A DNA stretch of 57,537 nucleotides from Pseudomonadales bacterium (GTDB taxonomy: Bacteria > Pseudomonadota > Gammaproteobacteria > Pseudomonadales > Azotimanducaceae), in NCBI GenBank assembly GCA_028281005.1, contig JANQKS010000071.1, positions 1 through 57,537 of the forward strand, in the 5' to 3' direction. Below, piece after piece: positions 1 to 57,537 of the stretch. Positions within the stretch are counted from its first letter, which is position 1. Each line of letters begins with the position of its first letter. A model generated the notes under the pieces. That model saw only the letters and a list, made by a program, of their open reading frames with translations. It was not told where the DNA came from and searched no databases. Made by a program: the position numbers and the translations under genes.

Positions 1-131
1 TTTTCCGCAGCCGCCACTTGGCGTACCGATGGTACGGCTTCGCCTGGATGCAAAGAGCCACTCAAAATCCGGCGCACCACCGTGTTGCGTAGCTGAAGAT
101 AGATAGGGGTAGATTCGTCCCAGTCGTGCAT
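1..131 (-). CDS. GntR-family (YtrA-type) transcriptional regulator, 5' part only
   Basis: The reverse strand from an ATG at 131 reads 43 open codons to the window edge. The peptide starts MHDWDESTPIYLQLRNTVV and continues through LHPGEAVPSVRQVAA. This is the usual N-terminus of a GntR winged-helix domain: the P-I-Y-x-Q-L opening and the G-x-x-x-P-S-x-R-x-x-A turn. YtrA-type members are short cytoplasmic repressors, often next to ABC transporters, but the rest of this gene lies outside the window, so neither subfamily nor target can be proven. A 9-bp-arm palindrome lies 22 bp upstream and is a likely autoregulatory operator. The Shine-Dalgarno is weak. Confidence 0.8.
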   Translation of the reverse strand, partial: MHDWDESTPIYLQLRNTVVRRILSGSLHPGEAVPSVRQVAAAE

Positions 132-152
132 GGCTGGCGCGCTGTACCGTTA

Positions 153-178
153 TAGTGTGCTGGTATAGTAGCACACTA
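153..178. promoter_or_regulatory. Palindromic operator candidate upstream of the GntR gene
   Basis: Perfect inverted repeat: TAGTGTGCT (153-161) and AGCACACTA (170-178), separated by 8 bases containing a TATAGT element. It lies just upstream of the reverse-strand GntR start at 131. GntR-type repressors bind such dyads over their own promoters, so autoregulation is the simplest reading. That role is inferred from position and symmetry. Confidence 0.6.
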
Positions 179-210
179 CATCACAGTTCTGATGACAACA
201 GTCGTTTGCT

Positions 211-262
211 TCAATAGAGAGTTTCAATAGAGGGCTTCAACAGAGAGCATCAATAGATACCG
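211..262. repeat. Four tandem copies of a 13-bp repeat
   Basis: Four imperfect units start at 211, 224, 237 and 250, each opening TCAAYAGAGA or a close variant, with an exact 13-bp period. They lie in the leader between the GntR gene and the acyl-CoA dehydrogenase. No open reading frame crosses them convincingly. Confidence 0.8.
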
Positions 263-362
263 AGAAATAGCGCCATGCTTTTGTCTGACGCGGGCAAGCT
301 GCCATAGGGTCGCGTGATGATCTGCATTAGAATAGGCATACCAACGAAGATATGTGCATACC

Positions 363-1550
363 ATGACAATCCCAGCAGTTAATACAGATGCATTTCGCCG
401 GGAAGTGCGGGACTTTCTCGCAGACGCCCTCACCACAGAGCTGCGTAAGGCGGCTGAGCTTGGTTTCGGCATCCACCGGGAGGCGGGCGCGGCCTGGCAT
501 CGCAAACTGTATGAACGCGGCTGGGTTGCACCAGAGTGGCCAGTGGCTTTCGGCGGCACCGGGTGGAGCGCGACCCAACAACACATCTTCGCCGAGGAAT
601 GTGCACTGGCCGGCACGCCTATGTTGATGCCGTTTGGATTGGGTATGGTCGGCCCGGTGATATATACCTTCGGCACCGAAGCGCAACAGGCACAACATCT
701 GCCGGGTATCTTGGACGGCAGCGTGTGGTGGTGCCAGGGGTACTCCGAACCCGGTAGCGGATCTGATCTGGCGTCTCTTAACACCACTGCAAAAAGGGAC
801 GGTGATGAGTATGTGGTCAACGGCCAGAAGATATGGACCACCAACGCCCACAAAGCCGATTGGATATTTGCTCTCGTCCGCACAAACGCTGACGGAAAAC
901 CCCAACAGGGAATCAGTTTCCTGCTCATCGACATGCAAACACCGGGCATCGAAGTTAAACCAATCGTGTCCATCGATGGCCTGCATCACCTCAACGAAGT
1001 GTATTTCACCGACGTTCGTGTTCCCGTAAGCAACCGCATCGGTGAAGAGAACAAAGGTTGGACATACGCCAAGTTTTTGCTCGGGCACGAACGTACCGGC
1101 ATCGCCGGGGTAGCTGGGTCAAAACGCGCGGTGACGGCACTAAAAGCCATCAGCCAACAAGAGAATGCAGGGGCTTTGGCAGAAGATCAGGCCTTCATGT
1201 CACGGCTGGCGGTAACCGAGGTGAAGCTCGCCGCTTTAGCACAGACCGAAGCGCGGATGCTGGCTGCCTTAGAGGCTGGGAATAACCCTGGCGATGCTTC
1301 ATCGACGCTGAAAATTCTCGGCACGGAGATCCAGCAAGAGCTGCAAACTCTACGCGTGGAGGCGGTTCAGTACTACGCCTTACCCTTTGAGCTCAGCCAA
1401 ATTCGCGGGGAGAGTAACGCCAACCCGCCAGGGCCGGACTACGCGGTCAGCGCGGTAGCGGATTACAATTTCGGCCGTGCCGCTTCGATCTACGGCGGCT
1501 CCAATGAGATCCAACGTAACGTCATCGCCAAGGCAGTGCTTGGCCTATGA
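363..1550 (+). CDS. Acyl-CoA dehydrogenase family protein
   Basis: FAD-dependent dehydrogenation of an acyl-CoA thioester, cytoplasmic. Visible family signatures: an N-terminal helical domain opening with FRREVRDFL, the W-x-x-P-E-W-P segment, the mid-domain stretch GYSEPGSGSDLASLNTTA that lines the flavin and substrate, NGQKIWTTNAHKAD, and the C-terminal YGGSNEIQRNVIAKAVLGL. About 395 residues is normal for a soluble FadE-like enzyme of the kind common in steroid and branched-chain degradation. An ATG at 363 is preferred, but a GTG at 354 is in frame and nearer a GAAG motif. The gene stands alone, divergent from a GntR regulator that might control it. Substrate not deducible. Confidence 0.9.
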   Translation: MTIPAVNTDAFRREVRDFLADALTTELRKAAELGFGIHREAGAAWHRKLYERGWVAPEWPVAFGGTGWSATQQHIFAEECALAGTPMLMPFGLGMVGPVIYTFGTEAQQAQHLPGILDGSVWWCQGYSEPGSGSDLASLNTTAKRDGDEYVVNGQKIWTTNAHKADWIFALVRTNADGKPQQGISFLLIDMQTPGIEVKPIVSIDGLHHLNEVYFTDVRVPVSNRIGEENKGWTYAKFLLGHERTGIAGVAGSKRAVTALKAISQQENAGALAEDQAFMSRLAVTEVKLAALAQTEARMLAALEAGNNPGDASSTLKILGTEIQQELQTLRVEAVQYYALPFELSQIRGESNANPPGPDYAVSAVADYNFGRAASIYGGSNEIQRNVIAKAVLGL

Positions 1551-1565
1551 CAAATGATTAGGGCG

Positions 1566-2984
1566 TTAGGCGATGCCCATATGGGCTTCTAATGTCTCCA
1601 ACGTATCGTCTATGTGGCGGCTCACTGACGTACAGTTACGCACCATCTCAATTTTCGGCCAGGTGGCCTGTTCTCCCGCCCGTATTAACGCGTACGTCTC
1701 TTCCGGGGTGAGTACCGACAGCAGTTTGGCGGGATTGAGGAAGCGCAAGCTGGGAATAATAGTAATGTCCGCTGTGTATTCCTGGGTTAACAAGCCAAAC
1801 CACATACGGGTCATGATGTTGACGGGATAGACATTACGCACCATGTTCATGGCAAAGGGGTAAACCGCCTTCGACCAATCCCGCACCGCGGATTGATAGA
1901 CACCGGTCAGCTGGGAGACCAGCGACGTGGAATTTGGGTCTTGCAACGCCCACAGCACCGCAGGATTGGCCTGGCTGCTGATGAAGTGGTTTACGCCGTA
2001 TAGACGCGTCAAGCGCCGCTTCGGCATATCGTGAGTCACCGAGCCGTCCACCCACTTGCGCGAGACGACATACGGTTTGCGCTCACCGGTACGGGTTTTT
2101 GCAGCCAAGGTCACCGCCGGAAACACACCGGGAATGGCGCAGGAAGCCAACACCGCTTCGCGGATGCAGGCGTTGGGTGAAATGATCGCATTTAATATGC
2201 GCGCCCGTTGATTCACCGCAGCCGGCGCCACGGACACATTGATGTAACGGCCGGTCTCTTCATAAGCCTCTTCAAACGTCATGTCCGGCAGCATTTCATT
2301 GAGCATCTCGCGGATGTCTTGCTGACGTATACGTTTAGAGCGCCGGTCATCCGAACCCATTTCGGTCATGGTCTGGATGATCTCATCAGTGCCTAACAAG
2401 CGGTCTAGTTCTTCGCGTTTGCGCGTACCCGCCACCGCCGCTACCACCGACCCCGCACTAGCGCCGGAGATAACGTTGGGCAACAAGCCCTGTTCATTGA
2501 GGGCTTTCACCACACCAATGTGGAATGGACCGAGCGATCCCGCACCACTCAACATCAGCGCAGTGCGTCCAAAACAGTCGGAAGACCTTTTATAGAATTC
2601 GTACTTCTCTTTTACGCTGATTTCGCTTTCAGGCACGGCTTCTAAGTCCTCAAGCGCGCCGACCATTTCCTTAATGTAGTCGGTAATCAACTGTTTGGTG
2701 CCAAACTTGGCGCGTCCATACAGCGCGGGTGATCCCATCCCCGCCATGTTGCCGTGAAAACCTTCATGCATATAAAACAACAGTCGTTGCACATCTCCAG
2801 AAGCACGTACCTCGCGCAACTCGTTGAGCCGGCGCCGAATCACCCGGTAGTCGTACAACGTGCTTTCTTCGCGCTGCCGCCAATTCTCGGCACCAGAGCG
2901 GCGGTCTTTTTCTTGAGCGGCAGCTTTCCACTGATCATAGGTTTCGGCGTTGGCAAAAACGCCGTTGGCTGTTGCTAGCGACAC
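1566..2984 (-). CDS. Patatin-like phospholipase with DUF3336 domain
   Basis: Serine lipid acyl hydrolase of 472 residues. Residues about 10-130 form the DUF3336 extension typical of bacterial and fungal TGL-type patatins. The patatin fold follows: the glycine-rich oxyanion loop GAGSLG (147-152), the nucleophile elbow G-A-S-A-G with Ser176, and the catalytic Asp313 in VDGS. In yeast TGL enzymes this arrangement hydrolyses triacylglycerol or lysophospholipid; the bacterial substrate is uncertain. The start codon is GTG at 2984. The gene is convergent with the acyl-CoA dehydrogenase, 15 bp apart, and could feed fatty acids to beta-oxidation, though they are not co-transcribed. Confidence 0.88.
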   Translation of the reverse strand: MSLATANGVFANAETYDQWKAAAQEKDRRSGAENWRQREESTLYDYRVIRRRLNELREVRASGDVQRLLFYMHEGFHGNMAGMGSPALYGRAKFGTKQLITDYIKEMVGALEDLEAVPESEISVKEKYEFYKRSSDCFGRTALMLSGAGSLGPFHIGVVKALNEQGLLPNVISGASAGSVVAAVAGTRKREELDRLLGTDEIIQTMTEMGSDDRRSKRIRQQDIREMLNEMLPDMTFEEAYEETGRYINVSVAPAAVNQRARILNAIISPNACIREAVLASCAIPGVFPAVTLAAKTRTGERKPYVVSRKWVDGSVTHDMPKRRLTRLYGVNHFISSQANPAVLWALQDPNSTSLVSQLTGVYQSAVRDWSKAVYPFAMNMVRNVYPVNIMTRMWFGLLTQEYTADITIIPSLRFLNPAKLLSVLTPEETYALIRAGEQATWPKIEMVRNCTSVSRHIDDTLETLEAHMGIA

Positions 2985-3072
2985 ACAATTCTCAATCTGT
3001 TCTCAACTGCCTAATAGTAGTGCAAAACGGTTGCTCGAATCATATTTGTGTTGTATATTTCATTTTGTTCTA

Positions 3073-3096
3073 TAGTTATATATATTAGTTATATAT
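3073..3096. promoter_or_regulatory. AT-rich direct-repeat element in the MBL/TSUP leader
   Basis: Two exact copies of TAGTTATATAT at 3073-3083 and 3086-3096 lie 23 bp before the MBL-fold gene start. The motif is AT-rich in an otherwise GC-rich leader, so it may be an extended promoter or an operator. MBL/TSUP sulfur operons of the BigR type are controlled from AT-rich operators by an ArsR-family repressor. No such regulator gene is visible nearby, so the assignment is inference. Confidence 0.45.
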
Positions 3097-3118
3097 CTCC
3101 CAGAGACCAAATTCGACC

Positions 3119-3991
3119 ATGATTCAAGTTACGCCGTTTTTTGACCCCGCCACATACAGCTACAGCTATGTGGTGGCGGACAGCACCGGCCATGCCGCCG
3201 TCATCGACAGTGTGCTGGATTTTGATCCGGTGGCAGTACGCGCCACCACCGACAGCGCCGATCGCCTCATCCAATTTATTACCGACCAACAACTGATCCT
3301 GGATTGGATCTTGGAAACCCACGTCCACGCCGATCACCTGAGCGCCGCACAATACCTAAAGTCTCAACTGGGCGGCAGGGTGGCGATTGGTGTGCAGGTC
3401 ATCGCCGTGCAAGGCATTTTCAAGGACGTGTTTAACGCCGAAGCCGGCTTTTGCAGCAACGGCGGGCAGTTTGATCTGCTGTTGCAGGATGGACAGCAGC
3501 TACCCTTGGGTGACACAGAGATCGAAGTTCTACATACCCCCGGGCATACCCCGGCCTGTGTGACTTATCGGATCGATGACGCGGCCTTTGTCGGCGACAC
3601 CTTATTTATGCCGGACTATGGCTCCGCCCGAACCGACTTTCCGGGTGGTGACGCCAGCCAGTTGTTCCAATCGATACAGAAAATCCTTGCCCTGCCGGCT
3701 ACCACCACGCTGTATATGTGCCACGACTACGGCACCGACACTCGCACTGAGTTTGCCTGTGAAACCACAGTCGCTGAGCAAGCCGAGCACAACATCCACG
3801 CGCACGCAAACGTCAGCGAAGCTGAGTTTGTCGACTTTCGCAAGACACGCGATGCGCAGCTTGCCGCCCCGCGTTTGTTGTACCCAGCCGTGCAGTTCAA
3901 TATGCGGGCCGGGCATTTTCCTCCGCCTGAAGACAACGGCAAGGTTTACCTGAAGCTGCCAGTGAAAACCTTCAGCGTACAAGTCCCCTAG
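3119..3991 (+). CDS. MBL-fold metallohydrolase, persulfide-dioxygenase (ETHE1/Blh)-like
   Basis: Cytoplasmic metallo-beta-lactamase-fold enzyme of 290 residues. Metal ligands are clear: H-V-H-A-D-H (68-73), His143 in HTPGHTPAC, Asp160 in VGDTLF and His202 in MCHDYG. This spacing and the long C-terminal part match glyoxalase-II-like persulfide dioxygenases (ETHE1, Blh), which oxidise glutathione persulfide to sulfite. The next gene, directly abutting, is a TSUP-family anion exporter, a known pairing in which sulfite or thiosulfate is exported. Persulfide detoxification is therefore the best guess. No rhodanese domain is fused. A generic MBL hydrolase remains possible. Confidence 0.82.
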   Translation: MIQVTPFFDPATYSYSYVVADSTGHAAVIDSVLDFDPVAVRATTDSADRLIQFITDQQLILDWILETHVHADHLSAAQYLKSQLGGRVAIGVQVIAVQGIFKDVFNAEAGFCSNGGQFDLLLQDGQQLPLGDTEIEVLHTPGHTPACVTYRIDDAAFVGDTLFMPDYGSARTDFPGGDASQLFQSIQKILALPATTTLYMCHDYGTDTRTEFACETTVAEQAEHNIHAHANVSEAEFVDFRKTRDAQLAAPRLLYPAVQFNMRAGHFPPPEDNGKVYLKLPVKTFSVQVP

Positions 3992-4762
3992 ATGATGGTC
4001 CTCGCCTGGCCCGGCGCCTTGGTCATTGGTTTAAGCCTTGGTATGTTGGGCTCAGGCGGCTCTATCTTAACCGTCCCGGTATTGGTGTATCTGGTCGGCC
4101 AGGAAGAAAAACTGGCGATCGCCGGTTCGCTCGCCATCGTTGGGCTGATCGCGGCAGCAGCCAGTCTGCCCTACACCCGCGACAAGTTGGTGGACTGGCG
4201 CACGGTTTTTCTGTTCGGCATCCCCGGCATGCTGGGCACGTACTTTGGCGCCTGGAGCGCTGCGTTCGTCAGCGGCGAGGTCCAACTTGCCGTGTTCTCC
4301 ATCGTGATGCTGGCGGCCTCCTATTTTATGTTGCACCCCAGGGAGTTAGACGCCGCTTCTGGACCTCCTCGAGGACTCACGAAGATCACCTGCGACGGTC
4401 TTCTGGTGGGTGCGTTAACGGGTTTTGTTGGTGTTGGCGGCGGTTTTTTGGTGGTCCCGGCACTGGTCCTACTCGGTGGGCTCACCATACATCGGGCGGT
4501 TGCGACCAGTTTGGTGATCATTGCCTTGAAGTCTGCTGCCGGTTTTGTGAAGTATTTAGAAGTGCTGCAAGCTGAACAGCTGCAACTGGATTGGACGTTG
4601 ATCGCCATCGTCGCCGCCATCGGTATCGCCGGAAGCTTGCTGGGGAATCGCTGGGGAGGTCGAATGCCGCAAGCCCGCTTGCAGCAAGGGTTTGGCTATT
4701 TCCTCATCGTCATGGGTGTGTTCATCTTCATGAGCACCGCTTCACAAATTCTCTCCGTCTAG
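3992..4762 (+). CDS. TSUP (TauE/SafE) family sulfite/organosulfonate exporter
   Basis: Integral inner-membrane protein of 256 residues with about 8 hydrophobic segments. It has the internal duplication typical of TSUP permeases: glycine-rich motifs LGMLGSGGSILTVPVLV near the N-terminus and GFVGVGGGFLVVPALVLL in the second half. The ATG follows the MBL stop codon immediately, so the two genes are translationally coupled. Exporting the sulfite produced by the MBL partner fits the pair. Substrate is inferred from context. Confidence 0.88.
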   Translation: MMVLAWPGALVIGLSLGMLGSGGSILTVPVLVYLVGQEEKLAIAGSLAIVGLIAAAASLPYTRDKLVDWRTVFLFGIPGMLGTYFGAWSAAFVSGEVQLAVFSIVMLAASYFMLHPRELDAASGPPRGLTKITCDGLLVGALTGFVGVGGGFLVVPALVLLGGLTIHRAVATSLVIIALKSAAGFVKYLEVLQAEQLQLDWTLIAIVAAIGIAGSLLGNRWGGRMPQARLQQGFGYFLIVMGVFIFMSTASQILSV

Positions 4763-4815
4763 ACTGCAAATTGGCTGCGGCCACGGGCCGGCCCAGGATC
4801 AGGTAAGATCAGTGC

Positions 4816-5373
4816 ATGTTTGATACCTCCGCTGTGATCACCCTCCTGCTTGTGCTGATGGCCGCCGGCACGGTGTGGATCTACAACCGCCTTGTGCGGG
4901 ATCGCAACCTGGTGGCCAACGGCTGGAGTGATATTGATGTACAGCTCGTGCGCCGGCATGAGCTCATTCCCAATTTAGTGGCGGCGGTACAAGCCTATAG
5001 CGACTACGAAAAGGCCACCCTCAGTGCCGTCACGAGCCTACGCCAGCACAGCCAAAACGCCACTGATCTGGGCGAAAAAGCCGCCGCGGAAGCGGCCATT
5101 GAAAGTGGCGTGACGCGTCTAATCGCCGTGGCTGAAGACTATCCGCAACTGAAGGCAGACCAAAACTTCAGGCAACTCGCCGAAGAACTGACCAACATTG
5201 AAGATCATTTGCAGTACGCGCGGCGTTTCTACAACGGCGCGGTGCGGCAGCTGAATACCCGAGTGGCCTCATTCCCCCACCTGTTGGTGGCGCGCTTGTT
5301 TGATTTCCAGGCGGCGCAGTTTTTTGAAGCCCCCGCCGACGCTGCGGCCACGCCGCAGTTTAAGTTGGACTAG
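4816..5373 (+). CDS. LemA family protein
   Basis: 185 residues: an N-terminal membrane segment (about 8-24), then the family hallmark YNRLVRDRNLVANGWSDIDV followed by RRHELIPNLV, and an all-helical C-terminal domain ending ARLFDF-x-x-A-x-F. LemA proteins are membrane-anchored helical proteins of unclear function. The gene directly precedes a DUF2207 protein with a poly-glycine tail, which is the common LemA / TPM-or-DUF2207 pairing. Function not known. Confidence 0.93.
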   Translation: MFDTSAVITLLLVLMAAGTVWIYNRLVRDRNLVANGWSDIDVQLVRRHELIPNLVAAVQAYSDYEKATLSAVTSLRQHSQNATDLGEKAAAEAAIESGVTRLIAVAEDYPQLKADQNFRQLAEELTNIEDHLQYARRFYNGAVRQLNTRVASFPHLLVARLFDFQAAQFFEAPADAAATPQFKLD

Positions 5374-5377
5374 ATTG

Positions 5378-7087
5378 ATGCTGAGGATGCTGCTGCAGTG
5401 TTCCCTGCTCGGCTGGTGGGTGCTTTCTGCTCTGCCAGGCTACGCGGAAGAACGTATCTTGGCTTATCACAGTGATATTCATGTGCATCAAGATGCGTCC
5501 ATGACCGTCACGGAGACAATCCGTGTGAAAGCCGACGGAAACAGAATCAAACGCGGTATTTATCGGGACTTTCCCACGGCTTATAAAGATGCCTACGGCA
5601 ACCACTACGCCGTGACCTTTACCGTGCTCAACGTTAAACGCAACCAACAGGACGAAGATTGGCATACCGAAGGCCTTAGCAATGGCGTTAGGGTGTATGC
5701 CGGTTCCGCCAACCGACTGTTAGATCACGGCACCCATACCTACGAAATCACTTACCGCACCGACCGCCAGCTAGGCTATTTCGAAAACCACGACGAACTG
5801 TATTGGAACGTCAACGGCAATGGTTGGGAGTTTGCCGTTGACGAGGTGTCTGCACGCGTTACCTTGCCTGAAGAAGTCCCGTTGGACGCCATCACCATCG
5901 AGGGTTACACCGGCGCCTTTGGCAGCCAGAGCCAGGCCTACCACACTGAAGTGGAAGACAGCAGCCTAATCATCCGCACAACGGCCGCGCTGGGGCCTAG
6001 AGAGGGACTCACCCTGGTGGCCAGCTGGCCAAAAGGTTATGTCTATGAACCTTCCGACGCGCAACGCTTGATCTGGCTGCTGCGTGACAACATAGGCTTG
6101 CTGTTGGCGCTGGCCGCGTTGTTCGGTTCCGCCGTCTATCTATATCGTGTTTGGGCACGTTTTGGCAAAGACCCGGCAGCTGGGCCTATCTTTGCCCACT
6201 ACGAGCCGCCGCCGGGTTATTCCCCGGCCTCCACCCGCTACATCCACCGTTTAGGTTACGACACCGGCGCATTCAGCGCCGCCATTGTGAATCTGGCGGT
6301 GCAAGGGCAGCTGCAAATCAGTAACAACGACGATGGCTACACGTTGACCCGTAACACGGATACATCGCTGCCCACGCCAGCCGCCGCTGGGGAGGCTGCG
6401 CTGTTGCAACGTCTGTTTCGCGACCAATCCGTGGTGGTGTTGGAAAATGAAAATCACAGTCTGATCAGCGCTACGCGCCGCGCACATAAGAAAGCGCTGC
6501 ATCGGGACTATGCCAATACCTACTTTCTGCACAACACCATTAAAATCTGGCCGAGCTGTGCCGCCACCGTCGCCATCATGGTGTTGATCGCGTCCATGCA
6601 GGCATTCACGCTGGCCACGGTGGTCGCGATGATCACTAACGCGCTAGTGCACGCTGTGTTCATCTACCTGTTAAAGGCGCCCACCACAAAGGGTCGCCAG
6701 CTGATGGACAAACTGGAAGGGTTCAAGCTCTATCTGGAAGTGGCGGAGAAAGACGATCTAAACCTTAAACACCCACCCGAGATGACACCGCAGTTGTTTG
6801 AACAGTATCTGCCTTTTGCCATCGCCTTAGGCGTTGAACAGGCGTGGGCAGATCAGTTTACCGCCGTGTTTGCGCGCATCACCGAACAACAAGGTAGCAC
6901 TTACCAACCTCACTGGTACCACGGACATTTCGACTACCGCAGCCCCGCTCAATTTGCACAATCGGTGGGTTCTGAACTGAGTACCGTAGTCGCGGCAGCG
7001 GCGACGCCGCCGGGATCCAGCTCCGGCAGCGGCGGTGGTGGTTTTTCCGGCGGTGGTGGTGGCGGCGGCGGTGGCGGCGGCTGGTAA
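5378..7087 (+). CDS. DUF2207 membrane protein with poly-glycine C-terminus
   Basis: 569 residues from the ATG at 5378, 4 bp after the lemA stop. An upstream in-frame extension to 5300 would overlap lemA and is rejected. There is a signal peptide (about 1-23), then an extracytoplasmic DUF2207 domain opening ILAYHSDIHVHQDASMTVTE. A membrane helix near residue 240 is followed by a cytoplasmic stretch with YEPPPGYSPA, two more helices near 400-430, and a soluble domain. The tail GGGGFSGGGGGGGGGGGW is typical of this family. It is a LemA partner, and a role in envelope homeostasis is usually assumed but unproven. Confidence 0.88.
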   Translation: MLRMLLQCSLLGWWVLSALPGYAEERILAYHSDIHVHQDASMTVTETIRVKADGNRIKRGIYRDFPTAYKDAYGNHYAVTFTVLNVKRNQQDEDWHTEGLSNGVRVYAGSANRLLDHGTHTYEITYRTDRQLGYFENHDELYWNVNGNGWEFAVDEVSARVTLPEEVPLDAITIEGYTGAFGSQSQAYHTEVEDSSLIIRTTAALGPREGLTLVASWPKGYVYEPSDAQRLIWLLRDNIGLLLALAALFGSAVYLYRVWARFGKDPAAGPIFAHYEPPPGYSPASTRYIHRLGYDTGAFSAAIVNLAVQGQLQISNNDDGYTLTRNTDTSLPTPAAAGEAALLQRLFRDQSVVVLENENHSLISATRRAHKKALHRDYANTYFLHNTIKIWPSCAATVAIMVLIASMQAFTLATVVAMITNALVHAVFIYLLKAPTTKGRQLMDKLEGFKLYLEVAEKDDLNLKHPPEMTPQLFEQYLPFAIALGVEQAWADQFTAVFARITEQQGSTYQPHWYHGHFDYRSPAQFAQSVGSELSTVVAAAATPPGSSSGSGGGGFSGGGGGGGGGGGW

Positions 7088-7159
7088 GACCGATTGTATG
7101 CGTAGCCGCGAATGGAGTAGGCTGCGTGTGATTATTTGCAGTAAACACGAGGTGATCTT

Positions 7160-7711
7160 GTGCGGATTCGATGCTTAGGCCTTATCGCTTGCATAACCCT
7201 GTTTTTACCCTTGACCGGTATGGCCCGCAGCAGCGCTGCCGAACACGGTGAATATTTGGCCACTATTTTGGGCTGCGGCGGTTGTCATACAGAAGGTGCT
7301 CTCCTCGGCGAACCTTCCGGTGAATGGCTAACCGGCTCCAGGATTGGCGTCGCCTACACGCCGGACAACACCACGCAAACCCCCGGCATCATTTTTCCCA
7401 GCAATTTGACCCCAGACAAAAAGACCGGCATCGGTCGCTGGTCAAAACGTGACATAGTGCGTTTTTTACGTACCGGTATGGACCACTACGGCGTACAGGC
7501 AAACACCGTCATGCCCTGGCCAAACTACGCCCTGTTAAGCGACAAAGATGTCAACGCGCTGGCTGAGTACTTGCTGAGCCTTGACCCGGTGGAAAACCAG
7601 ATTCCGGACTCGATCGAGCCGGGTGAACCCAGCACCGAGGCGTTTGTACGCATCGGGGTTTATCTATTTATACCGGAAGAAACGCCGGCAGCAGAGGGGC
7701 AACAACCATGA
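7160..7711 (+). CDS. Periplasmic mono-haem c-type cytochrome
   Basis: 183 residues. GTG start at 7160 with GAGGTG in the leader. A signal peptide (about 1-26) ends near ARSSA. The haem attachment motif is C-G-G-C-H at residues 39-43, and the segment around NTVMPWPNYALLSDKDVNALAEYL offers a Met as distal ligand, as in class I cytochromes. It resembles the small cytochromes that serve as electron partners of periplasmic dehydrogenases. The stop overlaps the uspA-like start (ATGA), so they share a transcript. Partner dehydrogenase not identified here. Confidence 0.88.
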   Translation: MRIRCLGLIACITLFLPLTGMARSSAAEHGEYLATILGCGGCHTEGALLGEPSGEWLTGSRIGVAYTPDNTTQTPGIIFPSNLTPDKKTGIGRWSKRDIVRFLRTGMDHYGVQANTVMPWPNYALLSDKDVNALAEYLLSLDPVENQIPDSIEPGEPSTEAFVRIGVYLFIPEETPAAEGQQP

Positions 7712-8160
7712 GCAACTACAAACACGTACTGGTGGCGGTAGACGTCACTGAAGAAGCAGGTGAAGTCCTGCAAAAAGCCCAACAGGCGGCCGCTGACAGC
7801 GGCGCTGAGCTGAGCGCGGTGACGGTGATACGGCCGCTGACCCATGCCTATACCGGTATCGAAGTAGCCGGGTTGGCGGCCGCCGCAGTCAATTTTGAAG
7901 CGGAAGCCAAGGCCAGCGTAGAACAATCCCTCGGCGCGCTGTGTGAGACCCACGGCATTGATGCCGCCCATCGCCAGGTTAGATTTGGTGCGCCTGCGGT
8001 GGAGATCAAACAACATGCGCAAGACATCGGTGCCGACCTCATTGTGCTTGGCTCCCATGGCCGCCACGGTTTGGGGCTGCTGCTCGGCTCCACGGCCAAC
8101 GCGGTTTTGCATGGCGCTAACTGCGACATTCTCACCGTGCGGGTGCAAGATGCGGCATGA
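7708..8160 (+). CDS. Universal stress protein (UspA type, ATP-binding)
   Basis: 150 residues, a single Usp domain. It starts with the usual YKHVLVAVDVTEEA strand-loop and ends with GSHGRHGLGLLLGSTANAVL, the G-2X-G-9X-G-S signature of ATP-binding members. It overlaps both neighbours by 4 bp, cytochrome upstream and AbgT downstream, indicating one operon. The role is probably regulatory or protective. It contrasts with the two UspE-like genes near 49 kb, which have GNT instead of GST. Confidence 0.92.
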   Translation: MSNYKHVLVAVDVTEEAGEVLQKAQQAAADSGAELSAVTVIRPLTHAYTGIEVAGLAAAAVNFEAEAKASVEQSLGALCETHGIDAAHRQVRFGAPAVEIKQHAQDIGADLIVLGSHGRHGLGLLLGSTANAVLHGANCDILTVRVQDAA

Positions 8161-9713
8161 GTACAACGGGAGATCAGCCATCCCCGGACCAACCTAACGG
8201 CGCCGCGTATCGCTTCTTAGCGGCGGTTGAACGCCTCGGCAACCGCCTGCCGGATCCGGCGTTATTGTTTCTATATGCCATGCTATTGGTGTGGCTGCTG
8301 TCTTGGCTCCTTGCCGGTTACGATTTCAGCGTGCCGGCCATGGACGGCAGCCGCGACCTGCGTGTAGAAAACCAACTCAGCGGCACTAACCTCGCCACTT
8401 TTTTATCCTCCATGGTGAATACCTTTACCAGCTTTGCGCCCTTAGGGCTGGTACTGGTGGCCATGCTGGGTGTGGGCGTTGCGGAACACACGGGTTTCAT
8501 CAACGCCGGCTTAAAAAGGCTGCTGTCCTTCACACCGAAGCTGCTGCTCACCCCAATGCTGTTATTGGTGGCCATTGTCAGCCACACCGCCGCCGACGCC
8601 GGCTACGTGCTGGTCATTCCACTGGGCGGGGTCATTTTTTATGCCGCCGGCCGCCACCCCCTGGCCGGTATCGCCTGCGCCTTTGCCGGCGTGTCCGGTG
8701 GATTCAGCGCCAACTTTATTCCATCCGGTATCGATCCTTTGCTGCAAGGGTTTACCCAACAGGCAGCCCAAATCATCGACCCCAGCCGCGAAGTTAACCC
8801 GCTCAGCAATTGGCTGTTTACCAGCCTATCGTGCATTTTGGTGGTGGCCATTGGCTGGTTCCTGACCGACAAAGTGATCGAACCGCGATTATCCGGCACC
8901 AAGGTAGATAGTGATGGTGTAGACGATCAGGGTATGACCGAACTCACCGACAAAGAACGCCGCGGCCTACGCGCCGGTCTGGCAGCCATGCTCATCGGCA
9001 TCGCGTTGCTGGTAGTGGCGGTTTATCCCGCAGACTCACCCCTGCGTTCGGCAGACGGAGAAATTACCGCGTTTTCTGCGCCAATTATGCAGTCCATCGT
9101 GCCGCTGATATTTCTACTGTTCATCATTCCTGGCACCATCTACGGCTATGTCGCAGGCACCGTTAGCAATCACCGCGACATCATCGCGGGCATGAGCAAC
9201 AGCATGTCAACCATGGCTTACTACTTGGTGATGATCTTTTTCTGCGCACAATTCACCTACGCCTTTGGACAATCCAATCTAGGTGCACTGCTGGCGGTGG
9301 AAGGTGCAGAGTTGCTGCAGGCGTTGGCATTACCCGGCGCCGTGACGCTGCTGGGCATCATTGCGTTGACAGCCTTTGTGAACCTGTTAGTAGGTTCCGC
9401 TTCCGGTAAATGGGCGCTGTTGGCACCGGTTTTTGTACCGGTGCTTATGCAAGTGGGCCTCTCACCTGAACTCACCCAGGCGGCTTACCGCGTGGGCGAT
9501 TCGTCTACCAATATCATTACGCCGCTAATGCCTTACTTCCCGTTGGTGGTGGCCTACTGCCAGCGCTGGGTTAAAGACACCGGTATCGGTACTGTGACCG
9601 CCCTGATGCTGCCCTTCTCCGTGACGCTGCTGATCGGTTGGAGTATCTTTCTGTTGATCTACTGGTGGTTGGGGATCCCACTGGGCTTGGCATCCACCTA
9701 CGTCTACCCCTAG
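8157..9713 (+). CDS. AbgT family transporter
   Basis: 518 residues, about 11-13 membrane spans. Family features include an N-terminal NRLPDPALLFLYAMLLVWLL, the helical-hairpin stretch HTAADAGYVLVIPLGG, and VGSASGKWALLAPVFVPVL followed by GDSSTNIITPLMPYFPL. AbgT proteins import p-aminobenzoyl-glutamate or export antimetabolites such as sulfonamides, using proton or sodium gradients. ATGA overlap with the Usp gene makes it the last gene of a cytochrome-Usp-AbgT operon. The hairpin at 9710-9754 covers its stop codon. Substrate cannot be assigned. Confidence 0.92.
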   Translation: MSTTGDQPSPDQPNGAAYRFLAAVERLGNRLPDPALLFLYAMLLVWLLSWLLAGYDFSVPAMDGSRDLRVENQLSGTNLATFLSSMVNTFTSFAPLGLVLVAMLGVGVAEHTGFINAGLKRLLSFTPKLLLTPMLLLVAIVSHTAADAGYVLVIPLGGVIFYAAGRHPLAGIACAFAGVSGGFSANFIPSGIDPLLQGFTQQAAQIIDPSREVNPLSNWLFTSLSCILVVAIGWFLTDKVIEPRLSGTKVDSDGVDDQGMTELTDKERRGLRAGLAAMLIGIALLVVAVYPADSPLRSADGEITAFSAPIMQSIVPLIFLLFIIPGTIYGYVAGTVSNHRDIIAGMSNSMSTMAYYLVMIFFCAQFTYAFGQSNLGALLAVEGAELLQALALPGAVTLLGIIALTAFVNLLVGSASGKWALLAPVFVPVLMQVGLSPELTQAAYRVGDSSTNIITPLMPYFPLVVAYCQRWVKDTGIGTVTALMLPFSVTLLIGWSIFLLIYWWLGIPLGLASTYVYP

Positions 9714-9754
9714 GGTGCCTCTGAGCTTTTGAGACTTACTCAGAGACACCCTAG
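9710..9754. terminator. Long hairpin at the abgT stop codon
   Basis: Arms of 16 bp, CTAGGGTGCCTCTGAG (9710-9725) and CTCAGAGACACCCTAG (9739-9754), with one internal mismatch and a 13-base loop. The left arm includes the stop codon. There is no clear T run afterwards, so it may be a processing or mRNA-stabilising structure or a bidirectional attenuator rather than a classical intrinsic terminator. Confidence 0.65.
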
Positions 9755-9871
9755 CCAAATGAAGTTTTCGCTCCCCACGATCTAAACCAACCACTTTTTT
9801 CTGCGCCGTTCAGCTAGCGTTTAAGTTCGCCCGCCTACCATCAGGTTAATTCATAACCGTCGGAGCGGACC

Positions 9872-10303
9872 ATGGCGCCGCAGCGAAAGATCTTAGCCGC
9901 CACGTTGTTGTCGGCAGCCTGCTGCACGATGGCGGCACAGGCCGCCACCTACCCCGCCTATGCCGAAGTGCTTGAGGCAAAAAAAATTGTTCAGCAGAAA
10001 CAGACCCGCACTCCGGTTAAACGCTGCACCTGGGAACAGCTACCCAGCCGCGTGCGTTACGAACACCGTTATGGCGAACGCCGTGTCATTGAACGGCGTG
10101 CCAAACGCTGCCGCACCAGCTACCAAAGCCGCACGGTTAACGAGGTGACCGGCTACGATGTCACGCTGCGTTACAACGGTGAAACCTTTACCCGACGTAC
10201 TTTGACCCATCCGGGTACGCGTATACCCATCACCGTTGAGGTTCAACCACACCATGAACACCCGGCGCCGAGATTCAGCACCCGTTCAGACAACCCGACC
10301 TAG
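9872..10303 (+). CDS. Small secreted protein, 17-kDa-antigen-like C-terminus (envelope cluster gene 1)
   Basis: 143 residues with a GGAG ribosome site before the ATG and a signal peptide ending near AAQA (about residue 25). The mature part starts YPAYAEVLEAKKIV, has a Cys-containing, Arg-rich middle, and ends with GYDVTLRYNGETFTRRTL followed by HPGTRIPITVEV. That C-terminal pattern (V-Y-Y-G then PG-R-I-P) recalls Rickettsia 17-kDa surface-antigen-like proteins, but the glycine zipper is absent. The protein encoded at 15951 shares the same architecture. It lies 52 bp before gene 2 with no terminator between. Function unknown. Confidence 0.75.
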   Translation: MAPQRKILAATLLSAACCTMAAQAATYPAYAEVLEAKKIVQQKQTRTPVKRCTWEQLPSRVRYEHRYGERRVIERRAKRCRTSYQSRTVNEVTGYDVTLRYNGETFTRRTLTHPGTRIPITVEVQPHHEHPAPRFSTRSDNPT

Positions 10304-10312
10304 GCTCTATTA

Positions 10313-10348
10313 CCACACTAAGGACCACACTAAGGACCACACCAAGGA
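10313..10348 (+). repeat. Three tandem 12-bp repeats supplying the ribosome-binding site
   Basis: Units CCACACTAAGGA at 10313 and 10325 and CCACACCAAGGA at 10337. Each ends in a Shine-Dalgarno-like AAGGA, and the last one, AAGGAGG, is the ribosome-binding site of the ATG at 10356. Tandem copies could act as standby ribosome sites or be prone to slippage. That is inference. Confidence 0.75.
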
Positions 10349-10355
10349 GGAAGCC

Positions 10356-11177
10356 ATGCCGTCACCCCACCCCATCGTTGCAGCTCTAGCCAGCTGTCTT
10401 ATCGCTGTTAGTTTCAGCAGCCACACGTTGGCCGCCGGACAAAGCGGCCCAGTTGTAAAACTGTTCCCCACTACCGTTCTCGAAGACATCCGCGAAACCA
10501 GCGCGGTAGCCGAAGAGCTGGAGAACAACCTGCAGGAGATCATTCACCGCCTGGACATGCAGCAACAGCTTTATCAAGAGAGCCTGTGTGAAGGCGCCGA
10601 CGCCGACCAAGGCTGCGCGCGTATGGCCAAACAGCTTGGCGCCACCTATCTGGAGATGCTCAACGCCATGGGTGAGCGACTGCCGGAAATGGAGCGTGCG
10701 GTCAACAACACACGCAACAGCTTGGAGAAGCGGCTGCGGCAGGAGCTGGGCCAGCGCACCACACCCACCACCTTGCAAAACCAGCTGCTGGGACAAACCG
10801 CAGCAGTGAGCGCCACCACCCGCCCCGCGCTGCGCGGACGCTCCGGGGTGCGTTTGTCAGACCGCTTCAAACAGTACTACGACCTGGTGGCCACCCACCG
10901 CAATGGACCCAGTAAGTCACTGGCCGTGGTGGCAGCAGACATTTATCTAGACATGGAAGAAGCCTCGCAATTGATAGCTGCCACCCAGCAGGAAATCAGT
11001 CGGGCAGCGCTCATGGAACAACTGAACCAGTCGTTTGGCTTAATCACGCCGGAAATGGCCGCGGTAGTTGGCGGCGTCAAAGAAATTCTGTTCGGCGAAG
11101 CAGGTGGTGAAACCCCAATTGCCGCACCCCCCTACGCCATTGGGCAGGACACCTTTGTCAGCCCGTTAGAGATGTAA
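10356..11177 (+). CDS. Secreted alpha-helical/coiled-coil protein (envelope cluster gene 2)
   Basis: 273 residues from the ATG at 10356, which has a strong AAGGAGG. An upstream in-frame extension overlaps gene 1 and lacks a signal. The signal peptide ends near SHTLAA (about 27). The mature protein is mostly helical: heptad-like runs such as VAEELENNLQEIIHRLDMQQ, two cysteines in CEGADADQGC likely forming a disulfide, then further amphipathic helices to about residue 235. I do not recognise a family. Position between two secreted components suggests a periplasmic structural or adaptor role. Confidence 0.72.
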   Translation: MPSPHPIVAALASCLIAVSFSSHTLAAGQSGPVVKLFPTTVLEDIRETSAVAEELENNLQEIIHRLDMQQQLYQESLCEGADADQGCARMAKQLGATYLEMLNAMGERLPEMERAVNNTRNSLEKRLRQELGQRTTPTTLQNQLLGQTAAVSATTRPALRGRSGVRLSDRFKQYYDLVATHRNGPSKSLAVVAADIYLDMEEASQLIAATQQEISRAALMEQLNQSFGLITPEMAAVVGGVKEILFGEAGGETPIAAPPYAIGQDTFVSPLEM

Positions 11178-11196
11178 ACAAACCTGGGAGATTGAT

Positions 11197-11733
11197 ATGA
11201 CTCGTTATGTATGTATTTTGCTGGCCGCCACCCTGGGCCTGGGTGCTTGTGCTACACAACAAAACACCGCGCACTGCAGCGCCCCACTCAACCGTGACTT
11301 GGATACCGCGATGATGGAGGTGGAACAACGTTTGGCTTCAGGCTGCGAATACCACTTTGACCGCTATTTTCAGCAACTGTTGAGCACCGCGGAAGACAAC
11401 CCCGATGCGGAGAATAAAAGCCGCTTTTCCGATCACCTGTTACGCGCCAACGAAATGGGGGTTATCAGCCAGCGGCAAGCCAAGGAACTCTACAACCGCT
11501 ACTTCAACGTGAAGTTTGTTTCGCTGACTGGTGATTACAACACCTGTGCGCAGACTTGTCCGGTGCGCTCTGAAGTGATGAACAACATGCAAAACGAGCT
11601 GCGCGACAAACAGGTTGGCTTGCTCAAAGCCAGCGCCGACAAGACCGGCTACTACCGGGCAGACCACCTTCTCAAAGAAGCCCAGTTGGTTCTGGAAGCC
11701 ACTTGCAGAGCGTGCAACGCCGGTGCGCAATAA
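11197..11733 (+). CDS. Outer-membrane-type lipoprotein with conserved cysteines (envelope cluster gene 3)
   Basis: 178 residues. The N-terminus MTRYVCILLAATLGLGACA carries a lipobox (L-G-A-C, Cys18) followed by Ala and Thr, not Asp, so outer-membrane sorting is expected. The mature part is helical with six more cysteines, including CAQTC and CRAC, suggesting disulfides or a metal site. Ribosome site GGGAG precedes the ATG. It is 19 bp downstream of gene 2, and the next gene starts inside its last codons. No known family recognised. A pilotin- or Pal-like anchor for the trans-envelope set is a reasonable guess. Confidence 0.72.
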   Translation: MTRYVCILLAATLGLGACATQQNTAHCSAPLNRDLDTAMMEVEQRLASGCEYHFDRYFQQLLSTAEDNPDAENKSRFSDHLLRANEMGVISQRQAKELYNRYFNVKFVSLTGDYNTCAQTCPVRSEVMNNMQNELRDKQVGLLKASADKTGYYRADHLLKEAQLVLEATCRACNAGAQ

Positions 11734-12403
11734 CTCACCACAACACGCACCCTCCGGCTGGGGTTTTGGCTGGGGGTTTGCCATCGGCGCTAGCGTATCT
11801 CTGGTGGCGCTGCTGCAAACTTCATCAGCCACTGCTACCGCCCCCGCAACCACGGACATCACCGAGTGGTTAAGCCTTAATCTGGGCCACTCCATTGGCT
11901 TGTTTGCCGTGGTTGCCGTGTTGTTTGCCATCAAGCTACACCGCTTAATGCGTTTATTAAATGTGAGCTTGCCAAGTGACCGTGCCGATCCGGTGCAACC
12001 CAACCGCGACATCGTCGCGTTGGATCAAATGTTGGACGTCTGGACCCAGGTGTTTATTGGCATAGGCGTAATCTGGACCGCGGTGGGTATGCGCAGCGCC
12101 TTGCAGACCGCTTTGGGCGACCCCGGCGCCGCCCTCACCGATGACGCCGATGCGGTCCTGCGGCGCCTGGTGGATGGCGGCATATTGTTGGCGCTCACCA
12201 CCACCATCGTCGGCGCGGTGGGCGGTTATCTGATGCGGGTCATCAAAACCGCCTGTGTGGGTGCGGCTCTGCAGGGGTATTTCGAAGCCCTAGACCGCCA
12301 GGAACTACGCGCCTTGGTGGAGGCAACCCGTCGCATAGAAGCCCATCTACAGCAAGTCCCCGACCATGCAAACATGGCGGCGGTCAGCGGTACATCCACA
12401 TGA
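11723..12403 (+). CDS. MotA/TolQ/ExbB-like proton-channel protein (envelope cluster gene 4)
   Basis: 226 residues from a GTG at 11723 that overlaps the lipoprotein stop. A longer reading from 11615 lies wholly inside gene 3 and is rejected. Membrane helices are near 14-34, 53-73, 108-127 and 150-172. The helix FIGIGVIWTAVGMRSAL lines up with the P-x-L-G-L-L-G-T-V-x-G-M helix of ExbB/TolQ/MotA. DGGILLALTTTIVGAVGGYL lines up with the Thr-rich channel helix (Thr159-161). The next gene encodes an ExbD-like partner and overlaps by 4 bp. Likely an inner-membrane stator using the proton motive force. Similarity is by motif only. Confidence 0.68.
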   Translation: MRNNSPQHAPSGWGFGWGFAIGASVSLVALLQTSSATATAPATTDITEWLSLNLGHSIGLFAVVAVLFAIKLHRLMRLLNVSLPSDRADPVQPNRDIVALDQMLDVWTQVFIGIGVIWTAVGMRSALQTALGDPGAALTDDADAVLRRLVDGGILLALTTTIVGAVGGYLMRVIKTACVGAALQGYFEALDRQELRALVEATRRIEAHLQQVPDHANMAAVSGTST

Positions 12404-13242
12404 GGTTTTCGCACCGGCACTACAGCGAAGACGATAGTCTGCAGGCTGACGTGATGCGTTTTATGGCCATTGTTGCGTTTTGCCTGATCGCCATCCTTGC
12501 CATGGTGCGGCAAACCGCACCGCCGGTGCAGCCACAAAGCCAAGCCGAGCCTGAGTCCTTAACATCCCCCGTCGTAGCGGAAATTGCGCCGCATACAGAA
12601 CTTGTGCAGGTCAGCGAAACTGTCCTCGAGCCGGACCCTTCCATCGAAGCAGAGCCAACACCAGTGGCGCCGGTGGAACCACAAACCGATTCAACACCAC
12701 CGGCACCGGACAGCTCTGTTGGGGTGATACCCGAGCCTGCGCCAACTGCGCTTGAAGACACCCCAACAGAGCTGTCCAACGCTTTGATCGCCGTTGACAC
12801 CCCTGCTGAGGTCACGCAACCCACGGCAACGCCAGCAGTCAACTCTGAGCAGGTTGAGCAGCAAGCCGCGAGCACAGCACAAACCGTTGAAGACGCCGGA
12901 CTGACCCTACGTTTTGCATCAGAACGGGATTTTCTGCGCCTGGTAAGCCGCGGCAAGGTGAATGTGTTTGCCTACGACAAAAACCAGTTTCTTTCCCTTG
13001 ATCGCAGCCATCAGTTCCACACCGCCACGCCGCCGCAACAGGTTTACGAACTGGACCCCAGCACCATACCGGCATCCATGCGGCGTGCGCTGCCGGATCG
13101 GGCACACGCCAAACAACTGACATGGGCGGTGGGTTTACCACGCAAAGTCCAGCAACAGATCCAACAACACATCGCCCGCGTTGACAGTGGTGAGTTACAC
13201 ATCAACCGCTATGAAGAGGTTCGTCATGTTCCGCGCGGTTAG
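12400..13242 (+). CDS. ExbD/TolR-like protein with long Pro/Glu/Thr periplasmic linker (envelope cluster gene 5)
   Basis: 280 residues. A short basic cytoplasmic tail leads to one membrane helix, about 19-36. Asp17 sits in an ADVM sequence just before the helix, the position and context of the essential Asp in ExbD/TolR/MotB (DVM-L-V-L-L). Residues about 40-160 are a low-complexity linker rich in P, E, V, T and Q, long enough to span the periplasm as in TonB. A folded C-terminal domain follows (about 165-280, starting LTLRFASERDFLRLVSRG). ATGA overlap with the channel gene supports a complex. The C-terminal domain is not recognised. Confidence 0.66.
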   Translation: MRFSHRHYSEDDSLQADVMRFMAIVAFCLIAILAMVRQTAPPVQPQSQAEPESLTSPVVAEIAPHTELVQVSETVLEPDPSIEAEPTPVAPVEPQTDSTPPAPDSSVGVIPEPAPTALEDTPTELSNALIAVDTPAEVTQPTATPAVNSEQVEQQAASTAQTVEDAGLTLRFASERDFLRLVSRGKVNVFAYDKNQFLSLDRSHQFHTATPPQQVYELDPSTIPASMRRALPDRAHAKQLTWAVGLPRKVQQQIQQHIARVDSGELHINRYEEVRHVPRG

Positions 13243-14560
13243 CGCCCTGCTGTTATTCATATGCTGCGCCCAAAGCTGGGCGGAACGCGCCCTTTTGAGC
13301 GGCGAACTCGGAGGATGGTTACAACAAAGCGCCATCCCAGAGTTGACGGAAACACTGGCACAACACCCGAAGTTCAGCGGCCAGCCGCTGCGTATCGCGG
13401 CCGTCAATGGCGCCCAAGCCAGCAGCCAGAGTAGCGCTTTGGCAGATGCCATTAGCCAACAACTCACACATGCGATCTTACGCAAGGGTAAGAACGACGT
13501 CGCCAACCAACAAGACCCGGCAATCTGCAACAAGGTACCAAGGCCCGTTTACTATCTCGTTGGCATCCAAATTGAGCCGCTTAGCAGCAGCAACCATCGG
13601 GTTAGCCTTGCGGTATTAGATTTAGAGAGCGGCATGTGGGTGAGTGGGATCAGCCTGACCTGGCAGGGTCGCTTACTGAACAGCGAACGCCGCGCCTTGG
13701 CGACACTGGTACAGAACGCGCCAGTAGGGTCGCTTGAAAACCCGCTGCGCTTAAGCGACACCGCGGCGCTGGCTGAAGGTTTGTACAAACAACTGCAATG
13801 CCGTTTGCCGCGCTCCCTAGAGGGCACACTTACAACCACGTCCGCCAACACCGCGGACGCAACACAAGACAGCCCTGATTTACAACTGGTGATGTACACA
13901 CTACACGACAAACTGTCGTTGGCTGCACACGCCATGAGCCGCGATGAAGAAGACGCTACTTGGACCTTGCAACCGGAGCTACAGCAGGTCACCACGAGCT
14001 TACATCTACTTACGCTGGATTTGCGCGAAAACTCTAGCGCTACCAACCGCCAACGTCTCGCTAGCGTCTATGTCAGCGGTCCGGCGGCGCAGGTAGTCGC
14101 ACCGCACCCAGCAACACCCCTGTATCCCGCGGTCGCCTTGCTCAGCGAGTTATTGGTGCCGCGCCAGTCTCGCCGCTGCAACGACACCGAGTGCGCGGAA
14201 ATTTCATTTGCACTAAACCAAGATGCTTACCTGCTGGTCTTCCGTACCCACCGCGGCAGCGTCACACCGCTCAACTGCCGTTCAGCGGCAGAACTAAGGT
14301 CTGCCGGAGAGCAGTTCTACCGCTTACAAGCCGCACAGCAACAGCGTGTGGGCTTCTTTGTCATCGCCAGTCGCGACCGCCAAGCCATACGGCGCTTGCA
14401 ACAACAGTTCCGTGACGCGCCAGGCGCTTGCGGACAAGCCATTAACGGCGACTCGCGGTGGCTACAACGCACCATTAACTTGTTACGAGCACAGCAAACC
14501 GCCTATGAATGGCGAGCTGTGCACTTCGTCAATACGCCACAAGGTCCCCAGTTGTTGTAG
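13226..14560 (+). CDS. Secreted protein with DUF4384-like C-terminal domain (envelope cluster gene 6)
   Basis: 444 residues from the ATG at 13226, preceded by GAAGAGG and overlapping the end of gene 5. A signal peptide ends near AQSWA (about 20). Residues about 25-160 resemble the nucleotide-binding-like fold of CsgG/FlgO/LpoB envelope proteins (GQPLRIAAVNGAQA, a helix, then YYLVGIQIEPL and HRVSLAVLDLESGMWVSG). Residues about 315-405 resemble DUF4384: EISFALNQDAYLLVFRTHRG, VTPLNC, then a helix. Both assignments are by eye and need profile searches. Probably a periplasmic or outer-membrane-associated component. Confidence 0.6.
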   Translation: MFRAVSALLLFICCAQSWAERALLSGELGGWLQQSAIPELTETLAQHPKFSGQPLRIAAVNGAQASSQSSALADAISQQLTHAILRKGKNDVANQQDPAICNKVPRPVYYLVGIQIEPLSSSNHRVSLAVLDLESGMWVSGISLTWQGRLLNSERRALATLVQNAPVGSLENPLRLSDTAALAEGLYKQLQCRLPRSLEGTLTTTSANTADATQDSPDLQLVMYTLHDKLSLAAHAMSRDEEDATWTLQPELQQVTTSLHLLTLDLRENSSATNRQRLASVYVSGPAAQVVAPHPATPLYPAVALLSELLVPRQSRRCNDTECAEISFALNQDAYLLVFRTHRGSVTPLNCRSAAELRSAGEQFYRLQAAQQQRVGFFVIASRDRQAIRRLQQQFRDAPGACGQAINGDSRWLQRTINLLRAQQTAYEWRAVHFVNTPQGPQLL

Positions 14561-14590
14561 GGACCATGATGAGCAAATGAGGAGACCGCT

Positions 14591-15241
14591 ATGCGTTTTA
14601 TATTCGGACTGATTGCTGGCGCTCTAACCACCTTGGTGGTGGCCACGGCGCTGGATGCGCCTACGGAAGAGGTTCTGCAGCGTGCCGATGAGATTGCCGA
14701 CGAAAGTTGGCAGGCATTGCGTGAACAGTTCAGTACCCCAACATCCTCACCGTCATTCTCTAAGACGGATACAGAGATAGGCGCCCAAACTGAAATGTCG
14801 CTCGATGCGGCTAGATCTTTGTATCAACCCCCGAATTCGCAGGAGCCCCCAATCGAGCAAATACCTGCTGACCATGAACACATAACACCTCCCGAAGGTG
14901 ATCAACCCGTGAATCTCCCGATCACAGATCTTGCTGCGGTGGACACTTGGGTTGCACCCTCCACGCCGGAACTCACCGACGCGGTGAACAAACCGTCTGT
15001 CGCGCTGAACGTGGAAGCCGTTGCCGCCAGTCAGGCCGGTGAAGCGGTGGTGTGGTCACCCTTTCACAGCGAAGCCTCCGCCACTGGATTCGCCAACCGG
15101 CTGAGCCGCCAGTTAGCGCACCCGTTTGAAGTGCGCAAGCAAGGTCCTGCAAATTACATCGTTGTGTATAGCTTCGCCGATGAAAACCAGCGCCTTGCTC
15201 TGCAGCGGGAAATATCAAAAGTCACCGGGGTATCTTCATGA
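14591..15241 (+). CDS. Membrane-anchored SPOR-like protein (envelope cluster gene 7)
   Basis: 216 residues; GAGGAG lies just upstream of the ATG. An N-terminal hydrophobic segment (about 3-20, GLIAGALTTLVVATAL) acts as anchor or signal. A long acidic, Pro-rich linker (about 45-145) follows. The C-terminal 65 residues, EAVVWSPFHSEASATGFANR through NYIVVYSFADENQR and a last helix, match the beta-alpha-beta pattern of SPOR peptidoglycan-binding domains. The stop overlaps the transglycosylase start (ATGA). SPOR domains bind glycan strands stripped of stem peptides, which fits the next enzyme. Confidence 0.66.
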   Translation: MRFIFGLIAGALTTLVVATALDAPTEEVLQRADEIADESWQALREQFSTPTSSPSFSKTDTEIGAQTEMSLDAARSLYQPPNSQEPPIEQIPADHEHITPPEGDQPVNLPITDLAAVDTWVAPSTPELTDAVNKPSVALNVEAVAASQAGEAVVWSPFHSEASATGFANRLSRQLAHPFEVRKQGPANYIVVYSFADENQRLALQREISKVTGVSS

Positions 15242-15954
15242 TGAAACACGGACCGTACGTACTCTTGTTTGCCTTGAGTGTCGCGCTGGCCTTACCGGCC
15301 TGGGCCTCATCGCCTCAACGCTACCCCTATCAAAGCTGCTTTGAAGTGGCTGCACAAATGCACCACGTACCGCTGGACCTGCTACTGGCGGTGGCGGCTA
15401 CGGAAAGCAACTGGGATGCGGACGCCCGCTCCCATGCCAACGCCCACGGCATCATGCAGATTCAGTGGCCGGGCACCGCCAAGCACCTAGGCGTGAAACG
15501 TGTGGCGGAATTGTACAATCCCTGCCTTAACATTTCCCTGGGCGCACAATACTTAAATGAATTGCTGGTCGATTTCGGCGGTTCCGACGTACATGCCTTG
15601 GCCGCCTACAACTACGGACCGACACGCATACAGTCCCACCTGGAAGCGGACGAACCTCTCCCTCAGGGCGCACAACAATACGCCGAACGGGTGCAACAGC
15701 ATCAACGCCGCATCAACGCGGGCCTGATCCCCAAGGCCTTAAAACCACACAGTCAGCGCACGCTGGTGACCTTCAATTCGCGCAGCCGGGCCACGCGCCT
15801 ATCAAACAAACTCGCGCGGATGCTGGACGGCGCCACGGTGCGCGTTAACCAACTGCAACGTTCACCGCGTTATGCAGTGGTACTAGAAGTGGGTAAGGCA
15901 GGGTTAACCAGCAACGACCATGTCACCCTGAATAATATGGGTTGGTCGCTATGA
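15238..15954 (+). CDS. Lytic transglycosylase (SLT domain) with C-terminal SPOR-like domain (envelope cluster gene 8)
   Basis: 238 residues with a signal peptide ending at AWAS (about 24). The SLT fold is clear: catalytic Glu56 in ATESNWD, GIMQIQWPGTAKHLG, LGAQYLNELL and AAYNYGP. It cleaves the glycan between MurNAc and GlcNAc, making 1,6-anhydro ends in the periplasm. Residues about 178-235 (LVTFNSRSRATRLSNKLARM, then YAVVLEVG) look like a second SPOR-like domain, parallel to gene 7. Specialised transglycosylases of this size are common in trans-envelope machines, where they open the wall locally. ATG at 15238 or 15241. Confidence 0.86.
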   Translation: MMKHGPYVLLFALSVALALPAWASSPQRYPYQSCFEVAAQMHHVPLDLLLAVAATESNWDADARSHANAHGIMQIQWPGTAKHLGVKRVAELYNPCLNISLGAQYLNELLVDFGGSDVHALAAYNYGPTRIQSHLEADEPLPQGAQQYAERVQQHQRRINAGLIPKALKPHSQRTLVTFNSRSRATRLSNKLARMLDGATVRVNQLQRSPRYAVVLEVGKAGLTSNDHVTLNNMGWSL

Positions 15955-16310
15955 GAACGCTGTGGTTACTTGGCTTAGGGGCCGCGTTGGGCGCCGCAGC
16001 AGCGCCTTACGCAGATGCGCAAACACACCGCTTTCTGGCCGAGCGTACGGTCTGGGCTAAGGTGACCCATGTCGAGCCCATCAGCACCGAGCGTCACATC
16101 GCGCCAGCACTGGATTGCGCCGGACCCAGACCCCCGCAAGCAAGCCTCGAAACCCTGCTGCGATGGGACCTCGACCCAGCCTGCCGTGATAGAACCGAAG
16201 CACATGTGCACGGTTATCGGGTCAGCTACACCTGGGACGGACGCCACTACAGCATAGAAATGCAGGATCATCCGGGGCCGCGCATCCCCTTACGCCTGAG
16301 AATCCGCTAA
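15951..16310 (+). CDS. Small secreted protein, paralogue of the protein at 9872 (envelope cluster gene 9)
   Basis: 119 residues from the ATG at 15951, which overlaps the transglycosylase stop (ATGA). An upstream TTG at 15942 is less likely. Signal peptide ends near YADA (about 25). Two cysteines (LDCAGP and DPACRD) are followed by the same ending as the 9872 protein: HGYRVSYTWDGRHYSIEM, then HPGPRIPLRLRI. The two small proteins thus bracket the cluster. Function unknown; a surface or periplasmic accessory is likely. Confidence 0.72.
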   Translation: MRTLWLLGLGAALGAAAAPYADAQTHRFLAERTVWAKVTHVEPISTERHIAPALDCAGPRPPQASLETLLRWDLDPACRDRTEAHVHGYRVSYTWDGRHYSIEMQDHPGPRIPLRLRIR

Positions 16311-16363
16311 ACACCGTTGTTCAATTGGTGATAGTCTGCGCCAAAAAAGGGCGGAGTAGGACC

Positions 16364-17815
16364 TTGCGACTGACCACCAGTGATGCTTCTTTTCTGTATT
16401 TGGAATCAGCCAGCGGGCCGATGCACATTTCTTCGGTGCACATCATCGAAGGTGAACTCAGTTTCGAGGAAGTGTTTGCGCACTTCGAAAAGCGCATACA
16501 TCTGATTCCAGCCTACCGGCGCAAATTAGCCCAGGTACCTTTTAACATTGCTCATCCCACCTGGGTCGACGACCCGGATTTTGAACTTGCCAATCACCTT
16601 GAACAGCATGCTTTGCCGCCGGAAACCAGCCTCGATGAAGCCGTCGACATTGCCGTGCACCTCAATGAACCGATGCTCGACCGCAGCCGCCCGTTGTGGA
16701 AATCTTTCATCATTACCGGCGTTCAGGGTTATACGCTCATGGTGCATGCGGTCCATCACTGCATGATCGATGGCGCTTCCGGGGTGGAATTGCTGGCCAT
16801 TATTTATGACTTCGACCCCGCCGGCGATCCGGTAAAAGAGGCGGCACAAACTTGGGAACCCGAGCCGCCGCCGAGCGCTACGGAGCTGTTTAACGAAGCG
16901 TTGAGCGAGAACTTGCAAGATCTGGTGCACACCGATTGGTCAGAGTACTTGGTCACCAACCCTGATCAACGCGGCTTGTTACAACGGGCCAGCAAAGTGA
17001 TGACCGACTTTTTCTCCAAACCCGTGGTCACCGCCCCGTTTAACGCCGGCCTCGTTGGGCCCGAGCGACGCTTAAGCTGGATTAAGTTGCCGTTTGATGA
17101 AATTCGCGAGGTACGTCGAGCCCTCGGCGGCACCATCAACGACATTGTCCTGACCATGGTGTCCGAGGGGGTCGCTCAATATTTGGCCAAACACGGCGAA
17201 CAGACCAACGACCAATACATGCGCATCATGTGCCCGGTCAACGTACGCACCGAAGATCAGAAAGGTGCCCTCGGCAACCAAGTCTCGGCCATCTTCCCGG
17301 TATTACCCGCCTGGTCCATGACACCGCTACAACGCCTCGCCACCGTCTGTGCGGAAACCGAGAAAATTAAACAAAACCAGGATGCCCAGGCGCTCACCAT
17401 GTTACAGAAGAGTGCGCCGGAACCTTGGCCGGTGGCATTGTGGCCGACCCAGTTGGTTGGCACACCCATGGACCCAACCGCCATGGCGTCTAGATTACCC
17501 ATGCCGATGTTACCCAGCGGTGTGCGGCCACCCAACATCGGCTACAACTTCACATGCACCAATGTTCCTGGCCCCCAGGTACCGCAGTACATGTGCGGAC
17601 ACAAAGTGCTAAGTCAGATCGGTTTGCTGATTTTGACCGGCAACATCGGCTTCAGCGTGACCATACTGAGTTACAACAAGACCCTGTTTTTTGGCTTCAT
17701 CAGCGAGCCACGACTGATGCCGGACGTAGAGAGAATATCCGGCACCGCCGCAGACACCTTCAACGCCTTGTTGGACGCGGCGCGCGAACGTGCCGCCAGC
17801 CTGCAGCAAAGTTAG
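16364..17815 (+). CDS. WS/DGAT (wax ester synthase / diacylglycerol acyltransferase) family protein
   Basis: 483 residues from a TTG at 16364, with GGAG 7 bases upstream. The N-terminus MRLTTSDASFLYLESASGPM is the typical family opening, so the longer reading from 16325 is rejected. The active site H-H-C-M-I-D-G is at 131-137, with PLW at 110-112 and the GTINDIVLT helix downstream. The enzyme transfers acyl groups from acyl-CoA to an alcohol or diacylglycerol, making neutral storage lipid at the inner membrane. It leads a short run with a GNAT and a hotdog thioesterase, consistent with CoA-ester metabolism. Confidence 0.9.
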   Translation: MRLTTSDASFLYLESASGPMHISSVHIIEGELSFEEVFAHFEKRIHLIPAYRRKLAQVPFNIAHPTWVDDPDFELANHLEQHALPPETSLDEAVDIAVHLNEPMLDRSRPLWKSFIITGVQGYTLMVHAVHHCMIDGASGVELLAIIYDFDPAGDPVKEAAQTWEPEPPPSATELFNEALSENLQDLVHTDWSEYLVTNPDQRGLLQRASKVMTDFFSKPVVTAPFNAGLVGPERRLSWIKLPFDEIREVRRALGGTINDIVLTMVSEGVAQYLAKHGEQTNDQYMRIMCPVNVRTEDQKGALGNQVSAIFPVLPAWSMTPLQRLATVCAETEKIKQNQDAQALTMLQKSAPEPWPVALWPTQLVGTPMDPTAMASRLPMPMLPSGVRPPNIGYNFTCTNVPGPQVPQYMCGHKVLSQIGLLILTGNIGFSVTILSYNKTLFFGFISEPRLMPDVERISGTAADTFNALLDAARERAASLQQS

Positions 17816-17834
17816 AGCAGAAAAGTTAAAGCAG
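17808..17834 (+). repeat. 14-bp-period duplication at a stop codon
   Basis: AAAGTTAGAGCAG (17808-17820) is repeated as AAAGTTAAAGCAG (17822-17834). The first copy contains the TAG stop of the WS/DGAT gene, and the second precedes the ribosome site of the next gene. One of several such short tandem duplications at gene ends in this window. Confidence 0.6.
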
Positions 17835-17847
17835 TAAAGAGGACACT

Positions 17848-18438
17848 ATGTCAGAACAACCCGACACCGACAGCTATCCCAAAAACGTCACCCTGCCCGA
17901 CGGCACGGCCATCGAACTGCACCGCATGACTGCCGCCGACCGCGACGCCGTATTGGAATTTGCGCGCAGCTTGCCCCAAGAAGACTTGTTGTTCCTGCGC
18001 GTCGACATTACGCAGGACAGCGTTGTGGATGAATGGATCAAAAACCTAAGCAGCGGCCACTCCATGTCATTGGCCGCGTACGACAACAACGGTTTTATCG
18101 GTTACGCGTCTATCCACCGCAACCCCACCACTTGGACGCGTCACATGGGCGAAGTGCGCGTCAACGTCAGTCCCAGTTATCGCAGTCGGGGTTTGGGGCG
18201 GGTATTGAGCAGCCATATTTTTGATCTCGCCAACGAGTGGGGTTTGCTGAAGCTCACCGCACACATGACATCCGATCAGCGTGGGGCGCAGGCGGCTTTC
18301 CGGCGTTTGGGTTTTGTGCCTGAAGCACACCTGGCGGATTACGTTCAAGATCGTAACGGTACCACCCGGGATATGGTAATTATGTCGTTTGATGTGGACG
18401 GTCACACCGACCAGACCATGGGCACGGTAAAACTTTAG
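17848..18438 (+). CDS. GNAT-family N-acetyltransferase
   Basis: 196 residues, cytoplasmic. A beta-alpha GNAT fold is visible: an N-terminal strand with the substrate loop ALEFARSLPQEDLLFLR-like region, then EVRVNVSPSYRSRGLGRVL, whose R-S-R-G-L-G is the acetyl-CoA pyrophosphate loop (motif A), and the later AQAAFRRLGFVPEA (motif B). The ribosome site GAGGA lies 6 bases before the ATG. It sits between WS/DGAT and a thioesterase on the same strand. Acceptor substrate unknown. Confidence 0.85.
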   Translation: MSEQPDTDSYPKNVTLPDGTAIELHRMTAADRDAVLEFARSLPQEDLLFLRVDITQDSVVDEWIKNLSSGHSMSLAAYDNNGFIGYASIHRNPTTWTRHMGEVRVNVSPSYRSRGLGRVLSSHIFDLANEWGLLKLTAHMTSDQRGAQAAFRRLGFVPEAHLADYVQDRNGTTRDMVIMSFDVDGHTDQTMGTVKL

Positions 18439-18467
18439 CGCCACGACCGCAGCACCCAAGCCTATCC

Positions 18468-18923
18468 ATGAGTAAAGCAACCGCGCGCTCCAACGCGTTC
18501 ATCGAGCAGTTTGACGCCTTGCCCTTCCATCAATATTTGGGCCTCACCCTGGTGGAAGCGAAACCGGGGTTCGGCAAAATTGCCTTACACCGTGGCGAAC
18601 AGACACCCACCGGCGTTGGCGGCAGCGTCCACGGCGGTGTATTGGCAGCCATGGTCGACATCGCCATGCTGGTAGCGGTGTTTGCAGAGCTCGGTGACGA
18701 CAAACAACCCGCTGGTACCGCAGACCTGGGGATCACTTATCTGCGCCAGGCCCAGGGGGAAATCATTTACGCGACTGCCACCGTCATAAAAAGCGGCCGA
18801 CAGCTGGCTTCCATCGAAGTGGACATCACCGACGATGCCGGCACCTTGTGCGCCAAAGGGCGCACCCTGTATGCCTTCCGCGCCGGTGCAGCCGGAGCGC
18901 TTACACCACCAGGCCGGCCTTAG
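18468..18923 (+). CDS. PaaI-type hotdog thioesterase
   Basis: 151 residues, a single hotdog domain. Family signature: GGSVHGGVLAAMVDIAMLVA (H-G-G-x-x-x-x-x-x-D, with the catalytic acid in the central helix), then TADLGITYLRQAQG and IYATATVIKSGRQLASIEVDI. It hydrolyses acyl-CoA thioesters, often phenylacetyl- or hydroxyphenylacetyl-CoA-like, to release CoA. Its last 23 bp overlap the end of the convergent amidohydrolase gene. Confidence 0.9.
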   Translation: MSKATARSNAFIEQFDALPFHQYLGLTLVEAKPGFGKIALHRGEQTPTGVGGSVHGGVLAAMVDIAMLVAVFAELGDDKQPAGTADLGITYLRQAQGEIIYATATVIKSGRQLASIEVDITDDAGTLCAKGRTLYAFRAGAAGALTPPGRP

Positions 18924-20565
18924 TGTCGGTATAACCCGCCGCAGTGTAAGACAGCGCCCCGTTTACGTACACCGAGTGGTAACCCTGGGAGCGGCGTACA
19001 TAGCGGCGCGCCTCACCGGGAAAGTCGTCGACAAACTCTTCGGAACCTACCGTCACGGCATCAGGGTCAAACAACACCACGTCTGCGGCTTTACCCACCG
19101 CCAAAACGCCGCGGTCTGCTAACCCCCAGTCTTCGGCCACTTCACCCGTCATGCGATGTACCGCCCGCTCTAGGCTCATTTGCCCGGTTTCGCGCACATA
19201 GTGTTCAAGCAAATGTGTGGTGTCCCCAGTGCCACAGAATTGGGTGATATGGGCACCGGCATCGGAAGCACCAAAGTGACACAAGGGATGATCGATCAGC
19301 TGTGCCACCGCCGTTTTGTCCGCGTTAATCACGTTTTTCAGCTGAAATTCCGTCTCCAAGTTGTCCGCCAGGGCAATATCCAGGATCACTTCAGCCATTT
19401 CTTTACCTTCAGCTTGGGCAATCTCCATCAAGCTGCGGCCACCGTATTGCGCATTGTCGGCGGCAAATGTCTGCCCCACAGTGAGGAAAGGGATCGCGCC
19501 GCTCATACCCATGGCGTTTTTCATTTCTTCAACCAATACCTCACGCTGAGCAACAAACTGTGCCGCCCTGTCGCCGGCGGGTAGATCCATGATGGCTTTC
19601 CAATGCGGCAGCGCAAACAACAGCATCGAGGTTTCCGACAAACGCATATTTAGATCAAAACAGCGCGGCATGACTTGACCGTAGACCCGAGCACCGCGAC
19701 TGTGTTGTTCTTCCAACGCGGCGATGATTTCCGCAGCATGCGGAGAAGTGGGTGAGCTCAACACCGGCTGTAAGCTGCACGGCACCCCTGCCGCCAGACT
19801 GATTTCACCCAGCTCGCGAATGTTGTCCAGCTCTTTCTCCAGATCCGGAAAGTACGGCACGATCTGCCAAATTCCGCGCCCGCTTTTGGCCATGGCTTGT
19901 GCTAAGGCGATCTTTTCGTCGAGGTCGGCAAACTGGCTGGGGACGGGATGGCCGTTTTCATCCATATCGACGTAAGAGCTGGAGATACCCAGCGCCCCGG
20001 CCGCCATGGCTTCCTCAACCAGGCGACACATTTGGGCAAGTTCATCCGCATTTGCCGTACGCTCTTGGCTGGCTGCACCCATCACGTAAAACCGCAATGC
20101 CGAGTGCCCAATGAGAGCGCCAACGTTGATACCCAAATCCCCGCGTACATGCTCCAGGTACTCTGGAAAACTCTCCCAGGTAAACGGCACTGCCGCATCA
20201 AACGTCCTTTTTTTGATGTCTTCAATGACACCAAACATGCTGACAATTTTGTCCGCCCCTTGGCGGTCGCGAATGGGGGCAAGGCTTAAAGAACAATTGC
20301 CAATCACCACCGTGGTAATGCCATGCTCCATGGACGGTGTTGCGTAGCCGTCCCAGCATAGCTGCGGGTCAAAGTGGGTGTGGATGTCGATAAACCCAGG
20401 CGCCACCGCCAGCCCGCTGGCGTCGACCTCCTCCTTGGCATCCCCTTCGACGCGGCCGATCGCTGCAATTTTGCCATCTTTAATGGCCAAGTCGCCTGCA
20501 TACGCTGGCTCCCCCGTACCATCTACCAGCTTGCCGTTGCGAATAACTGTGTCATATGCCGCCAT
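18901..20565 (-). CDS. Amidohydrolase family protein, N-acyl-D-amino-acid deacylase type
   Basis: 554 residues, cytoplasmic. The N-terminus YDTVIRNGKLVDGTGEPAY and the metal motif FIDIHTHFDPQ are typical of D-aminoacylase/D-hydantoinase-like members. GASDAGAHITQFCGTGDTTH near residue 440 carries the catalytic Asp. The C-terminal sandwich ends ADVVLFDPDAVTVGSEEFVDDFPGEARRYV. Enzymes of this class cleave N-acyl-D-amino acids or cyclic imides, but the many proteobacterial homologues near acyl-CoA genes have unproven substrates. Divergent from the SDR gene at 20683 across 117 bp, which probably holds both promoters. Confidence 0.87.
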   Translation of the reverse strand: MAAYDTVIRNGKLVDGTGEPAYAGDLAIKDGKIAAIGRVEGDAKEEVDASGLAVAPGFIDIHTHFDPQLCWDGYATPSMEHGITTVVIGNCSLSLAPIRDRQGADKIVSMFGVIEDIKKRTFDAAVPFTWESFPEYLEHVRGDLGINVGALIGHSALRFYVMGAASQERTANADELAQMCRLVEEAMAAGALGISSSYVDMDENGHPVPSQFADLDEKIALAQAMAKSGRGIWQIVPYFPDLEKELDNIRELGEISLAAGVPCSLQPVLSSPTSPHAAEIIAALEEQHSRGARVYGQVMPRCFDLNMRLSETSMLLFALPHWKAIMDLPAGDRAAQFVAQREVLVEEMKNAMGMSGAIPFLTVGQTFAADNAQYGGRSLMEIAQAEGKEMAEVILDIALADNLETEFQLKNVINADKTAVAQLIDHPLCHFGASDAGAHITQFCGTGDTTHLLEHYVRETGQMSLERAVHRMTGEVAEDWGLADRGVLAVGKAADVVLFDPDAVTVGSEEFVDDFPGEARRYVRRSQGYHSVYVNGALSYTAAGYTDTKAGLVV

Positions 20566-20682
20566 GTTTGCTCCTCAAATACCTACCAAAAAATGTAGCA
20601 TAGTTCAAAATTTTGGCGCCCACCACGGCATATCCAGTATCATCGTGCGCTCACTTTAAGCAGCGCACCAAGGGGAGACGCT

Positions 20683-21447
20683 ATGCAGACGCTGGATGAT
20701 TTATTTGGCCTCACCGGCGAAGTGGCCATAGTGACCGGTGGCGGACGCGGTATCGGTGAGGGTATCGCCAAAGTTTTGTCCGGCGCCGGCGCCAAAGTCA
20801 TTGTTGCCGCACGCCGCGCCAACGAGGTTGAGCGGGTTGCACAAGAAATTCGCGATGCCGGTGGCGAAGCGCTGGCGGTCCCCACCGATGTGACCAACCC
20901 CCAAGCAGTTGAGGCGTTGGGAAATGCGGCTATCAAAGAATGGGGGCGGTTAGATATCTGGGTCAACAACGCCGGTGGTTCGCCGCTACAGGTGCCGCTC
21001 ACCGAACTACCGAAAGAAGAGTGGGACAATACCCTGGCGTTGAATCTGACCGCCATTTGGGAATGTACCTGCACCGCGGCGCGGCTGATGGAAAACGGCG
21101 GTAAAGTGGTGAATATTTCCAGCATCGCCGCGCACATGGTGATTCCCGGCAGCGGCCATTACAGCGCCGCCAAGGCCGGCGTTAACATGCTGACGCAAAC
21201 TTTTGCGCGGGAACTTGGACCGCGCGTGCGGGTCAACTGCATCATGCCCGGCGCGGTACCAACGGAAATTATGATGCAAGCCATGGGCCTAAAAGACGAT
21301 GACCTGCCGGGCTTGGAGAAGTTTCTGAACCTCCCGTCCGGCCGCCTTGGCACCCCTCAAGATCTGGGTGCCGCCGTGTTGTACTTCACATCCAACGCAA
21401 CTCAGTGGGTGACCGGCCAGGTCCTGGCGGTGTCCGGCGGACAATAG
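20683..21447 (+). CDS. Short-chain dehydrogenase/reductase (SDR)
   Basis: 254 residues, classical SDR. The cofactor loop T-G-G-G-R-G-I-G is at 18-25, NNAGG at 95-99, and the catalytic Tyr160 and Lys164 lie in HYSAAKAG with Ser146 or Ser147 upstream. It ends TGQVLAVSGGQ. An Arg-rich segment after strand 2 (AARRAN) favours NADP(H). A strong GGGGAGA precedes the ATG. It begins a three-gene run with two MDR oxidoreductases. Fatty-acid or steroid alcohol oxidation is plausible; substrate unknown. Confidence 0.92.
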   Translation: MQTLDDLFGLTGEVAIVTGGGRGIGEGIAKVLSGAGAKVIVAARRANEVERVAQEIRDAGGEALAVPTDVTNPQAVEALGNAAIKEWGRLDIWVNNAGGSPLQVPLTELPKEEWDNTLALNLTAIWECTCTAARLMENGGKVVNISSIAAHMVIPGSGHYSAAKAGVNMLTQTFARELGPRVRVNCIMPGAVPTEIMMQAMGLKDDDLPGLEKFLNLPSGRLGTPQDLGAAVLYFTSNATQWVTGQVLAVSGGQ

Positions 21448-21481
21448 AAAAACGAGCAACTAGCAACTCGAGGAGTCCAAA

Positions 21482-22486
21482 TTGGAGATTATCAACCGAC
21501 GCGTGTTTCTGCGCGAACGCCCAAACGGCATGCCCGGCACGGCAAATTTTGACGTCGAGGATCAGACCATCGACGCGCTGCCCGACGACCACGTGGTGGT
21601 CAAAGTGGACACTTTGTCGATCGATGCTTTCATCGGCACCACCCTAAACGAGGGCAGTTTCCACGCCTCCACACCCGTGGGCGGAACCATCACCGCTTTG
21701 GGCGTCGGCGAGGTGGTGGCCAGCAACTTCGACGGTTTAAAACCCGGAGATTGGGTACATGGTCCTTTGTTGGCGCAGACCCATACCCTCATGCCGGGCG
21801 CGGCTTTTCAGAAAATTGAGCCAGGCCCGAACATCCCGCCGAGCACCTACTTGGGTGTATTGGGATTAACCACAGGCTTAACCGCGTGGGCAGGTTTGAT
21901 ACCCGTCGGCGAGGTGAACGCGGACGATACCGTTGTCGTCAGCGGTGCCGCCGGTGCGGTGGGCACCGTTGCCGTGCAGTTAGCCAAGGCGCGTGGCGCA
22001 CGCGTGATCGGCATCGCGGGCGGACCCGAAAAGTGTCGTTTCCTAACAGAAGATCTGAGCCTAGACGGCGCCATTGATTACAAAAATGAAGACATCGACG
22101 CCAGAGTCAAACAGCTGGCGCCCGACGGTGTAACGTTGTTCTTCGACAACGTCGGCGGTGAGATCCTCGACATCATGCTGGATAACCTGGCCATGGGTGG
22201 CCGCGTGGTGTTGTGTGGCGCCATTTCGCAATATCAAAACATGGACGATGTGCGCGGGCCAAAGCTGTACTTGCGGATTGCTGAACGTAACGCTTCCATG
22301 CGCGGCTTCACGGTTGACCGTTATGCGGAACACTTTGCCGAAGCCACTGAAGAGTTGTCGCGCCTGTTGACCGAAGGCAAAATGAATTTACCGGAGCATA
22401 TCGTCAACGGCATCGACAATTTTCCAGACGCGTTGATAACTTTGTTCACCGGCGGGCACACCGGCAAAATGCTGGTAAAACCCTAA
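21482..22486 (+). CDS. MDR-family NADPH-dependent oxidoreductase (CurA / prostaglandin-reductase type)
   Basis: 334 residues from a TTG start at 21482, supported by GAGGAG 8 bases upstream. It is a zinc-free medium-chain reductase: N-terminal NRRVFLRERPNGMPGTANFD, then LGLTGLTAWAGL, the nucleotide loop SGAAGAVGTVAVQLAKARGA, and DYKNEDI further on. Homologues reduce the C=C bond of enones (curcumin, prostaglandins, leukotrienes) with NADPH. Co-directional with the upstream SDR and the downstream alcohol dehydrogenase-like gene. Confidence 0.9.
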   Translation: MEIINRRVFLRERPNGMPGTANFDVEDQTIDALPDDHVVVKVDTLSIDAFIGTTLNEGSFHASTPVGGTITALGVGEVVASNFDGLKPGDWVHGPLLAQTHTLMPGAAFQKIEPGPNIPPSTYLGVLGLTTGLTAWAGLIPVGEVNADDTVVVSGAAGAVGTVAVQLAKARGARVIGIAGGPEKCRFLTEDLSLDGAIDYKNEDIDARVKQLAPDGVTLFFDNVGGEILDIMLDNLAMGGRVVLCGAISQYQNMDDVRGPKLYLRIAERNASMRGFTVDRYAEHFAEATEELSRLLTEGKMNLPEHIVNGIDNFPDALITLFTGGHTGKMLVKP

Positions 22487-22511
22487 CCCACCTAATCGAC
22501 CCTAAGCATCA

Positions 22512-23567
22512 ATGGCAGACAACCCGGGTTCACTACCAGGCACCATGCAAGCCATGGTCATGACCCGGGTGTGTGACCTGCTGCAGGACGACAGCCCTTT
22601 GGAACCGCGCAAATTGGCGGTGCCACAGCCCGCGGCTGACGAAGTGTTGCTGGCAGTGCGCGCGTGTGGGGTCTGTCACACCGAGTTGGATGAGATCGAA
22701 GGCCGCACGCCGCCGCCACACTATCCGGTGGTGCCCGGGCATGAGATTGTGGGCGAAGTCATTGCCGTTGGCACCGAAGTTAAAGTTCTGCGCATTGGCA
22801 CCCGGGTTGGGGTTGGCTGGATACACCACTCAGACGGCTCCGCTGACGAGAACCTCAGCAGCGCATTCACTGCCACCGGCCGCGATGTAAATGGCGGTTA
22901 TGCCGAGTATGTCTGTGTGCCGGAACGTTATGCCTATCCCATACCCGAGCATTTCAGCGACAGCGAGGCCGCACCACTGCTCTGCGCAGGTGCCATTGGC
23001 TACCGCGCGCTGAGCCTAACCGGACTAGAGGACGGACAAGCGTTGGGCTTAACGGGTTTTGGCGGGTCCGCCCATCTGGTGTTGCAACTGTGTCGCCATC
23101 TGTTTCCGAACAGTCCGGTGTTCGTATTTGCGCGGGACCAACAAGCTCAAACATTTGCAAGGCAGCTGGGTGCGGATTGGGCCGGCCATACCGAAGATCA
23201 GCCACCGCAACCACTACAGGCCATCATTGACACCACGCCCGCATGGACACCCATCGTGCACGCGATGGCAAACTTACGTCCCGGCGGGCGCCTGGTGATT
23301 AATGCCATCCGCAAAGAAGACGCCGACAAAGAAGCGTTACTGTCGCTGAGTTATCACGATCATTTGTGGTTGGAGCGCGAGATAAAAAGTGTCGCCAACA
23401 TCACCGCGGCTGATATCCGCGAGTTTCTGCAAGTCGCCGCGGACATGCAAATCCATGTTGAAGTCGAGGAGTATCCGCTGCTTGGGGCCAATCGCGCCCT
23501 AACGGAATTGAAACGCGGCACCGTGCGCGGCGCGAAGGTGCTTAAGGTATCAAGCGCGACCGCCTAG
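22512..23567 (+). CDS. Zinc-type alcohol dehydrogenase-like MDR protein lacking structural-zinc cysteines
   Basis: 351 residues. Catalytic zinc features are present: CGVCHTELDEIEG, then GHEIVGEVIAVG. The lobe that normally binds a second zinc through four cysteines reads GWIHHSDGSADENLSSAF and has none, although the flanking sequence (GVGWIHHS and ATGRDVNGGYAEYVCVP) is well kept. The Rossmann loop is GLTGFGGSAHLVLQL. It is closest to the AdhA-like family of broad alcohol dehydrogenases. It may be fully active without structural zinc, or have lost stability or activity. Convergent with the FNR-type gene 14 bp away. Confidence 0.85.
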   Translation: MADNPGSLPGTMQAMVMTRVCDLLQDDSPLEPRKLAVPQPAADEVLLAVRACGVCHTELDEIEGRTPPPHYPVVPGHEIVGEVIAVGTEVKVLRIGTRVGVGWIHHSDGSADENLSSAFTATGRDVNGGYAEYVCVPERYAYPIPEHFSDSEAAPLLCAGAIGYRALSLTGLEDGQALGLTGFGGSAHLVLQLCRHLFPNSPVFVFARDQQAQTFARQLGADWAGHTEDQPPQPLQAIIDTTPAWTPIVHAMANLRPGGRLVINAIRKEDADKEALLSLSYHDHLWLEREIKSVANITAADIREFLQVAADMQIHVEVEEYPLLGANRALTELKRGTVRGAKVLKVSSATA

Positions 23568-23581
23568 GTTGCCGCTCCAGC

Positions 23582-24334
23582 TCAGACGTTGGCGTGTATA
23601 CCCAGCGTTTTGAGGGTATCTTCCTGCAGCACTTCGATGCGCTCACGGTTAGCAAGGATAACCCCGGCCGCCTGTAGCTTCGAAATAACCCGTGACAAGC
23701 TTTCTAACGTCATGCCAAGGTAGCTGGCGAGATCGGTCCGGCTCATCGGCGTGGGAATGTGTAAGGGGCTGCGCCCCAAACGTCGCAGCCGCTCCCCCAT
23801 ACCCACACAGAAGCCGGCAAAACGCGCCTGGGAAGAAGTCTGTTTGAGGTTGATCTGATGCCGCGTTTCAATACCGGCATTGGCCGCCAACTGCCTTACC
23901 AGCACTGATGCCAAACCAACCTCCGCCATATCATTCACCGCATCCAAGCTAAGCTCACAGACCGATGCGGTTTCCAGTGCAACGGCGGATTCACCATAAC
24001 AACCACCCACGTGCACATGGCCAAAGATCTCGCCGGGGATATAAAACCCGGTAACAAACTCATCCCCTTCAGCGTTGATGACATAAGTTTTGACCATGCC
24101 TGAGCGTACGTGATATTGCACCTGTGCCGGTGTCCCCGCGTAGTAAAGATGTTCACCTGCCGCCACGGCTTCAACACACTGGAAAATTTCCGAAAGTTGG
24201 GCCAGTTGTTGCGGATCGGACTGCGCGGCCAAACACGCCTGACGAGTTGGGCAAACCCGGCAGCGATGACTGGCCGCGCGTCGTGACGGTGGAACGCGCC
24301 TGGTTTCAGGCAAATAGAGTAGCTCTGCACACAT
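23582..24334 (-). CDS. FNR/ANR-type Crp-family regulator with four Fe-S cysteines
   Basis: 250 residues. The N-terminal Cys25, Cys28 and Cys34 (C-x2-C-x5-C) plus Cys126 in ALETASVCELSL match the four ligands of the oxygen-labile [4Fe-4S] cluster in FNR. The cNMP-type barrel is followed by a helix-turn-helix with MSRTDLASYLGMTLESLSRV. Glu211, Ser214 and Arg215 (E-x2-S-R) are the base-reading residues of FNR, predicting recognition of TTGAT-N4-ATCAA. An exact copy of that site lies upstream at 24417. The protein likely switches genes such as ompW on under low oxygen. Confidence 0.9.
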   Translation of the reverse strand: MCAELLYLPETRRVPPSRRAASHRCRVCPTRQACLAAQSDPQQLAQLSEIFQCVEAVAAGEHLYYAGTPAQVQYHVRSGMVKTYVINAEGDEFVTGFYIPGEIFGHVHVGGCYGESAVALETASVCELSLDAVNDMAEVGLASVLVRQLAANAGIETRHQINLKQTSSQARFAGFCVGMGERLRRLGRSPLHIPTPMSRTDLASYLGMTLESLSRVISKLQAAGVILANRERIEVLQEDTLKTLGIHANV

Positions 24335-24416
24335 GACACGAACTCTGAACTGCCCTCTTGGGGGGCTGAATCAGGGGATCTACCTACTTAACCTAGTGCT
24401 GTTTGGACGCACTATC

Positions 24417-24430
24417 TTGATCTAAATCAA
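24417..24430. promoter_or_regulatory. Perfect FNR/ANR box
   Basis: TTGATCTAAATCAA is an exact match to TTGAT-N4-ATCAA. Its centre (24423.5) is 41.5 bp before a start point near 24465, with TACAGT at 24453-24458 in the -10 position, so it fits a class II activated promoter directed towards ompW. It lies between the divergent FNR-like gene and ompW and might also autoregulate the former, for which I see no good -10. Confidence 0.85.
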
Positions 24431-24452
24431 GACCGCTGGCAGGCACAGCCTC

Positions 24453-24458
24453 TACAGT
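24453..24458 (+). promoter_or_regulatory. -10 element of the predicted FNR-dependent ompW promoter
   Basis: TACAGT at the spacing expected for a class II FNR promoter (box centre at -41.5). There is no separate -35 because the FNR box occupies it. The predicted transcript would have a leader of about 135 bases before the ompW ATG at 24600. Confidence 0.55.
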
Positions 24459-24599
24459 AGGCAAGTAGATTCGAAAGCCGCGCAAACGCTGTTGTTTGGC
24501 GCTTGCCGATCTACCAATAAAGCCGGATTTGGCAACGCGCATCCGGCAATAAATCCAGCAATTAATGGGTCATTGTTTTAGCGAACTTAAGGAACGCAT

Positions 24600-25226
24600 A
24601 TGAAAAAAGTAATACTTGCATTCGTCTTGCTCGGTTGGAGCGCCAACGTGTTTGCAGAAGCGGGGGATTGGCTGTTCCGCATCGGCGGCTCCATCGTCGC
24701 ACCGAAATCCGACAACCTGAGTAATCGACCGCTGGAGTTAGACGTGGAAGTTGACGACGGCTATTCCTTGACCTTCACCGGCACCTACTTTTTCACCAAC
24801 AACTGGGCCGTGGAAGTGCTGGCAGCATATCCGTTCCAACACGATATTGAAGTAGACGGTGCCGGAACCGTCGGTGAAGCCACCCATCTGCCGCCAACGG
24901 TATCTGCCCAGTACCACTTTATGCCAGGTAACAACATCCGCCCCTACGTGGGTTTGGGTGTGAACTACACCTTTCTGTTTGACGAAGACATCGACGGCCT
25001 GATCCCGGGTGCGGATCTCGAACTGGACAACTCCGTAGGCTTGGCTGCGCAAGTGGGTGTGGACTTCGATATTGGTGAAAACATGTTTTTAAACGTGGAT
25101 GTACGCTACATCGATATCGACAGCGACGCCGAAGTTAGGCTGCCCGACGGCGGCGGCAAACTGGATCTCGGCACAGTTGAAATCGATCCGATTGTGGCGG
25201 GTGTCCACGTCGGCTGGCGTTTTTAA
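24600..25226 (+). CDS. ompW: OmpW family outer membrane beta-barrel protein
   Basis: 208 residues. Signal peptide MKKVILAFVLLGWSANVFA, then GDWLFRIGGSIVAPKSDN, the usual OmpW start. Eight beta strands can be drawn, including YSLTFTGTYFFTNNWAVEVL and NNIRPYVGLGVNYTFLFDE, and the last strand ends VGWRF with the C-terminal Phe recognised by the BAM machinery. OmpW forms a narrow hydrophobic channel and is induced by FNR in enterobacteria. Ribosome site AAGGA lies 7 bases upstream. The FNR box and -10 upstream support oxygen control; a hairpin follows at 25261. Confidence 0.93.
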   Translation: MKKVILAFVLLGWSANVFAEAGDWLFRIGGSIVAPKSDNLSNRPLELDVEVDDGYSLTFTGTYFFTNNWAVEVLAAYPFQHDIEVDGAGTVGEATHLPPTVSAQYHFMPGNNIRPYVGLGVNYTFLFDEDIDGLIPGADLELDNSVGLAAQVGVDFDIGENMFLNVDVRYIDIDSDAEVRLPDGGGKLDLGTVEIDPIVAGVHVGWRF

Positions 25227-25260
25227 CCACACGTTATCCGTCTCTAGCCTTCTCCACGTG

Positions 25261-25300
25261 CGAACGGGCTTGCGCTTTACAGTGTAAGCCCGTTTGTTTT
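25261..25300 (+). terminator. Intrinsic terminator after ompW
   Basis: AACGGGCTT (25263-25271) pairs with AAGCCCGTT (25286-25294), extended by flanking C-G and inner pairs, and is followed by TGTTTT. It sits 36 bp after the ompW stop and just before the start of the yjdF-like gene. Confidence 0.85.
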
Positions 25301-25307
25301 CACCCCT

Positions 25308-25964
25308 ATGTGGCACCCAGACCGCACCAGCAAACTCATTGTCGGCTTGTGCAGCGTTGTATGGCTGATCTGTGCCATCCGCCCGTGGGATTTTGAAGCC
25401 TGGTTGCTGGAACAGTTTGCCACCGTGGTGGCACTCAGCGTGCTGGCCTGGTGTGTGCACCGCGACATCGTATTCCCCACGCACGCCAAGCTCAGCATGG
25501 CGGTGTTGTTTGTGGCTCACACTATCGGCACACACTTCACTTACTCCGACACACCATACGACGCGTTCTTTAGCGCCGTGAGCGGCGTTTCCATCAACGA
25601 TCTGTTCGGCTGGACGCGTAACCACTACGACCGTTTCGTGCACTTGTTATACGGCGTTACCATGGCCATGCCGGCCGCCATTGTTTTGCAGCATCGTCTC
25701 AACTGCAGCGTTTTTACGGCGCGCTTTCTCGCCGTACATCTCATCATTTCCACGTCCGCGCTTTACGAGTTGGTCGAGTGGTGGGCGGCGCTCATTTTTG
25801 GCGGCGACCTGGGTATGATGTACTTGGGCACCCAAGGTGATGTGTGGGATGCACAGATGGACATTGCCTTGGCAGGGGCAGGTCAACTGACAGTGTATGC
25901 GTTGGTGTACGCCGCGCACCTGCTGCGGGTCATGAGTCTACATCTACGTTATCGGAGCAGTTGA
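25308..25964 (+). CDS. DUF2238 (YjdF-like) inner membrane protein
   Basis: 218 residues with six or seven hydrophobic segments. Family signatures: NHYDRFVHLLYGV, ALYELVEWWAALIFGGD and YLGTQGDVWDAQMDIALAGAG. The function of YjdF/DUF2238 proteins is unknown. The ATG comes 8 bp after the ompW terminator with no obvious ribosome site, so its promoter is unclear. The next gene starts 2 bp after its stop, so the pair is probably co-expressed. Confidence 0.88.
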   Translation: MWHPDRTSKLIVGLCSVVWLICAIRPWDFEAWLLEQFATVVALSVLAWCVHRDIVFPTHAKLSMAVLFVAHTIGTHFTYSDTPYDAFFSAVSGVSINDLFGWTRNHYDRFVHLLYGVTMAMPAAIVLQHRLNCSVFTARFLAVHLIISTSALYELVEWWAALIFGGDLGMMYLGTQGDVWDAQMDIALAGAGQLTVYALVYAAHLLRVMSLHLRYRSS

Positions 25965-25966
25965 AT

Positions 25967-26491
25967 ATGACCGCTACCCACCTTGAGGAACAGCTGCAAC
26001 AGCTCGCCACCCACCTCAGCCGTCACCAATTTACCGTGGCCACCGCAGAGTCCTGCACGGGTGGGCTGTTGGCCGGTGCGTTCACCGGCGTAGCCGGTGC
26101 TTCCAACTGGTATGAAGGGGGATTTGTCACCTACCGCTTAAGCGCCAAACAACATGTGTTGGATATTCACGCCGACACCCTACGCACTTACGGGGCAGTC
26201 AGCGAGGTAGTGGCCCAGCAAATGGCGGAGCGGACGTTGCGCCATTGTGACGCCCACGTGGCCATCGCTACCACCGGCCTAGCCGGTCCGCAAGGGGACG
26301 GTACCGCTACAGCAGTGGGTACGTTATGGATCGGCTGGGCAGGCATCAGCGGCACTCATCCCAAACATACCGAGGCATGGGTGGAGGCTGAGGCGTTTAA
26401 CTTACAAGCGCCGCGTGATGTATTTCGACAACAAGCCGTTGAGCTAGCCGTAGCGGGACTCACAAAACGTCTGTGCGGCAGCCTACCTTAG
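25967..26491 (+). CDS. pncC: Nicotinamide-nucleotide amidohydrolase (CinA C-terminal domain family)
   Basis: 174 residues from the ATG at 25967; a longer in-frame reading from 25844 overlaps yjdF and is rejected. The sequence VATAESCTGGLLAGAFTGVAG, then SNWYEGGFVTYRLSAK and ATTGLAGPQGDGTATAVGTLWIGW, is diagnostic of the PncC/CinA deamidase. It converts nicotinamide mononucleotide to nicotinic acid mononucleotide in NAD salvage. It is the stand-alone form without the CinA N-terminal pyrophosphatase domain. The end of the gene runs into a 14-bp-period duplication. Confidence 0.92.
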   Translation: MTATHLEEQLQQLATHLSRHQFTVATAESCTGGLLAGAFTGVAGASNWYEGGFVTYRLSAKQHVLDIHADTLRTYGAVSEVVAQQMAERTLRHCDAHVAIATTGLAGPQGDGTATAVGTLWIGWAGISGTHPKHTEAWVEAEAFNLQAPRDVFRQQAVELAVAGLTKRLCGSLP

Positions 26492-26518
26492 AGAGTGCGC
26501 CTTAGGGAGTGTGCCTTA
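26486..26518. repeat. 14-bp tandem duplication between convergent genes
   Basis: CCTTAGAGAGTGCG (26486-26499), CCTTAGGGAGTGTG (26500-26513) and a partial CCTTA (26514-26518). The first unit contains the pncC TAG stop, and the last touches the stop of the reverse-strand oxygenase gene. Confidence 0.65.
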
Positions 26519-28066
26519 AGGTTTGGCGATCCACTCATCCAGCAGCATGTGGAAGTGGCGCGGCTTAGTTTCACCGTAGTTAGCAAAGATCACTTCGCCG
26601 TTTTTCATCGCCTTCAGCCCCTTCTGCACTTCCGGCATGTTCACCACGTCCTGGTTAAACACTTTGGCCAACATACCCAGCTCATCCGCATCCACCCAAT
26701 CGTCATCCGGTCCAAGATGATGCACAGGCGCTGCCGGCGGGCGTGACTGTCCTTCCGGCGTGGGCGACAGGTACATACATTCCATGATGCACTCTTCAGG
26801 ATTGTCACCGTGCGGCCGAAAGCGATAGACGATACGGTGAAACGCACCCCACGGGTGAAAATTCGGAAATACGGTCAGGTAGATGGAATCCAACAACTCC
26901 GAATCACTGACGTTGTCCATGATATCGCCGAGGTCTTTGCGAAACGATTCGCGCACTCCGGCAGCCGCGACCTGGCGTAAGTTCATGCCATCGGGCACGT
27001 CAGGCTCAGGCATTAACGGCACCTCTTCGGTACCGGGCAACTGTTTGCCACCCACCCAATCACACATATTGGGATCCGCGTGAGTCATGGGACCTTCGAT
27101 GTACTCACCGCCGGCGGTGAATTTGCTCACATCACCGTTGGCCTGGGTGACATGCACCAAGTCTTCACCCATCTTTTCATACACATGCCCGGTTAGCGGA
27201 TGGCGCAGCTTGGTATACATGCGTGCACCGTCCAGCGGCAACGGGTCATTACCCATCAAGTGCGGACTGGGGGTGAAGTTAGGCGAGATTGCGCGGCAGT
27301 AGTTGCCGAAAACGTCATACTGGGTATTGGCGTCGCCGATGCCGCCAAGAATCGTGGGGTGGGTGGCAATCACGTGATAAGCCTCGCTGAAAGCTTCTTG
27401 CGCAATTTTCCAATTGCACCGCAAGATCTTGGCAACATGGGCTGATTTGTAACGCCGCTCATAGGGCAGGCTGGGAAACTGATCCGATAGATTGCCGAGA
27501 AAGTCCTCTAAAGGTTCAGCATCCAGATCCGGATTGATGAACACAAAACCGCCCCAGCGGCCTACCTTGGTTTCCGGCAGACCGTAGCCTTCCCGATTTT
27601 CCGAGACAGTAGGAAAGTCCCACTCACACGGTACTTCCTTGAGAGAACCATCGGTATTCCAAGCCCAACCGTGGAAGGAACACCTGAATTCCCGCGCCTT
27701 TTTGCCGCCGTGAGATTTCAACAAACGGCCGCGGTGCAAACACACGTTGTAAAACGACTTAAACGCATCTTCCCCGGTACGCACGATGAGAAACGACAAG
27801 TTAGCGATGTCATATTTTAAGTAATCCCCCACTTCGGGTATGTCATCCTCGTGGCAGGCCATCTGCCAGCACCGCTTCCAGACTTTTTCCACTTCCAGGT
27901 CGTGAAATTCTTTGGAGTAGTACTGTTCTGCCGGCACGATGGTGGGGCCAGGCGGCAGCGGCGCATCCACCTTGTACAGTTCAGGTACGGGGTGGCTGTC
28001 CTGCTCCAACAGCTCTTTGTAGGAAATTCCGGCAGACCGATTGGTGCCTGTGAGTGTTTCAACCAT
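26516..28066 (-). CDS. Rieske aromatic-ring-hydroxylating oxygenase, alpha subunit
   Basis: 516 residues. The Rieske [2Fe-2S] motif has Cys109 and His111 (C-L-H) plus Cys129 and His132 (C-S-F-H). The catalytic domain has the segment AQEAFSEAYHVIATHPTILG with the His ligands of mononuclear iron. Such oxygenases attack aromatic rings, steroids or quaternary amines using electrons from a ferredoxin reductase. No beta subunit or reductase is next to it, so they must be encoded elsewhere. At 516 residues it is longer than typical three-component alpha subunits (about 450). Stands alone; substrate unknown. Confidence 0.9.
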   Translation of the reverse strand: MVETLTGTNRSAGISYKELLEQDSHPVPELYKVDAPLPPGPTIVPAEQYYSKEFHDLEVEKVWKRCWQMACHEDDIPEVGDYLKYDIANLSFLIVRTGEDAFKSFYNVCLHRGRLLKSHGGKKAREFRCSFHGWAWNTDGSLKEVPCEWDFPTVSENREGYGLPETKVGRWGGFVFINPDLDAEPLEDFLGNLSDQFPSLPYERRYKSAHVAKILRCNWKIAQEAFSEAYHVIATHPTILGGIGDANTQYDVFGNYCRAISPNFTPSPHLMGNDPLPLDGARMYTKLRHPLTGHVYEKMGEDLVHVTQANGDVSKFTAGGEYIEGPMTHADPNMCDWVGGKQLPGTEEVPLMPEPDVPDGMNLRQVAAAGVRESFRKDLGDIMDNVSDSELLDSIYLTVFPNFHPWGAFHRIVYRFRPHGDNPEECIMECMYLSPTPEGQSRPPAAPVHHLGPDDDWVDADELGMLAKVFNQDVVNMPEVQKGLKAMKNGEVIFANYGETKPRHFHMLLDEWIAKP

Positions 28067-28180
28067 GGCGCTCCTCCTTCGTCAGACCAAATATGAAACG
28101 CGTTCTACATATTCAAAATACGGGAATCCCCCTAAACCGCGGCTCGGGCCGCAGGTTGTGGGCTTAGTTGTGGCCCTAAA

Positions 28181-28204
28181 TTTGGCATTAGTTTTGGCAT
28201 TAGA
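28181..28204. repeat. 12-bp tandem duplication at a stop codon
   Basis: TTTGGCATTAGT (28181-28192) followed by TTTGGCATTAGA (28193-28204). The second copy includes the TAA stop of the reverse-strand glycosyltransferase gene. Confidence 0.65.
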
Positions 28205-29624
28205 TAGAACGACGCCAAAGCACCCATCCGTCATTCAGCACAGCCACCTGTTGATAATCCGCGCCGACCCGCTTGTCAGGGCATACCAACACAGCGGTAT
28301 CTTTTTGTGGTGATGCCGTTAGCGAAGAGGCTGCTTGCGGGGTGATTGTGGAGCGAACGCCAAAGTGGCGAAACAGATAGACCCGCCGCCGTAAATCGTT
28401 CTCACAAAAACCCACCGACGTCACCGGCGGGTTTGCTTGGCCGACATATTTACCCACCGCAAACGCATCGGCGAGATCTTCTTCATGATCGCCAAGGTCG
28501 CCAAAGTGGAACACCGTACGGCTCACCGCCAGCAGCAACACACTCGCGGTGACCCACCAAGGCCATGCCGATGAGCGCCGCAGCCATATTGGGGCACGCC
28601 GCAGCCATGTACCGGAACGCCGCGGCGCTGGCACCTTGACCAACAAAGCCGCCGCCAGCGCAAACAGCGGCATACTCGGCAGCAAGTAGTGTTGGTACTG
28701 GCGTGGGCTAATGAGCAGCGGCAGCGCGGCGCTGCAGCCGATGATCAGCATGGCCCAAAACTCCCGGCTTGGCTTAGCAACACGACTAAACCACGCTGCC
28801 AGCCCTACCAACACCGCCGCCACCAGCAGGTTATAAGCCAACTGCGCGGCTTGATAGCCACGGCCGTGTTCAATCAAACGCTGGCCGCTGATGCTGGCCA
28901 ACAGCTGAGATTGATAATACTGCTGCCAGGATTGCTGTGCGCCATCCATGCTCAACGTCACCACAAACAGTCCTGCCAACACAATTGTGGCAATAGCAGA
29001 GGCCACTAGGGCCCGCTGCCAGTTATTCTGCAGTAGAACGGCAAAACAGCCAGGCACCCCTAATATAAACAGCGCCACCGGACCTTTGACCATCACCGCA
29101 GCAAAACACAGCACCCCAACCAAGATGTTTAACCAAATGTGCTGGTGCGCGTACCAGGCCGCCAGCACAGCCGCCAGGCTAAATACCGTTAACAGGGTTT
29201 CCAACGTATTGTTTTTGATGGCGTAGGTGGTCACCGGCATGAGCAGGAATATCAACAGCGGCCACCAGGCGTTGGACTGCTGGCTAAGCACCCGCCACAG
29301 CCGGGCCAGCAACCAACAAATCAAAATACCCAGGCACAGGCTGTATGTCTTTTCTACCCAGAAAGCATCTCCAAGCAGCGCAAACCACTGACTTTGCAGC
29401 CACAGGCCCAGCGGTGGGTGGTCGTGAAAGGCCGTGAGTTGGGATTCAAAGTGCGGCGGTGCCCAGAAACTGCCTTGGCCCGCCGCCATGAGCTTGGCAA
29501 TCCCTGCATACAAAGTGCCGTCCAAACCCTGAGACATCACCGCCAGGTCCGCTGACAGATACAACCATGCCAACGCCAACACGGCGCACAGCAGCGGCCG
29601 CTCCGCGCTACTCAAATTACTCAC
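28200..29624 (-). CDS. Glycosyltransferase family 39 (ArnT/PMT-like) membrane protein
   Basis: 474 residues with about 10-12 membrane helices and an N-terminal periplasmic loop carrying FHDHPPLGLWLQSQWF. That DHPPL motif, after an acidic residue, is typical of lipid-linked sugar transferases of the GT-C fold. A basic cluster near residue 340 (PAPRRSGTWLRRAPIWLRRS) is probably a cytoplasmic loop. GT39-type enzymes move a sugar from a polyprenyl-phosphate donor to lipid A, protein or polysaccharide on the periplasmic side. The start overlaps the stop of the FAH-like gene (ATGA). Acceptor unknown. Confidence 0.85.
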   Translation of the reverse strand: MSNLSSAERPLLCAVLALAWLYLSADLAVMSQGLDGTLYAGIAKLMAAGQGSFWAPPHFESQLTAFHDHPPLGLWLQSQWFALLGDAFWVEKTYSLCLGILICWLLARLWRVLSQQSNAWWPLLIFLLMPVTTYAIKNNTLETLLTVFSLAAVLAAWYAHQHIWLNILVGVLCFAAVMVKGPVALFILGVPGCFAVLLQNNWQRALVASAIATIVLAGLFVVTLSMDGAQQSWQQYYQSQLLASISGQRLIEHGRGYQAAQLAYNLLVAAVLVGLAAWFSRVAKPSREFWAMLIIGCSAALPLLISPRQYQHYLLPSMPLFALAAALLVKVPAPRRSGTWLRRAPIWLRRSSAWPWWVTASVLLLAVSRTVFHFGDLGDHEEDLADAFAVGKYVGQANPPVTSVGFCENDLRRRVYLFRHFGVRSTITPQAASSLTASPQKDTAVLVCPDKRVGADYQQVAVLNDGWVLWRRSI

Positions 29625-30220
29625 GCAAATTCATTCACCAACGGCGGCAAACCTACAACGGTGACCGTCACCACATCGCCCGCCCGTGGATAAGGGTGTT
29701 TGCCGCCATGTGCCACGCCGCCGGGCGTGCCGGTGCAGATAATATCTCCAGGGTTGAGGCTATGACGGCGGCTGACCAGCGCAACAATCTGCGGGATGGG
29801 AAACACCATATCGCCGCTGTTGCCGCTCTGCCGCAGCCCGCCATTGACGTGTGTCGTACTACCGATGCTGTGCAGGTGGGTAAACTCGTCCAGCGTCGCC
29901 AGACAGGGGCCAATCGGTTTAAATGTTGGAAAACCTTTGGCGTTAGCCACACCCTCTAAACCACCTTGAGCTTGCACATCCCTGGCAGACACGTCGTTTA
30001 GTGGCGCTAAACCGGCCACCACACGCAAAAAGTGGGCGTCTGCCACAGGTATGCGGTCGGTCACCTGCGCCTGAGTAAGCTCCGCCAAACCAGCGTTCGC
30101 CAACGCCGCATCCATGTCCGCAAACGGTGTATCAAGCAACTCAATACAGTCGCCATCACTGTCACCGTCCGACGCTGTCACCCAACGGCCCAACCCCTGT
30201 TCGATTTGCACCAGTTTCAT
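29621..30220 (-). CDS. Fumarylacetoacetate-hydrolase-family protein with internal deletion
   Basis: 199 residues from the ATG at 30220 (MKLVQIEQ, a typical family start with GGGGG upstream); the reading from 30283 adds a non-homologous extension. The N-terminal domain runs to VTDRIPVADAHFL, then jumps straight to RVVAGLAPLNDVSARDVQ. The rest is canonical: FPTFKPIGPCLATLDE, NSGDMVFPIPQIVAL-like region and GDIICTGTPGGV. The stretch normally between, which holds the catalytic His and the metal-binding E-x-E, is missing (about 80 residues). The protein is likely inactive as a hydrolase, or divergent. Coupled by 4 bp to the GT39 gene. Confidence 0.8.
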   Translation of the reverse strand: MKLVQIEQGLGRWVTASDGDSDGDCIELLDTPFADMDAALANAGLAELTQAQVTDRIPVADAHFLRVVAGLAPLNDVSARDVQAQGGLEGVANAKGFPTFKPIGPCLATLDEFTHLHSIGSTTHVNGGLRQSGNSGDMVFPIPQIVALVSRRHSLNPGDIICTGTPGGVAHGGKHPYPRAGDVVTVTVVGLPPLVNEFA

Positions 30221-30281
30221 CTGCCCCCTGGTTGCCGCACACTTAGGCAAACTAAAGTAGTGAAAATCGGAGCCATTGGCC

Positions 30282-32222
30282 ATGCCTCAAACCAGGATTT
30301 GCTGTGTGCTGTTGTCACTGCTTGCGACCTTTGTTCCGTTGAGCCTCATTCACGCAGCTGCGCAACCGGCGCAGACAACCCACCCGGGTAAGCTGGTGTA
30401 CGACCAGCATTGCGCCGCCTGCCACGACCACCCCGAACAAAGTCAGGCGCGTTCGCTGGATACGCTCAAGCGCATGATTCCCGATCTCATCGCTTACGCC
30501 CTCACCGACGGCCGTATGGTAGCCCAGGGTAAGTTGCTCACGGCGGATGAAATGACGACTTTGATGGGGTACTTCAAAGGCCAATCTCAACAAGACAACG
30601 CCTGGGTCAGCGCTGCGTTGTGCCCCATTGAGCGGCTTGGCGTGGACACCACGGCAAAAGCCACGGTGGCCACCTTTGGTTTGGGATTAAAAAACCATCG
30701 TTACCTCAGCGACACTGAGGCAGGTTTGAGCAAGGCGGACATGCAGAATTTGCAACTGGCTTGGGCCATGGCGTTTCCCAACATCACCATGATGCGCTCG
30801 CAACCTGCCATTGTCGGCAACACCCTGTTCATCACCCCGGTCGACAGCCTCCAGCTATACGCCCTCGATATAACCGCGGAGCCTTGTGTAAAGTGGGTGT
30901 ACACCAGCGAAACTCCGCTGCGCTCAAGCCTTACCTTCGGGCGCTTACCGGACACCGAGCGAGGTGTACTCACGTTCGGCGATATGAGCGGCCGCCTGCA
31001 CTTAGTGGACGCGGCAGACGGCGCCAGGCTGTGGGTGAAAGACTTAAAACTCTTTCCGCAGACCATTATCACCGGTACACCGCAACTGGTGGACGGCACC
31101 ATCTACGCCAGCCTGTCGCAATTTGAAATCATGGTAGGCGCCAGCCCGCAACACGAGTGCTGCAAATCTCACGGCGCGGTAGCAGCGGTGGCAGCCGCCA
31201 ACGGCGATACACTGTGGATCAGCCACACCATGCCTGATGCGGAACCGGTCCGCGACCGCGGCGACGGTCAAATGATTTGGGGACCCTCAGGCGCACCGAT
31301 ATGGACCTCCCCCGCCATCGACTTGAAACGCGGCGTGTTATATGTCGGCACTGGAGAAGCCACCTCCGAACCGGCGCATCCTAATACAGACGCCATCCTG
31401 GCCATGGACCTGGACAGCGGTGAGATCCGCTGGAGCTTTCAAGCCACTGCCAACGATATCTATTTGGCGGGTTGCCGCCGGAATAACCGGTCACCCAATT
31501 GTCCGCCGGAAACCAGTGTGGAGCGGGATGTGGATTTTGGCGCCTCGGTGATCATCGCCCAGCGCAGCAACGGCAAAGACATTTTGTTGGCAGGGCAAAA
31601 GTCCAGTGATGTGTGGGCCCTGGATCCGGACAACAATGGCGCGCTGCTATGGCATTGGAACCGCGGGCGCGGCACCGCTAACGGCGGCGTTCATTGGGGT
31701 ATGGCCTATGACGGTGAGAATGTGTATGTGGGCTTAAGCGATCCCGGCCGACCGCGGCCGGGTTTTGAACCACAACCCGGTTTATACGCGATCAAAGTGG
31801 ACAGTGGCGAGTCGGTTTGGAGCCACCGTACCGAGCCGCAATGTGAAAGTCGTCAAGAACGTCTGCCTTATTGTCAGTACTTGTATGGATTCTCCGCGGC
31901 GACTCTGGCGATCGGTGAAACCATCGTGCAAGGCAGTCTGGACGGTTATGTGCGCATCTTTGATGCAGCGGACGGCAAAATCTTGTTCAGCTATGACACC
32001 GTGCGCGACTACCAAGGCATCAACGGCGTTGATGGGCAGGGAGGTGCCATCGACAACGCCTCGGTGGTCGCCGCCAACGGCACCTTATTTGTGAGTTCTG
32101 GCTATGGCATGTTTGGGCAGCCGCCGGGCAATGTGTTGCTTGCGTTTAAACCGCTCAGGTCGAAGCCCGACGGCGCTCAAAAAGAGGTGGCTTTAAATAG
32201 CCGGCTCAAGCAAACGGAGTAG
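30282..32222 (+). CDS. PQQ-type beta-propeller protein with N-terminal haem c domain
   Basis: 646 residues from the ATG at 30282, with GGAG 9 bases before it; a TTG at 30276 is less likely. Signal peptide ends near IHAAA. A cytochrome c motif C-A-A-C-H (VYDQHCAACHDH) lies near residue 40. A propeller with repeated W-motif blades follows, such as LQLYALDITAEPCVKWVY, LDLDSGEIRWSFQA-like sequence, SSDVWALDPDNNGALLWHWN and SGESVWSHRT. The order haem then propeller is that of polyvinyl-alcohol-dehydrogenase-like proteins. Probably a periplasmic PQQ alcohol dehydrogenase. No PQQ synthesis genes are nearby. Confidence 0.83.
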   Translation: MPQTRICCVLLSLLATFVPLSLIHAAAQPAQTTHPGKLVYDQHCAACHDHPEQSQARSLDTLKRMIPDLIAYALTDGRMVAQGKLLTADEMTTLMGYFKGQSQQDNAWVSAALCPIERLGVDTTAKATVATFGLGLKNHRYLSDTEAGLSKADMQNLQLAWAMAFPNITMMRSQPAIVGNTLFITPVDSLQLYALDITAEPCVKWVYTSETPLRSSLTFGRLPDTERGVLTFGDMSGRLHLVDAADGARLWVKDLKLFPQTIITGTPQLVDGTIYASLSQFEIMVGASPQHECCKSHGAVAAVAAANGDTLWISHTMPDAEPVRDRGDGQMIWGPSGAPIWTSPAIDLKRGVLYVGTGEATSEPAHPNTDAILAMDLDSGEIRWSFQATANDIYLAGCRRNNRSPNCPPETSVERDVDFGASVIIAQRSNGKDILLAGQKSSDVWALDPDNNGALLWHWNRGRGTANGGVHWGMAYDGENVYVGLSDPGRPRPGFEPQPGLYAIKVDSGESVWSHRTEPQCESRQERLPYCQYLYGFSAATLAIGETIVQGSLDGYVRIFDAADGKILFSYDTVRDYQGINGVDGQGGAIDNASVVAANGTLFVSSGYGMFGQPPGNVLLAFKPLRSKPDGAQKEVALNSRLKQTE

Positions 32223-32267
32223 TCGGCTCACGGGCTAGACGGTTAGAGCTGTTAGAAGGTTAGGCGA

Positions 32268-33014
32268 CTAAAGGGTGTCGTGCAGCCCACATTCACGCTT
32301 CAGACCAAAAAAGCGTGTGTCCTCAACGGAATCGACTTCGTGTAAAGGCCGCGTGGTGTGTACATCGCCGATAGACACATAACCCTTTTCCCATAGAGGG
32401 TGATAAGGCAGATCGTGTTGCTTCAGGTAATCGAAAATATCTCGGTCGTTCCAGTCTGCCAACGGCGCTACTTTGAAGTAATCACCATTGTCAGCGATGA
32501 ACGGCGTTTGGCTGCGTGTATCAGCCTGGCTACGGCGCACCCCGGTGAACCAGGTGCCAACCCGCAACTCACGCAGTGCCCGTTGCATGGGCTCAACTTT
32601 GTTGTCGTAGTTGTACGCTTCTAAACCTTCAACGCCTTGCAGCCAACGTTGGCCATGCTGGGCTTCCTGCCACGCCGGGCTTTTTAAGCTGCGGTAGGTG
32701 TGCAAATTTAGCTGCAAACGCTCCTGCATCTGCTCGATAAACTCATAGGTCTCCGGGAACAGATAGCCGGTGTCGATCAGCACGACTGGAATGTCGGCCT
32801 GAACCCGGGTCAACAGGTGTAAGCTGACGGCCGCTTGTGCCCCAAACGAGGACGTGAGTATGTGGTGACCCGGCAGCATGGCCATAGCGCTACGCACCCG
32901 CTCTTCAGCGGGGAGCTTTTCAAATTCGCGATTCCAACTCATCAGCTCAGCTTGATTAGCCAGGGCGTCCATCGCAAACTCGGCGGCAGTAGATTGTGCG
33001 GCTCGGATAGTCAC
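32268..33014 (-). CDS. cysH: Phosphoadenylyl-sulfate (PAPS) reductase
   Basis: 248 residues, cytoplasmic, sulfate assimilation: PAPS to sulfite with thioredoxin. Features: SSFGAQAAVSLHLLTRV (P-loop-like), VLIDTGYLFPETYEF, TGVRRSQADTR and the catalytic ECGLH at 241-245 near the C-terminus. The paired cysteines of APS-specific, Fe-S enzymes are absent, so PAPS is the expected substrate. Start codon GTG at 33014; an ATG at 32972 is also in frame, and neither has a convincing ribosome site. A 22-bp perfect dyad lies upstream at 33077. No other cys genes are adjacent. Confidence 0.93.
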   Translation of the reverse strand: MTIRAAQSTAAEFAMDALANQAELMSWNREFEKLPAEERVRSAMAMLPGHHILTSSFGAQAAVSLHLLTRVQADIPVVLIDTGYLFPETYEFIEQMQERLQLNLHTYRSLKSPAWQEAQHGQRWLQGVEGLEAYNYDNKVEPMQRALRELRVGTWFTGVRRSQADTRSQTPFIADNGDYFKVAPLADWNDRDIFDYLKQHDLPYHPLWEKGYVSIGDVHTTRPLHEVDSVEDTRFFGLKRECGLHDTL

Positions 33015-33076
33015 TCGTTTACATCAGTACGTGGGTGAGGCGCTATTTATACGGCTTTTCTCAGATATTCATAATA

Positions 33077-33098
33077 CTGTTTGGCAATAGCCAAACAG
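33077..33098. promoter_or_regulatory. Perfect 22-bp dyad upstream of cysH
   Basis: CTGTTTGGC (33077-33085), AATA, GCCAAACAG (33090-33098). It lies 63 bp upstream of the reverse-strand cysH start, in an AT-rich leader. No T run follows, so an operator or leader hairpin is more likely than a terminator. The regulator is unknown; it does not resemble a typical long CysB site. Confidence 0.5.
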
Positions 33099-33148
33099 CC
33101 ACAGGTTATAACCCTACTTATAGCCACCTATAGCCACTGATCGCCTTA

Positions 33149-33176
33149 GTTAGAGTCAAAAGAGTTAGAGCTAAAA
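33149..33176. repeat. 15-bp-period direct repeat in the cysH/DUF3750 divergent region
   Basis: GTTAGAGTCAAAA (33149-33161) and GTTAGAGCTAAAA (33164-33176). Nearby, TATAGCCAC is also repeated twice around 33120-33136. The 234-bp region between the divergent genes otherwise holds only the dyad at 33077. Confidence 0.5.
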
Positions 33177-33248
33177 GTTCTATCTATATGCACGAGCCGC
33201 GACCTTTGAAACCGTGATGATGAGACGATCGAGGCGTTAACTATTGGA

Positions 33249-33959
33249 ATGAAAAGGCTGGTTATGTTTGTGCTCGCTACCCTGACCCTAGGCGCCATGG
33301 CGCTGACGGTCACCTCTTGGGCGCTCACCCCAAAAAGCGTCGGCCCGGCCACCGCGCCGGACCCGGCTGAACACCCGGATGCGGTACTGCAAGTCTACGG
33401 TGCAGATGCCTGGGGAGTGCGAGGACGCTTTGCCATCCACACCTGGATCGCGGCGAAACCGCAGCACGCAGATCGGTATACCAAATACCAGGTCATCGGC
33501 TGGCGCCAACGCCGTGGCTTGCCGGTGGTTAACATTTCCAATAGCCGCCCCGACGGTGATTGGTTTGGCGCCGAGGCGGTGCTGCTGCTCGATCACCGCG
33601 GTGCGGCTGCAGAGGTTCTCATCGAAAAGGTCCACGCCGCCGCGCTGAGCTATCCGTTCGCCGAGGAATATGTCATGTGGCCAGGACCCAATAGCAATTC
33701 ATTTACCGCTTGGGTTGGCCTTGAAGTTCCCGCGCTGGGATTAGATTTACCGGCCAAAGCCATCGGCAAGTCCTGGATGCAGGATGCCTACCCGCAGCTG
33801 CAGGCAAAAACCTTAACCCGCCTCGTCAAACGTGAGTACCAGCGGGATACGATCCCGCGGTCGCCCCAACAGCACATAATACAAATCCGCCGCGGTCATA
33901 CGTTCCCCATACTTTGCGCCCATGGATTCCAGAACGTGAGCTGCTTGGGGTTCAGCTAA
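33249..33959 (+). CDS. DUF3750 domain protein with a replaced C-terminus
   Basis: 236 residues with an N-terminal signal/anchor (MKRLVMFVLATLTLGAMAL). The DUF3750 core is well conserved: GRFAIHTWIAAKP, YQVIGWRQRRGLPVVN, WFGAEAVLLL, YPFAEEYVMWPGPNSNSFTAW and LDLPAKAIGKSW near residue 178. From about residue 185 the family pattern stops, and the last 49 codons run antisense through the 3' end of the gene at 33813-34409. The family normally continues with a Gly-rich C-terminal lobe, so this looks like a truncation fused to foreign sequence. Function of DUF3750 unknown. Confidence 0.72.
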   Translation: MKRLVMFVLATLTLGAMALTVTSWALTPKSVGPATAPDPAEHPDAVLQVYGADAWGVRGRFAIHTWIAAKPQHADRYTKYQVIGWRQRRGLPVVNISNSRPDGDWFGAEAVLLLDHRGAAAEVLIEKVHAAALSYPFAEEYVMWPGPNSNSFTAWVGLEVPALGLDLPAKAIGKSWMQDAYPQLQAKTLTRLVKREYQRDTIPRSPQQHIIQIRRGHTFPILCAHGFQNVSCLGFS

Positions 33960-34409
33960 AGTCTCTGCTGGCGTAGCCACAAGGGTGCGTACACTCGCTT
34001 GCCCTGCGCGTTCGACCCACATCGGTTCGCCCGCTAGCAACAACTCCGCCATCTGTGGTGGCGCATCGTAGTACAGCGTTGGACCCATGTTGGTATCAAA
34101 CACCCATAGGCGGGCGAAGGCAGGTCCACTTGAGGTTTCAACGCTCAGCTGCACCACTTCACCCGATTCATACGTCGTAATGACACAGTAAAACACCCCG
34201 GCCCACGCAAGCACCGCCACGGCCGGAAGCCCAATACTCAAGCCCAGATCAAACCGGGTGGGCCGGATCAATGTTTTTGCCAGGAGCCCAACCGCCAACA
34301 GTGCCGTTGCCCAGGCAATGAGACCGCCGCGGTCAATCACCAAGGCCAGCGCGGCGAACAGAGTAAGGCCGGTGATCCCAATTGCTACTGTATGGTTGGT
34401 CGATGACAT
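33813..34409 (-). CDS. Membrane-anchored protein with possible nitroreductase/split-barrel-like domain
   Basis: 198 residues; AGAGGAA lies 6 bases before the ATG. Three hydrophobic segments (about 8-26, 29-46 and 54-77) precede a soluble C-terminal domain with ARLWVFDTNMGPTLYYDAPP, LLLAGEPMWVERAGQASVR and a final ADLYYVLLGRPRDRIPLVLT. This vaguely recalls flavin-binding nitroreductase/quinone-reductase split barrels, but the match is weak and I would not assign activity. Its 3' end overlaps the DUF3750 gene by 147 bp in convergent orientation. It lies downstream of the SCO gene on the same strand. Confidence 0.65.
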   Translation of the reverse strand: MSSTNHTVAIGITGLTLFAALALVIDRGGLIAWATALLAVGLLAKTLIRPTRFDLGLSIGLPAVAVLAWAGVFYCVITTYESGEVVQLSVETSSGPAFARLWVFDTNMGPTLYYDAPPQMAELLLAGEPMWVERAGQASVRTLVATPAETLAEPQAAHVLESMGAKYGERMTAADLYYVLLGRPRDRIPLVLTFDEAG

Positions 34410-34480
34410 GGAAAATTCCTCTTGGTGCTGAACAGGCGATGGACCGGAGACAGACTGGAGATGAATAGGTGTTGATTGGA

Positions 34481-35149
34481 CTAGCCGCCGGCTCGACGTA
34501 GTTGACCCTGCAAAGCAGCAGCTACGCCGGCAAGGTCAAAACCCGGCCGAAACCGCCCTGACAATTCACCTTGGGGGTTGATGATGGAAAACGTGGTGGA
34601 ATGGCTCACGTTGTAGGCAGTTCCCGCTCTGCCTCCTTCGCTGACTGCATGAGCAATTGAATCCTCTGAATCCCTTGTATCCACATCAAAATTCACGCCC
34701 AGATCTCGGGCGAAGCGTTGAAGCTGCTGCCTTTCTCCGGTGACACCAAGGATGGCCGGGTGGAAATGGCCCGCGTAAGCACTCACCTCTTTCACCGTAT
34801 CCCGCCCCGGATCAACCGAAATAAATACGGCCGAAACCGGCGTACCCAGCGAGCGCGCCGGCAATTGCCGCAACAGCGCAGCGGTCTGTGCGAGACTGGT
34901 GGGACACACATCCACACAGTTTAGGAATCCAAACTGCACAATTGTCCACTGCCCCTGCAAGGCGTCGTTATCAAACACAGCGTCACGCGTCAGCAGCTGA
35001 AAGCGGGATAGACCGCGCGGTGGGTCAAGCCATTCGATGGCTTGCGCGGTGGATTGTGCCGCACTCGGCGGCGGTGCTAACACCGCCAATAAGACCCCCA
35101 TGGCCACGCCCAAGCTGAGCAACGCAATGACCAGAAACCTCCTAGGCAA
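34481..35149 (-). CDS. SCO1/SenC family copper/thiol protein
   Basis: 222 residues from a TTG at 35149 that overlaps the upstream gene's stop; an ATG at 35101 and a longer frame to 35257 are alternatives. One N-terminal membrane helix anchors a periplasmic thioredoxin fold. The copper-binding C-x3-C is in FLNCVDVCPTSLAQ, and FISVDPGRDTVKEVSAY and a later His (TAYNVSHSTTFSIINPQG) complete the SCO pattern. SCO proteins deliver copper to the CuA site of cytochrome oxidase or act as thiol reductases. No oxidase genes are in the window. Confidence 0.87.
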   Translation of the reverse strand: MPRRFLVIALLSLGVAMGVLLAVLAPPPSAAQSTAQAIEWLDPPRGLSRFQLLTRDAVFDNDALQGQWTIVQFGFLNCVDVCPTSLAQTAALLRQLPARSLGTPVSAVFISVDPGRDTVKEVSAYAGHFHPAILGVTGERQQLQRFARDLGVNFDVDTRDSEDSIAHAVSEGGRAGTAYNVSHSTTFSIINPQGELSGRFRPGFDLAGVAAALQGQLRRAGG

Positions 35150-35540
35150 CAGCCCGACCCCGATAACAGGTATACAAAAGCGCCACCGCCAGCAAAGCGG
35201 GCAAAGTGACACCGGCAAAATCTTCCAACAGTGCTTGCGGCCCGCAAATTCCCACAATCACTTCCCACACATGGAACAACGCATGCAGCACCAGCCAGGC
35301 TGTGGGTACCCAACAGAGGGTGACAAAGTGCCTGGGATAGAGTGAGCCGTATACAAAAGCCCCGCCCATGAGCATATACAGAAAGCCAATGTCTCGCACA
35401 AAGTGGGGGTTAAACGGACCCCGATCCGGTACCCCGGGAATCAGCCAGTACCAGGGTTCCGGTGAGGCGATCATAAAAACGCCATTGGCCAACATAAGCA
35501 GGCCCAGCAACAACGCAATGCCCATACCGATTTTACCCAT
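35142..35540 (-). CDS. Small membrane protein of unknown function, SCO operon
   Basis: 132 residues with four hydrophobic helices (about 3-24, 50-66, 76-98 and 108-125) separated by a loop IPGVPDRGPFNPHFVRDIGF. I do not recognise a named family. It is the first gene of a reverse-strand set with the SCO protein and the anchored protein at 33813, and its stop overlaps the SCO start region, indicating coupling. It is divergent from a LysR gene, which may regulate it. Confidence 0.72.
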   Translation of the reverse strand: MGKIGMGIALLLGLLMLANGVFMIASPEPWYWLIPGVPDRGPFNPHFVRDIGFLYMLMGGAFVYGSLYPRHFVTLCWVPTAWLVLHALFHVWEVIVGICGPQALLEDFAGVTLPALLAVALLYTCYRGRAVA

Positions 35541-35635
35541 CTCAATCCTCCCGCATCTTTTTGCCGTCTGTGCCGCCTATGCCTTGTGCGCGAACTACCG
35601 CGCCATTTTAAGCACCCACGCGGGGAAACCCATGG

Positions 35636-35669
35636 GGGGGATCCCCCTTTGATTCGTGAATATTATTCA
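35636..35669. promoter_or_regulatory. Divergent operator region: GC palindrome and T-N11-A LysR motif
   Basis: GGGGGATCCCCC (35636-35647) is a perfect 12-bp palindrome. TGAATATTATTCA (35657-35669) is a dyad of the T-N11-A type bound by LysR regulators. Both lie 25-58 bp before the LysR ATG and about 100-130 bp before the divergent membrane gene. LysR control of both sides is inferred. Confidence 0.6.
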
Positions 35670-35693
35670 TGGATATGCCGCTATACTGGAACG

Positions 35694-36656
35694 ATGGACA
35701 AAATGCGATCCCTCGAGCTGTTTCTCGCCACTTGCGACGGCGGCAGCTTTGCCGCGGCGGCCCGCGCGTGCAACACCGACCCTTCCACCGTGAGCAAAGC
35801 CATCGGGCGCTTAGAAGCACAATTGGGCCTCACACTGTTTCAGCGTTCGACCCGCGCACTTCGCATCACCACCGCGGGTAAACGGTATGCCCGTACCGTA
35901 CAAAACATGCTGCAAGACTTGTCCGCGTGTGAGTTCGAGCTGAAACACCTCAACGACTCTCCCAGCGGTACCTTGCGCATCAGCTCCGCAGTCTGCTACG
36001 GCCATTTGTATGTGCGCCCATTGCTGCCTGCATTTTGTCAGCGTTACCCGGCTATCCAATTGGAGCTGGAACTCGACGACATGCACGTGGACGTGATCGA
36101 CAACAACATCGACCTGGCACTGCGCACCGGCTATGTCAAAGACAGCCGCCTGGTGGCACGGCGCCTCAGTCCGCTGGACTTTCTAACCTGTGTATCACCG
36201 CAATATCTGGAAGCACACAGCACCCCACGCTGCCCAGAAGACTTTCACCAACATCAGTGGATCGGCTTTCGCATCAAGGAAACCCAGCAGCTGCAGCCAA
36301 TTTTCCTGCCCACGGCGGACGGTGTGTACCAGCCGCTTGAGCTTGAGCGCAGCCACATCACCGATGACGGCGAAGCCATGGCGCACATGTGTGCAGATGG
36401 TTTGGGTTTTGCTCAGTTACCTCATTTCCTGGCAAAACAAGGTCTTAACAGCGGCACTTTAGTTTCCCTTTACCCGTGCCTAACCTTGCCGGAACCCGAC
36501 AGCGGTGTATTTGCCATTTATCCGAAACGTGAATACCTCCCGGCGAAGGTCCGAGTGTTCATCGATTTTCTCACCGCTTCTCTGGCTGCCATGGGTGAAC
36601 ACCCAAATCGCACGTGGGCTGAAGATTGGGTTTCTGTCGCACAACTAACGCGCTAA
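35694..36656 (+). CDS. LysR-family transcriptional regulator
   Basis: 320 residues from the ATG at 35694; a reading from 35586 would cover the operator region and is rejected. The winged helix-turn-helix is at 1-60 (MRSLELFLATCDGGSFAAAA, then PSTVSKAIGRLEAQLGLTLF), with an effector-binding domain from about 88 onward (GTLRISSAVCYGHLYVRPLL). It belongs to the subgroup with CrgA/DmlR-like effector domains. Divergent from the SCO operon, whose promoter it probably controls through the dyad at 35657. Confidence 0.9.
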   Translation: MDKMRSLELFLATCDGGSFAAAARACNTDPSTVSKAIGRLEAQLGLTLFQRSTRALRITTAGKRYARTVQNMLQDLSACEFELKHLNDSPSGTLRISSAVCYGHLYVRPLLPAFCQRYPAIQLELELDDMHVDVIDNNIDLALRTGYVKDSRLVARRLSPLDFLTCVSPQYLEAHSTPRCPEDFHQHQWIGFRIKETQQLQPIFLPTADGVYQPLELERSHITDDGEAMAHMCADGLGFAQLPHFLAKQGLNSGTLVSLYPCLTLPEPDSGVFAIYPKREYLPAKVRVFIDFLTASLAAMGEHPNRTWAEDWVSVAQLTR

Positions 36657-36732
36657 ACCCCTCCCAACACGTCTCCAGCCATCCTCGCAGCCTTTTGTAT
36701 AATTTGCGGCATCAACAAGCGAGGGGCAGCAA

Positions 36733-37359
36733 ATGGCGGAATTTGAACAAACCGAACGAACCCGGCTCAGGCTCTACCATGACCTCGGCACGTTCGAGAA
36801 AAAGGACATCTACGCCATTGTCGATGAAATGCCGATGTGCCACGTCAGCGTTGTCATCGACGATCACCCCTATATTCAAGCCACCGTGCACTGGCGCGAC
36901 GGCGACAAGGTGTTTGTGCACGGTGCGGTTAAAAACAAAATGGTCCACGCCATACGCAACGGCGCAAACGCATGTATCTCCTTTGCCCACTTTGACGGTT
37001 TTATACTGCCGCGCTCCGGCTTTAATCACGCGGTGTTATACCGCTCTGCAACGTTGTTTTCCCCAGGTCGCTTTATCGAAGACCCGGCAGAGAAGCTGCA
37101 GCGACTAGAACAATTCATAGAACACATCCAGCCCGGACGCTGGGACACGATTCGACCGCCCACCGACAACGAGTTGGCACAAACCGGCATTATCGAGTTT
37201 GCTCTCAAGGAAGTATCCGGCAAGGCCATACCACCGGAACTGGTGCCCGCCATTATGCCCGGTGGAGAAATGGAAGATCCGGCAGATGCCGACTACCATC
37301 CATGGACTGGGGTGTTGCCTTACGCTTTGGTTGCCGGTGAACCTGAAGCGTCAGCGTAA
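36733..37359 (+). CDS. Pyridoxamine-5'-phosphate-oxidase-fold (Nim-like) flavoprotein
   Basis: 208 residues; GAGGGGC lies upstream of the ATG. The split-barrel FMN fold is suggested by DIYAIVDEMPMCHVSVVIDDH, PYIQATVHWRDGDKVFVHGAV, NGANACISFAHFDGFILP and YRSATLFSPGRF. It is related to nitroimidazole-resistance (Nim) and general PPOX-family proteins, which bind FMN or F420 as dimers. Exact reaction unknown. The longer overlapping frame at 36626-37108 is a shadow. Stands alone and is convergent with the SDR gene. Confidence 0.82.
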   Translation: MAEFEQTERTRLRLYHDLGTFEKKDIYAIVDEMPMCHVSVVIDDHPYIQATVHWRDGDKVFVHGAVKNKMVHAIRNGANACISFAHFDGFILPRSGFNHAVLYRSATLFSPGRFIEDPAEKLQRLEQFIEHIQPGRWDTIRPPTDNELAQTGIIEFALKEVSGKAIPPELVPAIMPGGEMEDPADADYHPWTGVLPYALVAGEPEASA

Positions 37360-37387
37360 AGCCGGGCGTGGTAGTTGAGAACGCTTA

Positions 37388-38182
37388 TTAATCCCCCATC
37401 AAACGTTGGCGGAAACGCCGCATGCCGAGTAGCCAGCGGTCATAGTCATTGGCTTTGCGTTGAAAATAGGTTTCCACTTCTGGATGCGGCAGCACCAAAA
37501 AACGTTCTTCACGCACCGCCTCGACACAGGCTTCGGCAACAAACTCCGGCTCTAAAATGCCGTCCCCTGCCGCTTGCCGAGTGTTGGCGGACCCGGCTTT
37601 CAGCGCGTTAGGACCGAGGATATTAGTGCGCACAGCTTGGGGGCAAAGCACCGATACACCGATGCCTTGATCCGCATAGTTAATCAACAACCACTCGGCA
37701 AAAGCCACCGCGGCATGCTTCGATACCGCGTACGGCCCTGAATCCATTTGCGTCAACAGACCCGCCGCAGAAGCCGTATTTAAAAAGTAACCACCACCAC
37801 GCTCTACCATGCCTGGCAGCACCGCGCGCGCCGCCGCCAGATGCGACCACGTATGTACATTCATCATGCGTTGCCAATCTTCAGTCGGCAGGTCCAACCC
37901 GCCGCGCTGACCATAACCGGCATTGGACACAAACAGATCTATGCCGCCCTGCTCGGCTTCCACACTTTGCACCAGTTGTTCGATGGCGCTTTCATCCGCC
38001 ACATCGAGCTGCGCTGCGGTGGCCACATCGCCCAGCAGCGCCGCCGTAGCCTCAGCGTTTTCTGCGTTTAAATCGGTGCACACCACGCCTCGCGCGCCAT
38101 GTTGCGCCAGGCTGACGGCGAGCGCTCTGCCAATGCCTGAACCTGCCCCGGTGACAACAGCAAGTTTTGCAGTGATATCCAT
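37388..38182 (-). CDS. Short-chain dehydrogenase/reductase (SDR)
   Basis: 264 residues, classical SDR: T-G-A-G-S-G-I-G at 11-18, Asp37 after strand 2 (VVCTDLNAEN) suggesting NAD(H) preference, SNAGYGQRGG near 86-95, and catalytic Tyr151 and Lys155 in YAVSKHA. A C-terminal extension, VETYFQRKANDYDRWLLGMR, is common in SDRs linked to fatty-acid or steroid breakdown. Substrate unknown. Single gene, convergent with the PPOX-fold gene. Confidence 0.9.
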   Translation of the reverse strand: MDITAKLAVVTGAGSGIGRALAVSLAQHGARGVVCTDLNAENAEATAALLGDVATAAQLDVADESAIEQLVQSVEAEQGGIDLFVSNAGYGQRGGLDLPTEDWQRMMNVHTWSHLAAARAVLPGMVERGGGYFLNTASAAGLLTQMDSGPYAVSKHAAVAFAEWLLINYADQGIGVSVLCPQAVRTNILGPNALKAGSANTRQAAGDGILEPEFVAEACVEAVREERFLVLPHPEVETYFQRKANDYDRWLLGMRRFRQRLMGD

Positions 38183-38268
38183 TTATTCTCTCCCTCTAGC
38201 GTTTAGCGGCTGGACTTTTATACGCAGCCCACGCCTTATCATCAGACCCCATTATGCTAAATAGTTTT

Positions 38269-39168
38269 TCAGCAGGCTCCTAATTTCAGCGCCAGCGACA
38301 CCGGATAGTGGTCGGAGGCGGTTTGCGCCATGCGGCTGGCGTGGATGGTTGGACTGTCTTCCTTCACTAAAGCCGCCGCTCGGCAGCACAGCAAAATGTG
38401 ATCGATGCGCATGCGCCGCTTGGGCCAGTAGGTGGAGGGATTTCGGCCGTTACGCCGTAACATCTCGCCCAACGGGTCCACCAGCGCCAGGCTATCCAGC
38501 GAAGCCAACGCAGGGCTGCTGAGGCGGTCATTAAAGTCCCCACACAACCCGATCAGAGTATCCGGCTGTTGCTGCTGAAAATCTGCAATGATCCGGCACG
38601 CCATCGCGCATTCCGCTTCTCGAAGAGTATCGGCGGACAATGCTCGCCATGCTTTGTTGGTGCGCGATTTGAGGTGCACGGCAAACAAGCTCAATGCGGT
38701 CGACAAACCCGCAACGTCTACCCGCAGCAGATCACGGCTAAACCCCACGGTGGTGAGTTGCCGGTCAAGCGCCGCCTTTTCGCTGGAGAAGTCTTGTAGT
38801 GGCTGATGGTTGGCATCCAGCAGCAAAACTTCTTTGTGCGAATGCAGCGTTATTGGGTAGCGCGACAACACCGCCAAATGGATCGATCGGTCACTGTTCC
38901 CCGACACCAACCCACAATGTGGAAACGGCCGCGCAAGCTCAGCGTTTAAGGCTTGCAGCGAAGCCAGCGAACCCACTTCTTGCAGCAGCCACACATCTAC
39001 TTGCACCTGCGCCAGCATACGCACCAAGGGTCGCAGTTCCGAGCGGGGTTTTGTTGGACCTTCGCCACACAAAAACAGGTTTTTTAGATTGTACGTAGCA
39101 ATTCGAACGGCGAACTCTCCCCACCCGTCGCGTAAAGCGGTTATGATCAACGTAAAATCATAACCCAA
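38269..39168 (-). CDS. Endonuclease/exonuclease/phosphatase (EEP) family protein
   Basis: 299 residues as drawn, though family homology begins about residue 21 (VRIATYNLKNLF), so the true start may be later, at a non-ATG codon. Visible motifs: the Asn in ATYNLKN, WLLQEVGS with the catalytic metal-binding Glu, SRYPI, LCGDFNDR (Asp and Asn) and a C-terminal SDHYPVSL with the catalytic Asp-His. The fold hydrolyses phosphodiesters in nucleic acids or phospholipid/inositol phosphates. No signal peptide is evident. Divergent from the acyl-CoA dehydrogenase gene 12 bp away, so promoters must overlap the coding starts. Confidence 0.85.
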   Translation of the reverse strand: MGYDFTLIITALRDGWGEFAVRIATYNLKNLFLCGEGPTKPRSELRPLVRMLAQVQVDVWLLQEVGSLASLQALNAELARPFPHCGLVSGNSDRSIHLAVLSRYPITLHSHKEVLLLDANHQPLQDFSSEKAALDRQLTTVGFSRDLLRVDVAGLSTALSLFAVHLKSRTNKAWRALSADTLREAECAMACRIIADFQQQQPDTLIGLCGDFNDRLSSPALASLDSLALVDPLGEMLRRNGRNPSTYWPKRRMRIDHILLCCRAAALVKEDSPTIHASRMAQTASDHYPVSLALKLGAC

Positions 39169-39180
39169 GGGGAGACACCC

Positions 39181-40434
39181 ATGTCCGAAGCAGACCTAGA
39201 GGCGGATCTATTCCAACTGGCCATGTCGGAACAATCGCAACCGTTGATGGATGCGGTGAAAAAACACATCACCGACAATGTGGCCCCTATCACTGAAGAG
39301 TTTTTTGCTCTCGAACGTGAAAAAGAAGACCGCTGGAGCTGGCACCCACGCCAGCTTGAACTGCTGGACGGCGCCAAAGCCAAAGCCAAAGAATCCGGCT
39401 TGTGGAATTTCTTCCTGCCGGATGCCGACACCGGTGAAGGCTTAAACAACTTAGACTACGCCTATATCGCTGCGGAGTTGGGCAAATATCCGCTCGCGTC
39501 CGAAACACTGAATTGCTCCGCGCCGGACACCGGCAACATGGAAGTGTTGGAACGGGTGGGCACCCCGGAGCAAAAGAAACAATGGCTGGAACCGCTGTTG
39601 AACGGGGAGATCCGCTCGGCCTATGCCATGACCGAACCCGCACTGCCCTCTTCCGACGCCAAAAACATCAGCACCAGCGCGGTACTTGATGGTGACGAAT
39701 GGGTCATCAACGGGGAGAAGTACTACATTTCCGGTGCCGGGGACCCACGCTGCAAAATCATGATTACCATGGTGAAAACCAGCCCGGATGCCCCGCCCAG
39801 CCGCCAGCAATCGCAGATATTGGTGCCCATCGACACCCCCGGAGTAGAGATCATTGGCGCCATGGAGGTGTTTGGTGAGGACCACGCACCACGTGGACAC
39901 ATGCACTTGAAATTTAACAACGTGCGGGTGCCGAAGGAGAACATTTTGCTCGGCGAAGGCCGCGGCTTCGAAATTTCCCAAGTGCGCCTCGGACCCGGTC
40001 GCATCCATCATTGTATGCGTTCCATCGGCAAGGCTGAGCTGGCCTTGGAATTGATGGTAAAACGTGCCGGTACGCGCGTGGCGTTTGGAAAACCGATTGC
40101 CAAACTCGGGAAAAACGTGGAGGTCATCTCCCGCGCTCGCATTGAAATCAACGCGATGCGTTTGGCCGTACTGCAAGCCGCCAAAGCCATGGATGTGTTA
40201 GGCAACAAAGAAGCCCGCGTCTACGTCAGTGCGGTTAAAGCCATGGTGCCAGAGAAAGTGTGTGACATCATCGACCAAGCCATCCAGATGCACGGCGCCA
40301 CCGGAGTATCGCAATGGACGCCGCTGGCCGGTTTGTACACCGACATGCGCCACCTGCGTTTTGCGGACGGCCCAGATGAAGTGCATCACATGGTGGTGGG
40401 CCGCGCCGAGCTGCAAAAATACGACCTGTGGTAG
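39181..40434 (+). CDS. Acyl-CoA dehydrogenase family protein (ACAD10/11-like)
   Basis: 417 residues, cytoplasmic flavoenzyme. AYAMTEPALPSSDAKNISTS is the flavin/substrate strand (in most members T-E-P-x-x-G-S-D; here P-S-S-D). GDEWVINGEKYYISGAGDPR follows, then GPGRIHHCMRSIGKAELAL and QMHGATGVSQWTPLAG at the C-terminus. These variants are those of ACAD10/ACAD11-type and LvaC-type enzymes. The next gene encodes a phosphotransferase that in ACAD10/11 is fused to this domain. GGGGAG lies upstream of the ATG. Confidence 0.9.
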   Translation: MSEADLEADLFQLAMSEQSQPLMDAVKKHITDNVAPITEEFFALEREKEDRWSWHPRQLELLDGAKAKAKESGLWNFFLPDADTGEGLNNLDYAYIAAELGKYPLASETLNCSAPDTGNMEVLERVGTPEQKKQWLEPLLNGEIRSAYAMTEPALPSSDAKNISTSAVLDGDEWVINGEKYYISGAGDPRCKIMITMVKTSPDAPPSRQQSQILVPIDTPGVEIIGAMEVFGEDHAPRGHMHLKFNNVRVPKENILLGEGRGFEISQVRLGPGRIHHCMRSIGKAELALELMVKRAGTRVAFGKPIAKLGKNVEVISRARIEINAMRLAVLQAAKAMDVLGNKEARVYVSAVKAMVPEKVCDIIDQAIQMHGATGVSQWTPLAGLYTDMRHLRFADGPDEVHHMVVGRAELQKYDLW

Positions 40435-40483
40435 TCCTGTGGTAGCCAGATACGCTGGCCCCTAGGGGAAGACTAGGGGAAGA
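40425..40483 (+). repeat. Two adjacent 11-bp tandem duplications in the acyl-CoA dehydrogenase / APH spacer
   Basis: CCTGTGGTAG occurs at 40425-40434 and 40436-40445 (period 11), the first including the TAG stop. CTAGGGGAAGA occurs at 40462-40472 and 40473-40483 (period 11, exact). Both lie before the ribosome site of the phosphotransferase gene at 40514. Confidence 0.7.
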
Positions 40484-40513
40484 CAAAAAGAGAGAGGGTA
40501 GAGGAGTCTTGGC

Positions 40514-41575
40514 ATGAGCCAGCATGACGAGAGTTTAGGTCCGGAAGGGTATGACGTGGCCGCCGTGGAAACATGGATCGCGGCCAACGTCGACGATATC
40601 GCACCACCGTTTACATGGACGCGTCTGGAAGGTGGGCATTCCAATCTGACCTATCGCCTGCAAGACGAACACGGCCGTGAAGCGGTTATTCGCCGCCCAC
40701 CCCAGGGAGAATTACTGCCAAAGGCCCACGACATGAGCCGTGAATGGGCGTTGATTTCCGCGTTAGGCCCTACTGATGTACCGGTACCCAAGGCCATGGG
40801 TTTCTGCGAAGACCCTGGTGTAACCGGCGCGTGGTTTTATGTCATGGGTATGATCGACGGCCATCCCCTCTACAACTCTGACGATACTAATCAGTGGGTA
40901 CCTGAAGACCAACGACGCAAGATGGCAACCTCGTTTATCGATGTATTGGCAGCCTTGCACCAGGTGGATCCCGATACGGTGGGCCTGGGCGAGTTGGGTA
41001 AACGCGACAGCTACGTCGGCCGCCAGCTGAAAACCTGGTACCGCTCGTGGACCTCCTCAATCGAACCGGCCCAATACGACGATCCGCGCGCACACGAGCT
41101 ACAACAGTTTTTTTTGGACAATCTGCCGGATCAGGGCCCCATCCGTGTGGTACATGGGGACTATGGTCCACACAATGTGCTGGTCGGCCCCGACTGCACC
41201 ATCGCTGCGGTAGTCGATTGGGAGATCTCGACGCTGGGTGATCCGCTGGCTGATCTTGCTTATGCCTTAAACTTCTGGCCGGACCCCACGGATGCGGAAC
41301 CGCCGCTGCCGGAAGCAGCCACTGCGCCCCCAGGGTTTCCCAGCCGCTCCGAGCTTGCCGCCCGCTACGGTGAACAAACTGGCCGCGACCTCTCCAACCT
41401 CGACTACTACGTCGGTTTCAATCGCTGGAAGTCCGCAGCCATCGTCCACGGTGTCTACGCCCGCTATATGGAGGGTAAAAAGAGTACCGAAGGCATCGAC
41501 CTCGATGAAATGCGCGAACGCATCGGACGCACGCTGGGGTTAGCGGAACAGGCTGTGAATCGTCTTGGCGGCTGA
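40514..41575 (+). CDS. APH-fold phosphotransferase family protein (ACAD10/11 kinase-domain-like)
   Basis: 353 residues, protein-kinase-like fold. The N-lobe has RLEGGHSNLTYRLQDEHGREAVIRRPP. The catalytic loop is VVHGDYGPHNVLVG (H-G-D-x5-N) and the metal loop VVDWEISTLGDPLADLAYAL. These are the marks of the ACAD10/11 N-terminal domain and of LvaA, a kinase acting on 4-hydroxyacyl-CoA. Co-directional with the acyl-CoA dehydrogenase upstream and the SDR downstream. Phosphorylation of a hydroxyacyl-CoA, then elimination by the dehydrogenase partner, is a plausible joint role (inference). Confidence 0.88.
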   Translation: MSQHDESLGPEGYDVAAVETWIAANVDDIAPPFTWTRLEGGHSNLTYRLQDEHGREAVIRRPPQGELLPKAHDMSREWALISALGPTDVPVPKAMGFCEDPGVTGAWFYVMGMIDGHPLYNSDDTNQWVPEDQRRKMATSFIDVLAALHQVDPDTVGLGELGKRDSYVGRQLKTWYRSWTSSIEPAQYDDPRAHELQQFFLDNLPDQGPIRVVHGDYGPHNVLVGPDCTIAAVVDWEISTLGDPLADLAYALNFWPDPTDAEPPLPEAATAPPGFPSRSELAARYGEQTGRDLSNLDYYVGFNRWKSAAIVHGVYARYMEGKKSTEGIDLDEMRERIGRTLGLAEQAVNRLGG

Positions 41576-41597
41576 GTAGCCCAAGACGTCTGCCCCC

Positions 41598-42347
41598 ATG
41601 CCTGCAACCATCGCCTTGGTAACCGGCGGTAGCTGCGGTATCGGCGCCGCCACCTGCGTGCAACTGGCCGAGCACGGTTACGATGTTTGCTTCAGCTATC
41701 GGCAAAACCGGGAAGACGCTGAGCAAGTGGTGGCGGCAGTTGAACAGTGCGGTCGGCGCGCATTGGCGGTGCAAGCTGATGTCGCCATCCCAGAGGACAT
41801 ATCACATCTCTTTCAACACTGTGAAGCACACCTCGGCAAACTCAATGCCTTAGTGAACAACGCGGGCATTGTGGGTGATAAAACACACCTGGCTAATATC
41901 TCGTTAGAACGTTTCCAACACATCATGGCAGTGAACGTCACCGGCACGTTTCTGTGTTGTCAGGCGGCGGTGCGGAGTATGTCCACTGCACGCGGCGGTA
42001 ACGGCGGCAGTATCGTCAACCTCTCGTCGGTGGCGGCAAGAATTGGTTCACCCGGCGAATACGTCGATTATGCCGCCTCCAAATCGGCGGTGGACGTCAT
42101 TACCCTTGGTCTTGCGAAAGAGGTGGCCAATGAAGGCATACGCGTGAACGCGGTACGTCCGGGTATTATCAGCACAGAGATTCATGCCTCCGGCGGGCAA
42201 CCCGATCGTGTCAAACGTTTTGCACCCCTCATTCCCATGCAACGAGGCGGCGAGGCCGGAGAAGTAGCCGCCAGCATCGTTTTCCTTCTATCGGACAAGG
42301 CCAGCTACATCACCGGCACGCTGCTTGATGTTGCCGGTGGACGCTGA
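41598..42347 (+). CDS. Short-chain dehydrogenase/reductase (SDR)
   Basis: 249 residues. Cofactor loop T-G-G-S-C-G-I-G at 9-16 (Cys where Arg or Ser is usual), NNAGIVG at 87-93, catalytic Tyr158 and Lys162 in DYAASKSAVD, and the ending GTLLDVAGGR. An Arg after strand 2 (FSYRQNRED) suggests NADP(H). Glucose-1-dehydrogenase/YgfF-like group. Third gene of the acyl-CoA dehydrogenase / APH / SDR run, 22 bp after the phosphotransferase. Confidence 0.9.
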   Translation: MPATIALVTGGSCGIGAATCVQLAEHGYDVCFSYRQNREDAEQVVAAVEQCGRRALAVQADVAIPEDISHLFQHCEAHLGKLNALVNNAGIVGDKTHLANISLERFQHIMAVNVTGTFLCCQAAVRSMSTARGGNGGSIVNLSSVAARIGSPGEYVDYAASKSAVDVITLGLAKEVANEGIRVNAVRPGIISTEIHASGGQPDRVKRFAPLIPMQRGGEAGEVAASIVFLLSDKASYITGTLLDVAGGR

Positions 42348-42384
42348 CTAAGATCGGTGTTTAAGCAATAAACACTTCATTTCC

Positions 42385-44058
42385 ATGACCCGATTTAGCA
42401 GTAGTTGGTCTAATAATCGGTCTAGTAGCTGGCCCATCTTCCGTTTGCCGCGCCGATCGCGGTTTGTATCCGCACCCTGCGTTGTCTGCGTAGCACTTTT
42501 GCTGTCCGCCTGTGGTGGAGGCGGCGGTGGTGGAGGCGGCGGTGGCAATCAAGGAGGTGGGGGCATGGCGCCGCCGCCAGCCGCCAGCGACTTCCAGCAG
42601 GGTATCTTCCGCGCCAGTTCGGTTTACGAAGCGATGTGCGCGAGTCCGCGCGGGGCAGGATTCCCGGATATCCAGGGCACGCGCGAAGATGAAAACAACT
42701 GGCTACGAGCGTGGAGCCACGATTTGTATTTGTGGTACGACGAAATCAACGACGAAGACCCGCAGGCGTTTACCACACCCGAGTATTTCGACCTCATGAA
42801 AACCTTCGAACTGACGCCGACTGGGAACTCTAAGGACCAATTCCATTTCACCTTTGATAGCGAAGAATGGCAGCAGCTGTCCCAATCCGGCATTGCCGCC
42901 GGTTACGGCATGGAATTGGTATTGTCGCGCTCCACTCCGCCGCGGGAAGTGTTGGCTGCCTTCGTCGAACCGGTATCACCTGCGGCCGCCGCGGGCATTA
43001 CCCGCGGCAACCGGCTGTTGTTGGCCGACGGCGTCGATGTCGTCAACGGCGGCACCCAAGCCGAGGTTGATACACTGAATGCAGCCTTGTTTCCAGACGA
43101 TATCAACGAAGATCACGAGTTTGTGCTAGAAAACTTTGACGGCAGCAATCGCCGCACAGTGGTGTTGACCTCCGCGGAAATCACCCAGGACCCGGTCCCC
43201 GTCACCATCACCTCAGTCCCCACCGCCAGCGGTGTCAGCCCACCTGGCCCTGTGGGTTATGTTCTATTTAACAGCCACATCGCAACCGCCGAATTGGCAC
43301 TGGTTGAAGCTTTTGAAGCGTTGGCTGCCGCCAATGTGACCGAACTGGTGCTGGATCTGCGCTACAACGGTGGCGGTTTTTTGGACATCGCCAATCAACT
43401 CAGTTTTATGATTGCGGGACCCACGGCGACCCAAAACACATTTTTTGGCGAAACCCAATTTAACGACAAACACCCCAACGTCGACCCAGTGAGTGGCCGC
43501 ACCCTACAACCCGAACCTTTTCTTAGCACCACGCAAGGGTTCAGCCTTGCGAGCGGTACACCACTCCCCAGCTTGGATTTATCGCGTGTGTTTGTTTTGT
43601 CCACAGACCACACGTGTTCAGCCAGCGAAGCCATCATCAACGGTCTACGCGGCATCGGCATCGAAGTGGTGCTGATCGGCGCATCCACCTGCGGCAAACC
43701 CTATGGCTTTTATCCCACGGACAACTGCGGAACCACTTACTTCTCGATCCAGTTTCGCGGCGTTAACAACGTTGGCTTTGGCGACTACGCGGACGGGTTT
43801 ATTCCCAGCGAAGCCCCCATCGAACCTTTTGAGGTGCTCGGCTGCGAAGCGGTTGATGACTATAGTCGAGCGTTAGGAGACAGCGAGGAGTTAATGCTCG
43901 CCACGGCATTAAGTTTCATGGAACACGGTGACTGCGCCAGTGCGCCGGTGAGTGTGTCCAACAATACCCAGAGGCAAAGCCTCGTTAAGGCGCCGCGCAT
44001 CGATCAACCCGACATCCAATTGAGCAAACCGCGGGGTATGCCCGGCATGGTGAAATGA
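42385..44058 (+). CDS. S41-family peptidase, poly-glycine-linked lipoprotein
   Basis: 557 residues. Basic N-terminus, hydrophobic segment and lipobox LLLSAC, followed directly by an 11-Gly run and NQGGGG, a flexible tether. An N-terminal helical domain (about 80-140) precedes a PDZ-like part (YGMELVLSRSTPPREVLAAF, then SPAAAAGITRGNRLLLADG). The S41 catalytic domain follows, with YVLFNSHI, LVLDLRYNGGGFLD, the S-A-S-E motif at about 412-415 and Lys in STCGKPYGF. C-terminal processing-type protease acting in the periplasm or on the outer membrane. The stop overlaps the next gene (ATGA). Confidence 0.88.
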   Translation: MTRFSSSWSNNRSSSWPIFRLPRRSRFVSAPCVVCVALLLSACGGGGGGGGGGGNQGGGGMAPPPAASDFQQGIFRASSVYEAMCASPRGAGFPDIQGTREDENNWLRAWSHDLYLWYDEINDEDPQAFTTPEYFDLMKTFELTPTGNSKDQFHFTFDSEEWQQLSQSGIAAGYGMELVLSRSTPPREVLAAFVEPVSPAAAAGITRGNRLLLADGVDVVNGGTQAEVDTLNAALFPDDINEDHEFVLENFDGSNRRTVVLTSAEITQDPVPVTITSVPTASGVSPPGPVGYVLFNSHIATAELALVEAFEALAAANVTELVLDLRYNGGGFLDIANQLSFMIAGPTATQNTFFGETQFNDKHPNVDPVSGRTLQPEPFLSTTQGFSLASGTPLPSLDLSRVFVLSTDHTCSASEAIINGLRGIGIEVVLIGASTCGKPYGFYPTDNCGTTYFSIQFRGVNNVGFGDYADGFIPSEAPIEPFEVLGCEAVDDYSRALGDSEELMLATALSFMEHGDCASAPVSVSNNTQRQSLVKAPRIDQPDIQLSKPRGMPGMVK

Positions 44059-44444
44059 AGAAACGGCGACAAACGTCTGTGCGCATCAGCGGCTTGCTGC
44101 TCAGCATTGTTGTCGCAGCAGCCTGCCAGACGAGTGCCGAGCCATTGGCACCCGCTACCGTCAGCCTGTTAACACCCGCGCAGACGGTGGAGATCCAACG
44201 CATTGTGGCTGCAGCCGTTGGTCAACAACAGGTACGGGTATCTAACAGCGCATTTGCGCAAACGCATATCCTGGTCCTTGAGCCAGCCATGCGCCGCACG
44301 CCGTTGGGTACGGTGGCCACAGGCACCACCACCACAAAACCGCCTACATTCCACCTGCTCGGTAACGGTCTTAGCTGCCAGCTTTATGATGTGGGTAACA
44401 ATGTCCGCCACACCTTAACGTTCAGCTGTGGTATGGCGCCTTAA
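44055..44444 (+). CDS. Small secreted or lipoprotein of unknown function
   Basis: 129 residues, translationally coupled to the S41 protease by a 4-bp overlap. N-terminus MKKRRQTSVRISGLLLSIVV, then AAAC, a plausible lipobox at about residue 24. The remainder is a short soluble domain with two further Cys (LSCQLYD and FSCGMAP) that probably form a disulfide. No family recognised. It may be a partner or inhibitor of the protease; coupling is the only evidence. Confidence 0.65.
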   Translation: MKKRRQTSVRISGLLLSIVVAAACQTSAEPLAPATVSLLTPAQTVEIQRIVAAAVGQQQVRVSNSAFAQTHILVLEPAMRRTPLGTVATGTTTTKPPTFHLLGNGLSCQLYDVGNNVRHTLTFSCGMAP

Positions 44445-44459
44445 GGCCAACAAAACGCA

Positions 44460-45620
44460 ATGGATCTTCTGCTGCTCGGCGTCCTGTTTTTAGTTGGCTT
44501 AATGGCCGACTTGGTCGGGCGCTACACGATTCTGCCCCGCGTCAGTGTGCTGCTGCTGGCCGGTCTCTTGATTGGGCCGCACGTATTTGGCCTGATCTCC
44601 AGCCAGGTGGCAGACAGCTGGTTTCCCACCCTGACACAAATGGCGTTAGCCATGATCGGCTTTTTACTCGGCCAGAAGCTCACGGTGGGCACTCTCAAAG
44701 AGCGCGGCGGCGGAGTGGTTTGGCTGTCAATTACAAAAGCGGTGGGTGCCGCTGCCGTTGTGTTTATCGCCTGCCTCGCCTGCGGCATTGACTTACCCCT
44801 CGCGCTGGTGTTGGCCGGCATCGCCCCCGCCACCGCCCCAGCAGCCACTTTTGATGTCGTGCACGAGACCGAAGCACGCGGCCCTTTTACCGATACGCTG
44901 CTCGAGGTGGTGGCGCTCGACGATGCCTGGGGGTTAGTACTGTTTGCTTTACTGCTGGCATTTGCCACCAGCAACGGCGCGACCCTGGACAGTATTTCCA
45001 GCGCTGCAATGGAAATTGGCGGAAGCATTATGCTGGGCACCGCACTCGGCCTGCCGATGGCTTTTCTCACCGGCCGGATCGTGTTCGGCAATCGCGCGGG
45101 TGAGCCCATCATGGCGGAATCTCTGGGTTTTGTATTTATCGCCGCGGGTGCATCCGCACTCCTCCACCTCTCACCCATCCTCACCGCCATCAGTATGGGG
45201 GCGGTAGTCACATCGGTTGCGCGCCATCACAAACAACCGTTTGACGCCATTGAAGGTATCGAGTGGCCGTTCCTAATTTTGTTTTTTGTGTTGGCAGGTG
45301 CGTCGCTGCATCTTGAATATCTCGCCGGGGCAGGTTTGGCAGTGGGCGTTTACCTTATCGCGCGCGCGGCGGGCACCATCTTTGGCGTTTGGATCGGCGG
45401 CACCACGGCAGGGCTCGATGCGAACATCAGCCGCTGGATGGGTTTTGCGCTACTACCCCAAGCAGGGGTGGCATTAGGGTTATCACTGATCGCCACCCAG
45501 CAACTGCCGGAGTATGGTCAGACTATTCTCACCGTGGTGTTGACCTCCACTGTGATATTGGAATTGATTTCACCGCTCATCACCCGCGCCGTTTTGCGCC
45601 ATATTGAGCAAGCAACTTGA
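44460..45620 (+). CDS. CPA2-type cation:proton antiporter
   Basis: 386 residues with about 12 membrane helices. The N-terminal helices read LLLLGVLFLVGLMADLVGRY and PRVSVLLLAGLLIGPHVFGL. The ion-binding region has APATAPAATFDVV followed by VALDDAWGLVLFAL with two aspartates, as in Kef/Nha-type CPA2 exchangers. No cytoplasmic TrkA-N domain follows. Probably exchanges Na+ or K+ for protons at the inner membrane. It is followed 12 bp later by a site-2-protease-like gene, so both may belong to one envelope/ion-stress operon. Confidence 0.87.
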   Translation: MDLLLLGVLFLVGLMADLVGRYTILPRVSVLLLAGLLIGPHVFGLISSQVADSWFPTLTQMALAMIGFLLGQKLTVGTLKERGGGVVWLSITKAVGAAAVVFIACLACGIDLPLALVLAGIAPATAPAATFDVVHETEARGPFTDTLLEVVALDDAWGLVLFALLLAFATSNGATLDSISSAAMEIGGSIMLGTALGLPMAFLTGRIVFGNRAGEPIMAESLGFVFIAAGASALLHLSPILTAISMGAVVTSVARHHKQPFDAIEGIEWPFLILFFVLAGASLHLEYLAGAGLAVGVYLIARAAGTIFGVWIGGTTAGLDANISRWMGFALLPQAGVALGLSLIATQQLPEYGQTILTVVLTSTVILELISPLITRAVLRHIEQAT

Positions 45621-45632
45621 GCCATCCCGTTC

Positions 45633-46814
45633 ATGCAAGAACCGCAGAGCCAAAGCACAATGACATCCACCCGGGTAGCCAGGGTGTTGGGCATAGACGT
45701 GCGGGTGCACGTATCCGTCGCCGTGATTTTTATGCTCATTGTCTCCAGTCTGGCGCTGAACGTATTCCCCCAGTGGCATCCACAATGGACTGCATGGCTT
45801 AACTGGAGCACCGCGTTCACTGCTGGGGTTTTGTTTTTTGTATCCCTGCTGATTCATGAATTGTCCCATTCAGTAGTGGCGCAGCGCTGCGGTATCGGAA
45901 TTTCCGCCATCACCTTGTTTCTGTTCGGTGGGGTGGCGGAAATGCAAGGTGAACCGGAAACCCCCAAGGACGAATTCCTCATTGCCGGGGCCGGTCCGTT
46001 GGCCAGCTTGATTTTGGCTTTGCTGTTTGGCCTGCTGGCCAGCGTCTCTCTTTCCAGGGAGGATCTGCTGCTGCAGGAAGCGTTGGATCTTTCCCAACTC
46101 AGTGCGTTCACCACCATCTGTGTGTGGTTGGCCAGCATCAACCTCATGCTTGCCCTCTTCAACCTGCTGCCGGGTTTTCCAATGGACGGTGGGCGACTGT
46201 TTCGTGCTGTGTTGTGGTGGCGCAGTGGCAATCTGCTACAGGCTACGCAACTCGCGTCTCGTGTCGGCAGCGCCTGCGGCTGGCTGTTTATCGGCTTAGG
46301 TGCGCTCCAACTGTTGGGCGGAAACCCGGTCAATGGTCTATGGATGATTCTAATCGGTTGGTTCATTCGCCGCTTAGCACTCTCCAGCGTGGCCAGTTTG
46401 ATGCTCGATCAAGCGTTGCGCGGTTTTAATGTGCGCGCCATCATGCGCACGCGCTTCGATACCGTGCCTGCTGACATCTCCGCGCGCAGGTTTATCGAGG
46501 ATTATTTGCTGCGCAGTACGCAACAGCTGTGGCCGGTGGTGGACGCCCAGGGACACAATCTGGGCTTTGTCACCGCACAGAGTTTTGACCTGCAAGGCGC
46601 CAGTTTAGAAAACGCCATCCACAGCATTAATCGGCACCTGCAACCGCTCGACGATGAACACAGTATCGACCCAGACATGCAGGCTAGACTTGCCTTCGAC
46701 AAGCTTGCCAACCATCCGTCGCCCCTACCTGTGGTGGAGGGCGACAATGTGATCGGCATCATCCACCAGAACGACATTCTGCGGTGGTTTAGCTTTCACA
46801 AACTTGCCGTCTAA
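45633..46814 (+). CDS. Site-2-protease family zinc metalloprotease with CBS domains
   Basis: 393 residues. Membrane helices carry the zinc motif H-E-L-S-H at 75-79 and the third ligand Asp185 in NLLPGFPMDGGRLF. Two CBS motifs at the C-terminus (about 245-390, MRTRFDTVPADISARRFIED and LPVVEGDNVIGIIHQNDILR) probably sense nucleotides. This is the Rv2625c/SpoIVFB-like subgroup that cleaves membrane-embedded regulators. ATG at 45633 or 45660 (MTSTRVARVLG). Follows the antiporter closely. Convergent with the CDF transporter. Confidence 0.9.
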   Translation: MQEPQSQSTMTSTRVARVLGIDVRVHVSVAVIFMLIVSSLALNVFPQWHPQWTAWLNWSTAFTAGVLFFVSLLIHELSHSVVAQRCGIGISAITLFLFGGVAEMQGEPETPKDEFLIAGAGPLASLILALLFGLLASVSLSREDLLLQEALDLSQLSAFTTICVWLASINLMLALFNLLPGFPMDGGRLFRAVLWWRSGNLLQATQLASRVGSACGWLFIGLGALQLLGGNPVNGLWMILIGWFIRRLALSSVASLMLDQALRGFNVRAIMRTRFDTVPADISARRFIEDYLLRSTQQLWPVVDAQGHNLGFVTAQSFDLQGASLENAIHSINRHLQPLDDEHSIDPDMQARLAFDKLANHPSPLPVVEGDNVIGIIHQNDILRWFSFHKLAV

Positions 46815-46830
46815 GCCGCCCACTCACCCA

Positions 46831-47745
46831 CTACGTTTCGGGCACCGCGCGAATCATGACATCAATGTCGGGCAGGAGTGCTTCCAGGCGCTGTACGACC
46901 AGGTCGGAATTGGCGTCGATGTCGTGCAGCAGACGCTGCCCATTAAACACCACGTGGAGGTCCACCACCCGGCGCTGGCCTGAGCGCCAACTGCGCAACC
47001 GGCTCACACCCAGCACACCTTCCGTCGTCTGCACACAGGATAAAATCGCCTCGCGTTCCGTATCCGGTAGCTCTTCATCCATGAGGATACGCACCGCGCT
47101 CCAACCGACTCGCACCGCGCTATAGAGGATATAAAGGCCAATGCCCACACCGAAGACGCTGTCGGCACGCAGCCAGCCCTGACCAATCAGAACTAAGGCC
47201 GCCAGGGTAGCCACGTTGGTAAACAAATCAGTGAGATAATGCAGGGAGTCCGCACGTACCGCAGTAGAGCCTGTCTGGCGCACCACATAATGCTGAAAGG
47301 CCACCAAGGCGGTGGTTAACAAAAGCGCGAAGACAATGACACCCAGCGCGTCATCTACGTTCTGCAAGGCTTGCGGAGCAATGAAGCGTTGTGCGGCTTG
47401 GAACATTACAAACAGCGCAGACACGGCGATAAACGCCGCCTGACCCAACCCTGCCAACGCCTCCGCTTTACCATGCCCAAAGCGATGCTCGCGATCCGCT
47501 GGTTTGAGCGAATAATCCACCGCAAACAAATTGATCAGCGACGCCACAGTATCCATCAGTGAATCAAGCAATGACGCCAACACCGCCACCGATCCGCTGG
47601 CCAGCCAGGCGTACAGCTTAACCGCCACCAGCACCAATGAGGTGGCCACCGACGCCCGCGTGGCCCTGCGCAAGAGCCGCGCGCTATCCACGTGGGCTGC
47701 AGATGACGGCGGTGGGCTAGAAGATTGCGGCGCGGAGGCAGACAT
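46831..47745 (-). CDS. Cation diffusion facilitator (FieF-like)
   Basis: 304 residues. Six membrane helices with metal-site motifs SLLDSLMDTVASL (D-x3-D) and HRFGHGKAEALAGL, then a second site DSLHYLTDLFTN (H-x3-D), and a C-terminal cytoplasmic domain (DLHVVFNGQRLLHDID). FieF/YiiP-type proteins export Zn2+ or Fe2+ in exchange for protons. Nine bp downstream of the ICMT-like gene on the same strand. Confidence 0.92.
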   Translation of the reverse strand: MSASAPQSSSPPPSSAAHVDSARLLRRATRASVATSLVLVAVKLYAWLASGSVAVLASLLDSLMDTVASLINLFAVDYSLKPADREHRFGHGKAEALAGLGQAAFIAVSALFVMFQAAQRFIAPQALQNVDDALGVIVFALLLTTALVAFQHYVVRQTGSTAVRADSLHYLTDLFTNVATLAALVLIGQGWLRADSVFGVGIGLYILYSAVRVGWSAVRILMDEELPDTEREAILSCVQTTEGVLGVSRLRSWRSGQRRVVDLHVVFNGQRLLHDIDANSDLVVQRLEALLPDIDVMIRAVPET

Positions 47746-47754
47746 ATCCAGCGC

Positions 47755-48426
47755 TTACCAAACACCCGGAATCAAACGGTATCGCACTCGCTGAGCGTAC
47801 TCTGCGTAGCCAGCTAATTCTTCGGTGAGGGTGATATCTTCCAAAGCTGTGCGTACCACAATCCCCACCACGGCCAACACCACAGGGATCATCGCCCACC
47901 AGGAACCCAGCAGAAATGGCACCGCCAAGGCCCAGCCGATAAAACCCAAATAGCCGGGGTGGCGTAGCGCCGCATAGGGGCCACTGTCTATCACGCGGTG
48001 TCCACGCTCGGTTTGGATGCGAACAGTTTTTTCGAAAAAGGGATTAACCCCCATCGACCACCCGAACAGCCAGGCACCGAAAACGTGGATACATAACCCC
48101 AACCACCAACAACTCTGCGGCATCACACTCCAGCCAAACCGTTCCGCATCCAAGCCTGCTACCACGTATATACTGACGAACAAGGGACCAAACACAGCCG
48201 CCCAGATCACATCCCAGCGTTTGGTACCAGCACCAAGCGCCATTCGATAGGCAATTAATTCCCGATTTACTCGCCACAAATAGGAAAAGTTGACGACAAA
48301 ATTCAACAATACAATGCCGACATACCACCACCCCTCAGACCATTGCCAACTTCCGGCGGGCCAGAAGATGATCGGCAGAAAAATGGCCACACCAAGGATG
48401 AACGAAACATATGACAACAGCAGCAT
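47755..48426 (-). CDS. Isoprenylcysteine-carboxyl-methyltransferase (ICMT)-like membrane protein
   Basis: 223 residues with five or six hydrophobic segments. The C-terminal region carries RHPGYLGFIGWALAVPFLLGS and ITLTEELAGYAEYAQRVRYRLIPGVW, the SAM-binding pattern of ICMT/phospholipid methyltransferases: H-P-x-Y, then E-E-x4-Y-x-x-Y-x4-R. Substrate in bacteria is unknown. It starts a two-gene reverse-strand operon with fieF. The 176-bp region to the divergent Usp gene holds a CAAGCGCTTG palindrome near 48509 but no clear sigma-70 promoter. Confidence 0.85.
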   Translation of the reverse strand: MLLLSYVSFILGVAIFLPIIFWPAGSWQWSEGWWYVGIVLLNFVVNFSYLWRVNRELIAYRMALGAGTKRWDVIWAAVFGPLFVSIYVVAGLDAERFGWSVMPQSCWWLGLCIHVFGAWLFGWSMGVNPFFEKTVRIQTERGHRVIDSGPYAALRHPGYLGFIGWALAVPFLLGSWWAMIPVVLAVVGIVVRTALEDITLTEELAGYAEYAQRVRYRLIPGVW

Positions 48427-48602
48427 GGCCTAGCTCGCCCCCTTCACACAAAGGCTGACCTCGTAGCCAGGTTTAGCGTTTACTTGCATCATTACCGTCG
48501 TTCATACTCAAGCGCTTGTACGTACGTGGTTTTACTATGTATCCGTGCGCGCACAGCGCACCCTATGATAGGTATAGGGAAACAAGCCTAGGAGCGCAAT
48601 AG

Positions 48603-49502
48603 ATGGATTCCCCAACTAAGACCCTGGTTATCAACGACCAACTCGAGGGATTGGAAAGTGCCTTGGCTAAGGCAGCGTTGATCGAACACTATACCGGCTG
48701 CGAAGTCGAGGTAGCGGAGGTGATTTGGGATCACATCGAAGAGGAACCTATTCCGGATCCCGACAAAGCCAACCTCATAGAGGCGTTTGTTGCCGCCGAC
48801 CGCCATGGCTTACATAACTTGCTGGCACCCTACCGAGACCGCATCGCCTGGAGCGAAGCCAAAGTGTTGTGGAGCAAACGCACCGACGACGCGATCTTGC
48901 AGGAAGCGCAGAACGTAAACGCCAACTTACTCATCAAACCCGCCGGCGCCCACAGTCTTGGCGATTTTCTGCATGCGCCGCTGGATTGGCGATTGATCCG
49001 CGAAGCGCCTTGTCCTGTGCTTATCTCCAAATCCAGCGGTTGGAACACCGGCGGTAACGTGCTGGCTGCCGTGGATGTCGCGGACGAAGCCCACGAGCAA
49101 TTATCCCGCGAGGTATTGCGCGCTGGTGATCTGATGGCGAAGATCCTCGACGCCCAACTACATGTGGTGTGTGTGTACTCCGACCTAGGACAAAGTGTGA
49201 ATGCGCTGCAGGTTGCTATGGACTATGAAGGCATCAAACAAGACATGCGCCAAGCTCGCCAGGAGCGCTTGATCAGCACCCTGGAACAGCTGCAGGTAGA
49301 CGGCGCGGAACTCCACATTTTGGAAGGCAAACCCCCGCACGTCATCTCACGCTTGGCCAAGGAATTGGTATCCACCGTCACCGTCATGGGTACCGCGGCA
49401 CGCAAAGGCTTAGGTAAACTGCTCATCGGCAACACCGCGGAAGATACCTTAAGTCTGCTGGAGGGGGATGTCTTAACCATACGCGTGGTGAACGACGCAT
49501 AA
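48603..49502 (+). CDS. Tandem-domain universal stress protein (UspE-like)
   Basis: 299 residues, two Usp domains of about 145 residues each. The second ends VTVMGTAARKGLGKLLIGNTAED, where the ATP-loop Ser/Thr of UspA is Asn (GNT), as in the UspE subgroup. The first starts MDSPTKTLVINDQLEGLESA and is less conserved. GGAGCG ribosome site. Followed 18 bp later by a second gene of the same design. Cytoplasmic; role probably in stress survival. Confidence 0.88.
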   Translation: MDSPTKTLVINDQLEGLESALAKAALIEHYTGCEVEVAEVIWDHIEEEPIPDPDKANLIEAFVAADRHGLHNLLAPYRDRIAWSEAKVLWSKRTDDAILQEAQNVNANLLIKPAGAHSLGDFLHAPLDWRLIREAPCPVLISKSSGWNTGGNVLAAVDVADEAHEQLSREVLRAGDLMAKILDAQLHVVCVYSDLGQSVNALQVAMDYEGIKQDMRQARQERLISTLEQLQVDGAELHILEGKPPHVISRLAKELVSTVTVMGTAARKGLGKLLIGNTAEDTLSLLEGDVLTIRVVNDA

Positions 49503-49520
49503 CGCTAAGGAGCACACCAG

Positions 49521-50411
49521 ATGGCAGACTTTCAGAATATCTTGGCAGTCATGCAGGACAACGCGGAAGCTCCCCGCCTGCTGAACAAGCTGCATCGCTT
49601 GGCTGGCGCACAGAACTGCGACATTTCCGTGATTCGGGTTGTCTACGAAGGCTTAGCGGATCTCAAAAGCAAACACGTTGATGTCACCCGGGACCTCAAA
49701 GAACTGATCCTCACTACCAGTCAGAAGGAGCTGCGGGACGCCATAGAAGCAGCAGACATCAAAGTAGACGGGCTGACCAGTGCGGCTATGTGGAATGCCA
49801 AACTGTGGGAAGGAATTCTGCACGCAGCAGAGTCCACCGCAGCCGAACTGATCGTAAAAACGGTAGACACCACACACAGCCCAGGCCTTGCGCTGCGCAC
49901 ACCCGACGACTGGAACCTGCTGCGCCATGCCAAAACTCCCGTGCTACTCACCCAACCGAGGGCGTGGATGGGCGCCCCTACCGTAGTGGCCGCGATCGAT
50001 GTCTACGATCCCGATCATGAAGCGCTAAACGCCCGCATATTGTCCGCAGCCCAACACCTTGCTCACCAAATGAATGCTGAACTGCACCTGGTCAGCATTT
50101 TCCCGGTGCTGAGTAAATGGCTGGATGAAGTGACCAACATCCAAAGTTACGTGAAGCTGCGCAACGACGTAAAAGAAGAGATATTTCTCGAGCTTGACAA
50201 TTTTGCCAACACGGAAGGGGTGCGGGATTACAAGCCGCATGCGGTGGAAGGTGATCCGGTGGATGCCATGCGCAACCTGGTCGGCTTGTTACAGGCCGAT
50301 GTGGTCGTACTCGGCACCAAGGCTCGCACCGGCATAGCCGGTGCATTGCTCGGCAACACTGCTGAAAAACTATTGCACGCGCTCACCTGCGACGTTGTGA
50401 CAGTTCCCTGA
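49521..50411 (+). CDS. Tandem-domain universal stress protein (UspE-like), second copy
   Basis: 296 residues, parallel in length and domain order to the preceding gene. It starts DFQNILAVMQDNAEAPRLLN and ends VVVLGTKARTGIAGALLGNTAEKLLHAL, the classic UspE ending. Strong AAGGAG upstream. The last base of its stop is followed by the ATG of a GNAT gene (TGATG), so it is coupled to it. An ancient duplication of the neighbouring gene is likely. Confidence 0.9.
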   Translation: MADFQNILAVMQDNAEAPRLLNKLHRLAGAQNCDISVIRVVYEGLADLKSKHVDVTRDLKELILTTSQKELRDAIEAADIKVDGLTSAAMWNAKLWEGILHAAESTAAELIVKTVDTTHSPGLALRTPDDWNLLRHAKTPVLLTQPRAWMGAPTVVAAIDVYDPDHEALNARILSAAQHLAHQMNAELHLVSIFPVLSKWLDEVTNIQSYVKLRNDVKEEIFLELDNFANTEGVRDYKPHAVEGDPVDAMRNLVGLLQADVVVLGTKARTGIAGALLGNTAEKLLHALTCDVVTVP

Positions 50412-50917
50412 TGTCAGACACAATCACGGTCAGGGAGGAACAACCGCAAGACCACGCCGCAATTTACGCCCTGACAGAAGTTGCATTTCGCGACCGGCCA
50501 TACGCTGACGGTGATGAACAGGATGTCGTCAACCGTTTACGCGAACGCGGAGCGCTAACGCTTTCCTTGGTGGCCACAAGAGAAGACAAAGTTGTTGGAC
50601 AAGTGACGTTCTCTCCCGCCCGTAACTCAGACGGCAGCCACCCCTGGTTTGCGCTGGGTCCCGTATCAGTCTTGCCGGAATATCAAAGCCAGGGTATCGG
50701 TGCCGCACTTATCAATGCTGGATTGTCCCACCTTCAGTCGCAGGGAGCATTGGGTTGCATCCTGACTGGCAATCCAAAATACTATTGCCGCTTCGGTTTT
50801 GAACCCGCCCCCGACAACGCGCCAGACACAGAGCCAGCCGAGTTCTTCATGTTGAAATTAATGAACGCAAACGGAACCGCCGGTAGTTTCAAATTCCACG
50901 AGAGTTTTTACGGATGA
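50411..50917 (+). CDS. GNAT-family N-acetyltransferase (YhbS-like)
   Basis: 168 residues. VGQVTFSPARNSDGSHPWFALGPVSVLPEYQSQGIGAALINAG-type sequence contains the acetyl-CoA loop Q-S-Q-G-I-G-A-A. CILTGNPKYYCRFGFEPAP is the YhbS-like motif B. Predicted to acetylate a small molecule or tRNA/protein amine; target unknown. Starts at the stop of the second Usp gene and overlaps the isomerase start by 4 bp. Confidence 0.88.
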   Translation: MSDTITVREEQPQDHAAIYALTEVAFRDRPYADGDEQDVVNRLRERGALTLSLVATREDKVVGQVTFSPARNSDGSHPWFALGPVSVLPEYQSQGIGAALINAGLSHLQSQGALGCILTGNPKYYCRFGFEPAPDNAPDTEPAEFFMLKLMNANGTAGSFKFHESFYG

Positions 50918-51540
50918 GTTCGCCCCCCTCCATCGACTATTTCTACGCGGCACACTCCGTTTTTGCGTATCTCGGGTCGCAGCGCTTGAACGACATGGCT
51001 GAAGAGATTGGCGCACAGATCGTTCACCACCCGATGGATCTGCATCAAGTTATGGAGGAGGTCGGCTCCTCGAGCTTCGAAGCACGCAGTAAGGCACACA
51101 TCCGCTATTTCTTTGGTAGAGAGATCGAACTCTGGTCTAAGCAGAGGAAGCTCCCATGGATGGGCCGTATCCCCACGCACCACCACAAGGACTACACCCT
51201 TGCCAACCAGTTTCTAATTGCGGCGCAACAGCAAGGCCACAATATCGACCAGCTGTCACACAGCCTACTGCGCGCCCATTGGGTGGACGACATCGATCTA
51301 ACTGATGAAGCTTCGTTAACAGCAGTCGCAAGCCGTGTCGGTATAGATGGTCCGAGCGTGTTACATCAGGCCCAGTCCGATGCAACACAAGAGACTTATC
51401 AGCAGAATACGCAAGCGGCCATCCAACGCTCGGTGTTTGGTTCGCCCACCTACTTTGTGGGCGGTGACATGTTTTATGGGCAGGACCGTTTGCATTTTGT
51501 AGAGCAAGCGCTGATTGCACACAGCGTGGGTCTAGGCTGA
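50914..51540 (+). CDS. 2-hydroxychromene-2-carboxylate isomerase family (DsbA/GST-kappa fold)
   Basis: 208 residues. N-terminus SPPSIDYFYAAHSVFAYLGS, the usual kappa-GST/HCCA start, with Ser in place of the DsbA cysteine. A helical insertion follows, then SVFGSPTYFVGGDMFYGQDRLHFVEQAL, with the cis-Pro and the glutathione-binding turn. HCCA isomerase works in naphthalene-type ring breakdown, but most homologues have other GSH-dependent roles. Last gene of the Usp-Usp-GNAT-isomerase run. Its end meets the IS remnant boundary and a gene tail on the other strand. Confidence 0.88.
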   Translation: MSSPPSIDYFYAAHSVFAYLGSQRLNDMAEEIGAQIVHHPMDLHQVMEEVGSSSFEARSKAHIRYFFGREIELWSKQRKLPWMGRIPTHHHKDYTLANQFLIAAQQQGHNIDQLSHSLLRAHWVDDIDLTDEASLTAVASRVGIDGPSVLHQAQSDATQETYQQNTQAAIQRSVFGSPTYFVGGDMFYGQDRLHFVEQALIAHSVGLG

Positions 51541-51688
51541 CTGCGGCCGGATGTTCTCCACATAGGTCACAAACTCTTCGGGGTATATCTTCTTACCCGT
51601 GGAATCCCACCAGACCGCCGCGCGACCGCCATATCGATGAAATATGCGTTCCAGCGCCGGTTTATCACTGGGTGCCCACACAGCTTCC
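51532..51688 (-). pseudogene. 3' remnant of an unidentified gene cut by the IS junction
   Basis: Reading the reverse strand in a frame different from the transposase gives about 50 open codons: EAVWAPSDKPALERIFHRYG, then GRAAVWWDSTGKKIYPEEFV and TYVENIRPQSA, ending with TAG at 51534-51532. It has no start and begins where IS3 orfB homology stops (about 51680). It looks like the C-terminus of a gene whose 5' part was removed by the insertion or a later deletion. Family not recognised. Confidence 0.5.
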
Positions 51689-52199
51689 AGGCAACGACAT
51701 AGCGCGAGTAGTCATCCAGTATCGTGAACAAGTACATCCGTCCCCAGCCAATGATCTTCAGGTTTGTAAAATCCGTCTGCCACTGCTGGTTGATGGCCGT
51801 GGTCTTGTCCTGGAACTCATCGGCAGCCTTCATCACGATGAAGGCCGGACTGGTGATCAGATCGTAAGCCTTCAATAGCCGATAGACACTGGACTCCGAG
51901 ACAAAGTAGCCTTGCGTTTTAGTGAACGTCACAGCCAGCTCGCGTGGGCTGAGATCCGGCCGGTTCAGCGCCAGGCTGATCAGCTGCTCCCGGATATCGT
52001 CAGGGATGCGGTTCCAGATCCGTCCCGGCAGCGGCGCCTTGTCCTGCAATGCATCCTCGCCGCCAGCTCGGTACTGCGCATACCACCGATAGAAGGTGGT
52101 GCGAGGAATACACAGCGTGTCGAGTGTCTGCTTGGCCGGCTGGTGCGAGCGTTCCACCAACCGAATGATCTCGAGCTTCTCAGCGGCGGGGTACCTCAT
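51567..52199 (-). pseudogene. IS3-family transposase orfB, 3'-truncated
   Basis: The open frame has 210 residues, of which about the first 174 are transposase: MRYPAAEKLEIIRLVERSHQ, the PRTTFYRWYAQY helix-turn-helix, RELAVTFTKTQGYFVSESSV, then NQQWQTDFTNLKIIGWGRMY and DDYSRYVVAWKLC with the first catalytic Asp. From about 51678 the frame runs through unrelated sequence. The second Asp and the Glu of the DDE triad are gone, so it cannot be active. Starts at the orfA stop (ATGA), as in IS3 elements. Confidence 0.88.
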
Positions 52200-52600
52200 T
52201 CGAACTCGTCCCCATCTCCGAGCATGCTTTTTTTCAAAAGCCGCAACTCCAGAGTCTGCTAGGCAACCACCTCTTTGAGATCTCGGGCTTCACGCCGTCG
52301 TTCCGTGACTTCGCTACTGTTCGCCTGCCGGACAATATCGCCGGCCAGACGTTTCTTACCGGCCTCCATAAAGTCTATGGACCACTTTTAGCAAAGACTC
52401 TGGGCAATGCCTTCCCGCCGGCACAACTCCGCAATGCTATCTTCGCCTCGTAAACCGTCCAGCACTATGCGTATATTCTCTTCAGCACTCTATTGTTTGC
52501 TCGTCTTGCGCTTGATGTCACGAATGGTTTGTTCAGACGACGATGCTCGTCCTGATGGTTTCTGTTTCACCTCTGCTCCTCAGATTGGATGAACAAAAAC
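51678..52600 (-). mobile_element. IS3-family insertion sequence remnant
   Basis: Contains decayed orfA (52196-52570) and truncated orfB (to 51678) in the usual overlapping order, with an A7 slippery run at 52229-52235 (reverse strand GAAAAAAAGC) for -1 frameshifting. The right half of the element is missing. The left inverted repeat should be between about 52600 and 52690, but I cannot define it. Confidence 0.82.
52196..52570 (-). pseudogene. IS3-family orfA with three in-frame stop codons
   Basis: Reverse-strand reading from a GTG at 52570 with GAGGAG upstream: MKQKPSGRASSSEQTIRDIK, RKTSKQ-stop-SAEENIRIVLDGLRGED, SIAELCRREGIAQSLC-stop-KWSIDFMEAG, KKRLAGDIVRQANSSEVTER, RREARDLKEVVA-stop-QTLELRLLKKSMLGDG. 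This is the well-known orfA helix-turn-helix and leucine zipper protein, fully in one frame but with TAG, TAA and TAG codons. Related copies have Tyr, Tyr and Glu there. No indels are needed, so decay is by point mutation only. Confidence 0.82.
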
Positions 52601-52706
52601 CCTCCCTTAAACCAGCGCTAAATCTGTTCCATAGGTGTTGGCGACTTACACGCGGCCCTTTGTTGAATGCCGGTTCTCTATCTAATAACATCTTCGCGAG
52701 TAACCA
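52601..52706. other. Gene-free junction between IS remnant and ankyrin gene
   Basis: About 106 bp presumably holding the left IS end and the promoter of the ankyrin-type gene. No inverted repeat, target duplication or clear -35/-10 pair could be assigned by eye. Confidence 0.5.
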
Positions 52707-54818
52707 GTGCAATTCGACCAGATGACGGCTGACCAGAAACTATGCGAGTGCGCGGCTGAAGGTGATCGCCGCGGCGTTGTTGAGGCTCTCGACGCTGGTG
52801 CCGATCCAAACGCGCGTTTCGACGGGTATCTTACGCCAGCGTTACATCTTGCCGTGCGTTTCGGAAACCGCGAGATGGTCGAGCGGTTGCTTGACGCAGG
52901 CGCCGATCCAGACGAACGATATGGGCAAGAGAACGCACTGGATGTCGCCCGACTCTGCCACGCAGATTGCAACGCCGGAACTTTCGACGGTGCAGGTCAA
53001 CGAGCGGCCAAACTCGACCGCATCATCAAGCTCTTGGAAGTGATGGTCGGGGGCAATGCGCCCATCGACGAGGCATTGTTGTTTGCCAAGGACATCGAGC
53101 CGCCGGACGATGACGTTGTGAGAACTGCTGCTTCGGTCCTCGGCTGGGAGTTGGGGTGGAAAGCCTTCGAACGGCGCCCGTTTTCAGAAAACGATTTTAT
53201 GGAACTTGGGTTTGGCGAGCAGCGTACATCCGAAATCCTATGGGATCTGGTTTGCAATCAAGTGGCTAGGGAGCGTGGCGAGGATCAATGGTTCCTAGTG
53301 AAAGCGTTTCCGGGTGCAGAACACGCAAACCTTTTCCGCTACGGATCGCGAGACGTTTCGTTAGATGTCTTGGATGCAATTCTGGAAGAGCTCGGAACCC
53401 CTGAATTCACGCTTCACGAGGTTATCGACTGTGGTTTTCGACCAGACGACGCCAGATCTGCTTTGTATTCCCTTCAAGACAAGGACGCGATCCGCCAAGT
53501 TGGGGAATGGCGGTTTGTTGTCATCCGGCAGAACCGCGGTGATATTCTTCAAAAAAAGGTAGACGATGGCGAGTCACTGACGTTCGACGAACAAGTCGAG
53601 TATGTTTACGAGACCGAGTACGATGGAGTCCACCTGACGGAGGCGGGCGAAAAGAAATTGCTGGATCTGGCTTCACAATGCGATGAAGTACAGCTTCTTG
53701 CGCCTATCACATTCAATGCAGAGTCAGACCAGCCACAGGAGATGTCATGGGCCTGGATTGCCACCTTGGTAGGCAACGCGGCGTTACTGAGGTACCTCGC
53801 AGAAAGAGGCGCACCTCTAGATGCGCCAAACCGTGCTGGACGTCGGCCCTTTGACCTTGCCCGCGAAGAGCTCAAGAGGGCCAAGACCTCAGTATCGAAA
53901 ACCCCGGAGACTGACTTTCGTCACGCGCAAGAAATATTCGAAATCCTCCAGCCTCAGTGTTCTATGGAACCTACGCCTGCGGCGCCGGAGCCCCAAAAGG
54001 TCGCTGCCACCCCCGTCGCTGTCCCAAGCGAAAGAACCAACCCTATCGAGCAAGACTGGTCGCGGCTTTGGACCGCGTTCGGCACGCGGGAGTTTTCCTT
54101 TGACGATTTGCTTGATGAGGATTTCGGAAACGACGAAGCAAATGAAGTGCTGACCGGCCTGAAGGAATTTGGAATTGTTGAAACCGTGGGTTTGCGCCGG
54201 TTTGTTGTGAGCAGGCCTTTTCCCGAAGACAACACACATGACGAAGAGGCGGTATCCGAGTTAGGCGGAGCCAACGCCATCCTCGATGAGCATGATGTTT
54301 CGCTGCCAGAGGTTGTAAAGTACGGAGTGGTGGACGGCATGCTCACCCAAAAGGGCGAGGGTGCGCTGATGCGGCTGATTGATGAAATCGAACTGGCACG
54401 ACTGAACCGTGTTTTTGCTTGGGGGCCCGAGCACCGAGACTTGCATGGGTCTTCCATGATGCATCTGGCTGTTCGGCTTCAGTCCGTTCCCGTTATTGAA
54501 CGGCTTGTTGGAAAAGGTGCGGATTTCGACATTGAGGACAGCCAGGGTGTGACCTCGCGCGAGTTGGCCGAAACCATTTTTCGTTTGCACAAAGCGCGAA
54601 AGCTCTCCGATAGCGAGACGGCACTTCCTCGTCTCAAGCGGATTCTTCATCTCATTGATCGCTCGCATCAGCGGCCAGGGGAAGCGGGACTAATGCCCCC
54701 AAAACGGACCGCTCCCGTGGAGTCGCGCGAAGAAAAGAAACGGCACAAAAAGCTTGAGCGTATGGTCATTGAAGAAGCTACTGTTAAAACACGTCCTTGG
54801 TGGAAATTCTGGATTTAA
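52707..54818 (+). CDS. Large ankyrin-repeat / winged-helix-like mosaic protein
   Basis: 703 residues; GTG at 52707 or ATG at 52722. No signal or membrane segment. Ankyrin repeats occupy about 8-75 (VVEALDAGADPNARF and MVERLLDAGADPDERY), with isolated ones near 345-390 (LLRYLAERGAPLDAPNRAGR) and 585-640 (IERLVGKGADFDIEDSQGV). Between them are small modules that look like degenerate winged helices. Those at about 226-272 (LGTPEFTLHEVIDCGF, ending WRFVVIR) and 455-500 (FGTREFSFDDLLDEDF, ending RRFVVSR) clearly match each other, and a weaker copy lies near 150-200. Module plus ankyrin thus appears twice in tandem. Function unknown; the setting is an IS-flanked island. Confidence 0.8.
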   Translation: MQFDQMTADQKLCECAAEGDRRGVVEALDAGADPNARFDGYLTPALHLAVRFGNREMVERLLDAGADPDERYGQENALDVARLCHADCNAGTFDGAGQRAAKLDRIIKLLEVMVGGNAPIDEALLFAKDIEPPDDDVVRTAASVLGWELGWKAFERRPFSENDFMELGFGEQRTSEILWDLVCNQVARERGEDQWFLVKAFPGAEHANLFRYGSRDVSLDVLDAILEELGTPEFTLHEVIDCGFRPDDARSALYSLQDKDAIRQVGEWRFVVIRQNRGDILQKKVDDGESLTFDEQVEYVYETEYDGVHLTEAGEKKLLDLASQCDEVQLLAPITFNAESDQPQEMSWAWIATLVGNAALLRYLAERGAPLDAPNRAGRRPFDLAREELKRAKTSVSKTPETDFRHAQEIFEILQPQCSMEPTPAAPEPQKVAATPVAVPSERTNPIEQDWSRLWTAFGTREFSFDDLLDEDFGNDEANEVLTGLKEFGIVETVGLRRFVVSRPFPEDNTHDEEAVSELGGANAILDEHDVSLPEVVKYGVVDGMLTQKGEGALMRLIDEIELARLNRVFAWGPEHRDLHGSSMMHLAVRLQSVPVIERLVGKGADFDIEDSQGVTSRELAETIFRLHKARKLSDSETALPRLKRILHLIDRSHQRPGEAGLMPPKRTAPVESREEKKRHKKLERMVIEEATVKTRPWWKFWI

Positions 54819-54856
54819 GTTTCTGCCAGAGCCGACATTCTCCGCACCGTGACTAA

Positions 54857-55564
54857 CAGCTTAGCTGGGCTCAATACAGTCGTAGGCGGCGAGGGTTCGG
54901 ATGGAATGGAGGTGAACTTCCTGAAATCTCGGCTTGGAAACGCCTGGAACCAGCGACACGCTGGTGGTCTGTCGTCTACGGCCAGTCACTCCAGAAACTC
55001 GATTTCAAAGTGCTGACATGGATCTTGTTCTGGAACAACCGAGATAAAGTCCTCGATATCTATGCTACGGACTACGAATACCTGAAGGCCAATCTTCCGC
55101 GCACGATGAACGAGGTCTATGCCAAGCAATACCAGGAAGCCCGTAAACCGAATTTTGACGCTCAGATGTCGCCTGAAGTCGAGGGCTGGCACGCGAAACT
55201 TGAAGCCGCGTGGTGTGTTGGTGTGTTTGATGCCAGTGAAAGGGTTGCCGAAAGCAACCCGATCGACCTGGGATAGAACGTTGAGACGGAGCAAGGGCGC
55301 GCGTCCTTCGACGCCACGCGGAAGGAACTGCCTGTGCTCAAAGCCGGATGGTCTGCGCGGTTGCAGTGCTTGAACGGGGCGGCGAAAGAACCATATGACG
55401 CATCTGTGCAAACGGAGCGCATCATGTCGTACTACCGGGCACTAAACCTGCCGAACCGTCGTCCCGGCGCCAACATTCCGGGAACTCGGTTCTTCCTCTT
55501 CTCTGAGTTTAGTATCTGCCAGCAGAAACTCGATTTCCTCAACATGTTCGGGATGGAGGAGTGA
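54857..55564 (+). pseudogene. Unidentified gene split by an in-frame TAG
   Basis: One reading frame is open from 54857 to a TAG at 55274-55276, then open again in the same frame to TGA at 55562-55564. The first part includes SVVYGQSLQKLDFKVLTWIL and WNNRDKVLDIYATDYEYLKA; the second AGWSARLQCLNGAAKEPYD and PGTRFFLFSEFSICQQKLDF. No ATG opens the frame (a GTG at 55010 is possible), so the 5' end may be lost too. Either one gene with a nonsense mutation or two small ORFs (GTG at 55010 and GTG at 55334). The next gene is coupled to its end. Family not recognised. Confidence 0.55.
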
Positions 55565-55788
55565 GTGCCCTGCCCCGAATTACCTGGGCCGTTGGCGTGA
55601 GTGGCGTACTGGCACTCACCGCATTGGGGTCCTGTGCCGCAAACGAGGAAGTGACACCGACCGGCTCCATCCTCCCCTGTTTTATCCGGGAGTTGCCAGA
55701 CAAGACAGGCAACGAGCCTGCGATTATTTGTCCTGAGACAAAGGATCGGGACGCACAATCAGTCGAGCCGACTAAGGAAACACAATGA
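55561..55788 (+). CDS. Small lipoprotein of unknown function
   Basis: 75 residues from a GTG at 55561 that overlaps the preceding TGA (GTGA), with GGAGGA just upstream. N-terminus MSALPRITWAVGVSGVLALT, then ALGSC, a lipobox with Cys at about residue 25, followed by a short mature tail with two cysteines (LPCFIRELPDKTG and AIICPETKD). The stop overlaps the ATG of the next gene. No known family. Confidence 0.62.
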   Translation: MSALPRITWAVGVSGVLALTALGSCAANEEVTPTGSILPCFIRELPDKTGNEPAIICPETKDRDAQSVEPTKETQ

Positions 55789-56210
55789 CGGATAAACATG
55801 CTTCGCCCTGGACAATAGATGGAGTGGCGGTCGTACTATTGTCTGCCGCCCTTTTGTTTTGCATGACGTTGCCTCCCGCGCAAGCCGCAGAGTTCGACGC
55901 TTATGATTTAACAGAAAAAGACCCTTCCTATGTTTTGCATCTGGCCTCACAGTCATCCGTTGGCGGCATCGTTATTGTGTCCTATGCGGCCGACAGCGAA
56001 ACGATCAATATTTACTACAATATCGCCGCAGACTTTGCAGATGAAGGTGCGCCCGTCAAAGCCTTCTTTATCGCAAAGGCCGATGAAACAAATGCAGCCG
56101 CGGTTTATTTCAACGGCCTTGAATATGACAAGACTGCTGAACTGGATCGATTAAGAGCCTCCATCGCCAACGGCATTGAGAAAAATCTCTACGGAGATCA
56201 CAAAGAATAG
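55785..56210 (+). CDS. Secreted protein of unknown function
   Basis: 141 residues, ATGA-coupled to the lipoprotein upstream. An N-terminal hydrophobic segment (about 13-30) ends at PPAQAA, a good signal-peptidase site. The mature part, AEFDAYDLTEKDPSYVLHL, then IVIVSYAADSETINIYYNIA and DKTAELDRLRASIANGIEKN, suggests a small alpha-beta fold. No family recognised. It probably forms a small secreted module with the lipoprotein. Confidence 0.62.
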   Translation: MTDKHASPWTIDGVAVVLLSAALLFCMTLPPAQAAEFDAYDLTEKDPSYVLHLASQSSVGGIVIVSYAADSETINIYYNIAADFADEGAPVKAFFIAKADETNAAAVYFNGLEYDKTAELDRLRASIANGIEKNLYGDHKE

Positions 56211-56589
56211 GAACACGGTTCCGGTTGTATGGTTGTGATACGCAGGCCGGACACCCCAAAGCAGTACGCGCTCCAGATAGCACGCATGTTGCTTGGTTAG
56301 TCGCACCTGCTGCGCGTTTCCGAAGAGGTCTTAAGAATTTATTAAGCAATCAGTGGTTGAATAGTAGGTAGCGCCCTGCTATTTGCCACGGAACGGCGTT
56401 GAGTTTTTTAGGGCGCCTGTCATCGCGCCGTTCGCAATTGAACGGTGATGCCGATGGCGGACTTCACCACAAGCATTAAGGCGGATTTTGAAGCGCAGGT
56501 CACGGCTGCGCTGATGATCCAGAGCATCTCGCTCATCATGGAGGAACCACTTAGCAGCGTCCAATTACTGTCCAATCTATGGGGGCCAC
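56211..56589. other. Intergenic/junction region with no assignable gene
   Basis: About 380 bp between the secreted-protein gene and the IS3 orfB. An open frame from 56445 leads into the transposase, but its first 50 codons do not resemble orfA. Probably debris from an earlier insertion. I see no tRNA, terminator or clear promoter. Confidence 0.5.
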
Positions 56590-57431
56590 TTCACTACAAA
56601 AAAGTGGTGAAGCCATCTCACCGCAAAGAGATGGCGAAGCGTGCTGTGGCTGACCGCGGGTTCAGCATTCGCTTGGCTTGCCAGGCTTTCAAGATCAGTG
56701 AGACCTGTTATCGGTATCAACCGCAGCTGAACGGCGACAACCAGCTTATTGCCGACTGGCTGCTCAGGCTGACCACCACCAACCGGACGTGGGGTTTCGG
56801 TCTGTGCTTTCTGTACCTGCGCAATGTGAAGGGCTTCAGCTACAACCACAAGCGCGTGTACCGTATTTACAAGGAGCTGGAGCTGAATCTGCGGATCAAG
56901 CCGAAGCGTCGGTTGAAGCGTGACGCGCCCGAAGATCTGGCAGTGCCACGTCAGATCAACGCGACTTGGTCAATGGACTTCATGCATGACGCGTTGGCCG
57001 ACGGCACTGCTTTCCGTACGTTCAACGTGCTGGATGACTACAATCGTGAAGGACTCGGTATCGAAGTTGATCGATTATTGCCGGCGCTTCGAGTGATCAG
57101 AACACTGGAACGCATTATCGAATGGCGAGGCAAGCCCAATGCGATTCGTTGTGACAACGACCCGGAGTACATTTCGGGTCAGCTGATGGCCTGGGCCAAG
57201 CAAAGACGGATCACGCTTCAATATATCCAGCCAGGAAAGCCGCAGCAGAACGCGCACGTCGAGCGCTACAATCGAACGTTTCGACATGAATGGCTGGACC
57301 AACATCTATTCGAATCGATCCGCCATGCACAAGATACAGCGACTGAATGGCTGTGGCGATACAACAATGAACGGCCAAACATGGCCATCGGAGGAATCAC
57401 GCCGATCCAGAAACTGGAAGCGGTAGCTTAA
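56590..57431 (+). mobile_element. IS3-family element lacking nearly all of orfA
   Basis: The sequence starts abruptly with the last codons of orfA (T-T-K-K-W-stop frame) and an A6G slippery site at 56598-56604, then a full-length orfB. The upstream part of orfA and the left inverted repeat are absent. The right end should lie in 57432-57537, but no terminal repeat could be paired. Confidence 0.7.
56604..57431 (+). CDS. IS3-family transposase orfB (rve integrase domain)
   Basis: 275 residues from the GTG at 56604; the longer frame from 56445 adds unrelated sequence. HTH_21 region near the start ([19 protein letters not shown]), then the integrase core: first Asp in SMDFMHDAL, second Asp in RCDNDPEY, Glu in NAHVERYN, with exactly 35 residues between the last two (DD35E). 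It ends [21 protein letters not shown] is replaced by D in the usual CDNGPEF motif. In intact elements it is made as an orfAB frameshift fusion, impossible here without orfA, so activity is doubtful. Confidence 0.88.
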
Positions 57432-57537
57432 ATTCTCTACTAGTGCTCAAACCACTTTATAACTTAGGATCAGAGTTCGCCAGCTTTGGGCTGGCAAGGA
57501 AGAGTGAGGAGTAATATCTGGATATTGCGACGAGCAA

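Follow-up and report, generated by a model that had tools for sequence, protein, structure and literature searches.

A conserved nine-gene cluster of gamma-proteobacteria encodes a candidate proton-driven envelope machine with its own transglycosylase

INTRODUCTION

The trans-envelope machines known to be driven by protons are few, and it is an open question how they work past the peptidoglycan. A 57,537-nucleotide stretch of DNA from a Pseudomonadales bacterium (contig JANQKS010000071.1; the window hereafter) carries a run of envelope genes that was proposed, in an original prediction made from the sequence, to encode a machine of this kind. Is this gene set really maintained as a unit, and do its proteins include a motor and the means to open the wall?

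RESULTS

The nine genes are conserved as a unit

The open reading frames (ORFs) of the window, with start codons of our choice, include the nine same-strand genes that had been predicted, which we call g1 to g9:

9872-16310, + strand: whole cluster of nine ORFs
9872-10303, + strand: g1, small secreted protein with a C-terminal domain common to g1 and g9
10356-11177, + strand: g2, secreted and probably helix-rich (by eye), no known family found
11197-11733, + strand: g3, lipoprotein with lipobox Cys18 (by eye), no known family found
11723-12403, + strand: g4, candidate motor A-subunit, remote MotA/TolQ/ExbB relative, start codon GTG
12400-13242, + strand: g5, candidate motor B-subunit/force transducer, one transmembrane (TM) helix with invariant Asp17
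13211-14560, + strand: g6, secreted, unplaced, tail faintly DUF4384-like
14591-15241, + strand: g7, membrane-anchored, SPOR-like C-terminal domain at about 150-216
15238-15954, + strand: g8, SLT-family lytic transglycosylase by sequence, SPOR-like tail at about 172-238
15951-16310, + strand: g9, the other small secreted protein, a relative of g1, outside the invariant core

Five of the eight junctions overlap, but by 11, 4, 32, 4 and 4 bp rather than by the 4-17 bp first given, and the other three are gaps of 52, 19 and 30 bp. All nine products, and not all but one as initially thought, look exported or membrane-bound, a reading made by eye from the N-termini except for g4 and g5, for which structure models were used. 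Promoter and terminator scans came out near the shuffled expectation.

Across genomes, the cluster holds together as a true unit: of the 25 type-A contigs that were long enough (the window counted among them), 24 have g2 to g8 in one and the same order, and five further loci display the permuted order 6-7-8-2-3-4-5. Since homologues of the set retain their order in other genomes, this arrangement is kept beyond chance, and the genes do stay together in related genomes. With starts chosen by script, the g5/g6 junction overlaps in 20 of 25 contigs and the g7/g8 junction in 17 of 24; at one locus (L113), g8 is missing from an otherwise complete cluster. The carriers are various gamma-proteobacteria. 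Of the 369 gammaproteobacterial genomes sampled, 6 yielded g2, which ranks among the two best conserved parts, and g4 was found in precisely those 6, consistent with co-inheritance. In a phylum sample of 398, g2 was found in the window genome, and the one other match (45 residues, E 8.5e-4, same class) was taken as chance. Most parts of the cluster belong to no named protein family, and single-sequence searches of Pfam and NCBIfam with the nine proteins returned little besides SLT.

A lytic transglycosylase and two SPOR-like tails are part of the cluster

Judged by its sequence, g8 is an SLT-family lytic transglycosylase, as originally predicted: PF01464 (SLT) matches the window protein with 90.7 bits against a cut-off of 21.3, and the domain is found in all 33 g8 members. 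Glu56-Ser57, Tyr124-Asn125 and Gly127-Pro128 are invariant in these 33 sequences, and we take Glu56 to be the catalytic Glu by analogy with SLT enzymes.

The predicted SPOR-like modules also withstood profile-profile comparison with SPOR domains, which gave 80.8% for the g7 tail (at most 17.7% in 40 shuffles, 0.1% reversed) and 86.4% for the g8 tail (at most 17.3% in 40 shuffles, 4.3% reversed), each tail resembling the other as well. PF05036 itself matched 2 of 32 g7 members at E <= 0.05 (best 0.018), short of the cut-off, and was absent from the eight families matched by g8 members. SPOR-bearing lytic transglycosylases exist, RlpA for example, and g8 likewise unites a transglycosylase and a SPOR-type module; what sets it apart is that its enzyme domain is SLT (PF01464), that its SPOR-like tail is divergent and that its gene belongs to a candidate motor cluster.

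Dedicated transglycosylases accompany secretion and surface-assembly machines, which favors an alternative that we regard as unlikely, namely that g4/g5 power the passage of an exported protein or polymer through a component in the outer membrane while g8 opens the wall. The g8 matches to the type III secretion IagB model (E 3e-9, below the model cut-off) and to an EscI-EtgA fusion (E 2.4e-6) point the same way, but the latter is far weaker than the match of the g8 profile to Slt70 (E 1.1e-21). Moreover, no porin, usher, ATPase or pilin was recognized in the cluster, though g2, g3 and g6 are unplaced, and across the 52 compared loci, two-component genes aside, any group of flanking genes was shared by at most 5.

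g4 is a candidate A-subunit

Profile comparisons and structure modeling weakly suggest that g4 is a remote relative of MotA/TolQ/ExbB and a candidate A-subunit. In hhalign, g4 against an ExbB profile scored 33.9 (E 5e-4, probability 31.5%), whereas 40 local shuffles reached no more than 23.8, reversed ExbB gave 13.1 and reversed g4 gave 12.5. This similarity spans the last two TM helices, where TM signatures and Thr residues line up: Thr119, Thr160 and Thr161 are invariant in 39 of 39 members and lie in the ExbB-aligned helices. The probability was 12.0% with an 8-sequence seed set and 1.0% against two MotA sequences.

The structure model of g4 (pLDDT 83.5) has long helices at 93-131 and 142-211. 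Foldseek paired it with ExbB 6ye4 at a probability of 0.96, but with an E of 0.21 and a TM-score of 0.40. Chains of ExbB (9), flagellar stators (6) and TolQRA (3) made up 18 of the best 50 PDB rows, all of them weak, none of the ExbB, stator or TolQ chains exceeding a TM-score of 0.40; the first of these 50 rows was a BAR domain and none reached E <= 0.001. PF01618 matched 2 of 39 g4 members at E <= 0.1 (best E 6e-4) and none of ten divergent members, and window g4 matched no Pfam family, PF01618 included. Searches of PDB sequences with the g2, g3, g4, g5 and g6 profiles found no credible relative, and the g4 profile retrieved no ExbB chain. The assignment of g4 to the ExbB/TolQ/MotA type thus holds as a remote one, on profile score, Thr residues and Foldseek rows. 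Ordinary PF01618 and PF02472 matches also occur elsewhere in this genome, 12 and 8 of them respectively.

A MotA-like A-subunit away from flagella is also seen in Zorya, and we considered a Zorya-type phage defense in which this channel would sense phage at the envelope. The ZorA (MotA/ExbB/TolQ) model weakly matched g4 at E 0.053 and the candidate defense model PDC-M44B matched g3 at E 0.014; however, none of the nine proteins matched ZorB or a Zorya effector at E <= 0.1, and the cluster has a transglycosylase and SPOR-like domains instead, so that we reject Zorya membership on gene content and hold this reading to be very improbable.

g5 has the topology of a B-subunit and a long linker

In its structure model, g5 has a single N-terminal TM helix (residues 10-37), near the start of which lies Asp17, invariant in 40 of 40 members. 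A 129-residue linker of low model confidence (17% Pro) leads to a confidently modeled C-terminal domain (167-277) whose fold is unplaced. Across the 40 members, linkers measure 22-210 residues (median 110); 30 of the 40 have at least 10% Pro, and 6 are of a helical type by cut-offs of our own.

The proposed ExbD-like nature of g5 found no support by sequence or fold. The hhalign scores stayed below those of controls for ExbD (11.0 versus 17.0) and for MotB (8.5 versus 15.8), in a test that has little power for g5 because the ExbD-versus-MotB control itself reached only 29%. Window g5 had no Pfam match at E 0.1, and PF02472 and PF13677 were not among the best 25 of the 59 families listed for g5 members. 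Foldseek with the g5 model (linker included) found no PDB match (best E 0.75), and no ExbD/TolR, OmpA-like or vWA entry was among the best 50 of 149 rows. Of the expected pair of MotA/TolQ/ExbB and ExbD profile matches, the first is thus found weakly and the second is not. The points favoring g5 as a candidate B-subunit are confined to its topology, its invariant Asp and its position beside g4.

These results also bear on whether the cluster might encode a passive wall-associated complex without a motor, g4 being an unrelated four-helix membrane protein. The missing Pfam match of window g4, the low TM-scores and the lack of homology of g5 to ExbD or MotB would fit such a complex, but we find it improbable considering that the g4 score exceeded all shuffled and reversed controls, that invariant Thr residues fall in the aligned helices and that ExbB, stator and TolQ chains make up 18 of the best 50 Foldseek rows.

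Other cluster proteins and flanking two-component systems

Window g1 matched NCBIfam PRK11280 at E 4.8e-7, below the cut-off; its homologues at the same position in several other loci have a glycine zipper (Rick_17kDa) that window g1 lacks. In g3, six Cys besides lipobox Cys18 are invariant in the first seven sequences. Invariant columns of g6 in 36 members are W151, G153, C356, C407 and W434. A DUF4384/CsgG-like nature of g6 could not be demonstrated: DUF4384 was found in 1 of 36 members (E 0.0052), its profile score of 16.3 (one template) equaled the best of 60 shuffles (16.3), and the Pfam scan gave no CsgG match. A single-protein scan of genome contigs with g6 found no relative. The FlgO model, a rejected candidate, matched only 3 of 58 relatives, weakly and at other positions.

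A histidine kinase and a regulator adjoin the cluster in four loci (L023, L092, L093 and L102), in three of which (L092, L093 and L102) a glycine-zipper g1 relative lies alongside, while L100 and L101 have regulator-like ORFs alone, after the cluster. PhoQ was the best NCBIfam match of the three kinases scanned (L022, from the same genome as L102, L023 and L093), with scores below the PhoQ cut-off, and the kinases of L092 and L093 share 63% identity. These genes would suit a sensor or checkpoint, in which g4/g5 form a gated channel that reports the state of the wall or outer membrane and acts either upstream of a PhoPQ-like two-component system or under its control. Since kinase and regulator are adjacent to the cluster in only these four loci, we reject a two-component system as a constant part; with looser clustering, 9 of the 52 loci had a kinase- or regulator-like ORF at some position. 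As the window is not among the four loci and the scores are below cut-off, we consider the sensor explanation quite unlikely.

DISCUSSION

We consider it probable that this cluster encodes a trans-envelope machine, so far undescribed, that is driven by protons and has its own means of wall remodeling. The co-inherited and ordered envelope set, the transglycosylase domain, the SPOR-like tails, the remote ExbB resemblance of g4 and the invariant Asp and Thr residues stand on computation, whereas the ExbD-like g5 and the DUF4384/CsgG-like g6 of the original proposal do not, and that proposal is supported in part. In our model, g4 would assemble into an inner-membrane ring of the MotA/TolQ/ExbB type, in which the single helix of g5 would sit with its proton-carrying Asp. 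The long g5 linker would bear the folded domain across the periplasm, so that g5 would merge the roles of ExbD/TolR and TonB/TolA. The lipoprotein g3, with g2 and g6, may form periplasmic and outer-membrane parts that g5 would push or pull, while g8 would cut glycan strands and the SPOR-like tails of g7 and g8 would keep the work at stripped glycan. The likely task would be the linking or remodeling of outer membrane and wall, as with Tol-Pal, perhaps under envelope-stress control.

Like Tol-Pal, the cluster has an inner-membrane ring candidate, an Asp-bearing single-span partner, a lipoprotein and a link to the wall; it differs in bringing its own transglycosylase and two SPOR-like tails, and no TolA, TolB or Pal/OmpA match was found in the nine proteins with Pfam and NCBIfam, so that we reject membership of Tol-Pal. 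Compared with ExbB-ExbD-TonB, g4 resembles ExbB by profile and, weakly, by fold, and g5 has its Asp at the start of its sole TM helix, but g5 has a long linker, profile and fold searches revealed no ExbD-type domain in it, and no separate TonB was recognized in the cluster. The linkers of g5 are mostly Pro-rich or helical, both of which are kinds described for TolA in the main text of PMC12204202. That text also describes proteins, modeled by structure prediction, in which an Asp-bearing transpore helix is linked to a vWA domain and whose genes lie beside tolQ-like genes without tolR; such a protein, as proposed for g5, would serve as B-subunit and force transducer at once, again with a conserved Asp and without a tolR partner. 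These transducers come in pairs, whereas each of our clusters has one g5 gene, for which Foldseek gave no vWA entry among its best rows, and the words transglycosylase and SPOR are absent from the main text of that paper (PMC12204202).

It is a serious, though tentative, possibility that the cluster encodes a new class of proton-driven machine, set apart from Tol, Ton, Mot, Gld/Agl and Zorya, whose B-subunit is itself the periplasm-spanning transducer and whose own wall-cutting enzyme and two SPOR-type clamps open the peptidoglycan at its site of action. With an ExbB-like ring candidate, a glycan-cutting enzyme and SPOR-type tails in one cluster, the coupling of force to wall opening would become directly testable. 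Genetics may be possible in Seongchinamella sediminis U0301 and Exilibacterium tricleocarpae R142, two named strains that have the cluster in its permuted form.

Gene order and distribution of the cluster

Nine ORFs occupy 9872-16310 (+) of the window, which is a complete contig (G000:C98) of a 5.1 Mb assembly of 135 contigs. With the ORF starts that we chose, five of the eight junctions overlap (by 11, 4, 32, 4 and 4 bp) and three are gaps of 52, 19 and 30 bp. All nine products look exported or membrane-bound, as judged from structure models for genes 4 and 5 and from N-termini read by eye for the other seven. The surroundings are ordinary: genes for a universal stress protein and an AbgT-type transporter, followed by genes coding for wax-ester synthase, GNAT and thioesterase proteins.

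Gene 4 was present in 7/58 relatives, window genome counted, and in six loci taken from other carriers the detected genes adjoined it in unchanged order; genes 1 and 9 were both detected in 3/6 of these loci, one contig being too short to judge. Gene 2, again counting the window genome, was found in 31/206 genomes of the family, in 6/390 of an order-level sample and in 6/369 of a class-level sample, where the gene 4 carriers were exactly the six gene 2 carriers; the phylum-level sample gave 2/398, namely the window genome and one weak 45-residue match. A search of named genome contigs gave 44 loci, whose titles were all gammaproteobacterial or unspecific proteobacterial.

The gene-order table started from 65 loci, of which 13 recognised duplicates were dropped, leaving 52 that all carry gene 2. 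Order was assessed on contigs with the window's arrangement (type A) that extend at least 5.2 kb after gene 2, a threshold of our own that retained 25, window included. The order 3-4-5-6-7-8 was kept in 24 of these 25, the sole exception (L113) being a locus without gene 8. In that locus (G940:C2:1345000-1364500), gene 8 is missing between genes 7 and 9. Five further loci (L023, L100-L103) display the permuted order 6-(7)-8-2-3-4-5; profiles did not detect gene 7 in L102, L103 and L023, nor gene 6 in L023, and gene 7 of L023 surfaced at E 6e-5 once filters were off. The remaining 22/52 loci lie on contigs too short for this assessment, and one of them (L091) showed only a stray SLT match on the reverse strand.

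Two other observations concern distribution. One genome (G763) carries two diverged cluster copies, on G763:C144 and G763:C82 (L098 and L109), with genes 2 and 4 at two loci each. Among the same-genus genomes G000-G036, presence of gene 4 tracks genome size (6/7 of those of at least 4.4 Mb, 0/30 of the smaller ones), sizes being rounded and several small genomes incomplete.

The candidate motor pair

Window gene 4 had no Pfam match; PF01618 was matched by 2/39 members at E <= 0.1 (best 6e-4) and by none of ten divergent members in a scan with E up to 1. When the gene 4 profile was set against 48 ExbB-type ORFs, drawn from five of these genomes, the probability was 31.5% (E 5e-4); the score of 33.9 exceeded every one of 40 local shuffles (at most 23.8) as well as the two reversed controls (13.1 and 12.5). 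The 8-sequence seed set alone scored 28.0 (12.0%). Against two MotA sequences, gene 4 reached 1.0% and ExbB 95.1%.

The gene 4 model, built from 39 sequences (pLDDT 83.5), has helices at 13-36, 44-54, 57-82, 93-131 and 142-211. Foldseek returned nothing at E <= 0.001; the top-ranked entry was a BAR domain, followed by a chain of an ExbB pentamer (probability 0.96, TM 0.40). Among the best 50 rows, 18 were ExbB (9), flagellar stator (6) or TolQRA (3), and the others include BAR, Smac and designed helical proteins. Thr119, Thr160 and Thr161 are invariant (39/39) and align onto the TM signatures of ExbB; essential threonines ringing the Asp are described for this superfamily in PMC12204202. The small cytoplasmic part of gene 4 is reminiscent of those generic ion transporters that PMC12505986 places in a condensed-domain group. 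A motor role of gene 4 is likely.

In the gene 5 model, one helix (10-37) is followed by a linker of low confidence and by a C-terminal domain (167-277) that is modelled with confidence; Asp17 was kept in 40/40 members. Linkers span 22-210 residues (median 110); 30/40 have at least 10% Pro and 6/40 are helical by our cut-offs, the same two kinds, Pro-rich and helical, that PMC12204202 gives for TolA. Since profile comparison did not establish homology to ExbD or MotB and since Foldseek found no credible PDB match for the model (linker included in the query), we did not file gene 5 as ExbD. Its product may work like ExbD, and like the Asp-bearing transpore-helix transducers with vWA domains that are predicted in PMC12204202. 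A motor role of gene 5 is plausible.

Wall-acting and other components

Gene 8 is, by its sequence, an SLT transglycosylase, with invariant residues where catalytic site residues typically sit, to which we presumptively assign catalytic roles. SPOR domains bind stripped glycan. The tails of genes 7 and 8 matched SPOR at 80.8% and 86.4%, each beyond its 40 shuffles and both below Pfam's SPOR cut-off, and matched each other at 96.5% (a comparison made without shuffled control). A single ORF of Seongchinamella sediminis (L022:7126-8085, from the same genome as L102:7908-8867), with SLT confirmed, appears to join a gene 7-like N-terminal anchor to the gene 8 transglycosylase. A second SLT-domain ORF lies downstream of another cluster (L076:10359-10877).

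Genes 2 and 3 are the best conserved, members of the first set sharing 66-81% and 57-72% identity, respectively, with their window counterparts; profile searches of Pfam, NCBIfam and PDB sequences found no relative of either. Gene 6 was not placed in a family by Pfam, PDB sequence search or comparison with DUF4384. Genes 1 and 9 have one domain in common, and 8/10 proteins of this type from other loci matched Rick_17kDa at E <= 1e-3, the two non-matching ones being copies 3' of the cluster. Gene 1 occurs without and with this glycine zipper:

Window 9872-10303 (+): gene 1, without zipper
L060:8523-8912 (same genus): gene 1, without zipper
L061:8529-8906 (same genus): gene 1, without zipper
L069:8294-8851 (same genus): gene in the same position, with zipper
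L080:8327-8956: same position, with zipper
L066:5423-5947: same position, with zipper
L113:9216-9830: same position, with zipper
L082:407-994: same position, with zipper

Two-component neighbours

A PhoQ-like histidine kinase and a response regulator adjoin the cluster in four loci. They lie upstream of it where the order is permuted; in type A loci they are downstream, on the opposite strand:

L092:9401-11576: kinase/regulator region
L093:15222-17272: kinase/regulator region
L102:4339-6445: kinase/regulator region
L023:3735-6054: kinase/regulator region

A glycine-zipper gene lies beside them in L092, L093 (seen by eye) and L102. The cluster may be linked to envelope stress.

Meaning of the cluster

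Open-licence full texts were searched for combinations of its parts, and none of the matches listed appeared to describe the cluster. The cluster is a real, conserved envelope gene set that is, as far as we searched, undescribed, and its likeliest reading is as a variant of the proton-driven trans-envelope motors already known.
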